Part shown: piece by piece, positions 1 to 64,000 of the stretch
How the letters are laid out: every line of letters begins with the position of its first letter
Numbering within the stretch: position 1 is the first letter of the stretch
Assembly: GCF_000425405.1 (NCBI RefSeq)
Contig: NZ_AUDJ01000001.1
Location: 372,001-436,000, forward strand
Length of the DNA: 64,000 nucleotides
Reading direction: 5' to 3'
Source of the DNA: Ferrimonas kyonanensis DSM 18153
GTDB taxonomy: Bacteria; Pseudomonadota; Gammaproteobacteria; Enterobacterales; Shewanellaceae
Notes under the pieces: generated by a model
The model's database searches: none
What the model was told of the DNA's origin: nothing
The model's input: the letters and a program-made list of their open reading frames with translations, nothing else
Translations under genes and position numbers: made by a program

Positions 1-649
1 GCTGGCGGCCAAGGAGCAGTGGAATAAAGCCAAGGCGGCGGCCAAGCTGGCCAGAGTCACCTATGAGCGGGTGGAAAACCTGTTCGACGAAGGGGTGGTG
101 GCCCGGCAGAAGCGCGATGAAGCCTTCACTCAGTGGCAGGCGGCCAACTTCACCGAAAGTGCCGCCAGAGCGGTGTACCTGATGGCCGACGAAGGGGCCC
201 GTCAGGAGACCAAAGACGCCGCCGCCGGTAAAGCCATGGCGGCTCAGGGGCAGCTGAACGAGGTGCAGGCGGTGCTGGCGGACAGTCAGATGCGCGCGCC
301 TCGAACCGGTGAGGTGAGCCAGGTGATGCTGGATGAGGGCGAATTGGCGCCGTCCGGGTTCCCGGTGGTGACCTTGGTGGACATGACCGATGCCTGGGCG
401 CTGTTTAATGTCCGTGAAGATCGGCTGGCGGAGTATCCAGAGGGTGAGCTGGTGCAGGTGCGGATTCCGGCGCTCAATGCCAGCTTCCCCTTTGTAGTGC
501 GCTACCGGTCGGTGCTGGGGGATTACGCCACCTGGAACGCCAGTGAAAGCGGCATGGATTTTGATTTGCGTACCTTTGAGGTGGAACTGGTGCCCCAGAG
601 CCCCATCGAAGGCCTGCGTGCCGGCATGACGGCGCTGATTGACCTATGA
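1..649 (+). CDS. HlyD/EmrA-type periplasmic adaptor protein, C-terminal part
   Basis: Partial at the 5' side: the open frame runs in from the window edge (first full codon at base 2), so the true start is outside. The visible part has an Ala/Lys/Glu-rich helical stretch typical of the adaptor coiled-coil hairpin, then the returning lipoyl half (around SQMRAPRTGEVSQVMLDEGE) and a beta-barrel region ending TALIDL. Adaptors of this family sit in the periplasm and link an inner-membrane exporter to an outer-membrane channel. The stop overlaps the start of the next permease (ATGA), so the two are translationally coupled. Family assignment is firm; the substrate is unknown. Confidence 0.85.
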   Translation, partial: LAAKEQWNKAKAAAKLARVTYERVENLFDEGVVARQKRDEAFTQWQAANFTESAARAVYLMADEGARQETKDAAAGKAMAAQGQLNEVQAVLADSQMRAPRTGEVSQVMLDEGELAPSGFPVVTLVDMTDAWALFNVREDRLAEYPEGELVQVRIPALNASFPFVVRYRSVLGDYATWNASESGMDFDLRTFEVELVPQSPIEGLRAGMTALIDL

Positions 650-1722
650 GCCGCTCAAGGGTGGTCCTGCTGCACCGAAGCTTTCGGGATCTGCTGTCGG
701 ACCCGTGGCAAGCGAGCCTGATGACCTGGCTGCCGGTGTTGCTGGGGATCATCCTCTGGGGCGTGTTTGCCCGCGGCCTGCCCACCGAATTGCCGGTGGC
801 CTGGGTCGATATGGATAACACCGCCACCAGCCGCACCCTGGGACGCCACCTTGAGGCGTCACCGGCCATTGCCCTGACCCAGTATGCCGACGGTCGCAGT
901 GCCCAGTTGGCGATGCGCCAGGGAGAGATGTTTGCGCTGGTGCTGATTCCTGCTCACTTCGGTGAAGACCTGATGGCCGGGCGCACGCCGGATCTGGCGG
1001 TGCGCTACAACACTCAGTTCATTCTGGTGGGCAAGCGTCTGTACAGCGCCGCACTGGCGTCGTTGCAGGGCGGTCTGGCCGACGTGGGCTCGTTGGCGAC
1101 CCTGGCCAGCGGGATACCGGCGGAGTACGCCGAGCAGGCGTTGTCACCGGTGAAGGTGGAGCTCAAATCGATGTTCAATCCGGACTTGAGCTACCTGCCT
1201 TTCCTGTTGCCCGGCATCATGTTGGCGTTGTTCCAGTTGCTGGTGATGGCTACCCTGGTGAATACCGTGGGGCGCGGTAAGCGTGGCCTGCCGTTGCGCA
1301 TTGCCCTGTTGATGCTGTGGTGGTGGCTGATGGGCGGCATTGGCCTGTTGGTGATGTACGAAGGACTGGAGTTGCCGATGATGGGATCCTTGTGGGTGCT
1401 GTGGTTGGCGATGATCCCTCTGCTGGGAGGCATTGCCGGCATGATTCTGCTGATCGCCCTGATTGTGGATGACCCGGTTCGGGCCACCAGCATTGGCGGG
1501 GCGCTGTTCGCGCCGGCATTTGCCTACATGGGGGTCAGTTTCCCGGTCAATAGCATGCCTTGGCCCGCGGAGATCTGGCGGGTGCTGATGCCCAGCACTC
1601 ACTATGTGCCGCTGCTGCTTCAGGGTGGCGGTAATCATCATTGGTCGTCACTGTGGCCGCTGTTTCTTATGTCACTGTTGCTGGTTCCCGTGGCCCGCCG
1701 GTATCGGGGAGTGCGAGCATGA
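646..1722 (+). CDS. ABC-2 type transporter permease (first of pair)
   Basis: 358 aa inner-membrane protein of the ABC-2 permease family (YhhJ/YbhS-like). One N-terminal membrane segment (about residues 25-45) is followed by a periplasmic domain with the family-typical VAWVDMDNTATSRTL stretch, then about five hydrophobic segments from residue 185 to the C-terminus. The ATG overlaps the adaptor stop and the gene ends in an ATGA overlap with the second permease, so all three form one operon. Such permeases export drugs or other hydrophobic compounds with a HlyD adaptor and an ATPase. No ATPase gene is seen here. Confidence 0.85.
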   Translation: MSRSRVVLLHRSFRDLLSDPWQASLMTWLPVLLGIILWGVFARGLPTELPVAWVDMDNTATSRTLGRHLEASPAIALTQYADGRSAQLAMRQGEMFALVLIPAHFGEDLMAGRTPDLAVRYNTQFILVGKRLYSAALASLQGGLADVGSLATLASGIPAEYAEQALSPVKVELKSMFNPDLSYLPFLLPGIMLALFQLLVMATLVNTVGRGKRGLPLRIALLMLWWWLMGGIGLLVMYEGLELPMMGSLWVLWLAMIPLLGGIAGMILLIALIVDDPVRATSIGGALFAPAFAYMGVSFPVNSMPWPAEIWRVLMPSTHYVPLLLQGGGNHHWSSLWPLFLMSLLLVPVARRYRGVRA

Positions 1723-2891
1723 GTTGGTGGACCTTGTTTCGGCGCGAATGGCTGGGCCTGCTGACCGATAAGGCGGCGATGTTGACCGCCATCGGCGGCA
1801 TTCTGTTTTACGCCGTGATCTACCCCCTGCCTTATGATCATCAGGTGGCCGGGGCGCAACCGGTGGCGGTGGTGGATCTGGACCAAAGTGCCACCAGTCG
1901 CAAGTTGATTCGTATGTGGTCGGCATCGCCAAAAATTCACATCAGCGACAACTATCCGGAGGTTGACCGGGCCGAGCAGGCACTGCACGACGGTGACATC
2001 GCCGCCTTGGTGGTGATCCCGGCCCAGTTTGAGCGCAACCTGGTGCGGGGCCAGCAGCAGACGCTGGCAGTGGCCGGTGACGGCAGTTTCTTTCTTGCCT
2101 ATGGCAATGTGGCGACCGCCATGCTGCAATCCAGTGGTTATTTGAATGCCGAGATTCGTTTGGCTCGAAGCGTTGCCAATGGTGGCCGTGTCGAGGAGGT
2201 AATGCGTCAGCTGCAGCCGGTGTCGACCCGGGTGCAGCCGGTGTTTAACCCCAACGGCAGCTACATCAGCTACGTGGTACCGGGTGCCCTGGTGTTGATC
2301 CTGCATCAGACCCTGTTGATGGTGGCATCGATGCTGGGGGCCAACAACTGGCACTGCCGCGGCGAATGGCACCGCTATCCGTTGATGACCTGGGTCAGTG
2401 CTCGCACCACCATGCTGGTGTGCCTGTACCTGCCTTCCTGCATTCTCTATTTTGATCTGGTGTTGCCCGGGCATGATGTGGCGATGCTGGCTTCCTGTTG
2501 GGCCATGGTGCAACTGCTGGTGCCGTTTCTGTTGTCGACGGCGCTGGCAGGGATTGCCATCAGTACCCTGTTTAATCGTCGCGCCGTGCCGGTTCAACTG
2601 TTGGTGCTGACCGGCATGCCAATCCTGTTCACCTGTGGCTTTGTCTGGCCCGGGATCAGCATGTCACCGCTGCTCAGTGGGGTGTTTGCCTGGTTACCGG
2701 CACAGCCGGCGATGATGGGGATGATAAAGCTCAACCAGATGAACCTGGGAATCGTAAACCTTTATTACGAGCTGTCGACTCTGTGGATTCAGGTGATAGC
2801 ATGGGGCATCTTGGCGCTGTTGGGTACGCACTGGCGTCAGACTCACCGGGCTTCAGTGCTGATTGATCGCGCTGAACCGAGCTTTGATTAA
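1719..2891 (+). CDS. ABC-2 type transporter permease (second of pair)
   Basis: 390 aa when started at the ATG at 1719, which overlaps the previous stop (ATGA); an upstream in-frame start at 1641 would lie deep in the preceding gene and is not preferred. Same architecture as its neighbour: one N-terminal membrane segment, a periplasmic domain with VAVVDLDQSATSRKL, then a C-terminal hydrophobic block. The two paralogous permeases probably form a heterodimer. Neither has a nucleotide-binding domain. No clear terminator follows the stop. Confidence 0.85.
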   Translation: MSWWTLFRREWLGLLTDKAAMLTAIGGILFYAVIYPLPYDHQVAGAQPVAVVDLDQSATSRKLIRMWSASPKIHISDNYPEVDRAEQALHDGDIAALVVIPAQFERNLVRGQQQTLAVAGDGSFFLAYGNVATAMLQSSGYLNAEIRLARSVANGGRVEEVMRQLQPVSTRVQPVFNPNGSYISYVVPGALVLILHQTLLMVASMLGANNWHCRGEWHRYPLMTWVSARTTMLVCLYLPSCILYFDLVLPGHDVAMLASCWAMVQLLVPFLLSTALAGIAISTLFNRRAVPVQLLVLTGMPILFTCGFVWPGISMSPLLSGVFAWLPAQPAMMGMIKLNQMNLGIVNLYYELSTLWIQVIAWGILALLGTHWRQTHRASVLIDRAEPSFD

Positions 2892-2929
2892 CCCCCTTTT
2901 GGTTTTCCACTTTTTGTCAGGGATGAACT

Positions 2930-3799
2930 ATGCAACGGCTGCTTCTGGCTTCGACCTTATTGATTTCCTCCGCGTGCTGGGCTCAAGGGCCCGGTGAACG
3001 CCCGCTGCCGTTTGAGTTCAGCGCCTACAGCGTCGGCTTCCCGTCGGCGTCGACTGAGAACGACGGTGACGTCAGCCAGGATAACTACGGCTTTAACTTC
3101 AGCTACCGTCAACCGCTGAATCAGCAATGGCTGGTACGCTACCAGCTGGATTACGAGTACAGCAGTTTTGATTTCGATCGCAGCCGCCTGTTCGGCGGGC
3201 GCCTCGACAGCTGGGACAGCAAACAGCAGTTAGGGGCTGGGGTCAGCTTCGTCCGGCCCAGCCGCGATGGCCTGACCTGGTTTATTGCCCCGCGTGTGCA
3301 GTGGGCTTACGCCGACAATGCCAGCTTCAGCGATGGCTTTGGTTATGGCTTGCTGGCGGCAGCCACCTATCCGGTGTCCGATACCCTGACCCTGGGCTTC
3401 GGTGGCGGTTATTTTAATGACCCCTATGACGTGTCGGTGATTCCGGTGTTGCTGGTGAAGTGGCAGATTACCGACAAACTGCGACTGGATAACCCGTTCG
3501 AGCCCGGCTTCTCCGGCCCGGGGGGACTGGAGTTGTCCTACGCCTTTAACCCGTTCTGGGAGTTTGGCCTGGGTACCGCTTACCGCGCCCAGCGCTTTGC
3601 CGTGGAGCAGGGCAGTGTCGAGATTGAGAATCCACTGACCTTCCTCAGGGGCACTTACAGCAACCCGGATAACTGGCGCCTGTCGGGGTACCTGGGGTAT
3701 CGCAGCGACGGCAAAATGAAAGTGCACGGTCAATTTGAAGCCAGTCAGGATCTGGATGCGGAGGCGGCCTTCGGCGCCATCTTTACCTACAACTTCTGA
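2930..3799 (+). CDS. Predicted outer-membrane beta-barrel protein of unknown function
   Basis: 289 aa. A signal peptide is visible (MQRLLLASTLLISSACWA, cleavage near residue 19). The mature part is rich in alternating aromatic/polar strands (for example QWLVRYQLDYEYSSF and RLSGYLGYRS) and ends in a C-terminal Phe (FTYNF), the usual outer-membrane insertion signal. It resembles the DUF6268-type barrel proteins, but I cannot verify that without a profile search. It lies 38 bp after the permease gene and could be the channel partner of the exporter, although it is not a TolC-type protein. A strong hairpin terminator follows. Confidence 0.6.
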   Translation: MQRLLLASTLLISSACWAQGPGERPLPFEFSAYSVGFPSASTENDGDVSQDNYGFNFSYRQPLNQQWLVRYQLDYEYSSFDFDRSRLFGGRLDSWDSKQQLGAGVSFVRPSRDGLTWFIAPRVQWAYADNASFSDGFGYGLLAAATYPVSDTLTLGFGGGYFNDPYDVSVIPVLLVKWQITDKLRLDNPFEPGFSGPGGLELSYAFNPFWEFGLGTAYRAQRFAVEQGSVEIENPLTFLRGTYSNPDNWRLSGYLGYRSDGKMKVHGQFEASQDLDAEAAFGAIFTYNF

Positions 3800-3821
3800 G
3801 GCTTCTCCACCAGTGAAATTC

Positions 3822-3854
3822 AGGCGGCCCCCTAGTCAGGGGGCCGCCTTTTTT
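3822..3854 (+). terminator. Rho-independent terminator after the beta-barrel gene
   Basis: An 11-base arm AGGCGGCCCCC and its complement GGGGGCCGCCT enclose a short loop, followed by a run of T. It separates the exporter/barrel group from the MoxR gene. Confidence 0.9.
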
Positions 3855-3934
3855 GTTAGCTTCAATGCAGTTGCTGACACGTTAGCCTAAGATGGCCGTC
3901 GTTTGCCCCCCATGTCGAACAGAAGGATCAGTCA

Positions 3935-4774
3935 ATGAAGTTTCAGGGAACCGGTGAATACATCGCCACCGAGGATTTGCAGATGGCGGTCAACGCCGCG
4001 GTGACCCTATCCAGGCCGCTGTTGATCAAGGGAGAGCCGGGAACCGGCAAAACCATGTTGGCGGAGCAGGTGGCGCTGTCTTTGGGGAAGCCATTGATCC
4101 AGTGGCACATAAAATCGACCACCAAGGCCCAGCAGGGACTGTATGAGTACGACGCCGTGTCGCGGTTACGGGACTCTCAGTTGGGTAATGACAAAGTGGA
4201 GGACGTGCGTAATTACCTGAAGAAAGGCAAGCTGTGGCAGGCGTTCGAGGCCGATGAACAGGTGGTACTGCTGATTGATGAGGTGGACAAAGCGGACATC
4301 GAGTTTCCCAACGACCTGTTGGTGGAGCTGGATAAGATGGAGTTTCATGTTTACGAGACTCAGGAAGTGATTCGCGCTCGCCACCGTCCCATCGTGATCA
4401 TCACCAGCAATAACGAAAAGGAATTGCCGGATGCGTTTCTGCGCCGCTGCTTCTTCCATTACATCCGCTTTCCCGATGCCGAAACCATGAAGCGCATCGT
4501 CGAGGTGCACTTCCCCGACATTAAGCCGCGGCTGGTGCAGCACGCCATGGAGGTGTTCTTTGAACTCAGGCAGGTGGCCGGACTGAAGAAGAAGCCGTCT
4601 ACCTCGGAGTTGGTGGATTGGCTTAAATTGCTGATGGCCGACGACATCGATCCGACCGTATTGGCCAACACCGACATTCGCACCGCGTTGCCGCCCCTAT
4701 GCGGCGCCCTGGTCAAGAATGAGCAGGATGTGGCGCTGCTGGAGAAGCTGGCGTTTATGACCCGGCGGGGGTAA
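3935..4774 (+). CDS. MoxR-family AAA+ ATPase
   Basis: 279 aa. Walker A GEPGTGKTM lies near residues 33-41, Walker B VVLLIDEVDKAD near residue 107, and a sensor-1-like IITSNNEKELPDAFLRRC follows. MoxR ATPases are chaperone-like motors that usually act with a von Willebrand factor A (VWA) protein to insert cofactors or mature protein complexes. The next gene begins 4 bp downstream and is exactly such a VWA protein, so the pair is one functional unit. RBS-like AAGGA lies before the ATG. The client of this pair cannot be told from the neighbours. Confidence 0.9.
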   Translation: MKFQGTGEYIATEDLQMAVNAAVTLSRPLLIKGEPGTGKTMLAEQVALSLGKPLIQWHIKSTTKAQQGLYEYDAVSRLRDSQLGNDKVEDVRNYLKKGKLWQAFEADEQVVLLIDEVDKADIEFPNDLLVELDKMEFHVYETQEVIRARHRPIVIITSNNEKELPDAFLRRCFFHYIRFPDAETMKRIVEVHFPDIKPRLVQHAMEVFFELRQVAGLKKKPSTSELVDWLKLLMADDIDPTVLANTDIRTALPPLCGALVKNEQDVALLEKLAFMTRRG

Positions 4775-4778
4775 GGCG

Positions 4779-5966
4779 ATGCTGATTCGGTTTTTCTTTG
4801 CCCTGAGGCGAGGCGGAATTCCGGTGTCGGTGACCGAGTTGCTGGCACTGCTGGAGGCGATGGATCAGCAACTGGCATTTGCGGATCTGGAGCAATTCTA
4901 TGTGCTGGCGCGTCTGTGCCTGGTCAAGGATGAAACCCAGTACGACAAGTTTGATCGGACTTTCGGTGCGTTTTTTGAGGGCCTGGACACGGCGACCGAG
5001 CACTGGCAGGAGGCGATTCCCGATGAGTGGTTGCGGGCCGAGATGGCTCGCTCGCTGACCGAGGAGGAGCGCCGGCAATTGGAGGCGGTGGGAGGCATCG
5101 AGGCGTTGCTGGCGGAGTTTCGCAAACGCTTCGAAGAGCAGCAGAAGCGCCATCAAGGTGGCAACCGCTGGATTGGCACCGGCGGTACCTCGCCCTTTGG
5201 TCACAGTGGTGAGCGTCCCGGTGGCATGAGAGTCGGGGGCCAGGGTCGCAATCGCTCGGCGGCCAAGGTGTGGCAGCAGCGCCAGTATCGCAACCTCGAT
5301 GGCGATGTGGAGCTGGGAATTCGTAACCTGAAGTTGGCGCTGAGGAAGCTGAGACGCTTTGCCCGCACTGGGGCCGACACCGAATTGGATCTGGACGGCA
5401 CCATACAGGCCACCGCCGACAGCGGCGGCCTGCTGGACGTAAAGCTGGTGCCGGAACGGCACAACGCCATCAAGTTATTGCTGTTTTTTGATGTCGGGGG
5501 TTCCATGGACCCCTATGTTCGCCGCTGTGAGCAACTGTTCAGTGCCTGTCGCAGCGAGTTTAAGCATCTGGAGCAGTTCTATTTTCACAACTTTCTCTAT
5601 GACCAGCTGTGGCGGGATAACCGCCGCCGCCGTGAGGAGTCGACGCCGCTGGCGGAGATCCTGCGTACCTACCCCAAGGACTACAAGGTGATCGTGGTCG
5701 GGGACGCGTCCATGGGACCGTACGAGATCTTCAGCCGTTACGGCAGTGTCGAGTTGATGAACGAGGAGCCGGGAGCGGTCTCCATGCAGCGTGTGTGCGA
5801 CCGATTTTCGCGGTTGATCTGGCTGAATCCGGTGCCCAGGGAACATTGGCGCTACACCCAAAGCATCGGCGCAGTGCGGGAGTTAATCGGCGATCGGATG
5901 TACCCGTTGACGTTGTCGGGGCTGGAGCAGGGGATTGGCGCTCTGCTGGGGCAGCAGAGGCCGTAA
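4779..5966 (+). CDS. VWA domain protein, CoxE-like, partner of MoxR ATPase
   Basis: 395 aa, cytoplasmic, no signal peptide. The C-terminal half carries a VWA (CoxE-like) domain: LLFFDVGGSMDPY near residue 235 gives the metal-binding DxGxS motif, and IVVGDASMGPYEI comes later. The N-terminal third is helical and charged; a Gly/Arg-rich linker (about residues 130-165) joins the two. In the family, VWA proteins of this type relay MoxR ATPase action to a metal-containing client. The gene is 4 bp after the ATPase and is almost certainly co-transcribed. Confidence 0.85.
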   Translation: MLIRFFFALRRGGIPVSVTELLALLEAMDQQLAFADLEQFYVLARLCLVKDETQYDKFDRTFGAFFEGLDTATEHWQEAIPDEWLRAEMARSLTEEERRQLEAVGGIEALLAEFRKRFEEQQKRHQGGNRWIGTGGTSPFGHSGERPGGMRVGGQGRNRSAAKVWQQRQYRNLDGDVELGIRNLKLALRKLRRFARTGADTELDLDGTIQATADSGGLLDVKLVPERHNAIKLLLFFDVGGSMDPYVRRCEQLFSACRSEFKHLEQFYFHNFLYDQLWRDNRRRREESTPLAEILRTYPKDYKVIVVGDASMGPYEIFSRYGSVELMNEEPGAVSMQRVCDRFSRLIWLNPVPREHWRYTQSIGAVRELIGDRMYPLTLSGLEQGIGALLGQQRP

Positions 5967-5970
5967 ATCA

Positions 5971-5988
5971 GGGGCCCGGACGGGCCCC
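5971..5988. terminator. GC-rich hairpin between convergent genes
   Basis: Perfect inverted repeat GGGGCCCG/CGGGCCCC with a 2-base centre between the VWA gene stop and the darP stop. There is no T-run on either side, so it is a weak or Rho-assisted bidirectional terminator at best. Confidence 0.45.
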
Positions 5989-6004
5989 CTCCATCAGACG
6001 AGGG

Positions 6005-6529
6005 TCAGTCGTCCAGGTACTGACGAATCAGCTTGAACAGTTCCCGGGAAGATTTCGGTGGCTTGTTGGCCTGCTGCTCTTTCTTGGCTTGACGGATCAA
6101 CTGGCGCAGGCGCTGGCGCTCACTCTCCATCTCCGGCACCTTGGCAAACAATGCCTGTACCGCCTCGTCACCTTCGGCGATCAGGCGATCCCGCCACTCC
6201 TCCATCTGGTGGAAATGCTGGTTGGCCTGATTGTGCTTGTTGCGAATTTTGTCCAGTGCCTGGCGGATGGGATCCGGATCGCGGAACCGCAGCAGCTTGC
6301 CGATGAACTGCATCTGGCGGCGGTAGGCCTCATTTTTTCCCTTAAGGCGGTGGGCCAGCGCGACGGCGACCTCTAACTCTTCATCCATGGGCACTTTGGC
6401 CAGATCACTTTTTCCCAAAGCCAGGATTTCGGTGCCAATCTTCTGCAGCTCTTCAGCTTCCCGCTTCAGCTCGCTCTTACTGATCCACTCGTCTTCCTGC
6501 TGATCCTGAGGGGGGCGTTGTGCCGCCAT
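6005..6529 (-). CDS. darP: Ribosome-associated protein DarP (YjgA, DUF615)
   Basis: 174 aa from the ATG at 6529, chosen because GGAGAAG lies at the right distance upstream; an upstream ATG six codons earlier lacks that spacing. A highly charged helical protein (WISKSELKREAEELQKIG and RQLIRQAKKEQQ), matching the DUF615/YjgA family, which binds late 50S precursors and promotes large-subunit maturation. It is divergent from pmbA, as yjgA is in E. coli, with about 150 bp between. Confidence 0.9.
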   Translation of the reverse strand: MAAQRPPQDQQEDEWISKSELKREAEELQKIGTEILALGKSDLAKVPMDEELEVAVALAHRLKGKNEAYRRQMQFIGKLLRFRDPDPIRQALDKIRNKHNQANQHFHQMEEWRDRLIAEGDEAVQALFAKVPEMESERQRLRQLIRQAKKEQQANKPPKSSRELFKLIRQYLDD

Positions 6530-6679
6530 GATACTTCTCCGCTGCAATATAAGTCTTAACTGAGGGGCATTCTAGCAGCCCATGGGCAGTTCAGGCCAAT
6601 AATGGCAAGCCCGAGCCCTATCGCAGAGCTGTCGGGGTTTGCTATCCTGTGCTCAATTGACTTTTTGTGGGACAGACGA

Positions 6680-8020
6680 GTGACTCAAGTGAGTATCGAA
6701 CAGCAGCGTCAGCATCTCGAGCAAGCGGTAGCCGTCGCGCTGGAGGAAGCCGGAAAACTGGGAGTGACCGCTGCGGAAGTGGCGATCAGCAAGCAGCAGG
6801 GGTTGTCCATCTCAACCCGCCAGGGAGAAGTGGAAACCGTCGAGTTTAACAAAGACGGTGCCCTGGGAATCTCCCTGTATCGCGATGGCAGCAAAGGCAA
6901 TGCCTCCACTTCGGATCTGAGCCCCCAAGCGATCGTCGACGCCGTGCGGGCCGCCGATGGCATCGCCCGTTACACCAGCGCCGATGAACATAATGGCCTG
7001 GCGGATGCCAGCCTGATGCCCACCGAATTGCGGGACCTGGATCTGTACCACCCCCATCCGATGACGCCGGAGCAGGGGATCGAGCTGGCCAGCCGCTGCG
7101 AACAGGCGGCCCTGGCCGAAGGCGGCCGCATCGAGCAGTCCGATGGTGCCAGTTGCAACAGCCACGAAGGCATCAAGGTGTACGGCAACAGCCACGGCTT
7201 TATCGGCAGCTATGCCTCCTCCCGCCACAGCCTCTCCTGTGTGCTGATCGGCAAGGATGAGCAGGGTATGGAGCGGGATTATGACTACACCGTCAGCCGT
7301 CGTTTCGATGCCCTGGACGGTCCGGAGGCCCTCGGCAAGCGGGCGGCGGCCAAAGTGGAGGCCCGCCTGGGGGCCCGCAAGATCGACACCTGCGAAGTGC
7401 CGGTGCTGTTCTCCGCCGAAACTGCCACCGGCCTGATCGGTCATCTGGTGGGGGCCATCAGCGGTGCGTCCCTGTATCGGGAGTCGTCGTTCCTGCTCAA
7501 CAGCCTGGGCACCCAGATTCTGCCCGAGTGGTTGTCCATCCATGAGAATCCGCACCTGCTGGGTGGCTTGTCCAGTGCCGTCTTTGACGGCGAAGGGGTG
7601 GCCACTCAGGCCCGGGACATCGTGGCTGACGGGGTGTTGCAATCCTATCTGCTGACTGCCTACTCAGGCCGTCGCCTGAAGATGGCCACCACCGGCCATG
7701 CCGGCGGCATCTACAACTGGGACATCAGCAGTAATGGCGGCGATCTGGCTGCCATGCTCAAACAGATGGGGACCGGCCTGTACGTCACCGAACTGATGGG
7801 CCACGGCGTCAACAGCGTGACTGGCGATTACTCTCGCGGTGCCGCCGGGTTCTGGGTGGAGAATGGCATCATTCAATATCCGGTGCATGAGATCACCATC
7901 GCCGGCAATCTCAAGCAGATGTACAAGGAGATGGTGGCGGTGGGCAGCGATCGCGACCCGCGTTCCAGCATTGGTACCGGTTCAATCCTGTTGTCTCAGA
8001 TGAAGGTGGCGGGTAACTGA
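6680..8020 (+). CDS. pmbA: Metalloprotease PmbA/TldE homologue
   Basis: 446 aa from the GTG at 6680; a longer frame starting at 6602 is open but the family length (about 450) and sequence start favour the GTG. TldD/PmbA family: C-terminal GHGVNSVTGDYSRGAAGFW is the diagnostic conserved block near residue 380. PmbA (TldE) forms a heterodimeric zinc protease with TldD, which matures microcin B17 and degrades the CcdA antitoxin in E. coli; PmbA lacks the HExxxH motif that TldD carries, as seen here. The tldD partner gene is not in this window. Confidence 0.93.
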   Translation: MTQVSIEQQRQHLEQAVAVALEEAGKLGVTAAEVAISKQQGLSISTRQGEVETVEFNKDGALGISLYRDGSKGNASTSDLSPQAIVDAVRAADGIARYTSADEHNGLADASLMPTELRDLDLYHPHPMTPEQGIELASRCEQAALAEGGRIEQSDGASCNSHEGIKVYGNSHGFIGSYASSRHSLSCVLIGKDEQGMERDYDYTVSRRFDALDGPEALGKRAAAKVEARLGARKIDTCEVPVLFSAETATGLIGHLVGAISGASLYRESSFLLNSLGTQILPEWLSIHENPHLLGGLSSAVFDGEGVATQARDIVADGVLQSYLLTAYSGRRLKMATTGHAGGIYNWDISSNGGDLAAMLKQMGTGLYVTELMGHGVNSVTGDYSRGAAGFWVENGIIQYPVHEITIAGNLKQMYKEMVAVGSDRDPRSSIGTGSILLSQMKVAGN

Positions 8021-8044
8021 GCGAAGCCTCAGCGATGATCACCA

Positions 8045-8074
8045 CGCCGGCCCCGGGGCCGGCGTTGTTGTTTG
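8045..8074 (+). terminator. Terminator after pmbA
   Basis: A perfect palindrome CGCCGGCCCC/GGGGCCGGCG followed by GTTGTTGTTT, in the gap between convergent pmbA and ptsO. Confidence 0.7.
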
Positions 8075-8076
8075 GG

Positions 8077-8349
8077 CTACTCGGATTCGTCGAAGCGGGC
8101 GCTGAACAGCTCGGTAATGGCGGTCATGGCCGGTTCGGCATCGTCGCCGTCACAGACGATGGTGACCTCCTGGCCCTGACAGGTTTCCAGCATTAGCACA
8201 CCCAATACGCTGTTGGCGTCGGCGCTCTGGTTGCCATGGATGATCTGAATGTTGGCGTCGTAATTATGGGCCACCTGGGCCAGGCGGGTGGCGGCCCGGG
8301 CATGCAGCCCGAGCTTGTTTACCACCCTCAGGGTGCGGGTCAGTTTCAT
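8077..8349 (-). CDS. ptsO: Nitrogen PTS phosphocarrier NPr
   Basis: 90 aa HPr-fold protein. The phosphorylated histidine is His16 in [10 protein letters not shown], and the regulatory serine region NSVLGVLML follows. NPr passes phosphate from EI-Ntr (PtsP) to EIIA-Ntr (PtsN), a regulatory chain linked to nitrogen and potassium status and to RapZ/LpxC control. Its ATG overlaps the rapZ stop (ATGA), making it the last gene of the rpoN operon. Confidence 0.95.
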
Positions 8350-9203
8350 TGGCTGTCGTTGAGTTTCAATTCCCGGTGGCGGACGGAGATGTGTTTCTGG
8401 CTCAGCTTAAAGCGGTTTCCCAGTTGCTGGGCGATGTAGACACTGCGATGTTGGCCGCCGGTGCAACCGATGGCCACGGTCAGGTAGGCGCGATTGTTGC
8501 GTTCCAGCATCGGCAGCCAGTTTTTCAGGAAACTCTCGGTGTGGTCAATAAAGCGGGCCACTTCGGCTTCCTTGGTGAAATAGCGCTGCACCGGTGCGTC
8601 CAGGCCGGTCAGGGGCCTCAGCTTCGGATCCCAGTGAGGATTGGGCAGGAAGCGGACATCGAACACGTAATCGGCGTCCTTGGGGATGCCGTGTTTAAAG
8701 CCAAAGGATTCAAACACCAACAACAGGTCCCGTTCGGCCTTGCCCAGCAGGCGGGTGCGAATCTCATCCGCCAGTTGATGCACCGACAGGTTGTCGGTAT
8801 GGATGCTGTGGTCGGCCAATTGCCGAATCGGCGCCAGCATCTCGGTCTCCGAAGCGATGGCCTGGGCCAGTGAGATGCCGGTCTGCGACAGCGGATGCAG
8901 CCGCCGGGTCTCGCTGTAGCGCTTGATCAGGCTGCTGTCGGAGGCATCCAGAAAATAGATTTGCCAGTCGACGCTGTCCGGCAGTCGCTTCAGTTCATCG
9001 GGAATGCTTTCTGCCTGCTCTGGCAGGTTGCGAATATCCAGACTGACCGCCAGTGTGGAGCAGCGATCCACCATTTCATTGACCAGTGCCGGTAGCATGC
9101 TGGCCGGCAGGTTATCGACGCAGTAGTAGCCCAGGTCTTCCAGGACCCGCAGGGCCACGGATTTGCCTGCGCCGGAGCGGCCGGAGAGGATAATCAGTTT
9201 CAC
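8346..9203 (-). CDS. rapZ: RNase adaptor protein RapZ
   Basis: 285 aa with a GTG start that overlaps the ptsN stop (GTGA). Walker A GRSGAGKS is at residues 8-15; the C-terminal domain has [13 protein letters not shown] and ends in the conserved HRELKLN. In enterobacteria RapZ delivers the sRNA GlmZ to RNase E and so controls GlmS and amino-sugar supply for peptidoglycan and LPS. Its place between ptsN and ptsO is the usual one. No GlmZ/GlmY RNA is recognisable in this window. Confidence 0.95.
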
Positions 9204-9646
9204 GAGGTCACCAGTTGATAGATCTCATGGTCATCGGCCGATTTGCGCAGCGACCGACAGATGTCTTTGTTGTCCAGCACCTTGGCCATGGAGGCCAGGG
9301 TCGACAGGTGCTGTTTGCAGTTGTCTTCGGGGACAAACAGGGCAAACAGCAGATCGACGGGTTTGCCGTCGATGGCATCAAAGGGGATCGGCTCGTCGCA
9401 TTTCACGAATACGGCGATGGCGTGGTCCACGTTCGGCAGGCGGCCGTGGGGCAGGGCGATGCCTTTGCCAATGCCGGTGCTGCCCATCTTTTCCCGGGCC
9501 AGCAGGCTTTCAAACAACTGCTGCGGGTTGACGTCGGTGTAACGCTGGCTGGCCAGCTGAGAAATCAGCTCCAGGGCGCGTTTCTTGCTGGTACCCGGAG
9601 CGGCGATGGTGGCACACTCCGGGCTGAGTATCGTCTCAATATCCAT
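9200..9646 (-). CDS. ptsN: Nitrogen regulatory PTS component EIIA-Ntr
   Basis: 148 aa PTS EIIA type-2 domain. The phospho-accepting histidine is His67 in [13 protein letters not shown]-Ntr receives phosphate from NPr and in its unphosphorylated form regulates potassium transport and sensor kinases. It starts 3 bp after hpf and overlaps rapZ. Confidence 0.95.
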
Positions 9647-9648
9647 GG

Positions 9649-9936
9649 TCAGTGACGTGAAATTTTCTCTTTATGTTTAAGGACTTGCCTGTCGAGTTTG
9701 TCGATCAGACCATCGATGGCGGCGTACATATTGCTGTGGTTGTGGGTGGCATAGACCTCCCGGCCGCTCAGGTGCAATTTGGCTTCCGCGGTTTGCTGCT
9801 GTTTTTCCACATTCAGGACCACATGCACGTTGGAGATGTGGTCGAAGTGGCGCTCTAACTTATCGAACTTGGTATGCACATAGTCTCTTAGGGCCGTGGT
9901 GATTTCTACGTGGTGGCCGGTCAGGTTAATCTGCAT
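9649..9936 (-). CDS. hpf: Ribosome hibernation promoting factor
   Basis: 95 aa, the short HPF form (MQINLTGHHVEITTALRDYV, with the basic C-terminal helix KHKEKISRH). It binds the 30S decoding region and helps form inactive 100S ribosomes in stationary phase. A very strong RBS (AAGGAGGAACC) lies just before its ATG, consistent with high expression. It follows rpoN by 24 bp. Confidence 0.95.
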   Translation of the reverse strand: MQINLTGHHVEITTALRDYVHTKFDKLERHFDHISNVHVVLNVEKQQQTAEAKLHLSGREVYATHNHSNMYAAIDGLIDKLDRQVLKHKEKISRH

Positions 9937-9960
9937 ATGGGTTCCTCCTTAGTTAGCCGT

Positions 9961-11427
9961 TTACAGGCTTTTCCTCTGATTTGAGGGAGCAATAGACAGG
10001 GCTTCTCGGTATTTGGCGATGGTGCGCCGTGCGACCTTGATTCCCTGTTCTGCCAGCAGCTCCGCCATCTTACTGTCGCTGAGAGGCTTCCTTGGGTTCT
10101 CTGCAGCAACCAATTTTTTAATTAAAGCACGGATTGCGGTGGAGGAGCATTCTCCGCCGTTTTCTGTGCTGACGTGGCTGGAGAAAAAATACTTCAATTC
10201 GAAGATGCCACGTGGGGTATGCATGTATTTCTGGGTGGTCACCCGAGAGATGGTGGACTCGTGCATGTCGACCGCTTCGGCGACGTCGTTGAGTACCATG
10301 GGTTTCATCGCTTCGTCACCGTATTCCAGAAAACCCTGCTGGAACTGAACGATGCAGTTAGCCACCTTCAACAGGGTGTCGTTGCGGCTTTCGAGGCTTT
10401 TGATGAACCACTTCGCTTCTTGCAGGTGACCTCGGACAAACTGGCTGTCGGCCTGGTTACGGCTGTGGCGACTGAGGGCCGCGTACTGTTCGTTGATGCG
10501 AATCTTCGGCATGGTCTCTGGGTTCAACTCCACCACCCAGCGGCCTTTTTTCTTGCTGACGGCGACGTCGGGTATGACGTACTGGTCGTTATCGGAGATC
10601 AGGGCACTGCCCGGGCGCGGATTCAGGGTCTGAATCAGCTCCATCGACAGTTTCAGCTCCTCTTCGCTGAGGCGGGTTTTGCGCATCATGCCGCGAAAAT
10701 CCCGGTTGGCCAGCAGATCCATGTGCTCCTGAATCAGCATCTCGGCTTCGGCCTTCCACGGGGTATCGCCGTCAAACTGACTCAGTTGTACCAGCAGGCA
10801 TTCGCCCAGGTCCCGGGCGCAGACGCCGATGGGATCAAAGCGTTGTACCCGCTTGAGTACCGCTTCCACTTCGTCCAGCTCGACGTCGTCGTCACCCATG
10901 GCTTCGAGAATGTCGTCGCTGCTTTGAGTCAGGTAGCCGCGCTCGTCGGTGGCGTCGATGATGGCGATGGCGATGGCGCGGTCGGTGTCCGACATCGGCG
11001 TCAGTTCCATCTGCCACAGCAGGTGGTCCTGTAACGAGTCCGAGGTGCTGCCCTGGAACGGCATGTCGTCTTCGCGACTGCCGCTGCTGCTGGAGGTGGG
11101 GGCCGAGGTGTAGTACTCGTCCCAGGAGGTGTCGACCTGCAGGTCGTCGGGCATGTCAGTCTGGGACAGGGCTTCGCTGGTGTCGAGGCTGGCGGGCTCT
11201 GGGGCCACGTCCAGCTCATTGCCGTTGTCGCTGGCTTCGGGGGCATCCACGTTGGCGGGAGCCGCCAGAAACTCTTCGTCGGCTTCCAACAGCGGGTTGG
11301 AGTCCAGCGCCTCCTGGATCTCTTGCTGTAAATCCAGGGTCGACAACTGCAACAGCCGAATGGCCTGCTGCAGCTGCGGGGTCATGGTGAGTTGTTGCCC
11401 CAGTTTCAGCTGAAGAGAAGTTTTCAT
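9961..11427 (-). CDS. rpoN: RNA polymerase sigma-54 factor
   Basis: 488 aa. The Gln/Leu-rich region I ([17 protein letters not shown]) is at the N-terminus, an acidic region II spans about residues 50-125, and the C-terminus holds the helix-turn-helix ([18 protein letters not shown]) and the RpoN box ([12 protein letters not shown]). Sigma-54 recognises -24/-12 promoters and needs an enhancer-binding ATPase. Placed after lptB and before hpf-ptsN-rapZ-ptsO, as in most gammaproteobacteria. Confidence 0.97.
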
Positions 11428-11493
11428 TTACAACAACCCGTCCTTATCCTTGTTTTTGTGTAGTGACATCCAGGTTGCCCTGCCTACCAATTA

Positions 11494-12225
11494 CTATAGC
11501 TTGAACTGATCACCCAAGTATACCGAGCGCACCAGCTTGTTCTCCAGGATGGCGGCTGGCTCACCCTGGGCGATCAACTCACCGTGACTGACGATGTAGG
11601 CGTGTTCACACACGTCCAGGGTCTCACGCACATTGTGGTCGGTAATCAGCACACCCAGGCCCCGGTCTCGCAGGTGTTGGATGATCTTCTTAATGTCGAT
11701 CACCGAGATGGGGTCCACGCCGGCAAAGGGTTCGTCGAGGAGAATGAACTTGGGATCCGCCGCCAGGGCGCGGGCGATCTCCACCCGGCGCCGTTCGCCG
11801 CCGGACAGGCTCATACCGAGGCTGTCGCGGATGTGAGTGATGTTGAACTCCTCCAGCAACTGCTCCAGTTTTTCGACCCGCTGGCTGGTACTCATCCCTT
11901 TGCGGGTTTGCAGAACCGCCATCAGGTTGTCGTAGACGGAGAGCTTGCGAAAGATCGACGATTCCTGAGGCAGGTAGCCGATGCCCTTGCGGGCGCGGCT
12001 GTGCATCGGCAGCAGGGTGATGTCTTCGCCGTCGATCTGAATGCGGCCGCGATCGTTTTGTACCAGGCCCACCACCATGTAGAAGGTGGTGGTCTTGCCG
12101 GCACCGTTGGGGCCCAGCAGGCCGACGATCTGGCCGGTGCTGACCTCCAGGCCGACATTTTTCACCACTTCCCGGCCCTTATAGGCCTTGGCCAGCTTGT
12201 CTGCGGTCAGGGTTGAACGACTCAT
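11494..12225 (-). CDS. lptB: LPS export ABC transporter ATPase LptB
   Basis: 243 aa ABC ATPase. Walker A GPNGAGKT near residue 37, signature LSGGERRR, Walker [14 protein letters not shown]. It powers the LptFG complex that extracts LPS from the inner membrane and pushes it along LptC-LptA to LptDE. It overlaps lptA by 4 bp (ATGA) and is separated from rpoN by 66 bp, where an rpoN promoter could lie. Confidence 0.97.
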
Positions 12226-12797
12226 GGTTGCTGCTCACCTTGCTTAGGGTCTGTCGGTTGCTGTTGCGGAGCGGGCTCAGGTTTGGGGTCCGGCTTAAGA
12301 TCCGCATCGGCCGGCAGGAAGATGGTGGTGATCTGCTCGTCACCGCTGCTTTCGGCCAGCAACTTCTGCTGGTTCAGGTCGTATTGAATGGTATCGCCTT
12401 TCACCAGGCTGCCGGACTGGCGCATTTCGGCGTTGTGGCTCAGGGTCAGAATGCGATCCTGCAGGCTGTAACGAATCTCACCGGCTTCCGCTTCCGCCAG
12501 TTTGCCGTTTTCCATCATCTGCTGGTAGGTGGCCGGTGTGCCGGTGGCCACCAGTACCTTGACGTCTTTGTTGTCGGTGGCTTCTACCCGCAGTTCATCG
12601 GCGTTGATCAGCAGAGTGCCTTGGGAGATGCGCACCCGTCCGGAATAGACGATGGTGCCGTTGGGCAGATCGGCATTGGACTTGTCCGCCTTGATCTCCA
12701 CCTTTTCGCGGGTGTCGCTGTCCAGGGCGAGGGCGCTGGTGCTGGCTACGACCAGCAAGGCAGTGAGCAGCAGTTTAATTGGTTTCATAGATGGCAT
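12222..12797 (-). CDS. lptA: LPS transport periplasmic bridge protein LptA
   Basis: 191 aa. A signal peptide ([21 protein letters not shown]) is followed by the OstA/LptA beta-jellyroll region. LptA oligomerises head to tail to carry LPS across the periplasm. The C-terminal tail is Pro/Gln-rich and low-complexity. The start could be the ATG at 12797 or the one at 12788; both are inside the 3' end of lptC, and the RBS does not decide. The coupled lptC-lptA-lptB overlaps match the E. coli order. Confidence 0.93.
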
Positions 12798-13329
12798 ATA
12801 CCTGACTCTTCAGTTCTACCTTGTTCAAATTCAAATCGGCCCATAAGCCCTTGGCATTGATCTCAAAGTCCTCTCCGGTGGCCAGAATCTGGCGGTTGGA
12901 GGTCATGATCATGGTTTCCAGATCCAGCTCAAGATAGCTGGTGGTTAAGGTCTTCAGCGGTTCATTGGGCTCAATGGCTGTGATGATAACATCATTTTCC
13001 AGAACCACATGGCGGCCGTCACTTAACTGTCCCTGTTTTGCCTGGATGCGCCATTGCCCCTGGCTGTCCTGTGGGTACAGCAGGTATTCGGGCTTGGTCA
13101 GCCGGGTCAACGCCAGCGACTGGTAATGCTCCATCTCGTCGGCGGCGATCTCGGCGTTCAGGTGTCCCTGTTCCGAGTAGATTCGACTCTTCAGATTTTC
13201 GGCAATAAAGTCCGGTTGATAGCTTGGCTTCACCTCGTCGGTCAGTTGGTCCTTGAGGACCATGGAGCGCCAGGTCAGAAACGACGCGGCACCGAACAAC
13301 AGGGCGATGGCCAGGGCCTCGCGTTTCAT
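12775..13329 (-). CDS. lptC: LPS export protein LptC
   Basis: 184 aa bitopic protein: one N-terminal membrane helix (about residues 5-20, LAIALLFGAASFLTW) then a periplasmic jellyroll domain related to LptA. It receives LPS from LptBFG and hands it to LptA. Its ATG overlaps the stop of kdsC, and its 3' end overlaps lptA by 23 bp. Confidence 0.93.
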   Translation of the reverse strand: MKREALAIALLFGAASFLTWRSMVLKDQLTDEVKPSYQPDFIAENLKSRIYSEQGHLNAEIAADEMEHYQSLALTRLTKPEYLLYPQDSQGQWRIQAKQGQLSDGRHVVLENDVIITAIEPNEPLKTLTTSYLELDLETMIMTSNRQILATGEDFEINAKGLWADLNLNKVELKSQVYAIYETN

Positions 13330-13880
13330 ACGCTCATTCCTTGGGCATGTTCCAGGGTCCCTTGGGCAGCCATGATCAGATCACACAGCTCGCGCACGGC
13401 GCCGAAGCCGCCCCGGGTTACCGTTGTCAGTGTAGCTTGCTTGCGCACCAGTGGGTGCGCGTCGTTGACGGCCACCGACAACCCAGTCAGGGCCATCACC
13501 GGGGTGTCCACCAGGTCGTCGCCAATGTAGGCGCACTGGTCATCGCTGACGTTCAGCTGACGCTTCAGCTGCTCGTAAGCTTCGACCTTGTTGTCCACCC
13601 CTTGGTGGATGTGCTTTACCCCAAGGGCGGTCATGCGCCGCTGCACGATGTCGGATTTGCGGCCGGTGATGATCGCCACGTCGACGCCACTGGTTTGCAG
13701 CGCCTTGATGCCAAAACCGTCGCGGGTGTGGAACGCTTTCAGCTCCTCGCCATTGTTGCCCAGATAGATGCGGCCATCGGAAAATACGCCGTCAACGTCA
13801 CAGACCAGCAGCCGGATCCCTTTCGCCAGTTCAAACGCCTGTTGGCTGACAGGACCGTAGAGGGTTTCGATGTGATTCAT
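13326..13880 (-). CDS. kdsC: KDO 8-phosphate phosphatase KdsC
   Basis: 184 aa HAD-family phosphatase. The DxD nucleophile motif is CDVDGVFSDG near residues 28-37; ITGRK and IGDDLVDTPVM give motifs II and IV. It removes phosphate from Kdo-8-P, giving Kdo for the LPS core. It overlaps kdsD by one base (TAATG) and lptC by four. Confidence 0.96.
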   Translation of the reverse strand: MNHIETLYGPVSQQAFELAKGIRLLVCDVDGVFSDGRIYLGNNGEELKAFHTRDGFGIKALQTSGVDVAIITGRKSDIVQRRMTALGVKHIHQGVDNKVEAYEQLKRQLNVSDDQCAYIGDDLVDTPVMALTGLSVAVNDAHPLVRKQATLTTVTRGGFGAVRELCDLIMAAQGTLEHAQGMSV

Positions 13881-14854
13881 TACAGCACTCCTGCCTTAAG
13901 CATATCCATCATGTTGAGGGCTCCCAGAGGTTGCCCTTGCGGGGAGACGCGCACCAGGCCATTGATTTTCTTCTCTTCCATCAGCTTTAAGGCCTCGGCA
14001 GCGAGCAGGTTGTCGGCCAGGGTGATGGGGTTGCGAGTCATCACTTCGCCGATGGCGGTGGCGTGAATGTCGATGCGGGCATCCAGGACCCGGCGCAGGT
14101 CGCCATCGGTAAAGATGCCGCTGAGGTGGCCATTGCCGTCGAGGACACAGGTCATCCCCAGCCCTTTGGCGGAAACCTCCAGCAGGGCTTCGGAGATGGT
14201 GACAGTTTCCGACACTGCCGGCAGTTGAGTGCCGGTGTGGGTCAGCTCATCGACCCGAAGCAGCAGCTTGCGACCCAGGGCGCCGCCGGGGTGAGACAGG
14301 GCGAAGTCGTCGGCGGTAAAGCCTTTGGCCTGCAGCAGGGCGACGGCCAGGGCATCGCCCATCACCAGAGTGGCGGTGGTGGAGGAGGTGGGAGCCAGCC
14401 CCAGGGGGCAGGCTTCCTTGGTGACTTTGATGTTGAGGTGAACCTGAGCCAGCTTGGCCATGCTGGAGTCGGGCTTGCCTGTCATGGCGATCACCGAAAT
14501 GCCGAGGCGGCGGATGACCGGCATCAAGGTCATGATCTCGCTGGCTTCGCCGGAGTTGGAGATCGCCAGGACCACATCGCCTTCGGTCAGCATGCCCAGA
14601 TCGCCGTGACTGGCCTCACCGGGGTGAACGAAGAAAGCCGGTGTGCCGGTGCTGGCCAGGGTGGCGGCAATTTTGTTGCCGACGTGACCGGACTTGCCCA
14701 TGCCCATGACGATGACTTTTCCCTTGCACTGTTGCATCAGTTCGCAGGCCGCAACAAACGCATCATCGATGTACTGCTGCAATCCTTGCAGTGCTTCAAT
14801 CTCTACGTCGATCACTTCTCGCGCCCATTGGCGCAATTGGGAGGGGGTGGCCAT
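13880..14854 (-). CDS. kdsD: Arabinose-5-phosphate isomerase KdsD
   Basis: 324 aa: N-terminal SIS sugar-isomerase domain (GMGKSGHVGNKIAATLASTG, near residue 50) followed by two CBS domains (from about residue 205). It converts ribulose-5-P to arabinose-5-P, the first committed step to Kdo. It stands between yrbG and kdsC with short spacing. Confidence 0.96.
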   Translation of the reverse strand: MATPSQLRQWAREVIDVEIEALQGLQQYIDDAFVAACELMQQCKGKVIVMGMGKSGHVGNKIAATLASTGTPAFFVHPGEASHGDLGMLTEGDVVLAISNSGEASEIMTLMPVIRRLGISVIAMTGKPDSSMAKLAQVHLNIKVTKEACPLGLAPTSSTTATLVMGDALAVALLQAKGFTADDFALSHPGGALGRKLLLRVDELTHTGTQLPAVSETVTISEALLEVSAKGLGMTCVLDGNGHLSGIFTDGDLRRVLDARIDIHATAIGEVMTRNPITLADNLLAAEALKLMEEKKINGLVRVSPQGQPLGALNMMDMLKAGVL

Positions 14855-14872
14855 GGTATTACAGAGCTCCTT

Positions 14873-15835
14873 TTAGCCTGCCTGCGTAAACAGGATGCCT
14901 TGGTAGGCGATAAATATAATAAGTAAAATCAGCCCTTCGATGCGGCCCAGTACCTGGCGCTTCTTCATCCACAGGATCAGCAGCGGTGCCAGGCTGGTCG
15001 CCAGCATGACGTACAGGTCTCGGCCGGCGGCATTGGCATCGACGCTGCCGGGGGCCAACAGGGCCGGAATCGCCAGCACCGCCAGGATGTTAAACAGGTT
15101 GGAACCGACCACGTTACCGATGGCCAGATCGTCTTCGTTCTTCAGTACCCCGGCGATGCAGGCGGCCAGTTCCGGCAGGCTGGTGCCGATGGCGATGATC
15201 GTCAGGCCGATGACCAGATCCGACATGCCGAACCATTGAGCGATCCCCACGGCGCCGTCCACCATCCAGCTTGACGCCAACGGCAGCAGTGCCATCCCCA
15301 GCAGCAGCCAGAAGGTGGCGTGGCTGGTGGGCAGGTTGGTGGGAATCTCATCTTCGCTGGCTTTGGCCATGGGATCGTTGTCCCGGTTGCGCCAGGCACT
15401 GGTACACAGGTACCCAAGAATCAGGGCAAAGGCACACAGCAGCAGCATGCCGTCAAAGTAACTCAGGTGTTGATCGCTGAGCAGATACCCGGCCAGCAGG
15501 GTTCCGGCCATCATCAGAGGCATTTCTCGACGCAGGGTGTTGCTGCCGACCACCAGAGGCCGCAGCAGGGCGGTAAGGCCGAGAATCAGGGTGATGTTGG
15601 CGATGTTGGAGCCCAGGACGTTGCCGATGGCGGTGTCGCCCTTGCCATCCAGGGCGGCCGTGGCCGACACCATCATCTCCGGTGCCGATGAGCCCATGGA
15701 GACAATCGTCAGGCCAATGATCAGCGATGGCAGGCCCAGGTTACGGGCAATGGCGGCGGCGCCATAGACGAAACGGTCGGCACTCCAGACCAGTAACGCC
15801 AGCCCGCCCAGCAGCATCAGAATATTGAGAAACAT
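14873..15835 (-). CDS. yrbG: Calcium/sodium antiporter family protein YrbG
   Basis: 320 aa, about ten membrane helices. The two inverted alpha-repeats of the CaCA exchanger family are clear: GSSAPEMMVSATAAL with GNVLGSNIAN in the first half, GTSLPELAACIAGVL with GNVVGSNLFN in the second. It is predicted to exchange Ca2+ for Na+ or H+ in the inner membrane; its role in E. coli is not settled. First gene of the kds-lpt-rpoN operon, divergent from mlaF. Confidence 0.93.
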   Translation of the reverse strand: MFLNILMLLGGLALLVWSADRFVYGAAAIARNLGLPSLIIGLTIVSMGSSAPEMMVSATAALDGKGDTAIGNVLGSNIANITLILGLTALLRPLVVGSNTLRREMPLMMAGTLLAGYLLSDQHLSYFDGMLLLCAFALILGYLCTSAWRNRDNDPMAKASEDEIPTNLPTSHATFWLLLGMALLPLASSWMVDGAVGIAQWFGMSDLVIGLTIIAIGTSLPELAACIAGVLKNEDDLAIGNVVGSNLFNILAVLAIPALLAPGSVDANAAGRDLYVMLATSLAPLLILWMKKRQVLGRIEGLILLIIFIAYQGILFTQAG

Positions 15836-15909
15836 GTTTTAAAAAACCTGGCATTGAAGAGGCGCATTGTCGCCCGAACATTTTGAAAAGAAAAGGCCGG
15901 GCCCGGTTG

Positions 15910-15938
15910 TTGTGGATAAAAATGGGACTTCATAGAAT
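15910..15938 (+). promoter_or_regulatory. Candidate sigma-70 promoter upstream of the mla operon
   Basis: TTGTGG and TAGAAT are 17 bp apart on the plus strand, about 180 bp before mlaF. Transcription from here would give a leader that includes the inverted repeats at 15952-15997. This is the best-spaced hexamer pair I found between the divergent operons, but other promoters nearer mlaF are possible. Confidence 0.4.
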
Positions 15939-15951
15939 GAAACCTGGGAAC

Positions 15952-15997
15952 CAGCCGGATTGCACGCCGGTCTGTGTAATAAGCACGGCGATGGCTG
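15952..15997 (+). promoter_or_regulatory. Structured leader element of unknown class upstream of mlaF
   Basis: Nested complementary blocks: CAGCC (15952-15956) with GGCTG (15993-15997), CGCC (15965-15968) with GGCG (15987-15990), and GTG (15974-15976) with CAC (15984-15986), giving an interrupted 12-bp stem with internal bulges. There is no T-run after it, so it is not a simple terminator. I could not match it to a riboswitch family. It could act at RNA level for mla or as DNA for either divergent operon. The rest of the 15836-16117 gap shows nothing else I can name. Confidence 0.35.
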
Positions 15998-16117
15998 AGT
16001 GGCCCTGACCCGTTTGATTTACGTCATTTTACAACGGAATTTCGGCCCGATTAGTTATATTCCTTTCCGAATATTGATAATCTGCCATATTCCGGTCAAA
16101 AAGACCCGTGTAAGGGA

Positions 16118-16933
16118 ATGAATTTCTTAGTGGAAAACCCAGACAACCTGATTGAAGTCCAGGGGCTGACATTCAGCCGCGGGACCAGACAGATATTTAA
16201 GGGCCTGGATCTGGTGATCCCCAGGGGCAAGGTGACGGCCATTATGGGCCCCAGTGGCATCGGCAAGACCACGCTGCTGAAGTTGATTGGCGGCCAGTTG
16301 CTGCCGGATTCGGGGCGAGTGTTGTTTGATGGCCAGGACCTGCACCGGCAAAGCCGCAGCGATCTGTTTGGCTTGCGTCGCCGCATGAGCATGCTGTTCC
16401 AGTCCGGGGCACTGTTCACCGACATGTCGGTGTTCGACAATGTGGCCTTTCCTTTGCGAGAGCACACCGATCTCAATGACTCTCTGATTCGCAAACTGGT
16501 GCTGATGAAGCTGGAAGCCGTGGGGCTGAGGGGCGCGGCTGCCCTGATGCCGTCGGAGCTGTCCGGTGGCATGCAGCGTCGGGCGGCCTTGGCGCGGGCC
16601 ATCGCCCTGGAGCCGGAACTGGTGATGTACGATGAGCCGTTTGCCGGCCAGGACCCAATCTCGATGGCGGTGCTGGTGAAGCTGATCAAAGAGATGAGTG
16701 AGGCGCTGTCACTGACCTCGGTGGTGGTGAGCCACGACGTGCAGGAGGTGCTGTCCATCGCCGATTACGCCTACGTCATTGCCGATGGCCAGGTGATTGG
16801 TGCTGGCGATGGCGACAGCCTGAGACAGGCAGAGTCGCCGCAATTGCAGCAGTTTCTCCGTGGCCAGGCCGACGGACCGGTGGCATTCCATTACCCGGCA
16901 CCGGCGTATCAACAGGAGTTACTCAACTCATGA
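16118..16933 (+). CDS. mlaF: Phospholipid ABC transporter ATPase MlaF
   Basis: 271 aa ABC ATPase. Walker A GPSGIGKT at residues 44-51, signature LSGGMQRR near residue 147, Walker [21 protein letters not shown] stands just before the ATG. MlaF drives the MlaFEDB inner-membrane complex that handles phospholipids moved from the outer leaflet of the outer membrane by MlaA and MlaC. Overlaps mlaE by 4 bp. Confidence 0.97.
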
Positions 16934-17712
16934 TGGTTCAGATGATTCAGCGACTGGGGCGCACGGGCCTGGAGACCTTGAGCTCTATGGGCCGGGCCAC
17001 CCTGATGCTGGTGGGGGCCCTGGTGCACAAGCCCGAACCCCGCAAAATGTGGCCGCTGTTGGCCCGTCAAATCTACAGCGTCGGAGTCCTGTCGATGCTG
17101 ATTATCCTGGTGTCCGGGCTGTTTATCGGTATGGTACTCGGCCTGCAGGGTTACACTATTCTGGTGGACTTCGGTACCGAAGAGAGTCTGGGCCCGATGG
17201 TGGCGCTGTCGCTGCTGCGTGAGCTGGGACCCGTGGTGGCGGCGCTGTTGTTTGCCGGCCGTGCCGGTTCGGCGCTGACGGCGGAGATTGGGCTGATGAA
17301 GGCCACCGAGCAGTTGGCCAGCCTGGAGATGATGGCGGTGGACCCACTGCGGCGGGTGATTGCGCCCAGGTTCTGGGCCGGTGTTATTTCGTTGCCATTG
17401 CTGACGCTGATGTTTGTGGCTGTCGGCGTATGGGGCGGCCATTTGGTTGGCGTCGAGTGGAAAGGCATCGATGACGGTGCCTTCTGGTCGATTCTGCAGG
17501 CTCAGGTGGAGTGGCGTCAGGACATCGTCAACTGCCTGATTAAATCGGTGGCCTTTGCCACCGTCGTGACCTGGATCGCCACCTACAAAGGCTACAATGC
17601 TTTGCCCACCGCCGAAGGCTTGGGCCGGGCCACCACAGATACCGTAGTGCACGCCTCCCTGGCTGTTCTGGGATTGGATTTTTTGCTGACCGCATTGATG
17701 TTTGGAAACTAG
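16930..17712 (+). CDS. mlaE: Phospholipid ABC transporter permease MlaE
   Basis: 260 aa MlaE-family permease with about five hydrophobic segments; the conserved block [19 protein letters not shown] and the coupling region [17 protein letters not shown] are clear. The ATG at 16930 overlaps the mlaF stop; an ATG one codon later is equally possible. Transmembrane part of MlaFEDB. Confidence 0.96.
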
Positions 17713-17713
17713 C

Positions 17714-18184
17714 ATGACGAATAGAAAAATTGAATTGGCGGTGGGTGGCTTTTTGCTGGCCGGCATCATCGCGTTTCTGGTGTTGGTCTTTAAGGTGGCG
17801 GACATCGATCCCCGCGCCCACACCAACGTGTATATGCTGACCGCTCAGTTCGACAACATCGGCAGCCTCAAAGAGCGCTCGCCGGTGAAGGTCGGTGGTG
17901 TAGTGGTAGGGCGGGTGGCCCAAATCGATCTGGATCCCGAATTGCTGGTCCCGGTTGTGACCCTGGCCATTGAGAGTCGCTTTGATCAGTTTACCGATAC
18001 CAGCAGCGCCTCGATTCTGACCTCTGGCCTGTTGGGCGAACAGTACATCGGCCTGACTCCGGGGTTTATGGACGACGAATCTGAGCTGTTGGCCGATGGC
18101 GACCGCCTGGAAGACACCCGCAGTGCCATGGTGCTGGAGGAACTCATTGGCCAGTTCCTGTACAGCAGCGGCAACAAAGGTTAA
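17714..18184 (+). CDS. mlaD: Phospholipid-binding MCE protein MlaD
   Basis: 156 aa from the ATG at 17714, just after the mlaE stop; a TTG four codons earlier in frame would sit inside mlaE. One N-terminal membrane helix (residues about 8-27, GGFLLAGIIAFLVLVFKV) and a single MCE domain (SPVKVGGVVVGRVAQIDLD). MlaD forms a hexameric ring on the periplasmic side of the transporter. Confidence 0.96.
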   Translation: MTNRKIELAVGGFLLAGIIAFLVLVFKVADIDPRAHTNVYMLTAQFDNIGSLKERSPVKVGGVVVGRVAQIDLDPELLVPVVTLAIESRFDQFTDTSSASILTSGLLGEQYIGLTPGFMDDESELLADGDRLEDTRSAMVLEELIGQFLYSSGNKG

Positions 18185-18199
18185 TCGGGAGGACAGACT

Positions 18200-18835
18200 A
18201 TGATGCAGCGAATTTTGCAATTGGCTCTGGTGCTGGTAATGGGGATGGGGTCGGCTCAGGCCAAGGACTACACCAACCCCTACGAGATGATGAAGCAGGT
18301 GGCGGATCATGCGTTTACCCGCCTGAGCCAGGAGCGCAGCGAGCTGGACAGCGATCCGGCCAAGGTGCGCCAGTTGATCGATGAAGAGCTGCTGCCCTAC
18401 ATCGATTACAAGTACGCCGCTTACAAGGTGATGGGGGTGCATGCCCGCAAGACCACTCGCGATCAGCGGGACAAGTTCACCGCTGAATTTAAAGAGTACA
18501 TGTTGGCGACGTTTGCCAGTGCCTTTGATAAATACACCGACCAGACGCTGGAGTTTGCACCGGAGAAGCCCTATGGCGAAGCCAAGATTGTGGCCATCGA
18601 TGTGAAACTGATCGAAAAGCAGCGGGAACCGGTGGATCTGCAGTTCAAGGCCCGTAAAAACAAGAAGGGCAACTGGAAGGTCTTTGATCTGGTTGCAGAA
18701 GGCATCAGCTTGTTGGCTTCCCAGCAGGCGGAGCTTGGTGGCCTTATCCGTCAACAGGGGATCGATTCTGTCACGCAACAGTTGGCGGAGCGCAATCGAC
18801 AAGGTATTGTGGCGACCACAGGACAGAGCCAATGA
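18200..18835 (+). CDS. mlaC: Periplasmic phospholipid shuttle MlaC
   Basis: 211 aa with a signal peptide (MMQRILQLALVLVMGMGSAQA). The mature domain belongs to the MlaC/Ttg2D family and carries phospholipid between MlaA-OmpC at the outer membrane and MlaD. RBS GGAGG precedes the ATG; the gene overlaps mlaB by 4 bp. Confidence 0.95.
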   Translation: MMQRILQLALVLVMGMGSAQAKDYTNPYEMMKQVADHAFTRLSQERSELDSDPAKVRQLIDEELLPYIDYKYAAYKVMGVHARKTTRDQRDKFTAEFKEYMLATFASAFDKYTDQTLEFAPEKPYGEAKIVAIDVKLIEKQREPVDLQFKARKNKKGNWKVFDLVAEGISLLASQQAELGGLIRQQGIDSVTQQLAERNRQGIVATTGQSQ

Positions 18836-19119
18836 CCGTTAGCGCTCGTGTCGCCGACCGCCGATTGTGCCTGGAAGGCCAGCTGACTCTGGATACGGTC
18901 AGCCACTTTTGCGGACCAACACCGTCTCCCCTGACGGACACCATTGCCGAGATCGATCTGTCTGGGCTGACCCGGTGTGACAGTGCCGGTGTGGCGTTGT
19001 TGCTGGAGTGGGTCGGCCTGGCGCAAAGCCGGGGACAGTCGTTGACATGGGTTGGGGTGCCGGCAGGCGTACGAGCCCTGTTGGACCTGTATGATATTGA
19101 TTTTTTAGCTATCGCATAG
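18832..19119 (+). CDS. mlaB: STAS-domain protein MlaB
   Basis: 95 aa STAS domain. IDLSGLTRCDSAGVALLLEW carries the conserved D-S-A motif. MlaB binds MlaF in the cytoplasm and is required for stable, active MlaFEDB. ATGA overlap with mlaC. Confidence 0.92.
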   Translation: MTVSARVADRRLCLEGQLTLDTVSHFCGPTPSPLTDTIAEIDLSGLTRCDSAGVALLLEWVGLAQSRGQSLTWVGVPAGVRALLDLYDIDFLAIA

Positions 19120-19140
19120 CGAAGCTCGAGGGAAAGCGTA

Positions 19141-19392
19141 ATGCAGAACACTGAAGTCGCCGAGATGCTGCGCCAGGCCATGGACCTGGACGATGTGATC
19201 GTCACTGCCGAAGGCACTCACTACAAAGTGGTGGTGGTCGGGGCCTGTTTTGATGGCATGAGCCGAGTAAAACGCCAGCAGGCTGTTTACGCCCCACTGA
19301 TGGAAAAGATCACTGATGGAACCTTGCATGCTTTGACCATCAAAGCATTTACGCCAGCGGAATGGCAGCGTGAAAAAATGTTTAACCTGTGA
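19141..19392 (+). CDS. ibaG: BolA-family protein IbaG
   Basis: 83 aa BolA fold with GDG-less variant loop and the invariant His/Cys region (VVVVGACFDGMSRVKRQQ; ALTIKAFTPAEW). BolA-type proteins pair with monothiol glutaredoxins and bind 2Fe-2S clusters; IbaG is linked to acid stress and envelope defects. Sits between mlaB and murA, the standard place for ibaG (yrbA). Confidence 0.93.
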   Translation: MQNTEVAEMLRQAMDLDDVIVTAEGTHYKVVVVGACFDGMSRVKRQQAVYAPLMEKITDGTLHALTIKAFTPAEWQREKMFNL

Positions 19393-19401
19393 GCTGGCTG
19401 A

Positions 19402-20667
<1,266 letters not shown>

Positions 20668-20686
20668 CGCCGTCTCGCCTCGTTCA

Positions 20687-20713
20687 ACGCCGGCCTTAGT
20701 GCCGGCGTTTTTG
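20687..20713 (+). terminator. Terminator after murA
   Basis: Stem ACGCCGGC/GCCGGCGT with a six-base loop and a following T-rich tract. Confidence 0.88.
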
Positions 20714-20810
20714 TGTCTGACATCTTCCGTTACAAGGGCTGAGGTATTTCATTTTTACATCCTTGACCGGGCCAATTAGCATAGGGGCAGAGACCAACAA
20801 GGAGTGTGTT

Positions 20811-21368
20811 ATGAAGGACTCAAAACAGCAACTGGCGCCGTTGACCGTGGCGCTGCACTGGATCGTGGGCCTGACGTTAATGGCGTTGCTGGCGGTGGGC
20901 ATCTACATGGAGGAGAACGAGGCCTACGCCCTGTATCCCATCCATAAATCCATTGGTATGCTGATTGTGGTGGTGGCCCTGGCCCGCATCGGCTGGCGCA
21001 GTCGCCAGGGCTGGCCGCAGCCGTTGTCGAAGGAGAGTCGCCCGCAGCGGTTGCTGGCAACGGCGGTACATTGGACGTTGATCATCGGTACCGTGTTGAT
21101 GCCGGTTTCCGGCATGATGATGTCCGGCGGCGGCGGTCATGGTCTGGAGATCTTTGGCTGGCAGTTGCTGGCGGCCAATCCGGATCCGGCCAACCCGCAA
21201 GCGGTGTTGCCATTGAGTGAATCCCTGGCCGGTCTGGGGCACGAACTGCATGAGCTGGGAGGCAACCTGATGATCGCCGCCATCGTGCTGCACGTGGCCG
21301 GTGCACTCAAACACCAGTTAATGGATGGCGATGGCACCCTGTCGAGAATGCTGGGCCGGCGGGTGTAA
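20811..21368 (+). CDS. Cytochrome b561 family protein
   Basis: 185 aa from the ATG at 20811, which has AAGGAG at good distance; the open frame reaches back to a TTG at 20763 with no RBS. Four membrane helices with haem-ligand histidines at VALHWIVG, YPIHKSIGM, TAVHWTLI and VLHVAGALKHQ. Family members are di-haem inner-membrane quinol oxidoreductases; some act as superoxide:quinone oxidoreductase (CybB). Stands alone between two terminators. Confidence 0.9.
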   Translation: MKDSKQQLAPLTVALHWIVGLTLMALLAVGIYMEENEAYALYPIHKSIGMLIVVVALARIGWRSRQGWPQPLSKESRPQRLLATAVHWTLIIGTVLMPVSGMMMSGGGGHGLEIFGWQLLAANPDPANPQAVLPLSESLAGLGHELHELGGNLMIAAIVLHVAGALKHQLMDGDGTLSRMLGRRV

Positions 21369-21422
21369 CCGCTCAGTTTCGATGACAGTGGCACCGGCGC
21401 TGCGGGTTAGCCAAGCCTTCTC

Positions 21423-21447
21423 ACCCCGCCTCCATGGCGGGGTTTTT
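21423..21447 (+). terminator. Terminator after the cytochrome b561 gene
   Basis: Stem ACCCCGCC/GGCGGGGT, five-base loop, then TTTT. The gap from here to 21625 holds no other clear feature apart from the RBS of the next gene. Confidence 0.85.
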
Positions 21448-21625
21448 AGTTTCTACGAAGGGGGGGCGAAGCCCTATTTTCTCCGTCTTAGGCGACGTTC
21501 TGCCAAATTAAGCTCTGCTTCTTAGCTATGTTATTGATTTATATTTTGATTATGGTCAATGAGCCTGGGAAGGGCTGTCGGTAGAATCCGCCGCTTGAAA
21601 ATTCCCTGACTCACCGGAGTACACT

Positions 21626-23038
21626 TTGTTGTTTGATCGCAAGCTCTGCCCTGTTTTGATCGCCCTGATGCTGACTGCCTGCGGAGGCTCAGGCTCAGGT
21701 TCTTCCACGCCAACCGGGCCGGATGAGGGCGGTGGCAATGAGGGCGGTACTCCGGGCGCGTCTGAGCTGATGCCATACACACCCGAGTATGTGACCCCAC
21801 GCCGCTATGCGGATCTCGGCGCTGAGATTCAGCACATCGATCAGCAACAGGACCGGTTCTGCCCTTACCCGGCGGCACCCGGGCAGTGCGAGTATTACGG
21901 TTATAAGGATGTGGCCTACAGCGTGCCGGAAGAGACGGACAGCACCGGTTTGGATGACATGGCGACCACCATGTCGGCGCTGCAATACTATGTCGATATT
22001 CAGGCCGGGCTGTGGGGATTGCAGGATTCCGAGGCGCTGATGGCGGTGGCCGCGTTTTCCGACGGCGCTGCGGTCTCTGAGGCCATCGAGTTGATCGCGT
22101 TTGATCTGCAGCGACTGCAGGCATCGCAGCCGGGCATTATCGATGCCGAGCTGCTGAGCGCTGCGGCGGCCACGGATGACCGCTGCACGGATTCCGGTAC
22201 CGGCCCGCTTAGCAGCACGTATTGCCAGGCCACGCGTTATGTGGATGGATTGCAATCACAGCCGGACTGGCAACCGGTGCTGGACAAGGTGGTGCGCGCC
22301 GCTGCTCAGCAGTATCAGCACTCTGGCGACTACTTCGATGCGCTGTGTGCGTCGGTGCCATCGGCGCAGATGCTGTGCCAGCTTGATCGCAGCATCAATA
22401 GCTTCAGCTTTGATTTGCTGGTGGCGCAGTTTGGCCCGGGGAACGGGACAAAACTGGCAGTACAAGGGGTGGCGTACAAAGGCGACAACAACAAAGGAGG
22501 CTACCTGTCCGGGCGCATGGTGTTGCCGAACAACCTCAGCAGCTTTCCTGAGTTTGACGCCAAGGTATTCAATCATGAGCTGACCCACTTTGTGATCGAT
22601 CAGTACATGAGTGGGTCTGGAGTAACGTTCTATGGCCGTATGGAAACCCGCTTGTTTGAAGAGGGCATCCCGGTGGCGTTTGCCGAGCAACAAACCTGGA
22701 CTTGGGAAAAGCTGGCTGAACTTGCTCAAAGTGGTGGCCAATTCCTGCTGACACAGGACAACTACAACACTCGAGGATCATTGGTGAACTACTTGCTGGT
22801 GGCGAAAACGGCGGCTGAAGCCAGGGCGAAACACCAGGCGTTGTTGACGTTCATCAAGACCATTTCTGTCTACGACGACATCGCGGTGGCCTTTGACCAC
22901 GCCGGGTTTACTAACCACAAAGGGCAAGCGATCACCCTCGACCAGTTCGGTCGGGACATTGCAACCTGGGTAACAGAGCTTGCCAATGATGCCGACCTGA
23001 GCCAGTACAAAACGGCCATTCAGTACGCTCGGGGTTGA
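21626..23038 (+). CDS. Putative zinc metallopeptidase lipoprotein
   Basis: 470 aa. Lipoprotein signal ending in lipobox LTAC (MLFDRKLCPVLIALMLTAC), then a Gly/Ser/Thr-Pro linker. A zinc-peptidase motif HELTH is present (NHELTHFVIDQYM, about residue 318), and a downstream Glu in LFEEGIPVAFAEQ could be the third ligand of a gluzincin-type enzyme. Eight or so cysteines in the mature part suggest disulfides. The start is one of two tandem TTG codons (21626, 21629) with CCGGAG upstream. No specific family recognised; the substrate is unknown. Lone gene, not in an operon. Confidence 0.65.
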   Translation: MLFDRKLCPVLIALMLTACGGSGSGSSTPTGPDEGGGNEGGTPGASELMPYTPEYVTPRRYADLGAEIQHIDQQQDRFCPYPAAPGQCEYYGYKDVAYSVPEETDSTGLDDMATTMSALQYYVDIQAGLWGLQDSEALMAVAAFSDGAAVSEAIELIAFDLQRLQASQPGIIDAELLSAAAATDDRCTDSGTGPLSSTYCQATRYVDGLQSQPDWQPVLDKVVRAAAQQYQHSGDYFDALCASVPSAQMLCQLDRSINSFSFDLLVAQFGPGNGTKLAVQGVAYKGDNNKGGYLSGRMVLPNNLSSFPEFDAKVFNHELTHFVIDQYMSGSGVTFYGRMETRLFEEGIPVAFAEQQTWTWEKLAELAQSGGQFLLTQDNYNTRGSLVNYLLVAKTAAEARAKHQALLTFIKTISVYDDIAVAFDHAGFTNHKGQAITLDQFGRDIATWVTELANDADLSQYKTAIQYARG

Positions 23039-23107
23039 ATTCGAAGTCGGGGGCATTGATGTCCGGATCCGGCTCATTGGTGGCTGGGGCTGTGATACAG
23101 TGGCCCC

Positions 23108-24535
23108 ATGACACTGACTCATTCCCAATGTGAACGGGCACGCCTGGCCCGAGACCACCGCTTTGACGGCCGTTTCTTTACTGCCGTCAAAACCACCGGC
23201 ATCTATTGCCGGCCGGTGTGTCCGGCGCCGGCGCCGAAATCCGACAACGTCGAGTACTTTGCCAATGCGGCCGCAGCGGCTAAAGCCGGCTACCGTCCGT
23301 GTCTGCGCTGTCGCCCCGAGAGTGCGCCGTTCAGTCCGGCGTGGCGGGGAACCGCAACCACGGTCACGCGAGCGTTGTCGCTGATTCATGCCGGCGAACC
23401 GATACCGGCGCTGGCGGCGTTCGCCGAGCGTCTCGGCGTCAGCGATCGTCACCTGCGACGCTTGTTTGAACAACACCTCGGGGTGTCGCCGCTGGCTTAT
23501 GCCCTGAACCATCGGCTGTTGTTTGCCAAACAGTTGCTGTCAGAGAGCGAGTTGCCAATATTGGCGGTGGCTCAGGCGTGCGGGTTTCAGTCCCGTCGCC
23601 GTTTCAATGACGCGTTTCAGCGCCAGTTTTCCCTGACCCCGTCCGACATTCGCCGTCGTACTGATGCCGGTGGCCCCGGTTGTCGGGTGCAACTGCGATT
23701 CCGGCCGCCGTTTGATTGGTCGACCCTGCTGGCGTTCTTGCAAACCCGGGCGTTGCCCGGGGTGGAGCGGATTGAGGCTGACTGTTACAGCCGCGCCTTT
23801 CAACTTGGGCAGCAGCGAGGGTGGTTCGAGTTGTCGCCGGATCTCGAGCTGTGCCGATTGAATCTGACCATTCATTGTGACGCCCCCCATTGTCTGCAGG
23901 CGGTGGTGCAGCGTGTCAGGGAGGTGTTTGATCTGGATACCGATCCGCAGGCGCTGTGGCAGGCCTTCGCCGAAGACGCGCAGCTTGGGCCGATCTGGCG
24001 TCGCCATCCCGGACTGAGGTTGCCGGGGATCTGGAGTGAGTTTGAGGCGGTGGTTCGGGCCATTGTCGGTCAACAGATCAGTGTCAAAGGCGCGAGAACG
24101 ATACTGAGCCGTTTGTGCGATCGCTTCGGTGAGCCGTTCCCGCAGGCGTCGGGCTTATCACGGACGTTTCCGACACCGGCACGGTTGGCCAGCGCCGATC
24201 TCAGCGGTCTGGGGCTGACGGCCACCCGGGCTCGATGGTTGCAGGGCATTGCCCGCGCCTACGCCGATGGCTTTGAGGCTGGCCACGGCTCGCTGGCGTC
24301 ACGGCTGCAGCGACTGCAGACTCTGACCGGGGTGGGGGACTGGACGGCGCAGTACGTGTGCATGCGCGGGTTGCAGGAGAGCGATGGTTTTCCCGCTTCG
24401 GATCTGGGTTTGTATCATGCCCTGAAGTTAGAGAAAGGCAGCCCGACACAGACCCGGGAGTTGGCGGAATCGTGGCGGCCCTGGCGTGCCTACGCGGTGA
24501 TGGCATTGTGGCAATCTTTAGGAGAATCAACATGA
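23108..24535 (+). CDS. Ada-type regulator fused to AlkA 3-methyladenine DNA glycosylase
   Basis: 475 aa. N-terminal Ada zinc domain with Cys34, Cys38, Cys65 and Cys68, the spacing found in E. coli Ada (38, 42, 69, 72), where the first accepts methyl from phosphotriesters; an AraC-type helix-turn-helix follows (about residues 85-180). The C-terminal half is AlkA-like: the HhH loop LTGVGDWTAQY (406-416) and a likely catalytic Asp432 in FPASDLGL. It would therefore sense methylation, activate transcription and excise alkylated bases in one chain. The Ada methyltransferase domain is absent but is supplied by ogt, which overlaps the stop codon. Confidence 0.92.
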   Translation: MTLTHSQCERARLARDHRFDGRFFTAVKTTGIYCRPVCPAPAPKSDNVEYFANAAAAAKAGYRPCLRCRPESAPFSPAWRGTATTVTRALSLIHAGEPIPALAAFAERLGVSDRHLRRLFEQHLGVSPLAYALNHRLLFAKQLLSESELPILAVAQACGFQSRRRFNDAFQRQFSLTPSDIRRRTDAGGPGCRVQLRFRPPFDWSTLLAFLQTRALPGVERIEADCYSRAFQLGQQRGWFELSPDLELCRLNLTIHCDAPHCLQAVVQRVREVFDLDTDPQALWQAFAEDAQLGPIWRRHPGLRLPGIWSEFEAVVRAIVGQQISVKGARTILSRLCDRFGEPFPQASGLSRTFPTPARLASADLSGLGLTATRARWLQGIARAYADGFEAGHGSLASRLQRLQTLTGVGDWTAQYVCMRGLQESDGFPASDLGLYHALKLEKGSPTQTRELAESWRPWRAYAVMALWQSLGEST

Positions 24536-25002
24536 AGTATGATCAGTGGGCGTCGCCTTGGGGAGAGGTACTGGCGGTAGTGTCGGATCAAGGCTTGGTG
24601 GCGTTGGGGTTTCAGCAGGGCGCCCAGCCGCTGACCATCGAAACGCACTGGCAGCGTTGCCCTCAGGCGTTGCAATCGGTACGGACTCAGTTTGAGGAGT
24701 ACGCCCAAGGACGTCGACACCAGTTTGATCTGCCTCTGGATATGCGCGGGACGGCATTTCAGCAGCAGGTGTGGCAGGCATTGATGACCATTCCGTATGG
24801 CGAGACGTGCGCCTACTCGGACATTGCCGAGCGCATCGGCCGGCCGAAATCGGTGCGGGCCGTGGGGGCGGCAAATGGTCGCAATCCGGTGGCGGTGGTG
24901 GTGCCTTGTCACCGGGTGATCGGCAAAGACGGTAGCCTGACCGGTTATGCCGGCGGGGTGGAACTTAAGCTGGCGTTGCTTGACCACGAGTGTGGCAAGT
25001 GA
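24532..25002 (+). CDS. ogt: Methylated-DNA--protein-cysteine methyltransferase
   Basis: 156 aa from the ATG at 24532 (AGGAGAATCAAC upstream), overlapping the stop of the Ada-AlkA gene (ATGA). The active-site motif VVPCHRVIG has the methyl-accepting cysteine at about residue 126. It repairs O6-methylguanine by suicidal transfer. The operon thus carries the three Ada/AlkA/Ogt repair activities; autoregulation by the Ada part is likely but not shown here. Confidence 0.95.
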   Translation: MKYDQWASPWGEVLAVVSDQGLVALGFQQGAQPLTIETHWQRCPQALQSVRTQFEEYAQGRRHQFDLPLDMRGTAFQQQVWQALMTIPYGETCAYSDIAERIGRPKSVRAVGAANGRNPVAVVVPCHRVIGKDGSLTGYAGGVELKLALLDHECGK

Positions 25003-25007
25003 GGGTT

Positions 25008-25027
25008 GGGGGAGTCAGGACTCCCCC
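25008..25027. terminator. Hairpin between ogt and the small exported-protein gene
   Basis: Perfect 9-bp inverted repeat GGGGGAGTC/GACTCCCCC with a 2-base centre between convergent genes. No T-run on either strand, so termination would be weak or factor-dependent. Confidence 0.5.
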
Positions 25028-25035
25028 GATGTGCA

Positions 25036-25275
25036 TCAACGCCGGGAGAAGGCGCAGGGCTCGTGGCCAACCAAACGCTTATAGGGGGTGATGGTGCCGG
25101 TAACGTAGGTGCTGTTGTCGCAACGGGTGACCGACTCACCGACGATGGTGGTGTGACTGGCGTCCGAGTAGTACACGTATTCGAGAATGTAGTTGCCGGC
25201 CACGGCGTAGCCGGTGAGGCCCAATGCGGCAATGGTGGTCAGGGCCAGCAGCGGTTTTCTGAGAGTGTGAGTCAT
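25036..25275 (-). CDS. Small exported protein, DUF6289-like
   Basis: 79 aa from the ATG at 25275, which has AAGGACG upstream; the frame is open further to 25326 but without RBS. A signal peptide is visible (KPLLALTTIAALGLTGYAVA), leaving a mature peptide of about 55 residues with two Cys (RCDNS and EPCAF) that may form a disulfide. The YYSDASHTTIVGE pattern resembles the DUF6289 group of small secreted proteins; I know no function for them. Convergent with ogt. Confidence 0.6.
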   Translation of the reverse strand: MTHTLRKPLLALTTIAALGLTGYAVAGNYILEYVYYSDASHTTIVGESVTRCDNSTYVTGTITPYKRLVGHEPCAFSRR

Positions 25276-25380
25276 GTGATTTCGTCCTTGTTGTTGATGA
25301 AGGGGCAACTCCTTTTTGCCCGACATTCATTAACTTAGGAAATATAAATTCACTTGTAAATGCTTTTGTTCAGGGCATAA

Positions 25381-25414
25381 AAAAACGGCTCCCATGGGAG
25401 CCGTTTTTTATTTT
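25381..25414 (-). terminator. Terminator after degS
   Basis: Stem ACGGCTCCC/GGGAGCCGT flanked by A-run and T-run, so it can work on both strands; it lies directly after the degS stop on the minus strand. Confidence 0.88.
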
Positions 25415-25422
25415 GTGTTGGT

Positions 25423-26499
25423 TTAGCGGGTCGGCGCCTGATAGGGCGGCATTTCGCCGATGGTGACCGGCAGCCGAAGCGTCTTGCCTTTGCGAATCAG
25501 GGTCAGGTTGACCTCGGTACCCGGTGGCGTCTCGGCGATGGCATCCATCATGGCGTTGACCCCTTCGATTTTTTGGCCGTTGAGTTCGGTGATGACGTCG
25601 CCGGCCGCCAGCCGGGCTCGGGCGGCCGGGCTGTTGCGATCGACGTTGGTCAGCAACACGCCGTCGGTATTGGCGATGCCCATTAATCGTGCCCGGGTGG
25701 CATCCAGCGGTGCGGCACTGACGCCGAGGTGGCCGCGAATCACTCGACCATCTTTAATCAGCTTTTCCATGACGTGATGGGCCAGTGGCAGCGGAATGGC
25801 AAAGTTGATGCCGACGCCACTTTCACCGCCGACATTGTAGTTGGCGGTGTTGACCCCCACCAGGTAGCCGTCCGCATCCACCAGGGCGCCGCCGGAGTTG
25901 CCTTGGTTAATGGCGGCATCGGTCTGGATGAAATCCTGATAGCCGGAACTGAGGCCATATCGACCGGTGGCGCTGATGATCCCCTGGGTAATGGTTTGCC
26001 CCAGGTTGTAGGGGTTGCCGATGGACAGCACCGCATCGCCGATCTCCGGTTGACGCTTGAGATCGTAGGGGATGGTGGGCAGAGATTGTCCTTCGGTATC
26101 GATGTACAGCACCGCCAGATCGGTCCAGGGATCGGCGCCAATCATCACCGCCGAACCCCAGCGACCATCCTGCAGGGCCACGTAGATCAGGTCGGCACCG
26201 CTAACCACGTGATAGTTGGTCAGCACGTAGCCGTCTTCCCGCATGATGATGCCCGAGCCCAGGCCGGCGTCGGTGGACTGATTCGGGAAGGCCGCATTCT
26301 GGGTGCGGGAGTAGATGTTCACTACCGCAGGGGAGGCGCGTTTGACCGCCTGGGCAAAACTGGTGCGATTGACCTGGCTGCTGGGCCAGCTGAGATCCGG
26401 CAGTTGCTGCCTGAGGCTGGGGCTCAACAGCACGATGGCGATGGCCAGCACCAGCCCGGCCAGAATCGGTTTCGCAACGTAGAGCAGGAACTTTGCCAT
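25423..26499 (-). CDS. degS: Site-1 stress-sensing protease DegS
   Basis: 358 aa from the ATG at 26499; 18 further upstream codons are open but the membrane anchor begins right after this Met (AKFLLYVAKPILAGLVLAIA). Trypsin-like triad in TNYHVVSG, DLAVLYI and QGNSGGALV, then one PDZ domain (about residues 255-345). Anchored in the inner membrane, DegS is switched on by exposed outer-membrane protein C-termini and cleaves RseA to release sigma-E. It follows degQ, as in E. coli. Confidence 0.95.
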   Translation of the reverse strand: MAKFLLYVAKPILAGLVLAIAIVLLSPSLRQQLPDLSWPSSQVNRTSFAQAVKRASPAVVNIYSRTQNAAFPNQSTDAGLGSGIIMREDGYVLTNYHVVSGADLIYVALQDGRWGSAVMIGADPWTDLAVLYIDTEGQSLPTIPYDLKRQPEIGDAVLSIGNPYNLGQTITQGIISATGRYGLSSGYQDFIQTDAAINQGNSGGALVDADGYLVGVNTANYNVGGESGVGINFAIPLPLAHHVMEKLIKDGRVIRGHLGVSAAPLDATRARLMGIANTDGVLLTNVDRNSPAARARLAAGDVITELNGQKIEGVNAMMDAIAETPPGTEVNLTLIRKGKTLRLPVTIGEMPPYQAPTR

Positions 26500-26552
26500 G
26501 GTCTTAATAATATTGATGAATGAAAGCACGAGGGTATCACATCGAAGGAACA

Positions 26553-26590
26553 CAAAAAAATGAGCCGCTACCGGAAAGGCAGCGGCTCAT
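26553..26590 (-). terminator. Terminator between degQ and degS
   Basis: Stem ATGAGCCGCT/AGCGGCTCAT; on the minus strand it is followed by a run of seven T. It implies that degS has its own promoter or depends on readthrough. Confidence 0.88.
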
Positions 26591-26604
26591 GGCGGGCATA
26601 GGGG

Positions 26605-27966
26605 TTATCGGATTATCAGGTACATGTTGCTGTCATCACGACGGATGTTCAGCGCCAGTGCGCCTTCGTAATCCTCCAGCAGGCTACGCAGCTCTTTCAG
26701 GCTCTGCACTCGCTCGCGGTTAACGCCGAGGATGATGTCGCCTTTACGCAGCCCCTGGCGGGCAGCGGCAGAGCGCTCTTCCAGCTCGGTAATGGCGACG
26801 CCTTCGATGCCGTCCTGGTTGTAGGTGGACAGCTTGGCGCCTTCCAGGGCCGGGTGAACCACGCTGGCTTTGACGTTCTCACCTTCCGCTTCGCTCAGGG
26901 TCACCTTGACGGTCTCTTCATCGCCGTCGCGAATGATGCCCAGCTTCACTTTGCTGCCGGCGCCCATGGTCGCGACTTTGGCGCGCAATTCGGAGAAGGT
27001 GCGAATCTTACGGCCATTGACGCTGATGATGATGTCACCGGCCTTCAGGCCCGCCTTGGCGGCGGCGGAGTCTGGGACCACCTGGCTGACGAAGGCGCCA
27101 TGCTGAGACTCGAGGCCAAACAGTTTGGCGGTTTCGTTGTCCAGCTCCCGGCCCAGCACTCCGAGCACACCGCGGCGCACTTCACCGAATTCGATGATCT
27201 GCTGAGTCAGGCCGCGAACCATGTCCGACGGAATGGCAAAGCCGATGCCGACGTTGCCGCCGCTCGGAGCCAGAATGGCGGTGTTGATGCCGATCAGTTC
27301 ACCGTGCAGGTTCACCAGGGCGCCACCGGAATTACCGCTGTTAATGGCGGCGTCGGTCTGGATGAAGTTTTCCAGGCTCTCGATGTTCAGGCCGCTGCGG
27401 CCCAGGGCGCTGACGATACCGGAGGTGACGGTCTGTCCCAGGCCGAAGGGGTTACCGATGGCGACGGCAAAGTCGCCGACCCGCAGGCCGTCGGATTTGG
27501 CCAGTTTCACCTCGGTCAGGTCGTCGGCCTCCACTTTCAGCAGGGCCACATCGCTGCTCTGATCGGAACCGATCAGCTCGGCTTCAAATTCGCGGCCGTC
27601 GCTGAGGCTGATGAGAATCTTATCGGCGCCGTCGATGACGTGGTGGTTGGTGACGATGTAGCCTTCATCGGCGTCGATGATGACCCCGGAACCCAGGCCG
27701 CGGAATGGGCGCTCCTGGACTCGCTCCCGAGGCGCATTGGGGCCGAAAAAGTAACGAAACGGCTCAGGAATCTCCTGGCGGGACACCTGGGTGCCGGATA
27801 CCGACACCGACACGACGGCAGGGCCCACCTGCTCGATCATTGGTGCCAGGCTCGGCAATTGCTGTCCCTCAACCACCAGAGGCAAAGCGGCGTGGCTGGT
27901 GGCGGGAAACAGAGAGACTCCGGCAGCGAAAATCGCGGCGGTCAGAACGGTAACAGACTTATTCAT
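26605..27966 (-). CDS. degQ: Periplasmic serine protease/chaperone DegQ (DegP family)
   Basis: 453 aa. Signal peptide (ends near SHA, residue 26), trypsin-like domain with His in TNHHVIDG, Asp in SSDVALLKV and Ser in NSGNSGGALV, then two PDZ domains (about residues 255-345 and 365-450). Length and a short LA-loop favour DegQ over DegP, and the position beside degS supports it. It degrades or refolds misfolded envelope proteins as a cage-forming oligomer. Confidence 0.93.
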   Translation of the reverse strand: MNKSVTVLTAAIFAAGVSLFPATSHAALPLVVEGQQLPSLAPMIEQVGPAVVSVSVSGTQVSRQEIPEPFRYFFGPNAPRERVQERPFRGLGSGVIIDADEGYIVTNHHVIDGADKILISLSDGREFEAELIGSDQSSDVALLKVEADDLTEVKLAKSDGLRVGDFAVAIGNPFGLGQTVTSGIVSALGRSGLNIESLENFIQTDAAINSGNSGGALVNLHGELIGINTAILAPSGGNVGIGFAIPSDMVRGLTQQIIEFGEVRRGVLGVLGRELDNETAKLFGLESQHGAFVSQVVPDSAAAKAGLKAGDIIISVNGRKIRTFSELRAKVATMGAGSKVKLGIIRDGDEETVKVTLSEAEGENVKASVVHPALEGAKLSTYNQDGIEGVAITELEERSAAARQGLRKGDIILGVNRERVQSLKELRSLLEDYEGALALNIRRDDSNMYLIIR

Positions 27967-28043
27967 CTATAGAAATTCTCCGTAATTCAGCAAATTTTTC
28001 TACTTGCTTATCGACCCCCTCGCTGCCGCTTTAGTTCCCCTGG

Positions 28044-28433
28044 TCAGCTGACTTTTTTTCTCGGGCTGATGATGCCGTGGGAGCCGTGAACGTAATCGTT
28101 AGGCTGCTGATCTTCGGTGGTCAGTGGCTCTGGCTCCGGTTGATGCAGCGGCAACTTGGCGGTGCTGAGTTGCTCCTCAAACAGGTGCGAGGCCGATTCG
28201 TTCCACAGCCGGTTGGCCTTGTCCACATCCTGGCTCAACTGCAGCAGGGTTGCGTGAGACTGCTCAAAGTAGTCCGCCATCTCCTGTCGTTGCTGATCCA
28301 GTTCGAAACGGGCTTTTTCCAGCTTTTGCCTGACGCTGTGGGCATCGGCGGGGGTACCTGAGGTGCGCCAGCGAACGGCGTAGCCGAGGCCAAATCCCAC
28401 AATCAGGGCCAGTACTATCCAAACTTCATTCAT
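28044..28433 (-). CDS. zapG: Cell division/envelope protein ZapG (YhcB, DUF1043)
   Basis: 129 aa. N-terminal membrane helix (EVWIVLALIVGFGLGYAV) then a coiled-coil stretch (QKLEKARFELDQQRQEMADYF with heptads) and an acidic tail. YhcB/ZapG is an inner-membrane protein linked to division and to coordination of envelope synthesis. Upstream of degQ and divergent from zapE, matching the E. coli yhcB-degQ-degS / zapE order. Confidence 0.92.
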   Translation of the reverse strand: MNEVWIVLALIVGFGLGYAVRWRTSGTPADAHSVRQKLEKARFELDQQRQEMADYFEQSHATLLQLSQDVDKANRLWNESASHLFEEQLSTAKLPLHQPEPEPLTTEDQQPNDYVHGSHGIISPRKKVS

Positions 28434-28565
28434 ATCTACTCCAAACCGACCCGTAAATTAAGGCCAAAAAAATTAGCACTATCTACTTGTTATAGACCAA
28501 CTATACATCGGCTTGGGCTGCCATGGTACTATGACCACTCAAAGCTAAGACCAGTGACGAGGGCC

Positions 28566-29687
28566 ATGGAAGTGCCACAGGCGACCCCCTTACAACGTTA
28601 TCAGGCGGATCTCTCCCGCCCGGATTTTCACCCCGACCCGGCTCAACGCCACGCCGTCGAACAACTGCAACAGTTGTACGATGCCCTTCTGGCCCGAGAT
28701 CAGTTCGAACCGGGCTTACTAGGGAAGTTGGGTGGCTGGCTCGGTAAAACGTCGCCGTCACCCACGGTTCGGGGCCTCTATTTCTGGGGGGGCGTCGGCC
28801 GGGGTAAGACCTACCTGGTGGATACGTTTTTTGAGGTGTTGCCGCTGCAGCGCAAAATGCGCATCCACTTTCACCGCTTCATGCACCGGGTCCATCAGGA
28901 GCTGAATCAGCTCAAGGACCAGCCCAACCCGTTGGAGCGAGTGGCCCAGACCCTGGCTGACGAGGCCGAGGTGATCTGTTTCGATGAGTTTTTTGTTTCA
29001 GACATCACCGATGCCATGTTGCTGGCAGGGTTGATGAAAGCCCTGTTTGCCCGCGGGGTGGTGTTGGTGGCCACCTCCAACATTCCGCCACGGGAGCTGT
29101 ACCGGAACGGGTTGCAGCGAGCCCGTTTCCTGCCAGCCATCGACCTGATTGAACAACATTGTCAGGTAGTCAATGTGGATCATGGCATCGATTACCGGCT
29201 GCGGGCACTGGAACAGGCGGAGATTTTTCACTCTCCGCTGGATCAGCAGGCGGACGATAACCTGCACCGCTACTTCGAGCAGTTGGCTCCGGAGGCCGGC
29301 CATTTCGGCGGCGACATCGAGGTCGAGGGGCGGTTAATCCCGGTGCGTCGACAGGCGGATGGGGTGTTACTGGTGGATTTTATGGCGCTGTGCGACGGTC
29401 CCCGCAGCCAGTTGGATTACATGGAGCTGGCCCGCTGTTACCACTCGGTGCTGCTCAGTGGCGTTCAGGCCATGGGGGCCCAGCTGACCGGTGACGACAT
29501 CGCCCGGCGCTTCCTGGCGCTGGTGGATGAGTTCTATGAACGCGGGGTGAAGTTGATCATCTCCTGCGAAGTGCCGTTGCCGCAGTTGTATCAGGGCGGC
29601 GGGCTGGAGTTTGAGTTTCGTCGCTGCCTGAGTCGGCTGCAGGAGATGCAGAGCCACGACTACCTGGCTCGCCCCCACCTGCCTTAA
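28566..29687 (+). CDS. zapE: Divisome-associated ATPase ZapE
   Basis: 373 aa from the ATG at 28566 (GAGG just upstream); a GTG four codons earlier is possible. AFG1-like AAA+ ATPase: Walker A GGVGRGKTYL, Walker B EVICFDEFFVSD, sensor VATSNIPPREL. ZapE promotes Z-ring constriction under anaerobic or stress conditions in E. coli. Neighbour of rplM, the conserved position. Confidence 0.95.
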   Translation: MEVPQATPLQRYQADLSRPDFHPDPAQRHAVEQLQQLYDALLARDQFEPGLLGKLGGWLGKTSPSPTVRGLYFWGGVGRGKTYLVDTFFEVLPLQRKMRIHFHRFMHRVHQELNQLKDQPNPLERVAQTLADEAEVICFDEFFVSDITDAMLLAGLMKALFARGVVLVATSNIPPRELYRNGLQRARFLPAIDLIEQHCQVVNVDHGIDYRLRALEQAEIFHSPLDQQADDNLHRYFEQLAPEAGHFGGDIEVEGRLIPVRRQADGVLLVDFMALCDGPRSQLDYMELARCYHSVLLSGVQAMGAQLTGDDIARRFLALVDEFYERGVKLIISCEVPLPQLYQGGGLEFEFRRCLSRLQEMQSHDYLARPHLP

Positions 29688-29773
29688 TGCGTTTTTTATG
29701 CTGCCAGGACCGCGGTCGGCCGCTGTCGATTCTGGCAAAACTCGCCCATTGGCGGATTGGCTGTAAAAAACGG

Positions 29774-29802
29774 GTGATTTTTACGGCGCCTTACTCTATA
29801 AT
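29774..29802 (+). promoter_or_regulatory. Probable promoter of rplM-rpsI
   Basis: A perfect -10 TATAAT at 29797-29802 with a weak -35 (GTGATT at 29774-29779), 17 bp apart. It gives a leader of about 140 nt before rplM. The first part of this gap (29688-29773) shows nothing distinct. Confidence 0.65.
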
Positions 29803-29826
29803 TCGCGCCCTGCCCACGTTACGAAT

Positions 29827-29842
29827 GGTTGATTTATCAACC
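29827..29842 (+). promoter_or_regulatory. Hairpin in the rplM leader
   Basis: GGTTGAT/ATCAACC perfect inverted repeat starting some 20 nt after the expected transcription start. L13 represses its own mRNA through the leader in E. coli; this hairpin and the sequence that follows could be the corresponding site, but that is inference. Confidence 0.35.
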
Positions 29843-29952
29843 GGCACTCGGTTCCGATGTGTTCGAAGGGGCACGGAAGAAACCAACATAGGGCGTATTG
29901 TCGGCCCCGACAGTGCGCTGATGTGTAACAGCTAATTTGGGTTATTAGTCTG

Positions 29953-30381
29953 ATGAAAACCTTTACTGCAAAACCAGAAAGCGTAAAGCGCGACTGGTTC
30001 GTCATCGATGCCGATGGCAAAACTCTGGGTCGTCTGGCCACTGAAGTTGCTCGTCGCCTGCGCGGCAAGCATAAGCCAGAATACACTCCTCACGTTGATA
30101 CCGGTGACTACATCGTAATCATCAACGCTGAGAAAGTTACCGTTACCGGTAACAAGGCTCAGAACAAGATGTACTACAGCCACTCTGGTTACCCTGGCGG
30201 TATCAAAGAGATCAACTTCAGCGATCTGCAGGCTCGTAAGCCTGAAATGATCATTGAAAAAGCGGTTAAGGGCATGCTGCCGAAAGGCCCTCTGGGTCGT
30301 GCCATGTTCCGTAAGCTGAAAGTGTACGCAGGTAACGAGCATGCTCACGCAGCTCAACAGCCTCAAGTACTAGACATCTAA
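29953..30381 (+). CDS. rplM: 50S ribosomal protein L13
   Basis: 142 aa, identical in length to the E. coli protein ([20 protein letters not shown] start). L13 is an early assembly protein of the 50S subunit. Codon use is shifted to highly expressed codons (GCT, CGT, GGT, CTG), unlike the flanking genes. Followed by rpsI after 16 bp. Confidence 0.98.
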
Positions 30382-30397
30382 TACGGAGATTTTGGCA

Positions 30398-30790
30398 ATG
30401 GCACAAACTCAATACTACGGCACTGGCCGCCGCAAGAGCTCTACCGCTCGTGTATTCATTAAAGCTGGTAGTGGCAACATCACTGTAAACAAGCGTACTC
30501 TGGACGTTTACTTCGGTCGTGAAACTGCTCGTATGGTTGTTCGTCAACCTCTTGAGCTGGTTGAAATGCTGGAGAAACTGGACATCTACGTAACTGTTCA
30601 GGGTGGTGGTATCACTGGTCAAGCCGGTGCAATCCGTCACGGCATCACTCGTGCTCTGATGGAGTACGATGAGACTCTGCGTCCTGCACTGCGTAAAGCT
30701 GGCTTCGTTACTCGTGACGCCCGTGAGGTTGAGCGTAAGAAAGTCGGTCTGCGTAAAGCACGTCGTCGTCCACAGTTCTCCAAGCGTTAA
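30398..30790 (+). CDS. rpsI: 30S ribosomal protein S9
   Basis: 130 aa from the ATG at 30398, which has GGAG at good spacing and gives the E. coli length. N-terminal [16 protein letters not shown] and the C-terminal basic tail ending PQFSKR, whose Arg contacts P-site tRNA, are both conserved. Confidence 0.98.
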
Positions 30791-30814
30791 TTCGCCGCGA
30801 GCACAAGGACTGGA

Positions 30815-30844
30815 AAACCCGCTGCATGTCAGCGGGTTTTTTTA
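30815..30844 (+). terminator. Terminator after rpsI
   Basis: Stem AAACCCGCT/AGCGGGTTT, seven-base loop, then a T-run. Confidence 0.9.
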
Positions 30845-30967
30845 TGTCTGTCTAAAATCAAAGCGCAATCCACTGTTTTGTAAACTTATCGCCAACTCAT
30901 GTTTTCAAATTATTGTTATTCAGCACAATATCCCCACGGAAAGTATGATCTATCTCTAATTTTTCTA

Positions 30968-30973
30968 TATAAT
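30968..30973 (+). promoter_or_regulatory. Candidate -10 box of the petABC promoter
   Basis: TATAAT in a very AT-rich stretch about 100 bp ahead of petA. No convincing -35 is seen at 16-18 bp, so an activator may be needed. The remainder of the 30845-31074 gap is AT-rich without other clear signals. Confidence 0.45.
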
Positions 30974-31074
30974 GGGCGCGCGACCGAGCTTCAGCGCTAC
31001 CTGAATCCACAATTTGGGTAACAACTGCTCGGGTCATTAAAAAATAAAAGCAGACCCCAATGGGAGAAAAGTGG

Positions 31075-31665
31075 ATGAGCAATGCGCCTGTCGATAATGG
31101 ACGTCGCAGATTCCTGACCGCTGCTACAGCCGTAGTGGGCAGTGTCGGCGCCGCTGCTGTTGCGGTTCCATTCATTAAATCATGGAACCCGAGTGCCAAG
31201 GCAAAAGCCGCCGGCGCTCCAGTAGAAGTCAATATCAGTAAAGTGGAACCTGGACAGCTGCTGCGCGTTGAGTGGCGCGGTAAGCCAGTGTGGATCGTAC
31301 GTCGCACCGAAGCGGTGCTGGATGGATTAACCAAGCTGGACGATCAGCTGCGTGATCCGGACTCCGTCGAGCCTCAACAACCTCCTTACGCTCAGAATGC
31401 CTTCCGTTCCATCAAGGACGAATATTTTGTTGCCGTTGGCCTGTGTACCCACCTAGGGTGCTCACCGACCTATCAGCCCGATACCTTTGGCCAGCAGGTC
31501 GAAGGGGTGCCATCCGGCTTCTTCTGCCCTTGCCACGGTTCAAAGTTTGATATGGCCGGCCGGGTTTTCCAGGGGGTGCCTGCACCGCTGAACCTGGTGA
31601 TTCCGCCGCACTTCTATGTTGATGAAAAGACCATTTTGATCGGCGTTGAGAAGGGAGTGGCCTGA
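31075..31665 (+). CDS. petA: Ubiquinol-cytochrome c reductase Rieske iron-sulfur subunit
   Basis: 196 aa from the ATG at 31075, preceded by GGGAGA; an ATG five codons upstream is too early for it. A twin-arginine signal/anchor is present (NGRRRFLTAATAVVGSVG). The 2Fe-2S cluster ligands are in CTHLGCSP and CPCHGSKF. Part of cytochrome bc1, moving electrons from ubiquinol to cytochrome c1. Confidence 0.97.
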   Translation: MSNAPVDNGRRRFLTAATAVVGSVGAAAVAVPFIKSWNPSAKAKAAGAPVEVNISKVEPGQLLRVEWRGKPVWIVRRTEAVLDGLTKLDDQLRDPDSVEPQQPPYAQNAFRSIKDEYFVAVGLCTHLGCSPTYQPDTFGQQVEGVPSGFFCPCHGSKFDMAGRVFQGVPAPLNLVIPPHFYVDEKTILIGVEKGVA

Positions 31666-31667
31666 TT

Positions 31668-32879
31668 ATGAAAAAGATCATTGATTGGATCGACGAGCGG
31701 ATCCCGATGACGGCCACGTACAACAAGCACGTGGGCCAATACCCTGCTCCTAAGAATTTCAACTTCTGGTACTACTTCGGTTCTCTGGCAATGCTGGTGT
31801 TGGTGAACCAGTTGCTGACCGGTGTCTGGTTGACCATGAACTACGTTCCCACCGCCGAAGGCGCGTTCGCTTCGGTGGAATACATCATGCGGGATGTGGA
31901 ATACGGTTGGTTGCTGCGCTACATGCACTCCACCGGGGCCTCCGCCTTTTTCGTGGTGGTCTACATGCACATGTTCCGCGGCATGATGTACGGCTCCTAT
32001 CAGAAGCCCCGGGAACTGTTGTGGATCTTCGGCATGCTGATCTTCCTGATCCTGATGGCCGAAGCCTTTATGGGTTACCTGCTGCCCTGGGGACAGATGT
32101 CCTACTGGGGGGCTCAGGTGATCATCTCCCTGTTTGGTGCCATTCCGGTCATCGGTGACGATCTGACCCTGTGGATTCGAGGCGACTACGTGGTCTCCGG
32201 CGCCACACTGAACCGCTTCTTTGCCCTGCACGTGATTGCCTTGCCTCTGGTACTGGTGGTGCTGGTATTCCTGCACATCATCGCGCTGCACGAGGTGGGG
32301 TCCAACAACCCGGACGGCATCGAAGTGAAGAAGAACAAGGGCCCGGACGGCTGGCCAGTGGATGCGATTCCCTTCCACCCCTACTACACCGTGAAGGACA
32401 TCATGGGAGTGGCCGGATTCCTGATCATCTTCTGTTATGTGCTGTTCTTTATGCCAGAGGGCGGGGGTTACTTCCTGGAGCGGCCAAACTTCGAAGCGGC
32501 CAACCCGCTGAAGACGCCGGAACACATCGCGCCAGTGTGGTACTTCACCCCGTTCTACGCCATTTTGCGCGCCATCCCGGACAAGCTGCTGGGTGTGGTC
32601 GGCATGGGCGCGGCCATCGGCGTGCTGTTTGTGCTGCCATGGCTGGACCGCTGTAAGGTGAAGTCCATCCGCTACCGCAGCATGCTGCACAAGGTGAACC
32701 TGTCACAGTTTGTGGTCTGCTTCATCGTTCTGGGTTACCTGGGTGCCGTACCGGCCACTCCGACCCTGACCCTGTTGGCACGCATCTGTACCCTGGGTTA
32801 CTTCGGCTTCTTCGTACTGCTGTTTGTGTACAGCAAGAACGAGAAGTGCAAACCGGTTCCAGAAAGGGTGACAGGCTAA
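31668..32879 (+). CDS. petB: Ubiquinol-cytochrome c reductase cytochrome b subunit
   Basis: 403 aa, eight or so membrane helices. Haem-binding histidine pairs lie in LLRYMHSTGASAFF / VYMHMFRG and FALHVIALP / VFLHIIALHEVG. The Qo-site motif is PVWY (HIAPVWYFTPFYA) instead of the common PEWY. It starts 2 bp after petA and overlaps petC by one base. Confidence 0.97.
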   Translation: MKKIIDWIDERIPMTATYNKHVGQYPAPKNFNFWYYFGSLAMLVLVNQLLTGVWLTMNYVPTAEGAFASVEYIMRDVEYGWLLRYMHSTGASAFFVVVYMHMFRGMMYGSYQKPRELLWIFGMLIFLILMAEAFMGYLLPWGQMSYWGAQVIISLFGAIPVIGDDLTLWIRGDYVVSGATLNRFFALHVIALPLVLVVLVFLHIIALHEVGSNNPDGIEVKKNKGPDGWPVDAIPFHPYYTVKDIMGVAGFLIIFCYVLFFMPEGGGYFLERPNFEAANPLKTPEHIAPVWYFTPFYAILRAIPDKLLGVVGMGAAIGVLFVLPWLDRCKVKSIRYRSMLHKVNLSQFVVCFIVLGYLGAVPATPTLTLLARICTLGYFGFFVLLFVYSKNEKCKPVPERVTG

Positions 32880-33574
32880 TGAAAAAGTTAATCGCAGTAA
32901 TGATGGCTTGCCTGCCGGCTCTGGTGTTTGCCGCCGGCGGCAACAATGAACACGTGGTCAGTGCCAACATTGATCTGACTGACAAAGCGTCGCTCAAGCG
33001 CGGTGCTCAGGCATTCATGGATAACTGCAGTGGCTGTCACAGCCTGCAGTACCAGCGTTACCAGCGCATTGCCGATGATCTGGAGATGACCGAAGAGGAG
33101 GTCGGAAACCTGATTCTGAGCGATGCCAAGATTGGTGAGCAGATCAAGTCGGCCATGAGTACCGACAATGGTGCCACCTGGTTTGGTGCGCCGCCGCCGG
33201 ATCTGACCCTGGAAGCGCGGCTGAAGAGCCCGGACTGGATCTACTCCTACCTGAAGGCGTTCTATGTGGATGAAAGCCGTCCCTTCGGCGTCAACAACCT
33301 GGTGTTCCCGGCGGTGGGCATGCCCCATGTCCTGGAAGGACTGCAAGGGACACCGGTGTTGCAGGAAGACGGTACCATCGTCGCCAGCGGCGGCCAGATG
33401 AATGCCGAAGAGTATGATCAGTACGTTCTGGATATCACCAATTTCCTGGCCTATACCGGTGAGCCGGTCAAGCTGGAACGTGAACGTATTGGTAAATGGG
33501 TACTGGCTTTCCTGGCCTTCTTCTTCGTGATTGCGTTTTTCTTGAAGAAGGAATATTGGCGAGATGTACACTAA
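32879..33574 (+). CDS. petC: Ubiquinol-cytochrome c reductase cytochrome c1 subunit
   Basis: 231 aa starting at the TAATG overlap with petB. Signal peptide (MKKLIAVMMACLPALVFA), haem c motif CSGCH at residues 50-54, and a C-terminal membrane anchor (WVLAFLAFFFVIAFFL). Completes the petABC operon for bc1, implying aerobic or anaerobic respiration through periplasmic cytochrome c. Confidence 0.97.
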   Translation: MKKLIAVMMACLPALVFAAGGNNEHVVSANIDLTDKASLKRGAQAFMDNCSGCHSLQYQRYQRIADDLEMTEEEVGNLILSDAKIGEQIKSAMSTDNGATWFGAPPPDLTLEARLKSPDWIYSYLKAFYVDESRPFGVNNLVFPAVGMPHVLEGLQGTPVLQEDGTIVASGGQMNAEEYDQYVLDITNFLAYTGEPVKLERERIGKWVLAFLAFFFVIAFFLKKEYWRDVH

Positions 33575-33607
33575 TCGCCAATAACAGGTTACAATCTACC
33601 TCTTGCG

Positions 33608-33639
33608 CATTTGGGGGCATTCTTGCCCCCAAATGTTTT
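33608..33639 (+). terminator. Terminator after petC
   Basis: A perfect 12-bp stem CATTTGGGGGCA/TGCCCCCAAATG with a TTCT loop, followed by TTTTA. It isolates petABC from sspA. Confidence 0.9.
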
Positions 33640-33669
33640 ATCGTTTCTGAGTGAGTTTGGAGGATGTCG

Positions 33670-34299
33670 ATGGCTGTTGCTGCCAATAAACGCTCTGTAA
33701 TGGCGCTGTATTCCGGTGCTAGTGATCTCTATAGCCACCAAGTACGCATTGTCTTGGCGGAGAAGGGCGTCGGTGTCGAGGTAATCCAGGTTGATCCAAA
33801 CCAGCTACCGGAAGACTTAGCAGAGCTCAACCCATACAACAGCGTTCCGACCCTGATCGATCGTGAATTGGTGCTGTACAACTCCCGTATCATTATGGAG
33901 TACCTGGATGAGCGTTTCCCTCATCCGCCGTTGATGCCTGTGTATCCGGTATCCCGTGGTCAAAGCCGTCTGATGATGTACCGCATCCAGAATGACTGGT
34001 ATGCATTGGCCGAACGCATTATGCGTGGTGAGAAAGCCGATGCGGCTCGTAAGCAGCTGACCGAAAGCATTCTGGGCCTGAGCCCGGTATTTGCGGAAAC
34101 CCCTTACTTCATGAGCGAAGAGTTCACCCTGGTAGATTGCTACCTGGCAGCCCTGTTCTGGCGCCTGCCTCAGCTGGGCATCGAAGTGGCCGGCCGTGGC
34201 AGCAATGAAGTGAAAGCCTACATGACCCGCATCTTCGAGCGTGAGTCCTTTAAGGCATCGCTGACCGAAGCCGAGCGCGAGCTGCGCATCGGTGTCTGA
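33670..34299 (+). CDS. sspA: Stringent starvation protein A
   Basis: 209 aa from the ATG at 33670: GGAGG is 7 nt upstream, whereas the ATG at 33664 is too close to it. GST-fold protein (MAVAANKRSVMALYSGASD). SspA binds RNA polymerase as a transcription factor in stationary phase and stress. The stop overlaps the sspB GTG. Confidence 0.96.
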   Translation: MAVAANKRSVMALYSGASDLYSHQVRIVLAEKGVGVEVIQVDPNQLPEDLAELNPYNSVPTLIDRELVLYNSRIIMEYLDERFPHPPLMPVYPVSRGQSRLMMYRIQNDWYALAERIMRGEKADAARKQLTESILGLSPVFAETPYFMSEEFTLVDCYLAALFWRLPQLGIEVAGRGSNEVKAYMTRIFERESFKASLTEAERELRIGV

Positions 34300-34735
34300 G
34301 GTAGAGCACAGCCTGTCACCCCAACGCCCCTACCTGTTGCGGGCGCTGTATGAGTGGCTGGTTGATAATGATCTGACCCCTCACCTGGCGGTCAATGCCG
34401 AGTTACCCGGCGTCCGGGTACCGACTCAGTATGTGCAGGATGGCCAGATTGTGCTGAACATAGCTCCCCATGCGGTGGGCAATCTGCAGATGGGCAATGA
34501 CGACGTCCGCTTTAATGCCCGTTTTGGCGGTCAGCCACAGGCCATTGTGGTCCCCCTGTATGCCTGTGAGGCTATCTATGCCCGGGAAAATGGCGCCGGA
34601 ACCCTGTTTCCGCCTGAACCGAGCTATGAGCTGCAACTGGAGCAGCAGCAGGATGACACCACTGCGCCTGAGGCTGTCGACTCGCAGGACAGTCGTCCCG
34701 AGCCGGGGCGACCCACTCTCAGGGTCATCAAGTAA
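34292..34735 (+). CDS. sspB: ClpXP adaptor SspB
   Basis: 147 aa with a GTG start inside the end of sspA (8-bp overlap). N-terminal SsrA-tag-binding domain (RPYLLRALYEWLVDNDLTPH), acidic linker, and the C-terminal ClpX-binding tail ending RPTLRVIK. It delivers ssrA-tagged proteins to ClpXP. Confidence 0.96.
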   Translation: MSEVEHSLSPQRPYLLRALYEWLVDNDLTPHLAVNAELPGVRVPTQYVQDGQIVLNIAPHAVGNLQMGNDDVRFNARFGGQPQAIVVPLYACEAIYARENGAGTLFPPEPSYELQLEQQQDDTTAPEAVDSQDSRPEPGRPTLRVIK

Positions 34736-34750
34736 GCATTCGATGATTGA

Positions 34751-34780
34751 AAAGCCGGAGCCTATGCTCCGGTTTTTTTT
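34751..34780 (+). terminator. Terminator after sspB
   Basis: AAAGCCGGAG paired with CTCCGGTTTTTTTT around a six-base loop. Confidence 0.9.
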
Positions 34781-35206
34781 GCTTTGTCCGCGGAAAATCG
34801 TTCGGATTTAATGAAGCCTGCATTGGGCCTGAGCTTCTTTGCCCAGTCTTGGTTACAAAAAAGCGATTTCCCCAATATCGCTCATGTGATCGCGATCACG
34901 TTTTTGGCCTTTGATACTCAAGTTTTTGCATTTTGCGACGGTGTCGAGCTTGCTGCTCCGACCATCGATAAAATTGGCGTCAGAACAATTGATTGTAGAA
35001 AGCTTCTGAAAATTGGTGGCTCAGCCGGCAACCTTAATTCCAATCTGAAGTGTAATTAATGAAGATCATTTTTTGCTCTATATCAGTAAATTAATTTCTT
35101 CAAGGGGGTGGTTTTGAGCTGTTTGTCTAAAAAATGGGCCTTGAGTATTCTCTTCCCACTTCGTTATTCGGTGTCCGCGCCATTCGCAGCGGCATCGGGT
35201 GTGTTT
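34781..35206 (+). promoter_or_regulatory. Long AT-rich regulatory region ahead of the riboswitch
   Basis: About 425 bp without a credible gene, more AT-rich than its surroundings. It holds a CRP-like palindrome (listed apart) and an inverted repeat AATGA-N3-TCATT at 35058-35070 that has the look of an operator half-site pair. No well-spaced sigma-70 hexamers stood out. The two open frames here (34784-35059 and 35108-35353) lack RBS and recognisable sequence and are not called. Confidence 0.5.
34885..34900. promoter_or_regulatory. CRP-like binding site
   Basis: TGTGATCGCGATCACG fits the CRP consensus TGTGA-N6-TCACA except for the last base, and the six-base centre is itself palindromic. It lies about 510 bp before the lipoprotein gene, so it would act at a promoter well upstream of the riboswitch. 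Confidence 0.55.
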
Positions 35207-35207
35207 A

Positions 35208-35295
35208 GACAGCAGACAAAGGCAAAACCAGTGAGAGCTGGCGACGCAAAATCTCCGGTCTTAAGGCGTACGCCAAAGATAGCGGGATTACCTCA
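35208..35295 (+). promoter_or_regulatory. Cyclic-di-GMP-I riboswitch (GEMM)
   Basis: Matches the GEMM-I aptamer in order: ACAAAGGCAAAACC (35215-35228 region), a GNRA-capped hairpin CCAGT-GAGA-GCTGG (35228-35241), the invariant GACGCAAA (35243-35250), a second stem ATCT/AGAT (35251-35254 with 35277-35280) enclosing GGCGTACGCC (35265-35274), and the closing AGCGGGATTACC (35281-35292). The base equivalent to Vc2 G20 appears to be G, which favours c-di-GMP over cGAMP; this alignment is mine by eye. About 100 nt downstream the lipoprotein gene begins. No intrinsic terminator follows, so control may be at translation. Confidence 0.88.
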
Positions 35296-35395
35296 TGTCG
35301 TATGTGGTGTATTGAGGGAACAACGGTGCCGGGCTTATGGCCTGGTGTACTGACCAACCGTCGCGTGAAATTGTCTGCCGATTTAGGAGCATTAG

Positions 35396-37402
35396 ATGTC
35401 AAATCGGCATTTTCAGCTGGGCCCCAATGGCCTGGTAACACTGAAGACCCTGTTTTCAGTCACCCTGTTAGCGGTCACCCTGAGCGGGTGTGGGGGCGGA
35501 TCATCGGATCCGTCGCCGGACCCGGATCCGCCGCCGGTCATTCCGGACCCGGATCCTGAGCCGGACCCGGATCCAGATCCGGACCCGGACCCAGACCCAG
35601 ATCCGGACCCAGATCCAGACCCGGACCCAGACCCAGATCCAGACCCGGACCCGGATCCAGACCCGGACCCGGATCCAGACCCAGAGCCGGATCCAGACCC
35701 GGAAGTGGGGGTGATTCTGAGCTCCGATGCGGTGGTGTTTAATGGTCAGAATGCCTATGGCGAGATTGCCGATTGGCGTGCCGACGGCGATTTTCGCGTC
35801 GTGGCCTGGCTGGACGAGATTGCGGTTGAGGCCGGTGCCAAAACCATGCTGTTGTCCTCCGCCGCCAATGGCGATTATCTGGCCTTTACCCACAACAGCG
35901 TCGAAGGTCGCTGGAACGGTCAGACGGTGTCTGTCGGCGGGCAACTGGCGTTTGATCAGAGCCGCTACGTAGAGATTACCGTGGCCAATGGCAACCTGAC
36001 CGCCTCGGATGGCAGTGCCAGCGCCACCACCAGCAACGGTGCGGTAAGCCCGACGGCGGTGACATACAACTGGTTGTATCGTCAGCAGGATCAGTATTCT
36101 CAAGGGGCGTTGCAGTCACTGGCGTTGATCGACCTGGATAACAACGATCACTCCCGCGCCCTGAGCTTTGACCAGGACAAGGGCGTGGTGGCCTCCGGAG
36201 CGGGCGCCAACGGTACGCATCTGCTGATGAACGTGGCGGCGTCGGACTGGCGAGCCATTGAGTCGAACGTCAAGGCGCCGATGCCGCACCTGGCGAGCCA
36301 GGCGGAGTGGGATGCCCGCTTCGAACAGATGTACCCTAACCAGCGTCCGGTCATGAATGAGACCAAGGGCAACGACAACCTGGTGTACGCCTGGGAAGGG
36401 CATTACTGGCTGCGGGCTTACGTGCGCATGGCTAAGACCTATGGGGACAGCAAGTACCTGGACTACGCGGTTGAGCTGGCGGATCACATGCTGTATTACA
36501 CCGACGAACAGCGGGTAGAGCGGGGTGAGCTGAACATCTTCAATGAGCCTTACCATGAGTTGGCGCCGAAGTTGTATCTGACCACGCCCGGGTTACCGGT
36601 TCCCGGATGGCGACGCCCCTATAATGGTGGCTGGCGCAATGAGGCACTGACCGACGGCATGATCCTCAATGCCATTATGCGGCTGGCGGATCACATTAAG
36701 AGTGACAACCTGACCGCCTATATGGCCAAGGCCGACAGTTACATCGAACGGGCGAAAGTGATTGTACGGGCACACGACACCTCATTCAGCACCACCAAGA
36801 ATGCGGCGATTCAGGGCTCCTACTTTTACGTCAACCCGGATAATGCCGATACCGGTGACAGTGGTTTGTACTCCAACCCTCTGCCGTTTAACCACAACAT
36901 GACCCTGGGTGTGGCGATGATCTACCTTAACAAGTGGACCAACGACAGCGGTGACCTCGGTCAGAAGGCCAATGAGATCCTGGGCTTCTATATGGATAAC
37001 CTCAAGGCGGACAGCAACAACGTCTGTACCTGGGATTATCAATACAAGGCCGACGGCAGTGGTAAGATGGAAGACTTTAACCACGCCCACCTGGACGTAG
37101 GCTTCATGGTTCTGGCCCGCCAGGAAGGGATGTTGGACAGCGACCAGCCGCTGACCTGCCTGGCCAACACCATGGTCAGCAATGTGTTCGTGGCGCCGGC
37201 CATGGCCAGTTTTGGTGTCGATGGCACTGGCTTGAGTTCAACCTGGGATCAGGTGGCCGTAGGCTATGACTGGATTGATCTGCAGGCGTACGATGCCCGC
37301 ATCGGAGACATCAGCGATCACATCCTGCGTCACTACGGCGCGCCGAACTGGTACCGGCCGTATCTGGCATCTGCCAATACCCTGTACTGGAACAACCAGT
37401 AA
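35396..37402 (+). CDS. Secreted lipoprotein with Asp-Pro repeat stalk, riboswitch-controlled
   Basis: 668 aa. AGGAG precedes the ATG. A lipoprotein signal ends in LSGC (Cys32), then an Asp-Pro dipeptide tract of about 65 residues (38-102), likely a stiff, acidic stalk. Next comes a beta-rich region (about 105-260) with a LamG-like look, then a helical part (about 290-668) with repeated aromatic motifs such as YAWEGHYWLRAYVRMAKTYGD and MEDFNHAHLDVGFMVLARQ, reminiscent of (alpha/alpha)-barrel glycoside-active enzymes or lyases. I do not recognise a named family. The GEMM riboswitch upstream suggests a role in biofilm or surface polysaccharide. Its own terminator follows. Confidence 0.75.
   Translation: MSNRHFQLGPNGLVTLKTLFSVTLLAVTLSGCGGGSSDPSPDPDPPPVIPDPDPEPDPDPDPDPDPDPDPDPDPDPDPDPDPDPDPDPDPDPDPDPEPDPDPEVGVILSSDAVVFNGQNAYGEIADWRADGDFRVVAWLDEIAVEAGAKTMLLSSAANGDYLAFTHNSVEGRWNGQTVSVGGQLAFDQSRYVEITVANGNLTASDGSASATTSNGAVSPTAVTYNWLYRQQDQYSQGALQSLALIDLDNNDHSRALSFDQDKGVVASGAGANGTHLLMNVAASDWRAIESNVKAPMPHLASQAEWDARFEQMYPNQRPVMNETKGNDNLVYAWEGHYWLRAYVRMAKTYGDSKYLDYAVELADHMLYYTDEQRVERGELNIFNEPYHELAPKLYLTTPGLPVPGWRRPYNGGWRNEALTDGMILNAIMRLADHIKSDNLTAYMAKADSYIERAKVIVRAHDTSFSTTKNAAIQGSYFYVNPDNADTGDSGLYSNPLPFNHNMTLGVAMIYLNKWTNDSGDLGQKANEILGFYMDNLKADSNNVCTWDYQYKADGSGKMEDFNHAHLDVGFMVLARQEGMLDSDQPLTCLANTMVSNVFVAPAMASFGVDGTGLSSTWDQVAVGYDWIDLQAYDARIGDISDHILRHYGAPNWYRPYLASANTLYWNNQ
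35507..35704 (+). repeat. In-frame hexanucleotide repeat encoding Asp-Pro tract
   Basis: Roughly thirty copies of a degenerate GAYCCN unit (GACCCG, GATCCA, GACCCA, GATCCG variants) in frame inside the lipoprotein gene. Because the unit is six bases, gain or loss of copies changes stalk length but not reading frame. The antisense frame is also open for the same reason. Confidence 0.92.
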
Positions 37403-37428
37403 CCCTCAGGGTTGTTGGAAAACGGATT

Positions 37429-37453
37429 GGCTGCCTTCGGGCAGCCTTTTTGT
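37429..37453 (+). terminator. Terminator after the lipoprotein gene
   Basis: Stem GGCTGCC/GGCAGCC with a stable TTCG loop and a long T-rich tail. Confidence 0.92.
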
Positions 37454-37574
37454 TTTTTTGCTCAGTTAATGACTCTGGTTACCTCGGTTAAGCCGCCGCT
37501 GATTACGGGTTAACTAGTTAAAAAATAAGTGTAAGAACCCCATTCTGACGGGATTTGACGCCGATCGTCTCACC

Positions 37575-37602
37575 TTGACAATACTCGCTTTGTGTCCATA
37601 AA
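37575..37602 (+). promoter_or_regulatory. dcw operon promoter upstream of mraZ
   Basis: A perfect -35 TTGACA (37575-37580) and a -10 CATAAA (37597-37602), 16 bp apart, directly ahead of the MraZ operator repeats. This is likely the main promoter of the division and cell-wall cluster. Confidence 0.7.
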
Positions 37603-37614
37603 CTTGGTAGCTTG

Positions 37615-37639
37615 TGGGAAAAAGTGGTTATTTGTGGGA
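37615..37639 (+). promoter_or_regulatory. MraZ operator (three TGGGA-type repeats)
   Basis: TGGGA, TGGTT and TGGGA at 37615, 37625 and 37635, each separated by exactly 5 bp. This is the direct-repeat pattern bound by MraZ in front of its own operon in other bacteria. It lies just downstream of the -10 box, where binding would block transcription. Confidence 0.85.
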
Positions 37640-37679
37640 TGAAGTCGTCCGATTGAATTTAACAGGGATGGGATAGCTT

Positions 37680-38138
37680 TTGTTTAGAGGCGCCAGCAGC
37701 ATCTCTCTCGATGCCAAAGGCCGGATCGCAATACCAAAGCGATACCGGCCGTTGTTGTGCGCGCAAAACGACAATCAGTTGGTGGTGACCGTCGACATCA
37801 AGTCGGCCTGCCTGCTGCTGTACCCGCTGGATGCCTGGCAGGAGGTCGAGCAAAAACTGGCGACCCTGTCCGATACCCAACCCAGTGAGCGCGCCATTAA
37901 ACGGCTGTTGCTGGGCTACGCCGCCGATGTGGAGATGGATCGCATGGGCCGGGTGTTATTGCCTCCCCCTTTACGACAGTACGCGCAACTGGATAAGCAA
38001 CTGATGCTGGTCGGTCAGCTCAACAAGTTTGAGATCTGGTCGGAAAGCAACTGGCAGCAACAGATTGCCGACTCTCAAACCGCTTTAGAAGCGGAAGCCT
38101 TTATTGATAACCAACGTTTACAGGAATTTGCCCTCTAA
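37680..38138 (+). CDS. mraZ: Transcriptional regulator MraZ
   Basis: 152 aa with a TTG start; family members begin MFRGA as here. Two SpoVT/AbrB-like halves are visible, each with a DxxGR motif ([11 protein letters not shown] and [11 protein letters not shown]). MraZ is a ring-forming DNA-binding protein that represses the dcw operon through the repeats upstream. The stop overlaps the rsmH ATG (TAATG). Confidence 0.96.
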
Positions 38139-39088
38139 TGGCGGAAAGTTTTAGTCACGTAACCGTGCTGCTGAAAGAAGCAGTGGACGGATTGAACATC
38201 AAAGCCGACGGTACATACATCGATGGTACCTTCGGACGTGGCGGTCATAGCCGGGAAATTCTGTCGCGTCTCGGACCCGATGGCCGTTTGTTTGGCATCG
38301 ATCGCGACCCCCAGGCGGTTCAAGTGGGTCAGCAACTGCAGCAGCAGGACCCCAGATTCACCATCATTCATGGTCCTTTCTCCGGGCTGGCCCAGTACCT
38401 GGAAGCGCGTGACCTGGTCGGTCAGGTCGATGGCGTACTGTTGGATCTTGGGGTGTCGTCGCCGCAACTGGATGATGCCGAACGCGGCTTCAGCTTCCTG
38501 CGGGATGGGCCGCTGGACATGCGCATGGACAACACCCAGGGCGAAACCGCATCACAGTGGTTGCACCGTGCCGATGCCAAAGACATCGCCTGGGTGATTC
38601 GCACCTTTGGTGAAGACAAGTACGCCGGGCCCATCTCCCGGGCCATCAAGGCCCACATCGAGGAGGGCAAGCCGCTGGAGCGAACCCGGGACCTGGCCAA
38701 ATTGATTGAAGACATTACTCCGAAACACAAGATGGAGAAGGGCAAGCACCCGGCGACCCGCACCTTCCAGGCGGTGCGCATCTACATCAACAGCGAACTG
38801 GAGGAGATCGAACAGGCGCTGAAGGGCTCCCTGGTGGCGTTAGCCCCAGAGGGACGGTTGTCGATCATCAGCTTCCATTCGCTGGAAGACCGGATGGTCA
38901 AACGCTTCATGCGACGTCAGAGTCAGGGTGAGCCGTTGCCTCCCGGCCTGCCTCTGACCGAGGAACAGATCAATAAGACCCGAACCATGAAGACCGTCGG
39001 CAAAGCGTTGAAGCCGTCGGATGGTGAGGTGAGCGATAACACCCGTTCCCGCAGTTCGGTGCTGCGGGTTGCTGAGCGATTGGGGTAA
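38138..39088 (+). CDS. rsmH: 16S rRNA (cytosine-1402-N4)-methyltransferase
   Basis: 316 aa (MraW). SAM-binding motif [16 protein letters not shown] near residue 30, then [20 protein letters not shown]. Methylates C1402 in the 30S P-site. Second gene of the dcw cluster, one-base overlap with mraZ. Confidence 0.97.
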
Positions 39089-39091
39089 TTC

Positions 39092-39403
39092 ATGATTGGC
39101 GACTCCAGCCTGGCTGGCATCATCTGGCGAGACCTGTGGCACCACAAGAGCGTGGTGCTGCTGAGCGTGCTGGTGCTGGTGAGTGCCTTGGGGGTGGTCT
39201 GGACCGCGTATGAAGCCAGGCTACTGACCAATGATCTCAACGATCAGCGTCAGCGCCGTGATGAACTCGACATTCAATGGCGTCACTTGCTTCTGGAGGA
39301 GCAGACCCTCACCGAACACAGCCGGGTCAGCCGGTTGGCGGAGAAGCAACTGGACATGAGCCGACCGGCACCGGGTCAGGAAGTGGTGGTGAGGCTGCCA
39401 TGA
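39092..39403 (+). CDS. ftsL: Cell division protein FtsL
   Basis: 103 aa bitopic protein: membrane helix at about residues 22-40 (VVLLSVLVLVSALGVVW), then a coiled coil (LTNDLNDQRQRRDELDIQW). It forms the FtsQLB complex that activates FtsWI. FtsB is not in this cluster. ATGA overlap with ftsI. Confidence 0.92.
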   Translation: MIGDSSLAGIIWRDLWHHKSVVLLSVLVLVSALGVVWTAYEARLLTNDLNDQRQRRDELDIQWRHLLLEEQTLTEHSRVSRLAEKQLDMSRPAPGQEVVVRLP

Positions 39404-41217
39404 AACCCAGTCAACGCCGCCATCGGCGTCCCAATGCCCGCCCCGCCAAAGCCGCCAAGCCTGCGGCAAAATCCGGTGCCAAGCAGAAGCTGAGACCGAC
39501 GCTGTTTCAGATGCGCTACCGTTTCGTGGTGTTCGCCCTGTGCAGTGTGTTTGTGGCCATTATGGCGCGGGCGGCGTACATCCAGGTGATCTCTCCGGAC
39601 CGGTTGATTAACGAAGGTGACATGCGCTCATTGCGCACTCAAACCCACGAAGTTCAGCGCGGGCTGATCACCGATCGCAACGGCGAGATGTTGGCGGTCA
39701 GTGTGCCGGTAGAGGCGATCTGGGCCGACCCTAAGATTTTGAATCAACGCCATAGCTTCGACGATAAGCGCCGCTGGCAAGCGCTGGCGGAGGTGCTCGA
39801 TGAGCAGCCCGAGGCGCTGGCGGCGCGCCTGAAGGCCAACCCCAAGCGTCGTTTTGTCTATCTGAAGCGCCAGGTGACGCCGGCGTTGGCGCGCTACGTA
39901 CGCGAGCTGCGCATTCCCGGCATTGGCCTGAAGCCGGAATCCCGTCGCTACTACCCGGCAGGGGAGATCACCGCGCAGTTGGTGGGGATCACCAACATCG
40001 ATGACAAGGGGCTGGAAGGGATCGAGAGTCAATACGACAACTGGCTCACCGGTTCGGCCAGCAAGATGAAGGTGCGCAAATCCCGCGACGGCAAAGTGGT
40101 GGAGAACCTGTCGGTGATCGAGGAGGGGGAAAACCCCAATGATCTCAAGCTCAGCATCGACATGCGGCTGCAGTCTCTGGCCTACCGGGAGCTGAAGAAG
40201 GCCACCGAGTATCACATGGCCTCTTCCGGCTCCATCGTCATCATGGACGTGGTTACCGGTGAGGTGCTGGCGATGGTGAACACCCCCAGCTACAACCCCA
40301 ACCAGCGCAGCAGCATGCAGAGTTTTGCCATGCGCAATCGAGCCATCACCGATACCTTTGAGCCAGGATCGACGATCAAGCCGCTGGTGGTGGCCACGGC
40401 GTTGGCAGAGGGGGTGGTCAAGCCCGATGAGGTGATCAATACCAGTCCCGGCTGGCGCCGCATTGGCGGCAGCATCGTTCGCGATTACCGCAACCTGGGC
40501 AAACTGGATCTGACCCACGTGCTGCTTAAATCCAGCAACATGGGCACCGCCAATCTGGCTCTGAGAATGGATGTGGAGACCGTGCTCAACAGCTATGCCG
40601 GCTTTGGTCTGGGGGATTACTCCGGGGTGAACCTGCCCGGCGAGTCTACCGGGGTGTTGTCGCGACGCACCCGTTGGTCCGATTTTGAGCGAGCAACGTT
40701 GTCGTTTGGTTATGGCCTCAGTGCCACGCCGCTGCAACTGGCCAAGGTGTACGCCATCCTCGGCAATGGCGGCCGCAAGCACCCGGCGTCGGTGCTGAAA
40801 GTGCGCGCCGACCAACTGCCGCCGGCAGAACAGGTGGTTCCGGAGTGGGTCGCCGATGAGGTGGTGGCGATGTTGTCGGGGATCACCGGTCCCGAAGGCA
40901 CCGCCAAGCAGGCTCACATCGACGGCTACACCGTGGCCGGCAAGACTGGTACCTCCCGTAAGGCGGTGGCTGGCGGCTATGGCGATGATTACGTTACCTA
41001 TTTTGCTGGCCTAGCGCCGGCGGAGCGCCCCCGGCTGGCGATGTCGGTGGTGATTAACGACCCGAAAGGGGAACAGTATTACGGCGGCACCGTGGCGGCG
41101 CCGGTCTTTGCCAAGGTGATGGCAGGCGCATTGCAGATGCTCAATGTGGCCCCCTTTACCCCAAAAGTGCCGGTGCGGGTGGCCGCCAAACGAGGAGGCG
41201 TGAATGATCGCTCTTGA
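39400..41217 (+). CDS. ftsI: Division-specific transpeptidase FtsI (PBP3)
   Basis: 605 aa from the ATG at 39400, which overlaps the ftsL stop; the open frame reaches back into ftsL. A basic Lys/Arg/Ala-rich cytoplasmic tail of about 40 residues precedes the membrane helix. Penicillin-binding motifs are STIK (324-327, Ser324 active), SSN (LLKSSNMGT) and KTG (515-517). It makes septal peptidoglycan with FtsW. Overlaps murE by 14 bp. The basic tail is longer than in E. coli. Confidence 0.96.
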   Translation: MKPSQRRHRRPNARPAKAAKPAAKSGAKQKLRPTLFQMRYRFVVFALCSVFVAIMARAAYIQVISPDRLINEGDMRSLRTQTHEVQRGLITDRNGEMLAVSVPVEAIWADPKILNQRHSFDDKRRWQALAEVLDEQPEALAARLKANPKRRFVYLKRQVTPALARYVRELRIPGIGLKPESRRYYPAGEITAQLVGITNIDDKGLEGIESQYDNWLTGSASKMKVRKSRDGKVVENLSVIEEGENPNDLKLSIDMRLQSLAYRELKKATEYHMASSGSIVIMDVVTGEVLAMVNTPSYNPNQRSSMQSFAMRNRAITDTFEPGSTIKPLVVATALAEGVVKPDEVINTSPGWRRIGGSIVRDYRNLGKLDLTHVLLKSSNMGTANLALRMDVETVLNSYAGFGLGDYSGVNLPGESTGVLSRRTRWSDFERATLSFGYGLSATPLQLAKVYAILGNGGRKHPASVLKVRADQLPPAEQVVPEWVADEVVAMLSGITGPEGTAKQAHIDGYTVAGKTGTSRKAVAGGYGDDYVTYFAGLAPAERPRLAMSVVINDPKGEQYYGGTVAAPVFAKVMAGALQMLNVAPFTPKVPVRVAAKRGGVNDRS

Positions 41218-42673
41218 TGATCTGTTAGCGCCGTGGATGCCGCTGTCAACGGGCATTAAGGTTCAGGGGTTGACCCTGGACAGCCGCCGGGTTGAGCCCG
41301 GGGATCTGTTCGTGGCCCTGCCGGGTCACCTGGTGGACGGACGTGACTACATCGATGCCGCCGTGGCCAATGGCGCGGTGGCGGTGCTTGAGGAGTCGCC
41401 CCAGAGCGGTGTACTGCAACAGAAGCCGGTGCTGCGCATTGGCCTGACCGGCTTGAACCGGGCGCTGTCGGCCATGGCGGTGGCCGCCTACCCGGCGGCG
41501 AGCCAGCCGATTTTGTACGGCGTTACCGGCACCAATGGCAAAACCACGGTAACCCAGTTGCTGGCGCAACTGCACCACCAGCTGGGCCAGACCGCCGGCG
41601 TAATGGGCACCGTGGGCAACGGCCTCTGGGGCCAGCTACAGCCGTCGGTCAATACCACCTCCGACGCCATTACCGTGGCTCGCAACCTGGCGCAGCAAGC
41701 GCACGACGGTGCCGAAGCGGTGGCCCTGGAGGTCTCCAGCCACGGCCTGTGTCAGCATCGAGTGGACGGGTTGAGATTTGATGTGGCGGTGTACACCAAC
41801 TTGAGTCGTGATCACCTGGATTACCACGGTGATATGGACAGCTACGCCGATGCCAAGTTGCGATTGTTCCAGTTACCCGCTGTGGGAACCGCTGTCTTTA
41901 ATCTGGATGACCAATACGGTGCCCTGTGGCATCGGCAGTGGGATCCCCAGCGTCCCTGTGTCGGCTACAGCCTCGATGGGGCCAGTTGCCGGGGCCAGTA
42001 CCTGTCGGTGATTCGAGCCGATTACCACAGTGACGGGGTGTCTGCCACGATCCGCTCCAGCTGGGGCGAATTCGAGCTGGCATCACCGCTGATCGGTGCC
42101 TTTAACCTGGCCAACCTGCTGGCGGCGCTGGCGGCGATGCTGGTGCGTGATGTCCCCTTGGCACCGTTGTTGCAGGCGGTGACCCAGTTGCAACCGGCGC
42201 TGGGCCGAATGGAAGCGTTTACCGCGCCAGGTAAGGCCACCATGGTGGTGGACTACGCCCACACCCCAGACGCCCTCAAGCAGGCGTTGCAGGCGCTGAA
42301 GGCCCATTGTCGAGGCAAGCTCTGGTGTGTGTTCGGCTGTGGCGGTGACCGGGATCAGGGCAAGCGGCCATTGATGGCGCTGGAAGCCGAGTCGGTGGCC
42401 GATAACCTGATTCTGACGGCGGACAACCCCAGAAACGAGTCGGTGGAGGCCATCATCGAACAGATGCAGGCTGGCCTGCAGGGTAAGGCGCAGGTGTGGC
42501 TTGAGACCGACCGTGCCAAGGCGGTGTCTCTGGCCCAGAGCCTGGCCGCGAGTAAAGACATGATACTGGTGGCCGGTAAGGGTCACGAAGACTATCAGAT
42601 CATTCACAATACCCGGCAGGACTACAACGAGCGCCACTGGGTGCAACAGGTGATGGAGGGCAAGGATGATTAA
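41204..42673 (+). CDS. murE: UDP-MurNAc-tripeptide ligase MurE
   Basis: 489 aa. ATP site TGTNGKTTVTQ and the DNPRNES motif near residue 410, which marks the meso-diaminopimelate-adding type. It adds the third residue of the stem peptide. It starts inside the ftsI end and overlaps murF by 8 bp. Confidence 0.97.
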   Translation: MIALDDLLAPWMPLSTGIKVQGLTLDSRRVEPGDLFVALPGHLVDGRDYIDAAVANGAVAVLEESPQSGVLQQKPVLRIGLTGLNRALSAMAVAAYPAASQPILYGVTGTNGKTTVTQLLAQLHHQLGQTAGVMGTVGNGLWGQLQPSVNTTSDAITVARNLAQQAHDGAEAVALEVSSHGLCQHRVDGLRFDVAVYTNLSRDHLDYHGDMDSYADAKLRLFQLPAVGTAVFNLDDQYGALWHRQWDPQRPCVGYSLDGASCRGQYLSVIRADYHSDGVSATIRSSWGEFELASPLIGAFNLANLLAALAAMLVRDVPLAPLLQAVTQLQPALGRMEAFTAPGKATMVVDYAHTPDALKQALQALKAHCRGKLWCVFGCGGDRDQGKRPLMALEAESVADNLILTADNPRNESVEAIIEQMQAGLQGKAQVWLETDRAKAVSLAQSLAASKDMILVAGKGHEDYQIIHNTRQDYNERHWVQQVMEGKDD

Positions 42674-44030
42674 ACTGACCTTGTCTGAGCTGGCGACCAT
42701 CGTCTCCGGTCAGTTGCTGGGCGACGATGTCGAGATACAGCAGGTGTTTACCGACAGTCGACAGGAGGTGGCCGGCGGGCTGTTCGTGGCGATTAAGGGC
42801 GAACATTTTGACGGCCATGGTTACGTGGCCGCCGTGGCTCAAACGGCCGCCGCCGCGCTGGTGAGCGAGCCCCAGTCGGTGGCCCTGCCACAGGTGGTGG
42901 TGGCCGATACCCGCCTGGCGCTGGGGCAACTGGGTGCTTGGCTGTGTCGCACTCTGGCGCCCTATCGGGTGGCGATCACCGGTTCGGTGGGCAAAACCTC
43001 GGTCAAGGAGATGGCTGCGGCCATTTTTTGCCAGCAGGGTGAGACCCTGGCGACTCTGGGGAATTTTAACAATGACCTCGGTGTACCCCTGACCCTGCTT
43101 CGGCTGGAGCCTCAGCACCGTTTTGGCGTGTTTGAACTTGGGGCCAATCATGCCGGCGAGATTCGCTATACCTCGTCGCTGGTGCGGCCCAATGTGGCGA
43201 TGATCAACAACGTACAAGCGGCTCACCTGGAGGGATTCGGTTCCCTCGATGGCGTCACCGCCGCCAAAAGCGAGATTTTTGAACATCTGAGTGACGACGG
43301 GGTGGCGGTGCTGAATCTCGACGATCACAAGGCCGCGGCCATTCGAGACAACATCGGTACTCGACCGACCCTGACCTTCTCCAGTCGTCAGCCTGCGGAT
43401 CTGCACGGCAGCGACATCGAACGTCTCGGCGACGGCTGTTACCGCTTCAGCCTTAACCGGGCCGATGGCGCCCGCAGCGTCAGCCTGCCTCTGGTGGGGC
43501 GGCATCAGGTGGACAACGCCCTGGCGGCCGCGGCCCTGGCCACCGCCGCCGGCATTGAACTGGATAAGATTCAGGCCGGGCTGCAGAGCCTGGTGCCGGT
43601 GAAAGGGCGGATGCGGCCGTTGCAGTTGCAGCCGGGGCTTCAGGTGATTGACGACTGCTACAACGCCAGCGTCGCCTCCAGTAAAGCCGCCATCGACACC
43701 CTGGCCGAACTCGACGGCACTCGAGTGTTGATATTTGGCGACATGGGGGAGTTGGGGCCCGACAGCGAGGCACTGCACCTTGAGGTCGGCCAGCATGCCT
43801 GGAAAAAAGAGATTGACCATGTGCTGACAGTGGGTACATTAAGCCGCTCGGTTTCGGCGCCTCACTCGTCAGGACGTCATTTTGCGGCTCAATCGGATTT
43901 GATCGCCGCCGTCATCCGCAGCCTGCCTGATTGGGCAGGGCCGGTGACCCTATTGATAAAAGGTTCCCGCAGCGCCGCCATGGAGCGAGTCATAGACGCT
44001 TTGCAGGAACAATATGGAGAACAGAAGTAG
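42666..44030 (+). CDS. murF: UDP-MurNAc-pentapeptide synthetase MurF
   Basis: 454 aa Mur ligase with ATP site ITGSVGKTSVKEM near residue 105 and ELGANHAGEI. It adds D-Ala-D-Ala to the tripeptide. Ends directly before mraY (0 bp). Confidence 0.97.
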   Translation: MIKLTLSELATIVSGQLLGDDVEIQQVFTDSRQEVAGGLFVAIKGEHFDGHGYVAAVAQTAAAALVSEPQSVALPQVVVADTRLALGQLGAWLCRTLAPYRVAITGSVGKTSVKEMAAAIFCQQGETLATLGNFNNDLGVPLTLLRLEPQHRFGVFELGANHAGEIRYTSSLVRPNVAMINNVQAAHLEGFGSLDGVTAAKSEIFEHLSDDGVAVLNLDDHKAAAIRDNIGTRPTLTFSSRQPADLHGSDIERLGDGCYRFSLNRADGARSVSLPLVGRHQVDNALAAAALATAAGIELDKIQAGLQSLVPVKGRMRPLQLQPGLQVIDDCYNASVASSKAAIDTLAELDGTRVLIFGDMGELGPDSEALHLEVGQHAWKKEIDHVLTVGTLSRSVSAPHSSGRHFAAQSDLIAAVIRSLPDWAGPVTLLIKGSRSAAMERVIDALQEQYGEQK

Positions 44031-45113
44031 ATGCTGGTTTATCTGGCCGAGTACCTGGCCCAGTTCCACAGTGGATTTAACGTCTTTTCCTATCTGACGT
44101 TCCGCTCCATTCTTGGCTTGTTGACGGCCCTGTGTTTTTGCCTGTTTATGGGCCCGTACCTGATTCGCTATCTGCAGGACATGCAGATCGGTCAAGTGGT
44201 GCGTGACGACGGCCCCGAGTCCCACTTCAGTAAGCGCGGCACCCCAACCATGGGGGGCTTGATGATCCTGGGCGGCATCTTTGTCAGTGTGCTGTTGTGG
44301 GGCGAATTGACCAACCGCTATGTGCTGGTGATGCTGTTTGTGCTGGGGGCCTTTGGCACCATCGGCTTCGTCGACGACTACCGCAAGGTGATTCGAAAAG
44401 ATCCCAAGGGGCTGATCGCACGCTGGAAGTATTTCTGGCAATCCGCCATTGCCCTGGTGGTGGGGGCTTACCTGCTGTGGAGCGCCCAAAGTCCGGATGA
44501 AACCATGTTGGTGGTGCCCTTCTTCAAGGACGTGATGCCACAACTGGGGCCACTGTTCATTCTGCTGGTGTACTTCACCATCGTCGGCAGCTCCAATGCG
44601 GTTAACCTGACCGATGGCCTCGATGGCCTGGCGATTGTGCCGACGGTGATGGTGGCGGCGGCGTTTGCCTTGGTGGCTTACCTGTCCGGCCACGCCGAAT
44701 TCTCCCGCTACCTGCATATCCCTTATCTGCCCGGAGTGGGTGAGTTGGTGATCGTCTGCACCGCCATGGTTGGCGCCGGGTTGGGCTTTTTGTGGTTCAA
44801 CACCTATCCAGCCCAGGTGTTTATGGGCGATGTGGGCTCATTGGCGCTGGGGGCGGCACTGGGGGCGATTGCGGTGCTGACCCGACAGGAGATCCTGTTG
44901 GTGATCATGGGCGGCATCTTCGTCATGGAAACCCTGTCGGTGATTCTGCAGGTGGGCTCCTTCAAGCTGCGTCGTAAGCGCATCTTCAAGATGGCGCCCA
45001 TTCATCACCATTTCGAATTGAAAGGCTGGCCGGAACCACGGGTTATCGTTCGTTTCTGGATCATCTCCCTGTGTCTGGTGTTACTGGGTCTGGCGACCCT
45101 TAAGGTGCGTTAA
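44031..45113 (+). CDS. mraY: Phospho-MurNAc-pentapeptide translocase MraY
   Basis: 360 aa, ten predicted membrane helices, same length as in E. coli. Conserved [21 protein letters not shown] and [13 protein letters not shown] (the HHH motif) blocks. It makes lipid I at the inner membrane. It abuts murF and is 1 bp from the murD GTG. Confidence 0.97.
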
Positions 45114-45114
45114 C

Positions 45115-46413
45115 GTGAGTCTGACGTCGCGAGTGGATTGGTTGGTTCTGGGGCTGGGCATCACTGGCCTGGCCTGCGTACGCCATCTCCATGGCCGTGG
45201 CGACACCGTCGCGGTGTGGGACACTCGCCAGACGCCTCCGGGGGCCGAGCAACTGGCGGCCGAGTTTGCCGATGTGCCGCTGCTCAGCGGCGAGTTCGAG
45301 GCGGCCGGCCTGAAGCAGGCAACCACTCTGGTGGTGTCACCGGGTATTGCCCTGGCCACACCGGCCATTGCCGAGGCGATGGCGGCCGGCGTCGAGGCCA
45401 TCGGCGACATCGAGTTGTTTGCCCGAGAAGCGGACAAACCGGTGATCGCCATCACCGGATCTAATGGCAAGTCGACGGTCACCACCTTGGTGGGTGAGAT
45501 GATCGAGGCCGCCGGTCTGAGCGCGGGTGTGGGCGGCAACATCGGTGTGCCGGCATTGCAGTTGCTGAACCGCGGCCACGATGTCTATGTGCTGGAGTTG
45601 TCCAGCTTCCAGCTTGAGACCACTCACAGCCTGGCGCCGCGCATCGCCACGGTGCTGAATGTCAGTGACGACCACCTGGATCGCTACCGGGACTTTGAGC
45701 ATTACCGCGACACCAAACGCACCGTTTATGATGGCGCCCAGTTGTGTCTGCACAACCTCGACGACGACGATACCCGTTGCCATGACCCCCAAGCCTGGAG
45801 TTTTGGCCTGCAGGCGGGGCGTTTCCACCTGGCCGACGGCCAGTTATGCGACGGGGCCGTAGCGGTGATGCCGGTGGCAGAGATGGCGCTGGTGGGACAA
45901 CACAATCAGGCCAATGCCCTGGCCGCCATGGCATTGGCCACGGCGGTGGGCATCGACCATGACGCCATGCGTCAGGCACTGCGCCGGTTTGGTGGCCTGG
46001 CGCACCGCTGCCAGACGGTGGTGGTAAAACACGGTGTCCACTTTGTGAATGACTCCAAGGCCACCAACGTCGGCGCCACTCTGGCAGCCCTAGAAGGGTT
46101 GGCGGAGTTTCCCGGTCGCTTGCACCTGATTGCCGGGGGCGTCGGCAAAGGCGCCGATTTCTCGCCGCTGGCGCCGGTGTTTGCCGCGCGATTGGCGAGT
46201 CTGTTTACCCTGGGGCAGGACGGTCCGTCGCTGGCGGCGCTGTTTGCCGGGGCGGTGCAGTGCGACTCCATGGAGAGTGCGGTTCGCCAAGCGGCGGCAG
46301 TGGCGGTCGAGGGCGACATGGTGTTGCTGTCCCCGGCCTGTGCCAGCCTGGATATGTTCGCCAACTACATGGAACGCGGCGACAGTTTTCAACGTGCGGC
46401 GGAGGCGGTCTGA
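45115..46413 (+). CDS. murD: UDP-MurNAc-L-Ala:D-Glu ligase MurD
   Basis: 432 aa with a GTG start. N-terminal Rossmann-like LGLGITGLACVRHL, ATP site ITGSNGKSTVT near residue 115, and FVNDSKATN. Adds D-Glu to UDP-MurNAc-L-Ala. No gap to ftsW. Confidence 0.97.
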   Translation: MSLTSRVDWLVLGLGITGLACVRHLHGRGDTVAVWDTRQTPPGAEQLAAEFADVPLLSGEFEAAGLKQATTLVVSPGIALATPAIAEAMAAGVEAIGDIELFAREADKPVIAITGSNGKSTVTTLVGEMIEAAGLSAGVGGNIGVPALQLLNRGHDVYVLELSSFQLETTHSLAPRIATVLNVSDDHLDRYRDFEHYRDTKRTVYDGAQLCLHNLDDDDTRCHDPQAWSFGLQAGRFHLADGQLCDGAVAVMPVAEMALVGQHNQANALAAMALATAVGIDHDAMRQALRRFGGLAHRCQTVVVKHGVHFVNDSKATNVGATLAALEGLAEFPGRLHLIAGGVGKGADFSPLAPVFAARLASLFTLGQDGPSLAALFAGAVQCDSMESAVRQAAAVAVEGDMVLLSPACASLDMFANYMERGDSFQRAAEAV

Positions 46414-47631
46414 ATGGCGTCTACCGAGCAGCAGTTGTCACTGAGATTGCCTCGCAGCGGCCTGATGGGCTGGCTGGGGGCACACTCGGATCAGCCGCCG
46501 CTGTACGATCGCTTTCTGCTGTTGCTGCTGCTGACGCTGGCAGCCATCGGCCTGGTGATGGTGACCTCGGCGTCATTGGCCGAGGCGCAAAGCCTGACCG
46601 GCGATCCGCTCTATTTCGTTAAGCGCCACCTGGCGTTTCTCGGCGGTGCATTGGTGATCCTGGCCCTGGGGCTGCGCATCCCCATGAGTTGGTGGCAACA
46701 ACGCAGTACCCAGTTGATGCTGGGAGGACTGGTGTTGATTGTGCTGGTGTTGTTCGTCGGCCGCAGCGTCAACGGGGCGACTCGCTGGTTGCCGTTGGGC
46801 CCGGTAAACATTCAGGTGGCTGAGGTGGCCAAGTTCACCCTGTTCCTGTACCTGGCCGGTTACCTGGTGCGGCGTCACCAGGAGGTTCGGGAGGAGCTCA
46901 AGGGCTTCTTGAAGCCCTTTGTCACCCTGGGCGTGTACGCCGGTTTCATTCTGGCTCAGCCGGATCTGGGTACCGTGGTGGTGATGTTTGTCACCGTGAT
47001 GGGAATGCTGTTCCTGGCCGGCGCCAAGCTGAGGGATTTCTTTGCCCTGATGCTGCTGGGGGTGTCCCTGGTGGTGGGATTGATCATCTCGGCTCCGTAC
47101 CGGCTACGACGGGTCACCAGTTTTTGGGATCCCTGGGCCGACCCGTTCGGCGCCGGTTACCAGCTGACCCAGTCTCTGATGGCCTACGGCCGCGGCGATT
47201 GGTTGGGGCAGGGGCTGGGCAACAGCATCCAGAAACTGGAGTACCTGCCCGAGGCGCATACGGATTTCATTTTTGCGGTACTGGGTGAGGAGCTGGGGTT
47301 TGCCGGCGTCACCTTTGTGCTGCTGCTGGAACTGATTCTGGCGCTGCGAGCGCTGCGCATTGGCAATCTGGCATTGCAGGCCAATCAGGCCTTTGCTGGC
47401 TATTTTGCCTACGGCATCGGTATCTGGTTCAGTTTTCAAACCGCGGTAAACGTCGGTGCCAGCGTTGGCCTGTTGCCAACCAAAGGCCTGACGTTACCCA
47501 TGGTCAGTTATGGTGGAAGCAGTTTATGGGTAATGACCGTCGCAGCCGTTGTATTGCTGCGCGTCGATTACGAGCGACGATTGGCCGGGGCAAGTCCTGG
47601 CAAAAAGGGGGGCAGTGATGACGGCTCCTAA
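46414..47631 (+). CDS. ftsW: Septal glycosyltransferase FtsW
   Basis: 405 aa SEDS protein with about ten membrane helices; conserved [17 protein letters not shown] and [17 protein letters not shown]. It polymerises lipid II at the septum with FtsI. Overlaps murG by 14 bp. Confidence 0.97.
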
Positions 47632-48712
47632 ACGATTAATGGTGATGGCCGGTGGTACCGGCGGTCACGTTTTCCCGGCGCTGGCCGTGGCCCGGTATCT
47701 GCGGCAGCAGGGCTGGGAGGTCAGCTGGCTGGGCACCGCCGATCGCATGGAGGCGCGCCTGGTGCCCCAGCATGGGTTTGAGATCGACTTTATCGACATC
47801 CAGGGAGTGAGGGGCAATGGCCTGATGCGTAAGCTCAAGGCGCCCCTGCAGATCCTCAAGGCGATCTCCCAGTCCTGGCGCCTTTTGCGCCAGCGTAAGC
47901 CGGATGTGGTGCTGGGCATGGGCGGCTATGCCGCCGGGCCTGGAGGCATCGCGGCCTGGCTTAGGGGGATCCCGGTGGTGCTGCATGAGCAGAATGCCGT
48001 CGCCGGTGCTACCAACCGCATCCTGGCTCGCTTCGCCAGCCGCATCCTCTGCGCCTTTGACGGCGTCTTTCCCGGCCGGGATGCCCGCCGGGTTGGCAAT
48101 CCGGTGCGAGAGGAGTTGTTGGCGGTGGGGCGGGATCATCCCGTGGTACCCGGTGACCAGCTTAAGGTGTTGGTTGTTGGTGGCAGCCTGGGAGCCAAGG
48201 TGCTCAACGAGACCCTGCCCCAGTCGGCGCAGCGGTTGGGTCCGAACACCAGCTTGACCGTCTGGCATCAAGTTGGGCGTGGCAACGAGGCCGCCACCCG
48301 GGAAGCCTGGCAGGCCCTGGCGCCGGCCGTGGGAGTGCAGGTGTCGGAGTTTATTGATGACATGGCGGCGGCCTATGCCTGGGCGGATCTGGTGATCTGT
48401 CGAGCGGGTGCCCTGACCGTGGCCGAGCTTAGCGCCACCGGCCGGCCCTCGATTCTGGTGCCGTTTCCCCATGCGGTGGACGATCACCAGACCAAAAACA
48501 GCGAGGCCCTGGTGGCCTCAGGGGCGGCCAAATTGATGCCGCAGTCCAAGCTGACGCCGAAAAGCCTGGCGCTGCGGCTCACCCAGATGGCTCATGATTC
48601 AGAGCGGTTGATGTCCATGGCGCGGGCGGCAACCGAGGTGGCGGTTCCTCAGGCCACCCAGTTGGTGGCACAGGAGTGCATTCAGGCCGCCGGGGGGCAA
48701 CACAATGAGTAA
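47618..48712 (+). CDS. murG: UDP-GlcNAc transferase MurG
   Basis: 364 aa from the ATG at 47618 inside the ftsW end; 23 upstream codons are open but belong to ftsW overlap. Glycine-rich [14 protein letters not shown] near residue 13 and [15 protein letters not shown] are the GT28 signatures. Converts lipid I to lipid II. Confidence 0.97.
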
Positions 48713-50156
48713 TTCAGCCATGCAGAACGGAATGGGCGCCATGCGCCGAGTGAAAGCGATTCATTTTATCGGCATCGGCGGCGCGGGCATGGGCGGCATC
48801 GCCGAGGTGCTGGCCAATGAGGGCTATCGCATCAGTGGCAGCGACATCGCCGAAAACGCGGTAACCGATCGGCTCAAGGCGCTTGGGGCAGTAATTCACC
48901 TGGGCCACGATGCCCGCTGGGTGGCCGACAAGGACGTGGTGGTGGCTTCTACCGCCATTGCCGACAGCAACCCGGAGATCATCGCCGCTCGTGAGCGACG
49001 GATTCCCGTGGTGCAGCGCGCCCAGATGCTGGCGGAACTGATGCGGTTTCGCCACGGCATTGCCATTGCCGGTACCCATGGGAAAACCACCACCACCAGC
49101 TTGATCGCCAGCATCTTTGCTCAGGCGAAGCTGGATCCGACCTTTGTCATCGGCGGATTGCTCAACAGCGCCGGCACCAACGCCCGGCTGGGGTCGGGCA
49201 AGTTTTTGATTGCCGAAGCCGATGAATCCGATGCCAGCTTCCTGCATCTGCAGCCGATGGTATCGGTGGTCACCAATGTCGAGCCGGACCACATGGACAC
49301 CTATGGTGGCGACGTGGGCCGGTTGCACGACACCTTTATCGAGTTTCTCCACAACCTGCCCTTTTATGGCCTGGCGGTGGTGTGCGGTGATGATGACGGT
49401 GTGCAGGCGATTTTGCCCCGGATCAGCCGTCAGGTGACCACCTATGGCTTTGGCAGTGACGTCGACGTGCAGGGACGGGATTTCGTTCAGCACGGCACTC
49501 ACAGCGAGTTTGTGGTGCAACGCCATGGCTGCGATGACCTCAAAGTGACCCTGGCCCTACCTGGACGGCACAACGCCCTCAACGCCCTGGCGGCCATCGC
49601 GGTGGCCTCCGACGCCGGCATCGACGATGCGGCCATTGTCTCCGCCCTGGCGCAGTTTGAAGGCATCGGCCGCCGCTTCCAGCAGTACGGAGAGTTTGAT
49701 AGTGGCCGTGGCCGGGCACTGTTGGTGGACGATTACGGCCACCACCCCAGCGAGGTGGCGGCCACCATCCGCGCCGCCCGTGCCGCCTGGCCCGAGCGCC
49801 GACTGGTGATGGCGTATCAACCGCACCGCTACAGCCGCACCCGGGATCTGTATGACGACTTCTGCCAGGTGTTGGGTGAAGTGGATCAGTTGCTGCTGCT
49901 GGAGGTGTATGCCGCCGGCGAGGAGCCGATTCCTGGTGCCGACAGTCGCGCCCTGGCCCGATCGATTCGTGGCCGGGGGAAAGTGGACCCCATCTACGTG
50001 GCGTCGCCCCAGGCGTTGCCCGGAGTATTGGCGGACCTGATTCAGGACGGTGACGTGGTGATGACTCAGGGGGCCGGCAACATTGGTGCCCTGGCCAAGC
50101 AGTTGGGCGCGATGAAGTTGAGTATTGACGCCATGAAAGAGGTAGGCGATGAGTAA
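48705..50156 (+). CDS. murC: UDP-MurNAc:L-alanine ligase MurC
   Basis: 483 aa Mur ligase: [14 protein letters not shown] near residue 23, ATP site [13 protein letters not shown] near residue 122, [10 protein letters not shown]. Adds L-Ala, the first stem residue. Overlaps murG and ddlB by 8 bp each. Confidence 0.97.
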
Positions 50157-51069
50157 GTTTGGCAAAGTGGCGGTGATGTTCGGTGGCAGCAGTGCCGAGC
50201 GGGAGATCTCTCTGAAATCCGGGCAGGCGGTTCTGGCCGGACTGCAGGCCGCCGGCGTGGACGCTCACCCCTTTGATCCGGCCGAGCGCCCCCTGGCCCA
50301 GTTGCAACAGGAAGGCTTCGAACGGGTGTTTGTGGTGCTTCATGGCCGTGGCGGCGAGGACGGCACCCTGCAGGGGGCCCTCGACCACATGGGCCTGCCC
50401 TACACCGGCAGTGGCGTGCTTGGCTGCGCCCTGGCCATGGACAAAGTCCGCACCAAGATGCTGTGGGCTGGCATGGGGCTGCCCACAGCGGCGTTTGAGG
50501 TGGCCCGTCAGGAGACGTATCAGGCCGAGCAGGCTGGCACCATGCTGGCGCGTCTCGGTGGCAAGGTGATGGTGAAACCCGCCAATGAAGGGTCTTCCAT
50601 CGGCATGGCCATCGCCGACACCGCGTTACAGCTGCAGCAGGCCATCGAAGCGGCGCTGGAGTACGACCGACAGATTTTGGTGGAACGCTTTATCGATGGG
50701 CCAGAGTACACGGTGTCGATCCTCGGTGAGCAGGCGCTGCCGGCCATCGAGATGCAGACCGACAATCAGTTTTACGACTATCAGGCCAAGTACCAGTCCA
50801 CCGAGACCCGCTACCTGTGCCCGTGTGACCTGTCTGCGGAGGAAGAGCAGCAGTTGCGCGCCCTGGCTCTGGATGCGTTTAAGGCGGTAGGGGCCAGTGG
50901 CTGGGGCCGGGTGGATGTGATGCGCACCGCCGACGGCGACTGGCAGTTGCTGGAGGTCAATACCGTACCGGGTATGACACAGACCAGCCTGGTGCCAAAG
51001 GCGGCGCAAGCGAGGGGCCTGGATTTTCAGGCGCTGGTTGTGGCCATTTTGGCCCAGACCCTGAGGTAA
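50149..51069 (+). CDS. ddlB: D-alanine--D-alanine ligase
   Basis: 306 aa ATP-grasp enzyme, the DdlB length. [16 protein letters not shown] at the start, [14 protein letters not shown], and [15 protein letters not shown] near the end. Supplies the D-Ala-D-Ala used by MurF. Confidence 0.97.
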
Positions 51070-51072
51070 GCC

Positions 51073-51831
51073 ATGGTCTCCTTGCCGGCATTGCCCAAAT
51101 GGCGACGGCCCGAGGTCAACTGGTATTCCCTGGTGGGGATACTGATGCTGATACTGGTGCTGGTGTTGCTGGCATGGGGCGGTAACCGGCTTGGGCAGAC
51201 ACTGGCGGACGCCGACCGCTTACCCATCAGCGAAATCGCCCTGGTGGGAGAGCGGAGCTACACCTCGGATGCGGAGGTGCAGCAGGCGCTGGCCGGTATC
51301 GATGGCGCCAGCCTGGTGACCGCCAACATGCAGGGGGTGGCAGCAGCGTTGACCGATCTGCCCTGGGTTAAGCGGGTCACGGTGCGTCGGGAGTGGCCAA
51401 ATCGGTTACGGGTGTATCTGGTGGAGCAGCAGCCACAGGCGCATTGGAATGGTGACCACTGGCTGAATCAGGACGCGGATGCATTTACCGCGCCGGCTCG
51501 CCCCGGATTGGTGCCGCTGCCCGAACTTTTCGGGCCGGCGGACAGCAACCAAAAAGTGTGGCAACACTGGCTGATATTCAGTCAGCTTTTGCGGTTAAAT
51601 GGGTTTGAGCCAGCGGCGCTGGAGTTGACGGCCCGCCATGCCTGGAAGGTACAGCTCAAAGACGGGTTGGAGCTGCGGCTGGGAAGGACCGATGGCGTCG
51701 AGCGCCTGCAGCGGTTTATTGACCTGTGGCCGACGCTGAAAACGCAAGGAAGACGAGCACAATACATTGATCTTCGGTACGATACGGGATTGGCCGTGGG
51801 TTGGCAGTTAGAACAACAAGAGAATCAATAG
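51073..51831 (+). CDS. ftsQ: Cell division protein FtsQ
   Basis: 252 aa: short cytoplasmic tail, membrane helix at about residues 17-37 (LVGILMLILVLVLLAWGG), then POTRA (ISEIALVGERSYTSDAEVQ) and beta domains. It anchors the FtsQLB complex. Confidence 0.95.
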   Translation: MVSLPALPKWRRPEVNWYSLVGILMLILVLVLLAWGGNRLGQTLADADRLPISEIALVGERSYTSDAEVQQALAGIDGASLVTANMQGVAAALTDLPWVKRVTVRREWPNRLRVYLVEQQPQAHWNGDHWLNQDADAFTAPARPGLVPLPELFGPADSNQKVWQHWLIFSQLLRLNGFEPAALELTARHAWKVQLKDGLELRLGRTDGVERLQRFIDLWPTLKTQGRRAQYIDLRYDTGLAVGWQLEQQENQ

Positions 51832-51834
51832 AGC

Positions 51835-53070
51835 ATGACTAAGAGTCAGGAACGTAATCTCATCGTCGGGCTGGATATCGGCACCTCCAAGGTGGTGGCG
51901 ATCATTGGTGAACTGATGCCCGATGGGGTCATCAGCATTGTCGGCCTGGGCAGCCAGCCTTCCCGGGGCATGGACAAGGGTGGTGTCAACGATCTTGATT
52001 CGGTGTCACGCAGCATCAAAAACGCCATTGGTCAGGCGGAGATGATGGCCGACTGTCAGGTGGGTTCGGTGTTCCTGAGCATCTCCGGCCGGCATGTGGA
52101 CAGTCAGAATGAAAAGGGCATGGTCTCCATCGACGACGATGAAGTGACCCAGGATGACGTCGACCACGCCATCCACACCGCCCGCTCGGTGAAGATTCCC
52201 ACCGAGCGTCGCATCCTGCACGTGCTGCCTCAGGAGTTCAGCATCGACGAGCAGGAGGGGATTCGCAGCCCGGTGGGTATCTCCGGCATGCGGATGCAGG
52301 TGGACGTGCACATCGTTACCTGCTCCAACGACTGGGCCAAAAACATCATTAAATGTGTCGAGCGTTGTGGCATCCAGGTGGAAGACCTGGTGTTCTCCGC
52401 CCTGGCATCCGCCGATGCGGTGCTGACCCAGGACGAGAAAGACCTCGGTGCCTGCCTGGTGGACATCGGCGGCGGCACCACCGACATCGCCATCTACACC
52501 AATGGCGCCTTGCGTCATTGTGCGGTGATTCCCGTGGCCGGCAATCAGGTCACCAACGACATCGCCAAGATTTTCCGCACGCCGCTGGCCCACGCCGAGC
52601 AGATAAAGGTGCAGTACGCCTGTGCTCGTAGTGCCCTGGTCAGCCAGGAGGAGAGCATCGACGTTCACTCCGTCGGTGGCCGGCCGTCTCGAACCATGTC
52701 CCGCCACACCCTGGCGGAGGTGGTGGAGCCCCGATACCAGGAGATCTTTGAACTGGTGCAGGAGGAGTTGCGCAGCAGTGGCTTTGAAGAACAGGTGGCG
52801 GCGGGGATCATCCTCACCGGCGGAACCTCAGCCATCGACGGTGCTGTCGAAGTGGCAGAAGAGTGCTTTGGCATGCCGGTCAGGGTGGCCATCCCTACGG
52901 AATCCAAAGGGTTAAATGAATATGTCAGTGAGCCAAGCTTTGCAACACCCGTTGGCTTGCTGTACTTTGGCGCCGAAAGAATCCGCGATCGCGAGCGCGA
53001 ACGGGAAACCGGCAACGGAGTCACCAGCTTTTTGGATCGAATCCAAGGTTGGTTTAAGGGTGAATTTTAG
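51835..53070 (+). CDS. ftsA: Cell division protein FtsA
   Basis: 411 aa actin-like ATPase: VGLDIGTSKVVAIIGE near residue 10, LVDIGGGTTDIAIY near residue 211, GIILTGGTS. The C-terminal amphipathic helix (TSFLDRIQGWFKGEF) targets it to the membrane, where it tethers FtsZ. Begins 3 bp after ftsQ. Confidence 0.97.
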   Translation: MTKSQERNLIVGLDIGTSKVVAIIGELMPDGVISIVGLGSQPSRGMDKGGVNDLDSVSRSIKNAIGQAEMMADCQVGSVFLSISGRHVDSQNEKGMVSIDDDEVTQDDVDHAIHTARSVKIPTERRILHVLPQEFSIDEQEGIRSPVGISGMRMQVDVHIVTCSNDWAKNIIKCVERCGIQVEDLVFSALASADAVLTQDEKDLGACLVDIGGGTTDIAIYTNGALRHCAVIPVAGNQVTNDIAKIFRTPLAHAEQIKVQYACARSALVSQEESIDVHSVGGRPSRTMSRHTLAEVVEPRYQEIFELVQEELRSSGFEEQVAAGIILTGGTSAIDGAVEVAEECFGMPVRVAIPTESKGLNEYVSEPSFATPVGLLYFGAERIRDRERERETGNGVTSFLDRIQGWFKGEF

Positions 53071-53086
53071 CGGCCGATAGCAGTGG

Positions 53087-53111
53087 GACAGGGTAGGATA
53101 GCGCCCCTGTC
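53087..53111 (+). promoter_or_regulatory. Hairpin in the ftsA-ftsZ gap
   Basis: GACAGGG/CCCTGTC arms with an 11-base loop in the 106-bp gap between ftsA and ftsZ; no T-run follows. It could be an mRNA processing or stability element that sets ftsZ above ftsA, or a weak pause site. Confidence 0.35.
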
Positions 53112-53176
53112 TGCATGACGCGGCGGCCGCAGGGTCGATAGAACAATTTGGACGCAGGCTAAACGGAGATATATGT

Positions 53177-54403
53177 ATGTTTGAGGTCGTGGATGCGCAC
53201 ACCGAAGATGCCGTCATTAAAGTGATTGGTGTAGGTGGCGGTGGCGGGAATGCCATCGAACACATGGTCGAACAGACCATCGAAGGAGCTCAGTTTATCG
53301 TGGCCAACACGGACTCGCAGGCATTGCGCAAGTCCTCGGCGGGCACCACGATTCAGCTGGGCAAGAATGTCACCAAGGGCCTGGGCGCTGGCGCCAACCC
53401 GGCCATCGGCCACGAAGCGGCGATGGAGGACAAAGAGTCCATCCGTGCAGCCTTGCAAGGATCCGACATGGTGTTCATTGCCGCCGGCATGGGCGGTGGC
53501 ACCGGTACCGGTGCGGCGCCAGTGGTGGCCGAAGTGGCCAAGGAGGAGGGAATCCTCACCGTGGCGGTGGTGACCAAGCCGTTCGTGTTTGAAGGCAAGA
53601 AGCGTTCGGCCTATGCCGATCAGGGCATCGAAGAGCTGTCCAAGCACGTGGATTCCTTGATCACCGTGCCCAACGACAAGCTGCTGAAAGTGCTGGGCAC
53701 CAAGACCAGTTTGCTGGAAGCGTTCAGCGCCGCCAACAACGTGCTGCTGGGCGCGGTACAGGGGATTGCCGAACTGATCACCCGTACCGGTCTGATCAAC
53801 GTCGATTTCGCCGACGTGAAAACCGTGATGTCCGAAATGGGCAATGCCATGATGGGCACCGGTGTCGCCCGTGGTGAAAACCGCGCCGAAGAGGCGGCGG
53901 AAGCGGCCGTCTCCAGCCCGCTGCTGGAAGACATCGATCTGACCGGTGCCAAAGGGGTGCTGGTGAACATCACCTGTGGCATGGATCTGTCCATCGAAGA
54001 GTACACCCTCATCGGTGACCACGTTCGCGCCTACGCGTCCGAGAACGCCACCATCGTGGTGGGGACCGTGATCGAACCGGAGATGAGCGACGAGATTCGA
54101 GTGACCGTGGTGGCTACCGGTATCGGTGCCGATAAGAAGCCAGACATCCAGATCGTGGTGCCGCCAAAAGCGGCGACGCCACCGCCTCAGCCGGTGGCTA
54201 CCCCTGCACCGACTCAGAACCTGGAGCAGCCAGCGGTGTCGATGCAGCCGATTCGGGTCGAGCCGGCGGTCAGCAGTGAGCCCGTTGCGCCTCAACCGGC
54301 GGCACCGAGCTCCAACCCGCAAAGCAATGCCGCTCCGGCTCAGGATCCTCAGAAAGGGGCTTACCTGGACATTCCGGCATTCCTGCGCAAGCAGTTGGAT
54401 TAA
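53177..54403 (+). CDS. ftsZ: Cell division GTPase FtsZ
   Basis: 408 aa. Tubulin signature [10 protein letters not shown] near residue 105, N-terminal [13 protein letters not shown], a Pro/Ala/Gln-rich linker from about residue 320, and the conserved C-terminal DIPAFLRKQ that binds FtsA and ZipA. GGAG precedes the ATG. The linker is longer than that of E. coli FtsZ (383 aa). Confidence 0.98.
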
Positions 54404-54434
54404 GCCACTGGAAATGAGCTCCTCTGACCAGATT

Positions 54435-54463
54435 TTGGCCTGAGGGATTTTTTCTGGTAGAAT
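54435..54463 (+). promoter_or_regulatory. lpxC promoter
   Basis: TTGGCC and TAGAAT spaced 17 bp, with an extended -10 TG one base ahead of TAGAAT, 40 bp before the lpxC start. Confidence 0.7.
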
Positions 54464-54503
54464 ATGCGCCCTTAATTGAGTTTATACGAGAGCAGGACCG
54501 TCT

Positions 54504-55415
54504 ATGAGTAAACAACGCACTCTGCAACGCCCGGTTCAGGCTACTGGTGTGGGTCTCCATTCCGGTAACAAGGTAACCATGAGCATTAATCCCGCCCCAG
54601 TGGGCACAGGGATTGTGTTTCGTCGTACCGATCTGACCCCCGCCGTTGAGATTCCTGCTGCCGCAGGTCTGGTGCGTGAAACCACTCTGTGTACCGGTCT
54701 GGTGAATGAACAGGGTCACCGCATCGCCACCGTTGAGCACCTGCTGTCGGCTCTGGCCGGCCTGGGTGTCGATAACGCCGTTATCGAGGTGGATGCCCCT
54801 GAGATTCCGATTATGGATGGCAGTGCCAGTCCATTTGTCTTTCTTCTGCAGACCGCCGGTCTTGTGGAGCAGCCTGCGTCCAAACAGTATCTGCGTATCC
54901 GCAAGCCGATTCGGGTAGAAGAGGGTGACAAGTGGGCCGAGTTCCGCCCCTACAACGGCTTTAAACTCAACTTTGCCATTGACTTTGATCACCCGGAGAT
55001 CGCCCGTAGCCAGCAGAAGATGGTGATGGATTTCTCCTCTGCCGAGTACATTAAGCAGGTGAGCCGTGCCCGTACCTTTGGGTTCATGCGCGACATCGAG
55101 TACCTGCGTGCCAACAACTTGGCACTGGGCGGTAGCATGGAAAATGCCGTGGTTCTGGATGAGTTCCGTATCCTCAACCCGGATGGTCTGCGGGTCGACA
55201 ATGAGTTCGTGAAGCACAAGATTCTGGATGCCATTGGCGATCTGTACCTAGGGGGCTACGCCATCCTGGGTGAGTTCACGGCGTACAAGTCAGGCCACGC
55301 TCTCAACAACCAGTTGATTCGGGCCGTGCTGGAGCAGCAGGAGTGCTGGGAGCTGGTGAGCTTTGAGAAGCCACAGGAAGTCCCGATGGACTACCTGGCT
55401 CCGGTTACCGCTTGA
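54504..55415 (+). CDS. lpxC: UDP-3-O-acyl-GlcNAc deacetylase LpxC
   Basis: 303 aa. Zinc ligands in [10 protein letters not shown] (His79 region) and [13 protein letters not shown], with the catalytic His in KSGHALNNQ. It is the committed step of lipid A synthesis and in enterobacteria a substrate of FtsH. It ends the forward dcw region. Confidence 0.97.
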
Positions 55416-55420
55416 TGCGA

Positions 55421-55867
55421 TTATGATTTCTTCTGGCCGCCCCCATGGGCGGCCAGTTTTTTTAGTTTCTCCCCTAAGCTACCGCCTAATGAATTTGCCA
55501 GCTCCTGAAGCTGATCGGCGGCCTGTTGGCTCAGTTGATTGGTATTTTTTGCAACCGGGCGCTGAATCCTGGATAACCCCGGGTTGACTTTGATCTCAAT
55601 AGTGGTGAGCATTGGGAAGTTTTGTTGCCTGAGTTGTTGCAGCAGCTGCATCTTTTGAAATTGCAGTCTGGTGGCCCAGGCGGCGGAGTCCGTTTCAATA
55701 ATGACGACGCCGTTGCGCACATTGGCAACCCGATAGCGGCCATTGAGCTCGTTACCCACTAATTGGGTAACAGCCTGCTGCAATCTTCGCAGAGTGTCGG
55801 TTCGCTGGCGAACGTCGACCAGCTTATGGCTCATGAGATCTGCAAGGTCAGTCGGTTTTGATTTCAT
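55421..55867 (-). CDS. dciA: DciA-family replicative helicase loader (DUF721)
   Basis: 148 aa from the ATG at 55867; the frame is open to 55999 but the extra part overlaps the divergent peptidase gene. N-terminal DUF721/KH-like domain (TLRRLQQAVTQLVGNEL, VVIIETDSAAWATRLQFQ), then a basic, probably disordered tail. DciA loads the DnaB helicase in bacteria without DnaC/DnaI. It is convergent with lpxC (5 bp between stops) and 31 bp from the peptidase start. Confidence 0.88.
   Translation of the reverse strand: MKSKPTDLADLMSHKLVDVRQRTDTLRRLQQAVTQLVGNELNGRYRVANVRNGVVIIETDSAAWATRLQFQKMQLLQQLRQQNFPMLTTIEIKVNPGLSRIQRPVAKNTNQLSQQAADQLQELANSLGGSLGEKLKKLAAHGGGQKKS
55433..55463 (+). terminator. lpxC terminator embedded in the 3' end of dciA
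   Basis: CTGGCCGCCC/GGGCGGCCAG with a CCAT loop followed by seven T on the plus strand. The whole hairpin lies inside the dciA reading frame and is translated on the minus strand as part of its C-terminal LAAHGGGQ. Confidence 0.88.
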
Positions 55868-55898
55868 ACCAAGACAATAAACAAAAGATAAGTACTCC

Positions 55899-56804
55899 AT
55901 GAGTGTAACAGTCTTTATTAAGGGAAAGCACGGTGTCAGGCATTGGCAACCGGGAGCCGGGTGGTTTTTATTGCCTCTGGTCCTGGTAGCGGCTGGCATC
56001 GGTCTGTGGAAGGTCAGCAGTGATCAGCTCCAGGACGCCCTGCGCCAGGTGGCGGAGGCGCAGAAGAGCCAGACCGAAGACCAGGAGCAGGTGCAGGAAA
56101 TCAAGCAGCTGACTCAGACCCAATTGGCGACCCTGGCGATGCGCCTGGGCCGCATGCAAGCTCAGATGAACCGGCTTGAATCCCTGGGTATTACCCTGGC
56201 CGACAAGGCCGAACTAACTGAACAATTTGATTTTTCGTCTGAAGTAGGCTTAGGCGGTGCTAACGCCGATCAACTCGGTGACGTCGAGTTGAAGCAGCTT
56301 TTGCTGGAGATGGAGCAGCTCGCGGTGCGACTGCAACGCTCCGATGAAAAGCTGAGCCTACTTGAAACTGTCGATCGCAATCACCATATCGATTTAAGCA
56401 GCTATTTGTCCGGGCGTCCTATCGTCAAGGGCTGGCAGTCTTCCGATTATGGGATGCGCAATGATCCATTCACCGGACGACCCGCGATGCACAAAGGCAT
56501 CGATTTTGCGGGAACCGAGGGTGGGGATGTCGTGGCTACTGGCGCCGGAGTGGTGACTTACTCCGGCGAGATGTTTGGCTACGGCAATCTGGTAGAGATT
56601 GATCATGGTAACGGTTTGAAAACCCGATATGGTCATAATAAGTCGCTTTTGGTCAAGGCAGGCCAGGTGGTCAGCAAAGGCGACGTCGTCGCCGAGCTGG
56701 GCAACACCGGCCGATCTACCGGACCCCATGTACACTACGAAGTGTTGCGCAATGATCGGCAAGTAGACCCTAACAAATACGTGTATCGTAAGCCCCGCAG
56801 CTAG
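55899..56804 (+). CDS. M23-family peptidoglycan peptidase
   Basis: 301 aa. N-terminal membrane helix at about residues 25-42 (LLPLVLVAAGIGLWKV), a coiled coil (about 45-150), and a LytM/M23 domain with the zinc motifs HKGIDF and HVHYE, plus the HxxxD arrangement, so it is predicted active rather than an EnvC-like degenerate form. It likely cleaves peptidoglycan cross-links in the periplasm. Lies between dciA and secA, a place held by secM in E. coli. Confidence 0.9.
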   Translation: MSVTVFIKGKHGVRHWQPGAGWFLLPLVLVAAGIGLWKVSSDQLQDALRQVAEAQKSQTEDQEQVQEIKQLTQTQLATLAMRLGRMQAQMNRLESLGITLADKAELTEQFDFSSEVGLGGANADQLGDVELKQLLLEMEQLAVRLQRSDEKLSLLETVDRNHHIDLSSYLSGRPIVKGWQSSDYGMRNDPFTGRPAMHKGIDFAGTEGGDVVATGAGVVTYSGEMFGYGNLVEIDHGNGLKTRYGHNKSLLVKAGQVVSKGDVVAELGNTGRSTGPHVHYEVLRNDRQVDPNKYVYRKPRS

Positions 56805-56877
56805 TGGAACTTGAATGGTAACCACGCTGAAATCTGGTCCTGCCAGCCGAAGCGTAAGTCAAAAGTGAATTAAAACG

Positions 56878-59565
56878 ATGTTTGCACAACTCCTCACCAA
56901 AATTTTTGGTAGTAAGAACGAACGGACTCTGAAGCAGCTGCGCAAGGTTGCCGAACAGGTCAACCAACTGGAAGCGGAATACGAAGCGCTGAGCGATGAA
57001 CAGCTCAAGCAGAAAACCGAGGAGTTTAAGAAAAGGGTGGCCGACGGGACCAGCCTGGACGACATCCTTCCGGAAGCCTTTGCCGTGGTTCGTGAAGCGT
57101 CCAAGCGTGTGTTTGGTATGCGTCACTTCGACGTGCAGCTGATGGGCGGCATGGTGCTGCAATCCGGCCGCATCGCCGAGATGCGCACCGGTGAAGGTAA
57201 AACCCTGACCGCGACCCTGCCGGCTTACCTGAATGCCCTGACCGACAAAGGCGTTCACGTCATTACCGTCAACGATTACCTGGCTACCCGGGATGCGGAG
57301 TGGAACCGTCCGCTGTTTGAATTCCTGGGCATGACCGTTGGCATCAACGTACCAGGCATGGGCCCGCAGCAGAAGAAAGAGGCCTACGCGGCCGACATCA
57401 CTTACGGAACCAACAACGAGTTCGGTTTTGACTACCTGCGCGACAACATGGCTTTCTCTGCCCCGGAGCGGGTGCAGCGTCCGCTGTTTTACGCCATCAT
57501 CGATGAAGTGGATTCCATCCTGATTGATGAGGCCCGGACACCGCTGATCATCTCCGGTGCCGCCGAAGACAGCTCCGAATCCTACATCAAGGTCGACACC
57601 ATCATTCCGAAGCTGACTCGTCAGGACCAGGAAGACACCGAGGAGTACACCGGTGAGGGTGACTACACCATCGATGAGAAGGGCAAACAGGTTCACCTGA
57701 CCGAGCGTGGCCAGGAGAAAGTGGAGCAGTTGCTGATGCAGATCGGCATGCTGCCAGAGGGCGACTCCCTCTACAGTGCCGCCAACATCTCGTTGCTGCA
57801 CCACGTTAACGCCGCCCTGCGGGCGCACACCCTGTTTGAAAAGGACGTCGACTACATCATTCAGGACGGCGAAATCGTCATCGTGGATGAGCACACCGGC
57901 CGTACCATGCCTGGTCGTCGCTGGTCCGAAGGTTTGCACCAGGCGGTGGAAGCCAAGGAAAAAGTTAAGATTCAGAACGAAAACCAAACCCTGGCCTCCA
58001 TCACCTTCCAGAACTACTTCCGCCTGTACGACAAGTTGGGTGGCATGACCGGTACCGCCGATACCGAAGCGTTCGAATTCCAGCATATCTATAACCTGGA
58101 TACCGTGGTGGTGCCGACCAACCGTCCTATGGTTCGTGACGACCGCCCTGATCAGGTGTACCTGACCGAGCCGGAGAAGTTTGAGGCCATCATCGCCGAC
58201 ATCAAGGATTGCCAGGAGCGCGGCCAGCCGACGCTGGTGGGTACCATCTCCATTGAGGCGTCCGAACTGCTGTCCAACGCCCTGCGTAAAGCCAAGATCA
58301 AGCACAATGTTCTGAACGCCAAGTTCCACGAACAGGAAGCGCAGATCGTGGCCGATGCCGGCCGTTCCGGTGCGGTGACCATCGCCACCAACATGGCAGG
58401 TCGTGGTACCGACATCGTGCTCGGAGGCAGCTGGCAGGCGGAGCTGGACAAGTTGAGCGCCGATGGGGCCAGTGAAGACAAGATTGCCGAGAAGAAGGCC
58501 GATTGGCAGCAGCGCCATGACGCGGTACTGGAAGCCGGTGGTCTGCACATCATCGGTACCGAGCGTCACGAATCCCGTCGAATCGACAACCAGCTGCGTG
58601 GCCGTTCCGGTCGTCAGGGTGATGCCGGTTCCTCCCGTTTCTACCTGTCCATGGAAGATTCGCTGATGCGCATCTTCGCCTCTGACCGTGTCTCCGGCCT
58701 GATGAAGAAGCTGGGTATGGAGAAGGGCGAAGCCATTGAGCATCCATGGGTAACTAAATCCATCGAAGGCGCCCAGCGCAAGGTGGAAGCACGCAACTTC
58801 GACATCCGTAAGCAGTTGCTGGAGTTCGATGATGTGGCCAACGACCAGCGTAAAGTGGTGTACGCCCAGCGTAACGAGCTGATTGAAAGCGACAGCATCG
58901 CCGAAACCATCGAAGTGATCCGTGAAGACGTACTCAGCAACGTCATCAACAGTTACATTCCACCCCAGTCTCTGGAAGAGATGTGGGACGTTCCAGGCCT
59001 GGAAGAGCGCCTGAACTCCGAGTTTGCCCTGCAACTGCCGATCAGTGCCTGGCTGCAGGAGGACGACGATCTTCATGAAGAGACGCTGCGTGAGCGCATC
59101 ATCGACGCCTGGAGTGCCGCCTACAAAGAGAAAGAGCAGTTTGTCGGTGAACCGGTACTGCGCCAGTTCGAAAAGGCGATCATGCTGCAGACTCTGGACA
59201 ACCTGTGGAAGGAGCACCTGGCGGCCATGGATCACCTGCGTCAGGGCATCCATCTGCGCGGTTACGCCCAGAAGAACCCGAAGCAGGAGTACAAGCGCGA
59301 ATCGTTCGAGCTGTTTGAGAACATGCTGGAATCGTTGAAGCACGACGTCATTGCGGTGTTGTCCAAGGTACGAGTGCAGACTCAGTCGGAAGTGGACGAG
59401 ATGGAAGCCAAGCGCCGTGAGCAGGAAGAGGCTCTGGCGGCTCAGCGCAACTACTCCGGTGCCGGTGAGCAGGAGCAGCCACAGCAACCTAAGGTCGGTC
59501 GTAACGAGCCGTGCCCTTGTGGCTCAGGTAAGAAATACAAGCAGTGCCACGGTAAGCTGGCGTAG
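56878..59565 (+). CDS. secA: Preprotein translocase ATPase SecA
   Basis: 895 aa. Walker [12 protein letters not shown] near residue 102, [15 protein letters not shown], and the C-terminal zinc-binding tail [14 protein letters not shown] that binds SecB and phospholipid. Drives preproteins through SecYEG. Codon use is more biased than its neighbours. No SecM-like arrest gene precedes it. Confidence 0.98.
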
Positions 59566-59581
59566 CCCCCCTGGTGCAGAG

Positions 59582-59611
59582 AATGCCAGTCTTCGGACTG
59601 GCATTTTTTTT
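59582..59611 (+). terminator. Terminator after secA
   Basis: Stem AATGCCAGTC/GACTGGCATT with TTCG loop and a run of T. The mutT RBS starts directly afterwards. Confidence 0.92.
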
Positions 59612-59627
59612 GAAGAAAGGAATGCTC

Positions 59628-60008
59628 ATGGAGATTCAGAAAATCGTCATCGGTCTGGTGGCCAATGATCGCAACCAGTACCTGATCAGCCTGCGTCAGG
59701 GTAAGCAGCACCTGGCGGGTAAGTGGGAGTTTCCTGGTGGTAAATTGGAAGCGGGGGAGACGCCGCTACAGGGGCTCAACCGGGAGTTGCAGGAGGAGGT
59801 GGGACTGGAAGTCGGTGACGCCGAGTTGATGGAGCGCAAGGTGTTTGCGTTTTCGGATCGCACCCTGGAACTGCACTTCTACCGAGTGACCCAGGTTCGG
59901 GGGCAGGCGGTTGCCCGCGAGGGGCAGCCGCTGCGCTGGGCCAGCGTCGCGGAGTTAAAGCAGTTGCCTTTCCCCGACGCCAACCAGTCGGTCATTGACC
60001 GGCTGTAG
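59628..60008 (+). CDS. mutT: 8-oxo-dGTP diphosphatase MutT
   Basis: 126 aa from the ATG at 59628: GAAAGG is 7 nt upstream, while the ATG at 59622 is too near to it. Nudix box GGKLEAGETPLQGLNREL followed by QEEVGL. It cleans oxidised GTP from the nucleotide pool. It follows the secA terminator. Confidence 0.95.
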   Translation: MEIQKIVIGLVANDRNQYLISLRQGKQHLAGKWEFPGGKLEAGETPLQGLNRELQEEVGLEVGDAELMERKVFAFSDRTLELHFYRVTQVRGQAVAREGQPLRWASVAELKQLPFPDANQSVIDRL

Positions 60009-60015
60009 CGCTTCC

Positions 60016-60219
60016 TCAGTCCGGCTGCTTAAAGAAATCGCCCTGGTCGTAGCCCAGATCATCCGGCAGTTCCGGATCCGCCGCAATGGCGTGTTTCTCA
60101 TCGGCCCAGTCGCCGAGATCGATGAGCTTACAGCGCTCGCTGCAGAACGGCTTGAACGGGTGTTCGTTGTCCCAGGTGACCTTGGCGCTGCAGGTCGGGC
60201 ATTGTACTTCTAAGGTCAT
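60016..60219 (-). CDS. yacG: DNA gyrase inhibitor YacG
   Basis: 67 aa zinc protein with four cysteines (CPTCSAKV and [14 protein letters not shown]). YacG binds GyrB and blocks DNA binding. ATGA overlap with zapD. Convergent with mutT (7 bp). Confidence 0.95.
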
Positions 60220-60971
60220 GGGCTCTCCATCGACAGTGACATCATAAAGGGGATGTTACGCACATCGGCGTTGCCCTGCTCATAGTGCATCATATTGATG
60301 CTGAAACGGTTCCTATGACCACTGATGATAGGGTAGCAGCCGTAGTGATTGTCCAGGCGCAACCTCAGCAGTGCCAGGGGCTGGGGCGCATTATGGAGAA
60401 ATTGCCCCTGCACCGCCACCTTGTTTTGCCATGGGCTGCATTCCCGAATCAGCTGCAGCTGCAGCTCAACGGCATTCAGCACCGGCGCCAGGGTCGCGAT
60501 CCATTGCTGCATCTGCGCCAGTCGAGTCTCTTTTGACAGATGCAGCCAGTATTGAAGCCGCGGCAGATCGAAGCCACAAGCGCCACCGGCCAGGCTGATT
60601 CGCTGTCGAATCTGGCTGAGAAATTTATCCTGCTTGATGCTCTGACCGGGCCGCTCCATCTGCTGCAACGCCTGGCTTTGACCTTCCAGGGTACTGACTA
60701 GGGCGCGCAGCTGTTGCTGATCCACCCCGGCCTGGCTCTGCCACTGTTTAACCAGGGTCAGGCTGTTATCCAGCTGTTTGCCGAGATCACCCTTCAGATC
60801 GGCCCGCTCCAGTACTTCACACAGCTCAAACAGGGTGCGAAAGAAGCCACGGTGGCTGCTGGCCTGATTGCCACTGCGGGCATCAGACAAAGCTTGATGG
60901 AGCTGCTCTACCCGCAGGTACAGTCGGGTGCGCTCATTGAGCGGGTGTTCAAATACCGTTGTCTGAGTCAT
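60216..60971 (-). CDS. zapD: Cell division protein ZapD
   Basis: 251 aa (YacF family, [18 protein letters not shown] start). Mostly helical then beta; it crosslinks FtsZ filaments at the Z-ring. It begins 23 bp inside the coaE end. Confidence 0.95.
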
Positions 60972-61572
60972 GGTTCCTGGCTAGGGTTAGATACTGTTGG
61001 TGCAGGGCGTCCACCTGTTGAGTAAGGTCGGTCAGATCGCCGCTGTTGTCAATGCGGTCATCGGCGCCGTCCAGTCGTTGCTGGCGGCTGGCCTGATTGG
61101 CCATGATGTTTTCCACCAGGCTGCGGCTGTTGTCGTCCCGGGCCATGGTGCGACGAATCTGTTCCGCTTCCGGCAGATCCACCACCACCACCCGCTCTAC
61201 CAGAGATTGCAGGCCGTTTTCGATCAGCAGCGGGATCACCAGCAAGGCGTAGGCGGAGCGTGCTTGCCGTCCACGTGCCACCATGGTGGCGCGCACCAGT
61301 GGATGGATCAAGGCGTTGAGCCAGGCCAGCTCCTGCTCGTCATTAAATACCCGCTGTCGCAGCGCGGCCCGATCCAACTGACCCTCACCATTCAAGACGT
61401 CGGCGCCGAAATGGTCGACGATGGCGGCGAGGCCGTCACTGCCCGGGGCCACCACTTCGCGGGCGATGAGATCGGCATCGATGAGTTCGATGCCGCGGTC
61501 GGCAAACAGGTTGGCTACCGTGGTTTTGCCGGAACCGATGCCGCCGGTGAGGCCGATCAGCAGGGCGCTCAT
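60949..61572 (-). CDS. coaE: Dephospho-CoA kinase
   Basis: 207 aa from the ATG at 61572, overlapping the pilD stop (ATGA). P-loop GGIGSGKT at residues 10-17 and DADLIAREVV. Last step of CoA synthesis. Confidence 0.95.
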   Translation of the reverse strand: MSALLIGLTGGIGSGKTTVANLFADRGIELIDADLIAREVVAPGSDGLAAIVDHFGADVLNGEGQLDRAALRQRVFNDEQELAWLNALIHPLVRATMVARGRQARSAYALLVIPLLIENGLQSLVERVVVVDLPEAEQIRRTMARDDNSRSLVENIMANQASRQQRLDGADDRIDNSGDLTDLTQQVDALHQQYLTLARNHDSDNGI

Positions 61573-62450
61573 AGGCCGAGCATCCGGCTTAGGTACCAAT
61601 GGATGATGTCATTGCCCCACAGGATTGCCACCCAACCGGCGGCGATGATCCAGGGGCCGAAGGGCATGGGATGGTCACGATTGAGTTTGCCCAGCGCCAT
61701 CTGCCCAAGGCCGAAGACGGCGCCGAGGACGGAAGAGAGCAAAATGATCAGCAGCAGCGGCTGCCATCCCAGCCAGGCGCCAAACAGCGCCAACAGCTTG
61801 AAGTCGCCGTAGCCCATCCCCTCTTTGCCGGTGAGCAGTTTAAAGCCCTGGAACACACTCCACAGGCTCAGATAGCCGAACGCGGCACCGATCACCGCGG
61901 TTTCCAACGGCACCAGCCCGCCATAGAGGTTAAACAGCAGTCCGGCCCATAGCAGCGGCAGGGTAATTTGATCCGGCAGCAGCATGGTGTCGGCATCGAT
62001 GAAGGCCAGGGCGATCAGCCCCAGGGTCAGCAGCCACAGCGCCAGGAAGGTTAGGCTGGGGCCGAAATGCCAGGCCAGGGTCGCAGACAGGATGCCGGTC
62101 AGCAACTCGACCATAGGGTAGCGCCAGCCGATGGGGCTCTGGCAGTGATGACAGCGGCCTTTGAGCAGCAGGAAGCTCAACAGTGGAATGTTATGCCGGG
62201 CCGGAATCGGAGTCTGGCAATGGCCACAGCGGGAGCGAGGCACCGCCAGATTGAACGGGCTGGGCAGATCCGGCATGGTTACCGGCTGCTGACAATACTC
62301 CTGGCATTCCAGGCGCCAGTCGCGGTCCATGATCAGCGGCAGGCGATGGATCACCACGTTTAAAAAGCTGCCGATGATCAAACCCAGCAGGGCGGTGCCA
62401 GTCACAAAAAGCCAGGGCTGCTGTTGCAGTAGGGGAATCCAGTAATCCAT
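61569..62450 (-). CDS. pilD: Type IV prepilin peptidase/methyltransferase PilD
   Basis: 293 aa A24 aspartic peptidase. Four-cysteine zinc motif (CGHCQTPI and CHHCQSPIGW) in the N-terminal loop, catalytic Asp in FIDADTMLLPD and GYGDFKLLA. Cleaves and N-methylates type IV pilins and type II secretion pseudopilins. Confidence 0.97.
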   Translation of the reverse strand: MDYWIPLLQQQPWLFVTGTALLGLIIGSFLNVVIHRLPLIMDRDWRLECQEYCQQPVTMPDLPSPFNLAVPRSRCGHCQTPIPARHNIPLLSFLLLKGRCHHCQSPIGWRYPMVELLTGILSATLAWHFGPSLTFLALWLLTLGLIALAFIDADTMLLPDQITLPLLWAGLLFNLYGGLVPLETAVIGAAFGYLSLWSVFQGFKLLTGKEGMGYGDFKLLALFGAWLGWQPLLLIILLSSVLGAVFGLGQMALGKLNRDHPMPFGPWIIAAGWVAILWGNDIIHWYLSRMLGL

Positions 62451-62486
62451 TTATCTATTCAGCTGAATGAGTTAACTAGGGAGATC

Positions 62487-63725
62487 CTAGCCGACCACGC
62501 TACCTAATTGGAAGATCGGAAGATACATTGCCACAACTAAACCGCCGACTAAGGTGCCGATGACCACCATCAGCAGGGGCTCGATCAGGCTAGAAAGGCC
62601 ATCGACGGCATCGTCCACCTGCATTTCGTAGATGGTGGCGATCTTATTCAGCATCTCATCCAGGGCGCCGGATTCCTCACCAATCATCACCATCTGCACC
62701 AGCATATCGGGAAAACGCCGCTGGCCCCGCATTGCCATGTTCATCTGCATGCCGGCAATCACCTCCTGGCGAATGGTGGCAATGGCGCGGCGATAGACCG
62801 CATTGCCGCTGGCGCCGCCGGCGGACTCCAGCCCTTCGATCAGCGGCACCCCGGCGGCAAAGGTGGTGGCCAGGGTACGGGCAAAGCGGGCGATGGCGCC
62901 CTTATTCAGGATCGGGCCGACCAGGGGCAGTGACAACAGCAGCGCATCGATGCGATCGCGAAAGGCAGCGGAGCGGCGGTGGCAGAGCACAAACCCCCAT
63001 ACCAGCGCTACCAGGGTGGCAACGAAGTAGGGCCAGGCGTGTTGCAGAAACCGGGACAGACCGATCACCATCTGGGTAAAAGCCGGCAGCTGGGCGTTAA
63101 AGCTGGCAAAAATCTCTTCAAACTGTGGCACCACAAACAGCAGCAGAATCACGGTGACGATCACCGCCACCAGGATGACGGCGGTGGGGTAGAACATCGC
63201 CTTCTTGATTTTCGATTTCAGTGCCTCGGCTTTCTCCCGGTAGGTGGCAATCCGGTCAAACACCCTATCCAGGGCGCCGGAGTGCTCACCGGCTTGAATC
63301 AGGTCGCAGTACAGCTCGTCGAAATGCAGCCGGTGGGGCCGCAATGCCTGAGACAGTGGCAGCCCCGCTTCCACTTGCAACAGCACCTCTCCCAGCAGCT
63401 GCCGCATGCTGGCTTTTTCATGACCCTGACTGATCATCTTCAGGGTGGTCACCAGTGGCACCCCCGCCAGCAGCATGGTGGCAATCTGGCGGGTGATCAC
63501 CGCCACGTCCATGGCGGTGACCTTGGTGTTGCGGTTGAACAGCGGTTGCGGCTTGCGCTTCAGGCGGATGGCATGAATGCCCTGGCGTCGCAGCTGTGCC
63601 CGAGCCTCCTCCTGGCTGTGGGCACGAATTTCCCCCTTGGTTCGCTGGCCGGCCCGGTTGGCCCCTCGCCACAGGTACTCGATCACTTTCAACTGCGCCG
63701 ACGCTGCCGTTTTGCTGCCGGACAT
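62487..63725 (-). CDS. pilC: Type IV pilus inner-membrane platform protein PilC
   Basis: 412 aa GspF/PilC family with two repeated GspF domains and three membrane segments (about 180-200, 230-250, 380-405). Motif GEHSGALDRVFDRIATYREK and its C-terminal repeat GEESGALDEMLNKIATIYE. Assembles the pilus with PilB. 8 bp from pilB. Confidence 0.97.
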   Translation of the reverse strand: MSGSKTAASAQLKVIEYLWRGANRAGQRTKGEIRAHSQEEARAQLRRQGIHAIRLKRKPQPLFNRNTKVTAMDVAVITRQIATMLLAGVPLVTTLKMISQGHEKASMRQLLGEVLLQVEAGLPLSQALRPHRLHFDELYCDLIQAGEHSGALDRVFDRIATYREKAEALKSKIKKAMFYPTAVILVAVIVTVILLLFVVPQFEEIFASFNAQLPAFTQMVIGLSRFLQHAWPYFVATLVALVWGFVLCHRRSAAFRDRIDALLLSLPLVGPILNKGAIARFARTLATTFAAGVPLIEGLESAGGASGNAVYRRAIATIRQEVIAGMQMNMAMRGQRRFPDMLVQMVMIGEESGALDEMLNKIATIYEMQVDDAVDGLSSLIEPLLMVVIGTLVGGLVVAMYLPIFQLGSVVG

Positions 63726-63733
63726 GGCGACTC

Positions 63734-64000
63734 CTAGAAGCTGGTGATGCGGTTGATCTCCGCCAGACTGGTGAGCCCCTGGGCGGCCTTGGCCAGCCCT
63801 GACTCCCTCAGTGGCACCATTCCCTGCTGACGGGCCAGGGCTTGCAGGGCCAACGAGGTGCCGTCGGCCATGATCAGTTCCGCCAGGGCCGGGTTCATGG
63901 GCATCAATTCGTACACGCCCAGCCGGCCTTTGTAACCGCCGGTGCAGTGAGCGCAGCCTTTGGCCTGATACAGGGTCAGGCCGCTGTTGATTTGGTCACG
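63734..64000 (-). CDS. pilB: Type IV pilus assembly ATPase PilB, C-terminal end
   Basis: Partial: the gene continues beyond the window edge. The visible 88 codons contain the tetracysteine-type segment CAHCTGGYKGRLGVYELM followed by the family-typical ending with AAQGLTSLAEINRIT. PilB/GspE ATPases power pilus extension. A pilin gene may lie upstream. Confidence 0.93.
   Translation of the reverse strand, partial: RDQINSGLTLYQAKGCAHCTGGYKGRLGVYELMPMNPALAELIMADGTSLALQALARQQGMVPLRESGLAKAAQGLTSLAEINRITSF

Follow-up and report, generated by a model that had tools for sequence, protein, structure and literature searches.

What does a c-di-GMP riboswitch control when it precedes a single gene for a large lipoprotein, and in which direction does it switch? 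The locus that raises this question lies in a 64-kb stretch of Ferrimonas DNA (the window, by which we mean the whole stretch analysed), for which we computed the class of the aptamer, the conservation of complementary strands, the folds of the protein domains, the spread of the family and the synteny of a paralogue with an exopolysaccharide (EPS) cluster. At a probability of roughly 0.5, our reading is a translational c-di-GMP-I OFF switch coupled to a surface lipoprotein that acts on matrix polysaccharide when c-di-GMP falls.

Aptamer and transcription unit

The first-pass annotation had called a GEMM-I (c-di-GMP-I) aptamer at this locus and proposed Infernal as a check, and cmscan bears the call out with a + strand match to RF01051 at 35211-35295 (69.9 bits against a gathering threshold of 35, E 1.2e-11, full model 1-87 of 87) that is the sole gathering-level match in the whole window. 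The element contains the motifs GGCAAA, a GAGA tetraloop of the GNRA type, GACGCAAA and AGCGGGATTACC, and sequence together with leader comparison predicts a P1 helix between GACA (35208-35211, + strand) and TGTC (35296-35299, + strand). GEMM-Ib riboswitches for cGAMP carry A, not G, at position 20. The window aptamer has G at this specificity position in the Rfam alignment, so a cGAMP reading is disfavored; across the genus, the aptamers show GGCA in 34 of 39 cases and GCCA at the same place in the other 5, which keeps the first G throughout. The ligand-contacting residues G20, A47 and C92 of Vc2 (PMC4744006, in excerpt) have their equivalents in G35221, A35248 and C35283 of the window, as placed by visual inspection of the Rfam alignment. 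Judged by its sequence, the element belongs to the c-di-GMP-I class, and we infer both ligand binding and, from the leader described below, the direction of switching.

Downstream lies an open reading frame at 35396-37402 (+ strand) for a 668-aa lipoprotein with its acylated Cys32 in LSGC, followed by an intrinsic terminator at 37429-37454 (+ strand; stem-loop 37429-37446, then a T-run), as the annotation had described. The gene sits between sspB, which ends in its own terminator-like hairpin (34749-34778, + strand, from the terminator scan), and mraZ; eight congeners do not have it, and sspB was found within 1.5 kb of mraZ in none of 14 loci examined. Scanning 34700-37700 gave 7 terminator-like sites on both strands (3.3 +/- 1.9 in shuffles), and from 34700 to the aptamer the + strand had no sigma-70-like promoter among the sites listed. 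A one-gene transcription unit is the best explanation of this arrangement. The aptamer does stand alone at the window locus, as had been claimed, but not genome-wide, since the genome has three c-di-GMP-I aptamers.

The leader as an expression platform

The 5' strand of the aptamer, GCAGACAA (35212-35219, + strand), is the complement of an anti-aptamer strand, TTGTCTGC (35371-35378, + strand), whose last three bases, TGC, also open a hairpin around the ribosome-binding site (RBS). This hairpin is formed by a 5' arm TGCCGATTT (35376-35384, + strand) and a 3' arm AAATCGGCA within the coding sequence (35401-35409, + strand, N-terminal SNRH), with the Shine-Dalgarno sequence AGGAG (35385-35389, + strand, from the sequence) and the AUG in its loop. 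In the window leader, the anti-aptamer helix and the RBS hairpin thus have UGC in common, and the two elements overlap by 3 to 4 nt in all 13 leaders tested.

Comparison of 18 leaders, with the register of all set by hand, gives 8 of 8 Watson-Crick pairs for the anti-aptamer helix in 14 of them, while only 4 to 6 of the 8 pairs form in the Ferrimonas leaders G010L, G001L1 and G009L. Compensatory changes occur at pair 1 (G-C to A-U in Paraferrimonas, another genus), at pair 6 (C-G to U-A in three related genomes) and, in G009L, at pairs 5 and 7; the helix of this last leader is broken at two other pairs. Of 2000 shuffles, 27 matched the best complement of the window leader; the same test gave 0 to 36 in 12 other leaders and 258 to 1752 in three. 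When the anti-aptamer helix is enforced, the innermost pair of the RBS hairpin stands at no more than 0.12 in 11 of 13 leaders, and the hairpin keeps a probability of 0.58 in G002w and 0.40 in G001L2. With the aptamer set aside, which frees the platform by construction, the probability of the TGCCGA stem rises in 9/9 leaders where that stem was picked (of 16). A helix that masks the RBS therefore competes with one that takes up an aptamer strand, as expected of a Vc2-like OFF switch, and an expression platform is evident from the leader sequences.

This arrangement suggests a translational OFF switch like Vc2, which in Vibrio cholerae restricts tfoY translation with c-di-GMP bound (PMC7371385, in excerpt). 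The likeness, as far as the excerpted description of Vc2 reaches, covers aptamer sequence and structure and the proposed repression of translation by masking of the ribosome-binding site, and the platforms are likened in outline; in the present leader, the hairpin holds Shine-Dalgarno and AUG in its loop, its 5' arm overlaps the aptamer-complementary strand, and the target, unlike that of Vc2, is an apparently new family of surface proteins. At low c-di-GMP, GCAGACAA would pair with UUGUCUGC, directly 5' of the hairpin that encloses Shine-Dalgarno and AUG, and pull UGC out of it, so that the gene would be translated. With c-di-GMP bound, the aptamer would retain its 5' strand and leave UGCCGAUUU free to pair with AAAUCGGCA, which would block initiation.

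An ON switch or a transcriptional leader, in which the anti-aptamer complementarity has some other role, appears unlikely. Direction cannot be carried over from other c-di-GMP-I switches because Vc1 of V. cholerae gbpA is an ON switch (PMC4744006, in excerpt), and switches of both signs exist in this class (PMC6366702, PMC4744006, both in excerpt). Folding energies are ambiguous as well: setting the aptamer aside raises the cost of opening the stretch from Shine-Dalgarno to AUG in just 9 of 16 leaders, a measure that is poor because both elements lie in a hairpin loop and that we rejected as uninformative on direction. When the window leader was first folded freely, its Shine-Dalgarno came out largely paired, too, with sequence 5' of the aptamer. 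Against an ON or transcriptional leader stand the conserved hairpin around Shine-Dalgarno and AUG and the scan of the + strand between aptamer and start codon (35295-35396), which listed no terminator-like site with a T-run and so speaks against a transcription-terminator platform.

A lipoprotein with a lectin-like domain and a barrel

The protein begins with a hydrophobic N-terminal segment and the lipobox LLAVTLSGC (acylated Cys at residue 32, by eye), followed by an Asp-Pro repeat stalk at residues ~38-104 (35507-35707, + strand) that agrees with the DP stalk noted earlier and has 27 DP pairs within the first 110 residues. AlphaFold2 models the remainder as a LamG/pentraxin-like beta-sandwich (residues 105-290; 35708-36265, + strand; also supported by Foldseek and repeats) and an (alpha/alpha)6-barrel (residues 292-668; 36269-37399, + strand), with pLDDT 94.5 for both domains together and pLDDT 92.5 and pTM 0.93 for the barrel alone. 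The C-terminal (alpha/alpha)-barrel that the annotation had suspected thus reappears in the structure searches with Foldseek and VIA, as a property of the model. In Foldseek, the LamG-like domain, searched within the larger model, matches PTX3 (E 4e-5) and agrin (about 2e-4) over ~160-173 columns with a probability of 1.00; its identity to LamG, pentraxin and laminin G-like domains is 9-17%, and no Pfam LamG match is listed for the window protein or 27 family members.

The modeled barrel resembles GH76, GH88/GH105 and cellobiose/N-acylglucosamine 2-epimerases over the whole domain, with VIA Z scores of 19.9-22.8 among the 50 matches listed and rmsd values of 3.4-4.8 Å over 282-333 residues, but differs from them in its 6-12% identity and in showing no profile match above cut-off. 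Among the matches listed, Z is 20.1-22.2 for GH76 entries and 20.3-21.8 for AGE 2-epimerases, and proteins of the same fold include epimerases and linalool dehydratase. Many polar residues of the barrel are invariant (R302, R310, D316, H356, H396, D456 and H459 in the 564-aa numbering of A2), which suggests an active site; D316-G317 of A2, looked at in sequence for the catalytic Asp-Asp pair of GH76, is invariant as well.

Sequence searches agree with the earlier impression that the lipoprotein cannot be placed in a family. No match reached the cut-off in Pfam, NCBIfam or PHROGs, and the best PDB hit without the stalk had E 0.14. A match to AaBgIC (E 2e-18, residues 38-169) was carried by the proline repeats and disappeared without the stalk, and a match to PDB chain 8e1e_A, which covered 30 residues at E 0.005 and fell to E 0.11 when the barrel was searched by itself, was taken as chance. 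The GH76 profile PF03663 found nothing in the window protein, the listed families of 27 members or the own genome. For the GH88/GH105 profile PF07470, no match exceeded the cut-off and the own genome gave none; weak matches occurred in 2 of 27 members, and the best, in a paralogue (E 0.0096, 15.4 bits against a cut-off of 26.6), was not counted as membership. Comparison of A3 by hhalign with one AGE-like protein, called by eye and used as the single template, gave a probability of 0.4%. A GH88 and GH76 reference search across class and phylum returned six partial matches, two of them barely above cut-off and mostly thioredoxin/DUF255-type by eye, with one AGE-type. A mobile origin was rejected, as there were no relatives among 72,556 plasmid and 50,697 phage records.

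Family distribution and proposed function

The window pair is part of a recurring riboswitch-protein family. Among 14 Ferrimonas genomes, 16 of 24 family members (in 9 genomes) are preceded by a c-di-GMP-I aptamer and 8 are not; the Neiella member has one as well (RF01051, 72.8 bits), as does one of three tandem members in Paraferrimonas (RF03167, 66.3 bits). As far as sampled, the combination of lectin and barrel is confined to these three genera. The protein family and its coupling to the riboswitch look new, with class and mechanism of the riboswitch already known, and our literature search found no paper joining Ferrimonas with c-di-GMP or with "c-di-GMP-I riboswitch".

The proposed link to polysaccharide holds for the paralogues and not for the surroundings of the window gene itself. 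A paralogue adjoins a Wzx/Wzy-type EPS cluster in all 9 Ferrimonas genomes that have the family, and EPS clusters also lie beside members in Neiella and at two Paraferrimonas loci; in the own genome, it is the long paralogue that the Wzx/Wzy-type cluster carries. No EPS genes are near the window gene, and a search of the 13.5-13.7 kb surrounding its four named orthologues turned up none of the eight EPS genes.

Because related marine bacteria have the same pair of aptamer and protein next to exopolysaccharide genes, the element probably represses a biofilm-matrix protein at high levels of the biofilm signal. The LamG domain would probably bind polysaccharide that the barrel cuts or trims, the most likely substrate being the cell's own Wzx/Wzy-type exopolysaccharide, and the lipoprotein would act in matrix remodelling or dispersal once c-di-GMP drops; catalysis, substrate and dispersal role are what we infer. 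We regard it as a tentative proposal, possible though short of even odds, that this is an undescribed family of EPS-degrading enzymes built from lectin and (alpha/alpha)6-barrel and serving as a dispersal enzyme that c-di-GMP represses directly, by way of a conserved translational riboswitch and without a protein regulator. By analogy of role alone, it would resemble RbmB of V. cholerae, a matrix-polysaccharide lyase (PMC11637428, in excerpt), in cutting the producer's own exopolysaccharide. ZmpI of Clostridioides difficile, as excerpted from PMC6366702, is likewise a surface-remodelling enzyme negatively regulated by c-di-GMP via a class I riboswitch, but it belongs to another phylum and is a protease that sets surface proteins free, and the class I switches of C. 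difficile work by transcription termination.

It is unlikely that the protein is instead a matrix scaffold or adhesin whose barrel is non-catalytic or merely binds glycan and which holds cells to exopolysaccharide. Proteins of the RbmC/Bap1 type, to which this would liken the lipoprotein, are matrix proteins, and one would expect the riboswitch to be ON, or OFF for reasons of timing. The LamG domain is repeated four times in the own long paralogue and five times in the Neiella protein, there are long DP/DPV stalks, and both EPS-cluster synteny and the ON switch of Vc1-gbpA (in the excerpt cited above) would suit such a role, but the many invariant polar residues of the barrel suggest an active site and the platform reads as OFF. 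Still more doubtful is a foraging enzyme that breaks down glycans from the environment (algal or animal) as nutrients with c-di-GMP only signaling attachment, a role consistent with the finding that aptamers of this class in congeners precede an LPMO10/GbpA-like protein, a GH18 chitinase and M11-peptidase/cadherin proteins and with the distance of the window gene from EPS genes, but at odds with the recurrent EPS synteny of the paralogue across the three genera.

If c-di-GMP-repressed matrix degradation is true, one RNA element would tie matrix turnover to c-di-GMP in these marine bacteria, many of which are metal reducers, and the carbohydrate-active families would gain a member that escapes searches by sequence. 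The riboswitch platform would then also shape the first codons of its target, and the 3' arm of the RBS hairpin encodes a recurrent N-terminal RH/RQ.

Window aptamer and lipoprotein

The GEMM-I aptamer noticed in the first-pass annotation matches RF01051 in an Rfam covariance-model scan with 69.9 bits (gathering score 35), and this is the only gathering-level Rfam match across the 64-kb window. It is almost certainly a genuine c-di-GMP-I aptamer, one of three RF01051 aptamers in this assembly; as a riboswitch it adds a new example to an established class whose type of mechanism is also known. The start codon of the 668-aa ORF (35396-37402) lies 100 nt past the aptamer end, and the protein opens, as annotated, with a lipoprotein signal (Cys32) followed by an Asp-Pro stalk. 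The gene is flanked by sspB and mraZ and holds the same position in Ferrimonas sediminum, F. futtsuensis, F. sediminicola, and F. aestuarii; F. sediminum is the closest relative, with 96% identity across the 564 post-stalk residues.

The same annotation could not assign the protein to a family, and indeed all family profiles stayed below cut-off, while matches to PDB sequences vanished once the stalk was omitted. AlphaFold2 modeled residues 105-668 with pLDDT 94.5 and pTM 0.92 (24-row alignment) and the barrel alone with 92.5 and 0.93. Foldseek likens the N-terminal part to pentraxins and laminin G domains, with E 4.3e-5 for PTX3 and about 2e-4 for agrin; searched alone, the barrel has six matches at E <= 0.001, namely GH76 mannanase (two entries), Dfg5, cellobiose 2-epimerase, and GH105 (two chains). 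The (alpha/alpha) barrel proposed in the annotation is supported, and VIA comparisons gave Z 22.8 for 3k11, a putative glycosyl hydrolase (3.9 A, 320 residues aligned), 22.2 for 4v1s, GH76 (4.4 A, 301), 21.8 for 3wkf, a 2-epimerase (4.2 A, 315), and 21.1 for 4xuv, GH105 (3.5 A, 286). These scores fall within two Z units of one another, which identifies the fold class but not the family; with linalool dehydratase likewise at Z about 20, the fold is no proof of sugar chemistry. Invariant barrel residues including W301, R302, R310, D316, G317, H356, H396, D456, and H459 (564-aa numbering) suggest an active site, and the protein is quite probably a glycan-active surface protein.

Distribution of the family and its aptamers

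The protein is present in 11 of 97 related genomes, namely 9 of 14 Ferrimonas (own genome included) and 2 from a sister genus. A barrel profile picked up members in a single genome of 369 at class level (its own) and in 2 of 398 at phylum level (its own and one congener). An alignment-based contig scan, its reach restricted by its two peptide patterns, gave 20 loci, only in Ferrimonas, Paraferrimonas, and Neiella; ten were tested against Rfam and two carry an aptamer. An aptamer precedes a 1595-aa member in Neiella, and a c-di-GMP-I-GGC aptamer precedes an 824-aa member in Paraferrimonas.

Every one of the 14 Ferrimonas genomes has at least one RF01051 match (39 in total). Sorted by downstream ORF, with Pfam run on part of the non-family targets and ParA recognized separately at one further locus, these aptamers precede window-type lipoproteins (6), paralogues (10; one is 671 aa long, the other nine about 1280-1370 aa), lipoproteins of 887-907 aa (5), ParA-like (4), M11-peptidase/cadherin-type (3), LPMO10-type (2), and GH18 (1) proteins, and others (8). 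Among family members in nine Ferrimonas genomes, 16 of 24 stand behind an aptamer and 8 do not. In a tree of 31 barrels, the six window-type proteins, all with aptamer, form one clade (support 100/100); aptamer presence needs four changes, at least three forced by supported branches, against a shuffled mean of 10.3.

Expression platform

In the window leader, GCAGACAA in the aptamer 5' strand (35212-35219) and UUGUCUGC (35371-35378) are perfectly complementary, and a 9-bp hairpin (UGCCGAUUU/AAAUCGGCA) holds AGGAG and the AUG in its loop; UUGUCUGC and the 5' arm of this RBS hairpin share UGC. This layout predicts repression by c-di-GMP, the behavior described for Vc2 of Vibrio cholerae tfoY (PMC7371385).

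With the register hand-set in 18 leaders (16 Ferrimonas, one Neiella, one Paraferrimonas), the anti-aptamer helix has 8/8 Watson-Crick pairs in 14, seven in one, and four to six in three. Pair 1 in Paraferrimonas shows a compensatory change, as do pair 6 in three related genomes (probably a single event) and pairs 5 and 7 in leader G009L of F. senticii, whose helix is interrupted at two further pairs. Own strands form on average 7.4 of 8 pairs versus 6.5 for swapped strands, a modest margin because most strands are alike. The best complement was matched by 0 to 36 of 2000 shuffles in 13 of 16 leaders and by 258, 1752, and 1243 in G010L, G001L1, and G009L. For most leaders, the RBS-enclosing stem by itself is unremarkable (3 to 790 of 1000 shuffles did as well); its weight comes from conservation in position and sequence (TGCCGA/TCGGCA), and it is retained in Neiella despite a diverged leader middle.

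In the 13 of 18 leaders folded, the ensemble with the anti-aptamer helix imposed is 0.15 to 2.0 kcal/mol costlier than the free one. The RBS-hairpin state, imposed together with P1 in 11 of 13 leaders (the script matched no P1 in G002w and G005L), is less stable than the anti-aptamer state by 0.06 to 8.7 kcal/mol in 12 leaders and more stable by 0.14 in the remaining one. Aptamer tertiary contacts and ligand are excluded from all these energies. Setting the aptamer aside raises the probability of the TGCCGA stem in each of the nine leaders (of 16) where the script chose it, a result expected from the layout and no independent proof. An opening-energy test did not show the OFF direction (9 of 16 leaders), and the window leader, when first folded without constraints, also had its Shine-Dalgarno sequence paired; both count against an OFF switch. 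Overall, we put the probability that the window riboswitch is OFF at about 0.7.

Many family members carry an N-terminal RH/RQ, in the variants SNRH, NHRH, TNRH, YRQ, and NRQ, that is encoded by the hairpin 3' arm UCGGCA (window 35396-35412 and other leaders); the first residues of these proteins thus seem dictated by RNA structure.

Exopolysaccharide clusters and other aptamer targets

The long paralogue of F. kyonanensis (1335 aa; four LamG-like units plus barrel) has its own upstream aptamer at G000:C2:146811 and adjoins a cluster with Pfam GT4 (two genes, one with WecG/TagA), GT2, Wzy_C, ManC, ManB, and initiating Bac_transf, plus one ORF without Pfam match that is flippase-like by eye. 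With eight cluster proteins as tblastn queries (E <= 1e-20), such EPS genes adjoin a family member in all nine Ferrimonas genomes carrying the family: all eight in seven genomes (L062, L101, L102, L103, L149, L151, L152) and two or three in L110 and L113, where the stretch ends inside the cluster. Outside Ferrimonas, five lie beside members in Neiella (L109) and three, four, and none in Paraferrimonas L120, L121, and L122. The same queries found none near four window-gene orthologues (L104-L107), the own third paralogue (L061), which lies next to an acyltransferase-3 gene and is not preceded by an RF01051 aptamer, or in eight more Ferrimonas-member stretches (L114, L115, L116, L118, L119, L123, overlapping L094-L100). 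The EPS link is therefore that of the long paralogue and would extend to the window protein by homology; the odds that the latter acts on the cell's own matrix polysaccharide are roughly even.

Paraferrimonas sedimenticola has three family members in tandem within its EPS cluster (L120 3452-9793), and the second of the three follows a c-di-GMP-I-GGC aptamer of the same anti-aptamer design (ACAGACAA/UUGUCUGU). In P. haliotis (L121), members also lie near EPS genes, and no aptamer was found within the stretch examined. As far as these searches reach, the protein family, the EPS-cluster tie of its long members, and the conserved translational switch are undescribed; the literature search gave no paper naming Ferrimonas together with c-di-GMP.

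The third own-genome c-di-GMP-I aptamer (69.7 bits; L063, G000:C1:275892-278558) precedes an 888-aa lipoprotein without Pfam match, and a type IV pilin-like gene (N_methyl) comes next; comparable aptamer-led lipoproteins occur in four additional genomes. In four congeners (L074, L075, L076, L080), the aptamer precedes a gene for a ParA/MipZ-like ATPase, an unusual c-di-GMP target; at L074, L076, and L080, the loci that were read, a membrane-protein gene (DUF368-like by eye) follows a short distance downstream. Secreted M11 (gametolysin-type) peptidases with cadherin/Big_9 domains stand behind aptamers in L069 and L072, both Pfam-scanned, and L068, assigned from its similar start. Aptamers at L077, L078, and L079 precede a GbpA-like LPMO10 that carries chitin-binding modules, the probable orthologue of this protein, and a GH18 chitinase. 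In the leaders of the LPMO genes, AAAGGCA/UGCCUUU complementarity is combined with a UGCCU/AGGCA Shine-Dalgarno hairpin, the same logic as in family-member leaders but with different bases. Five aptamers of genome G006 (L070, L071, L065, L066) have GCCAAA...GACGGAAA in place of GGCAAA...GACGCAAA; read against the Rfam consensus, this is a flipped pair beside the ligand site.
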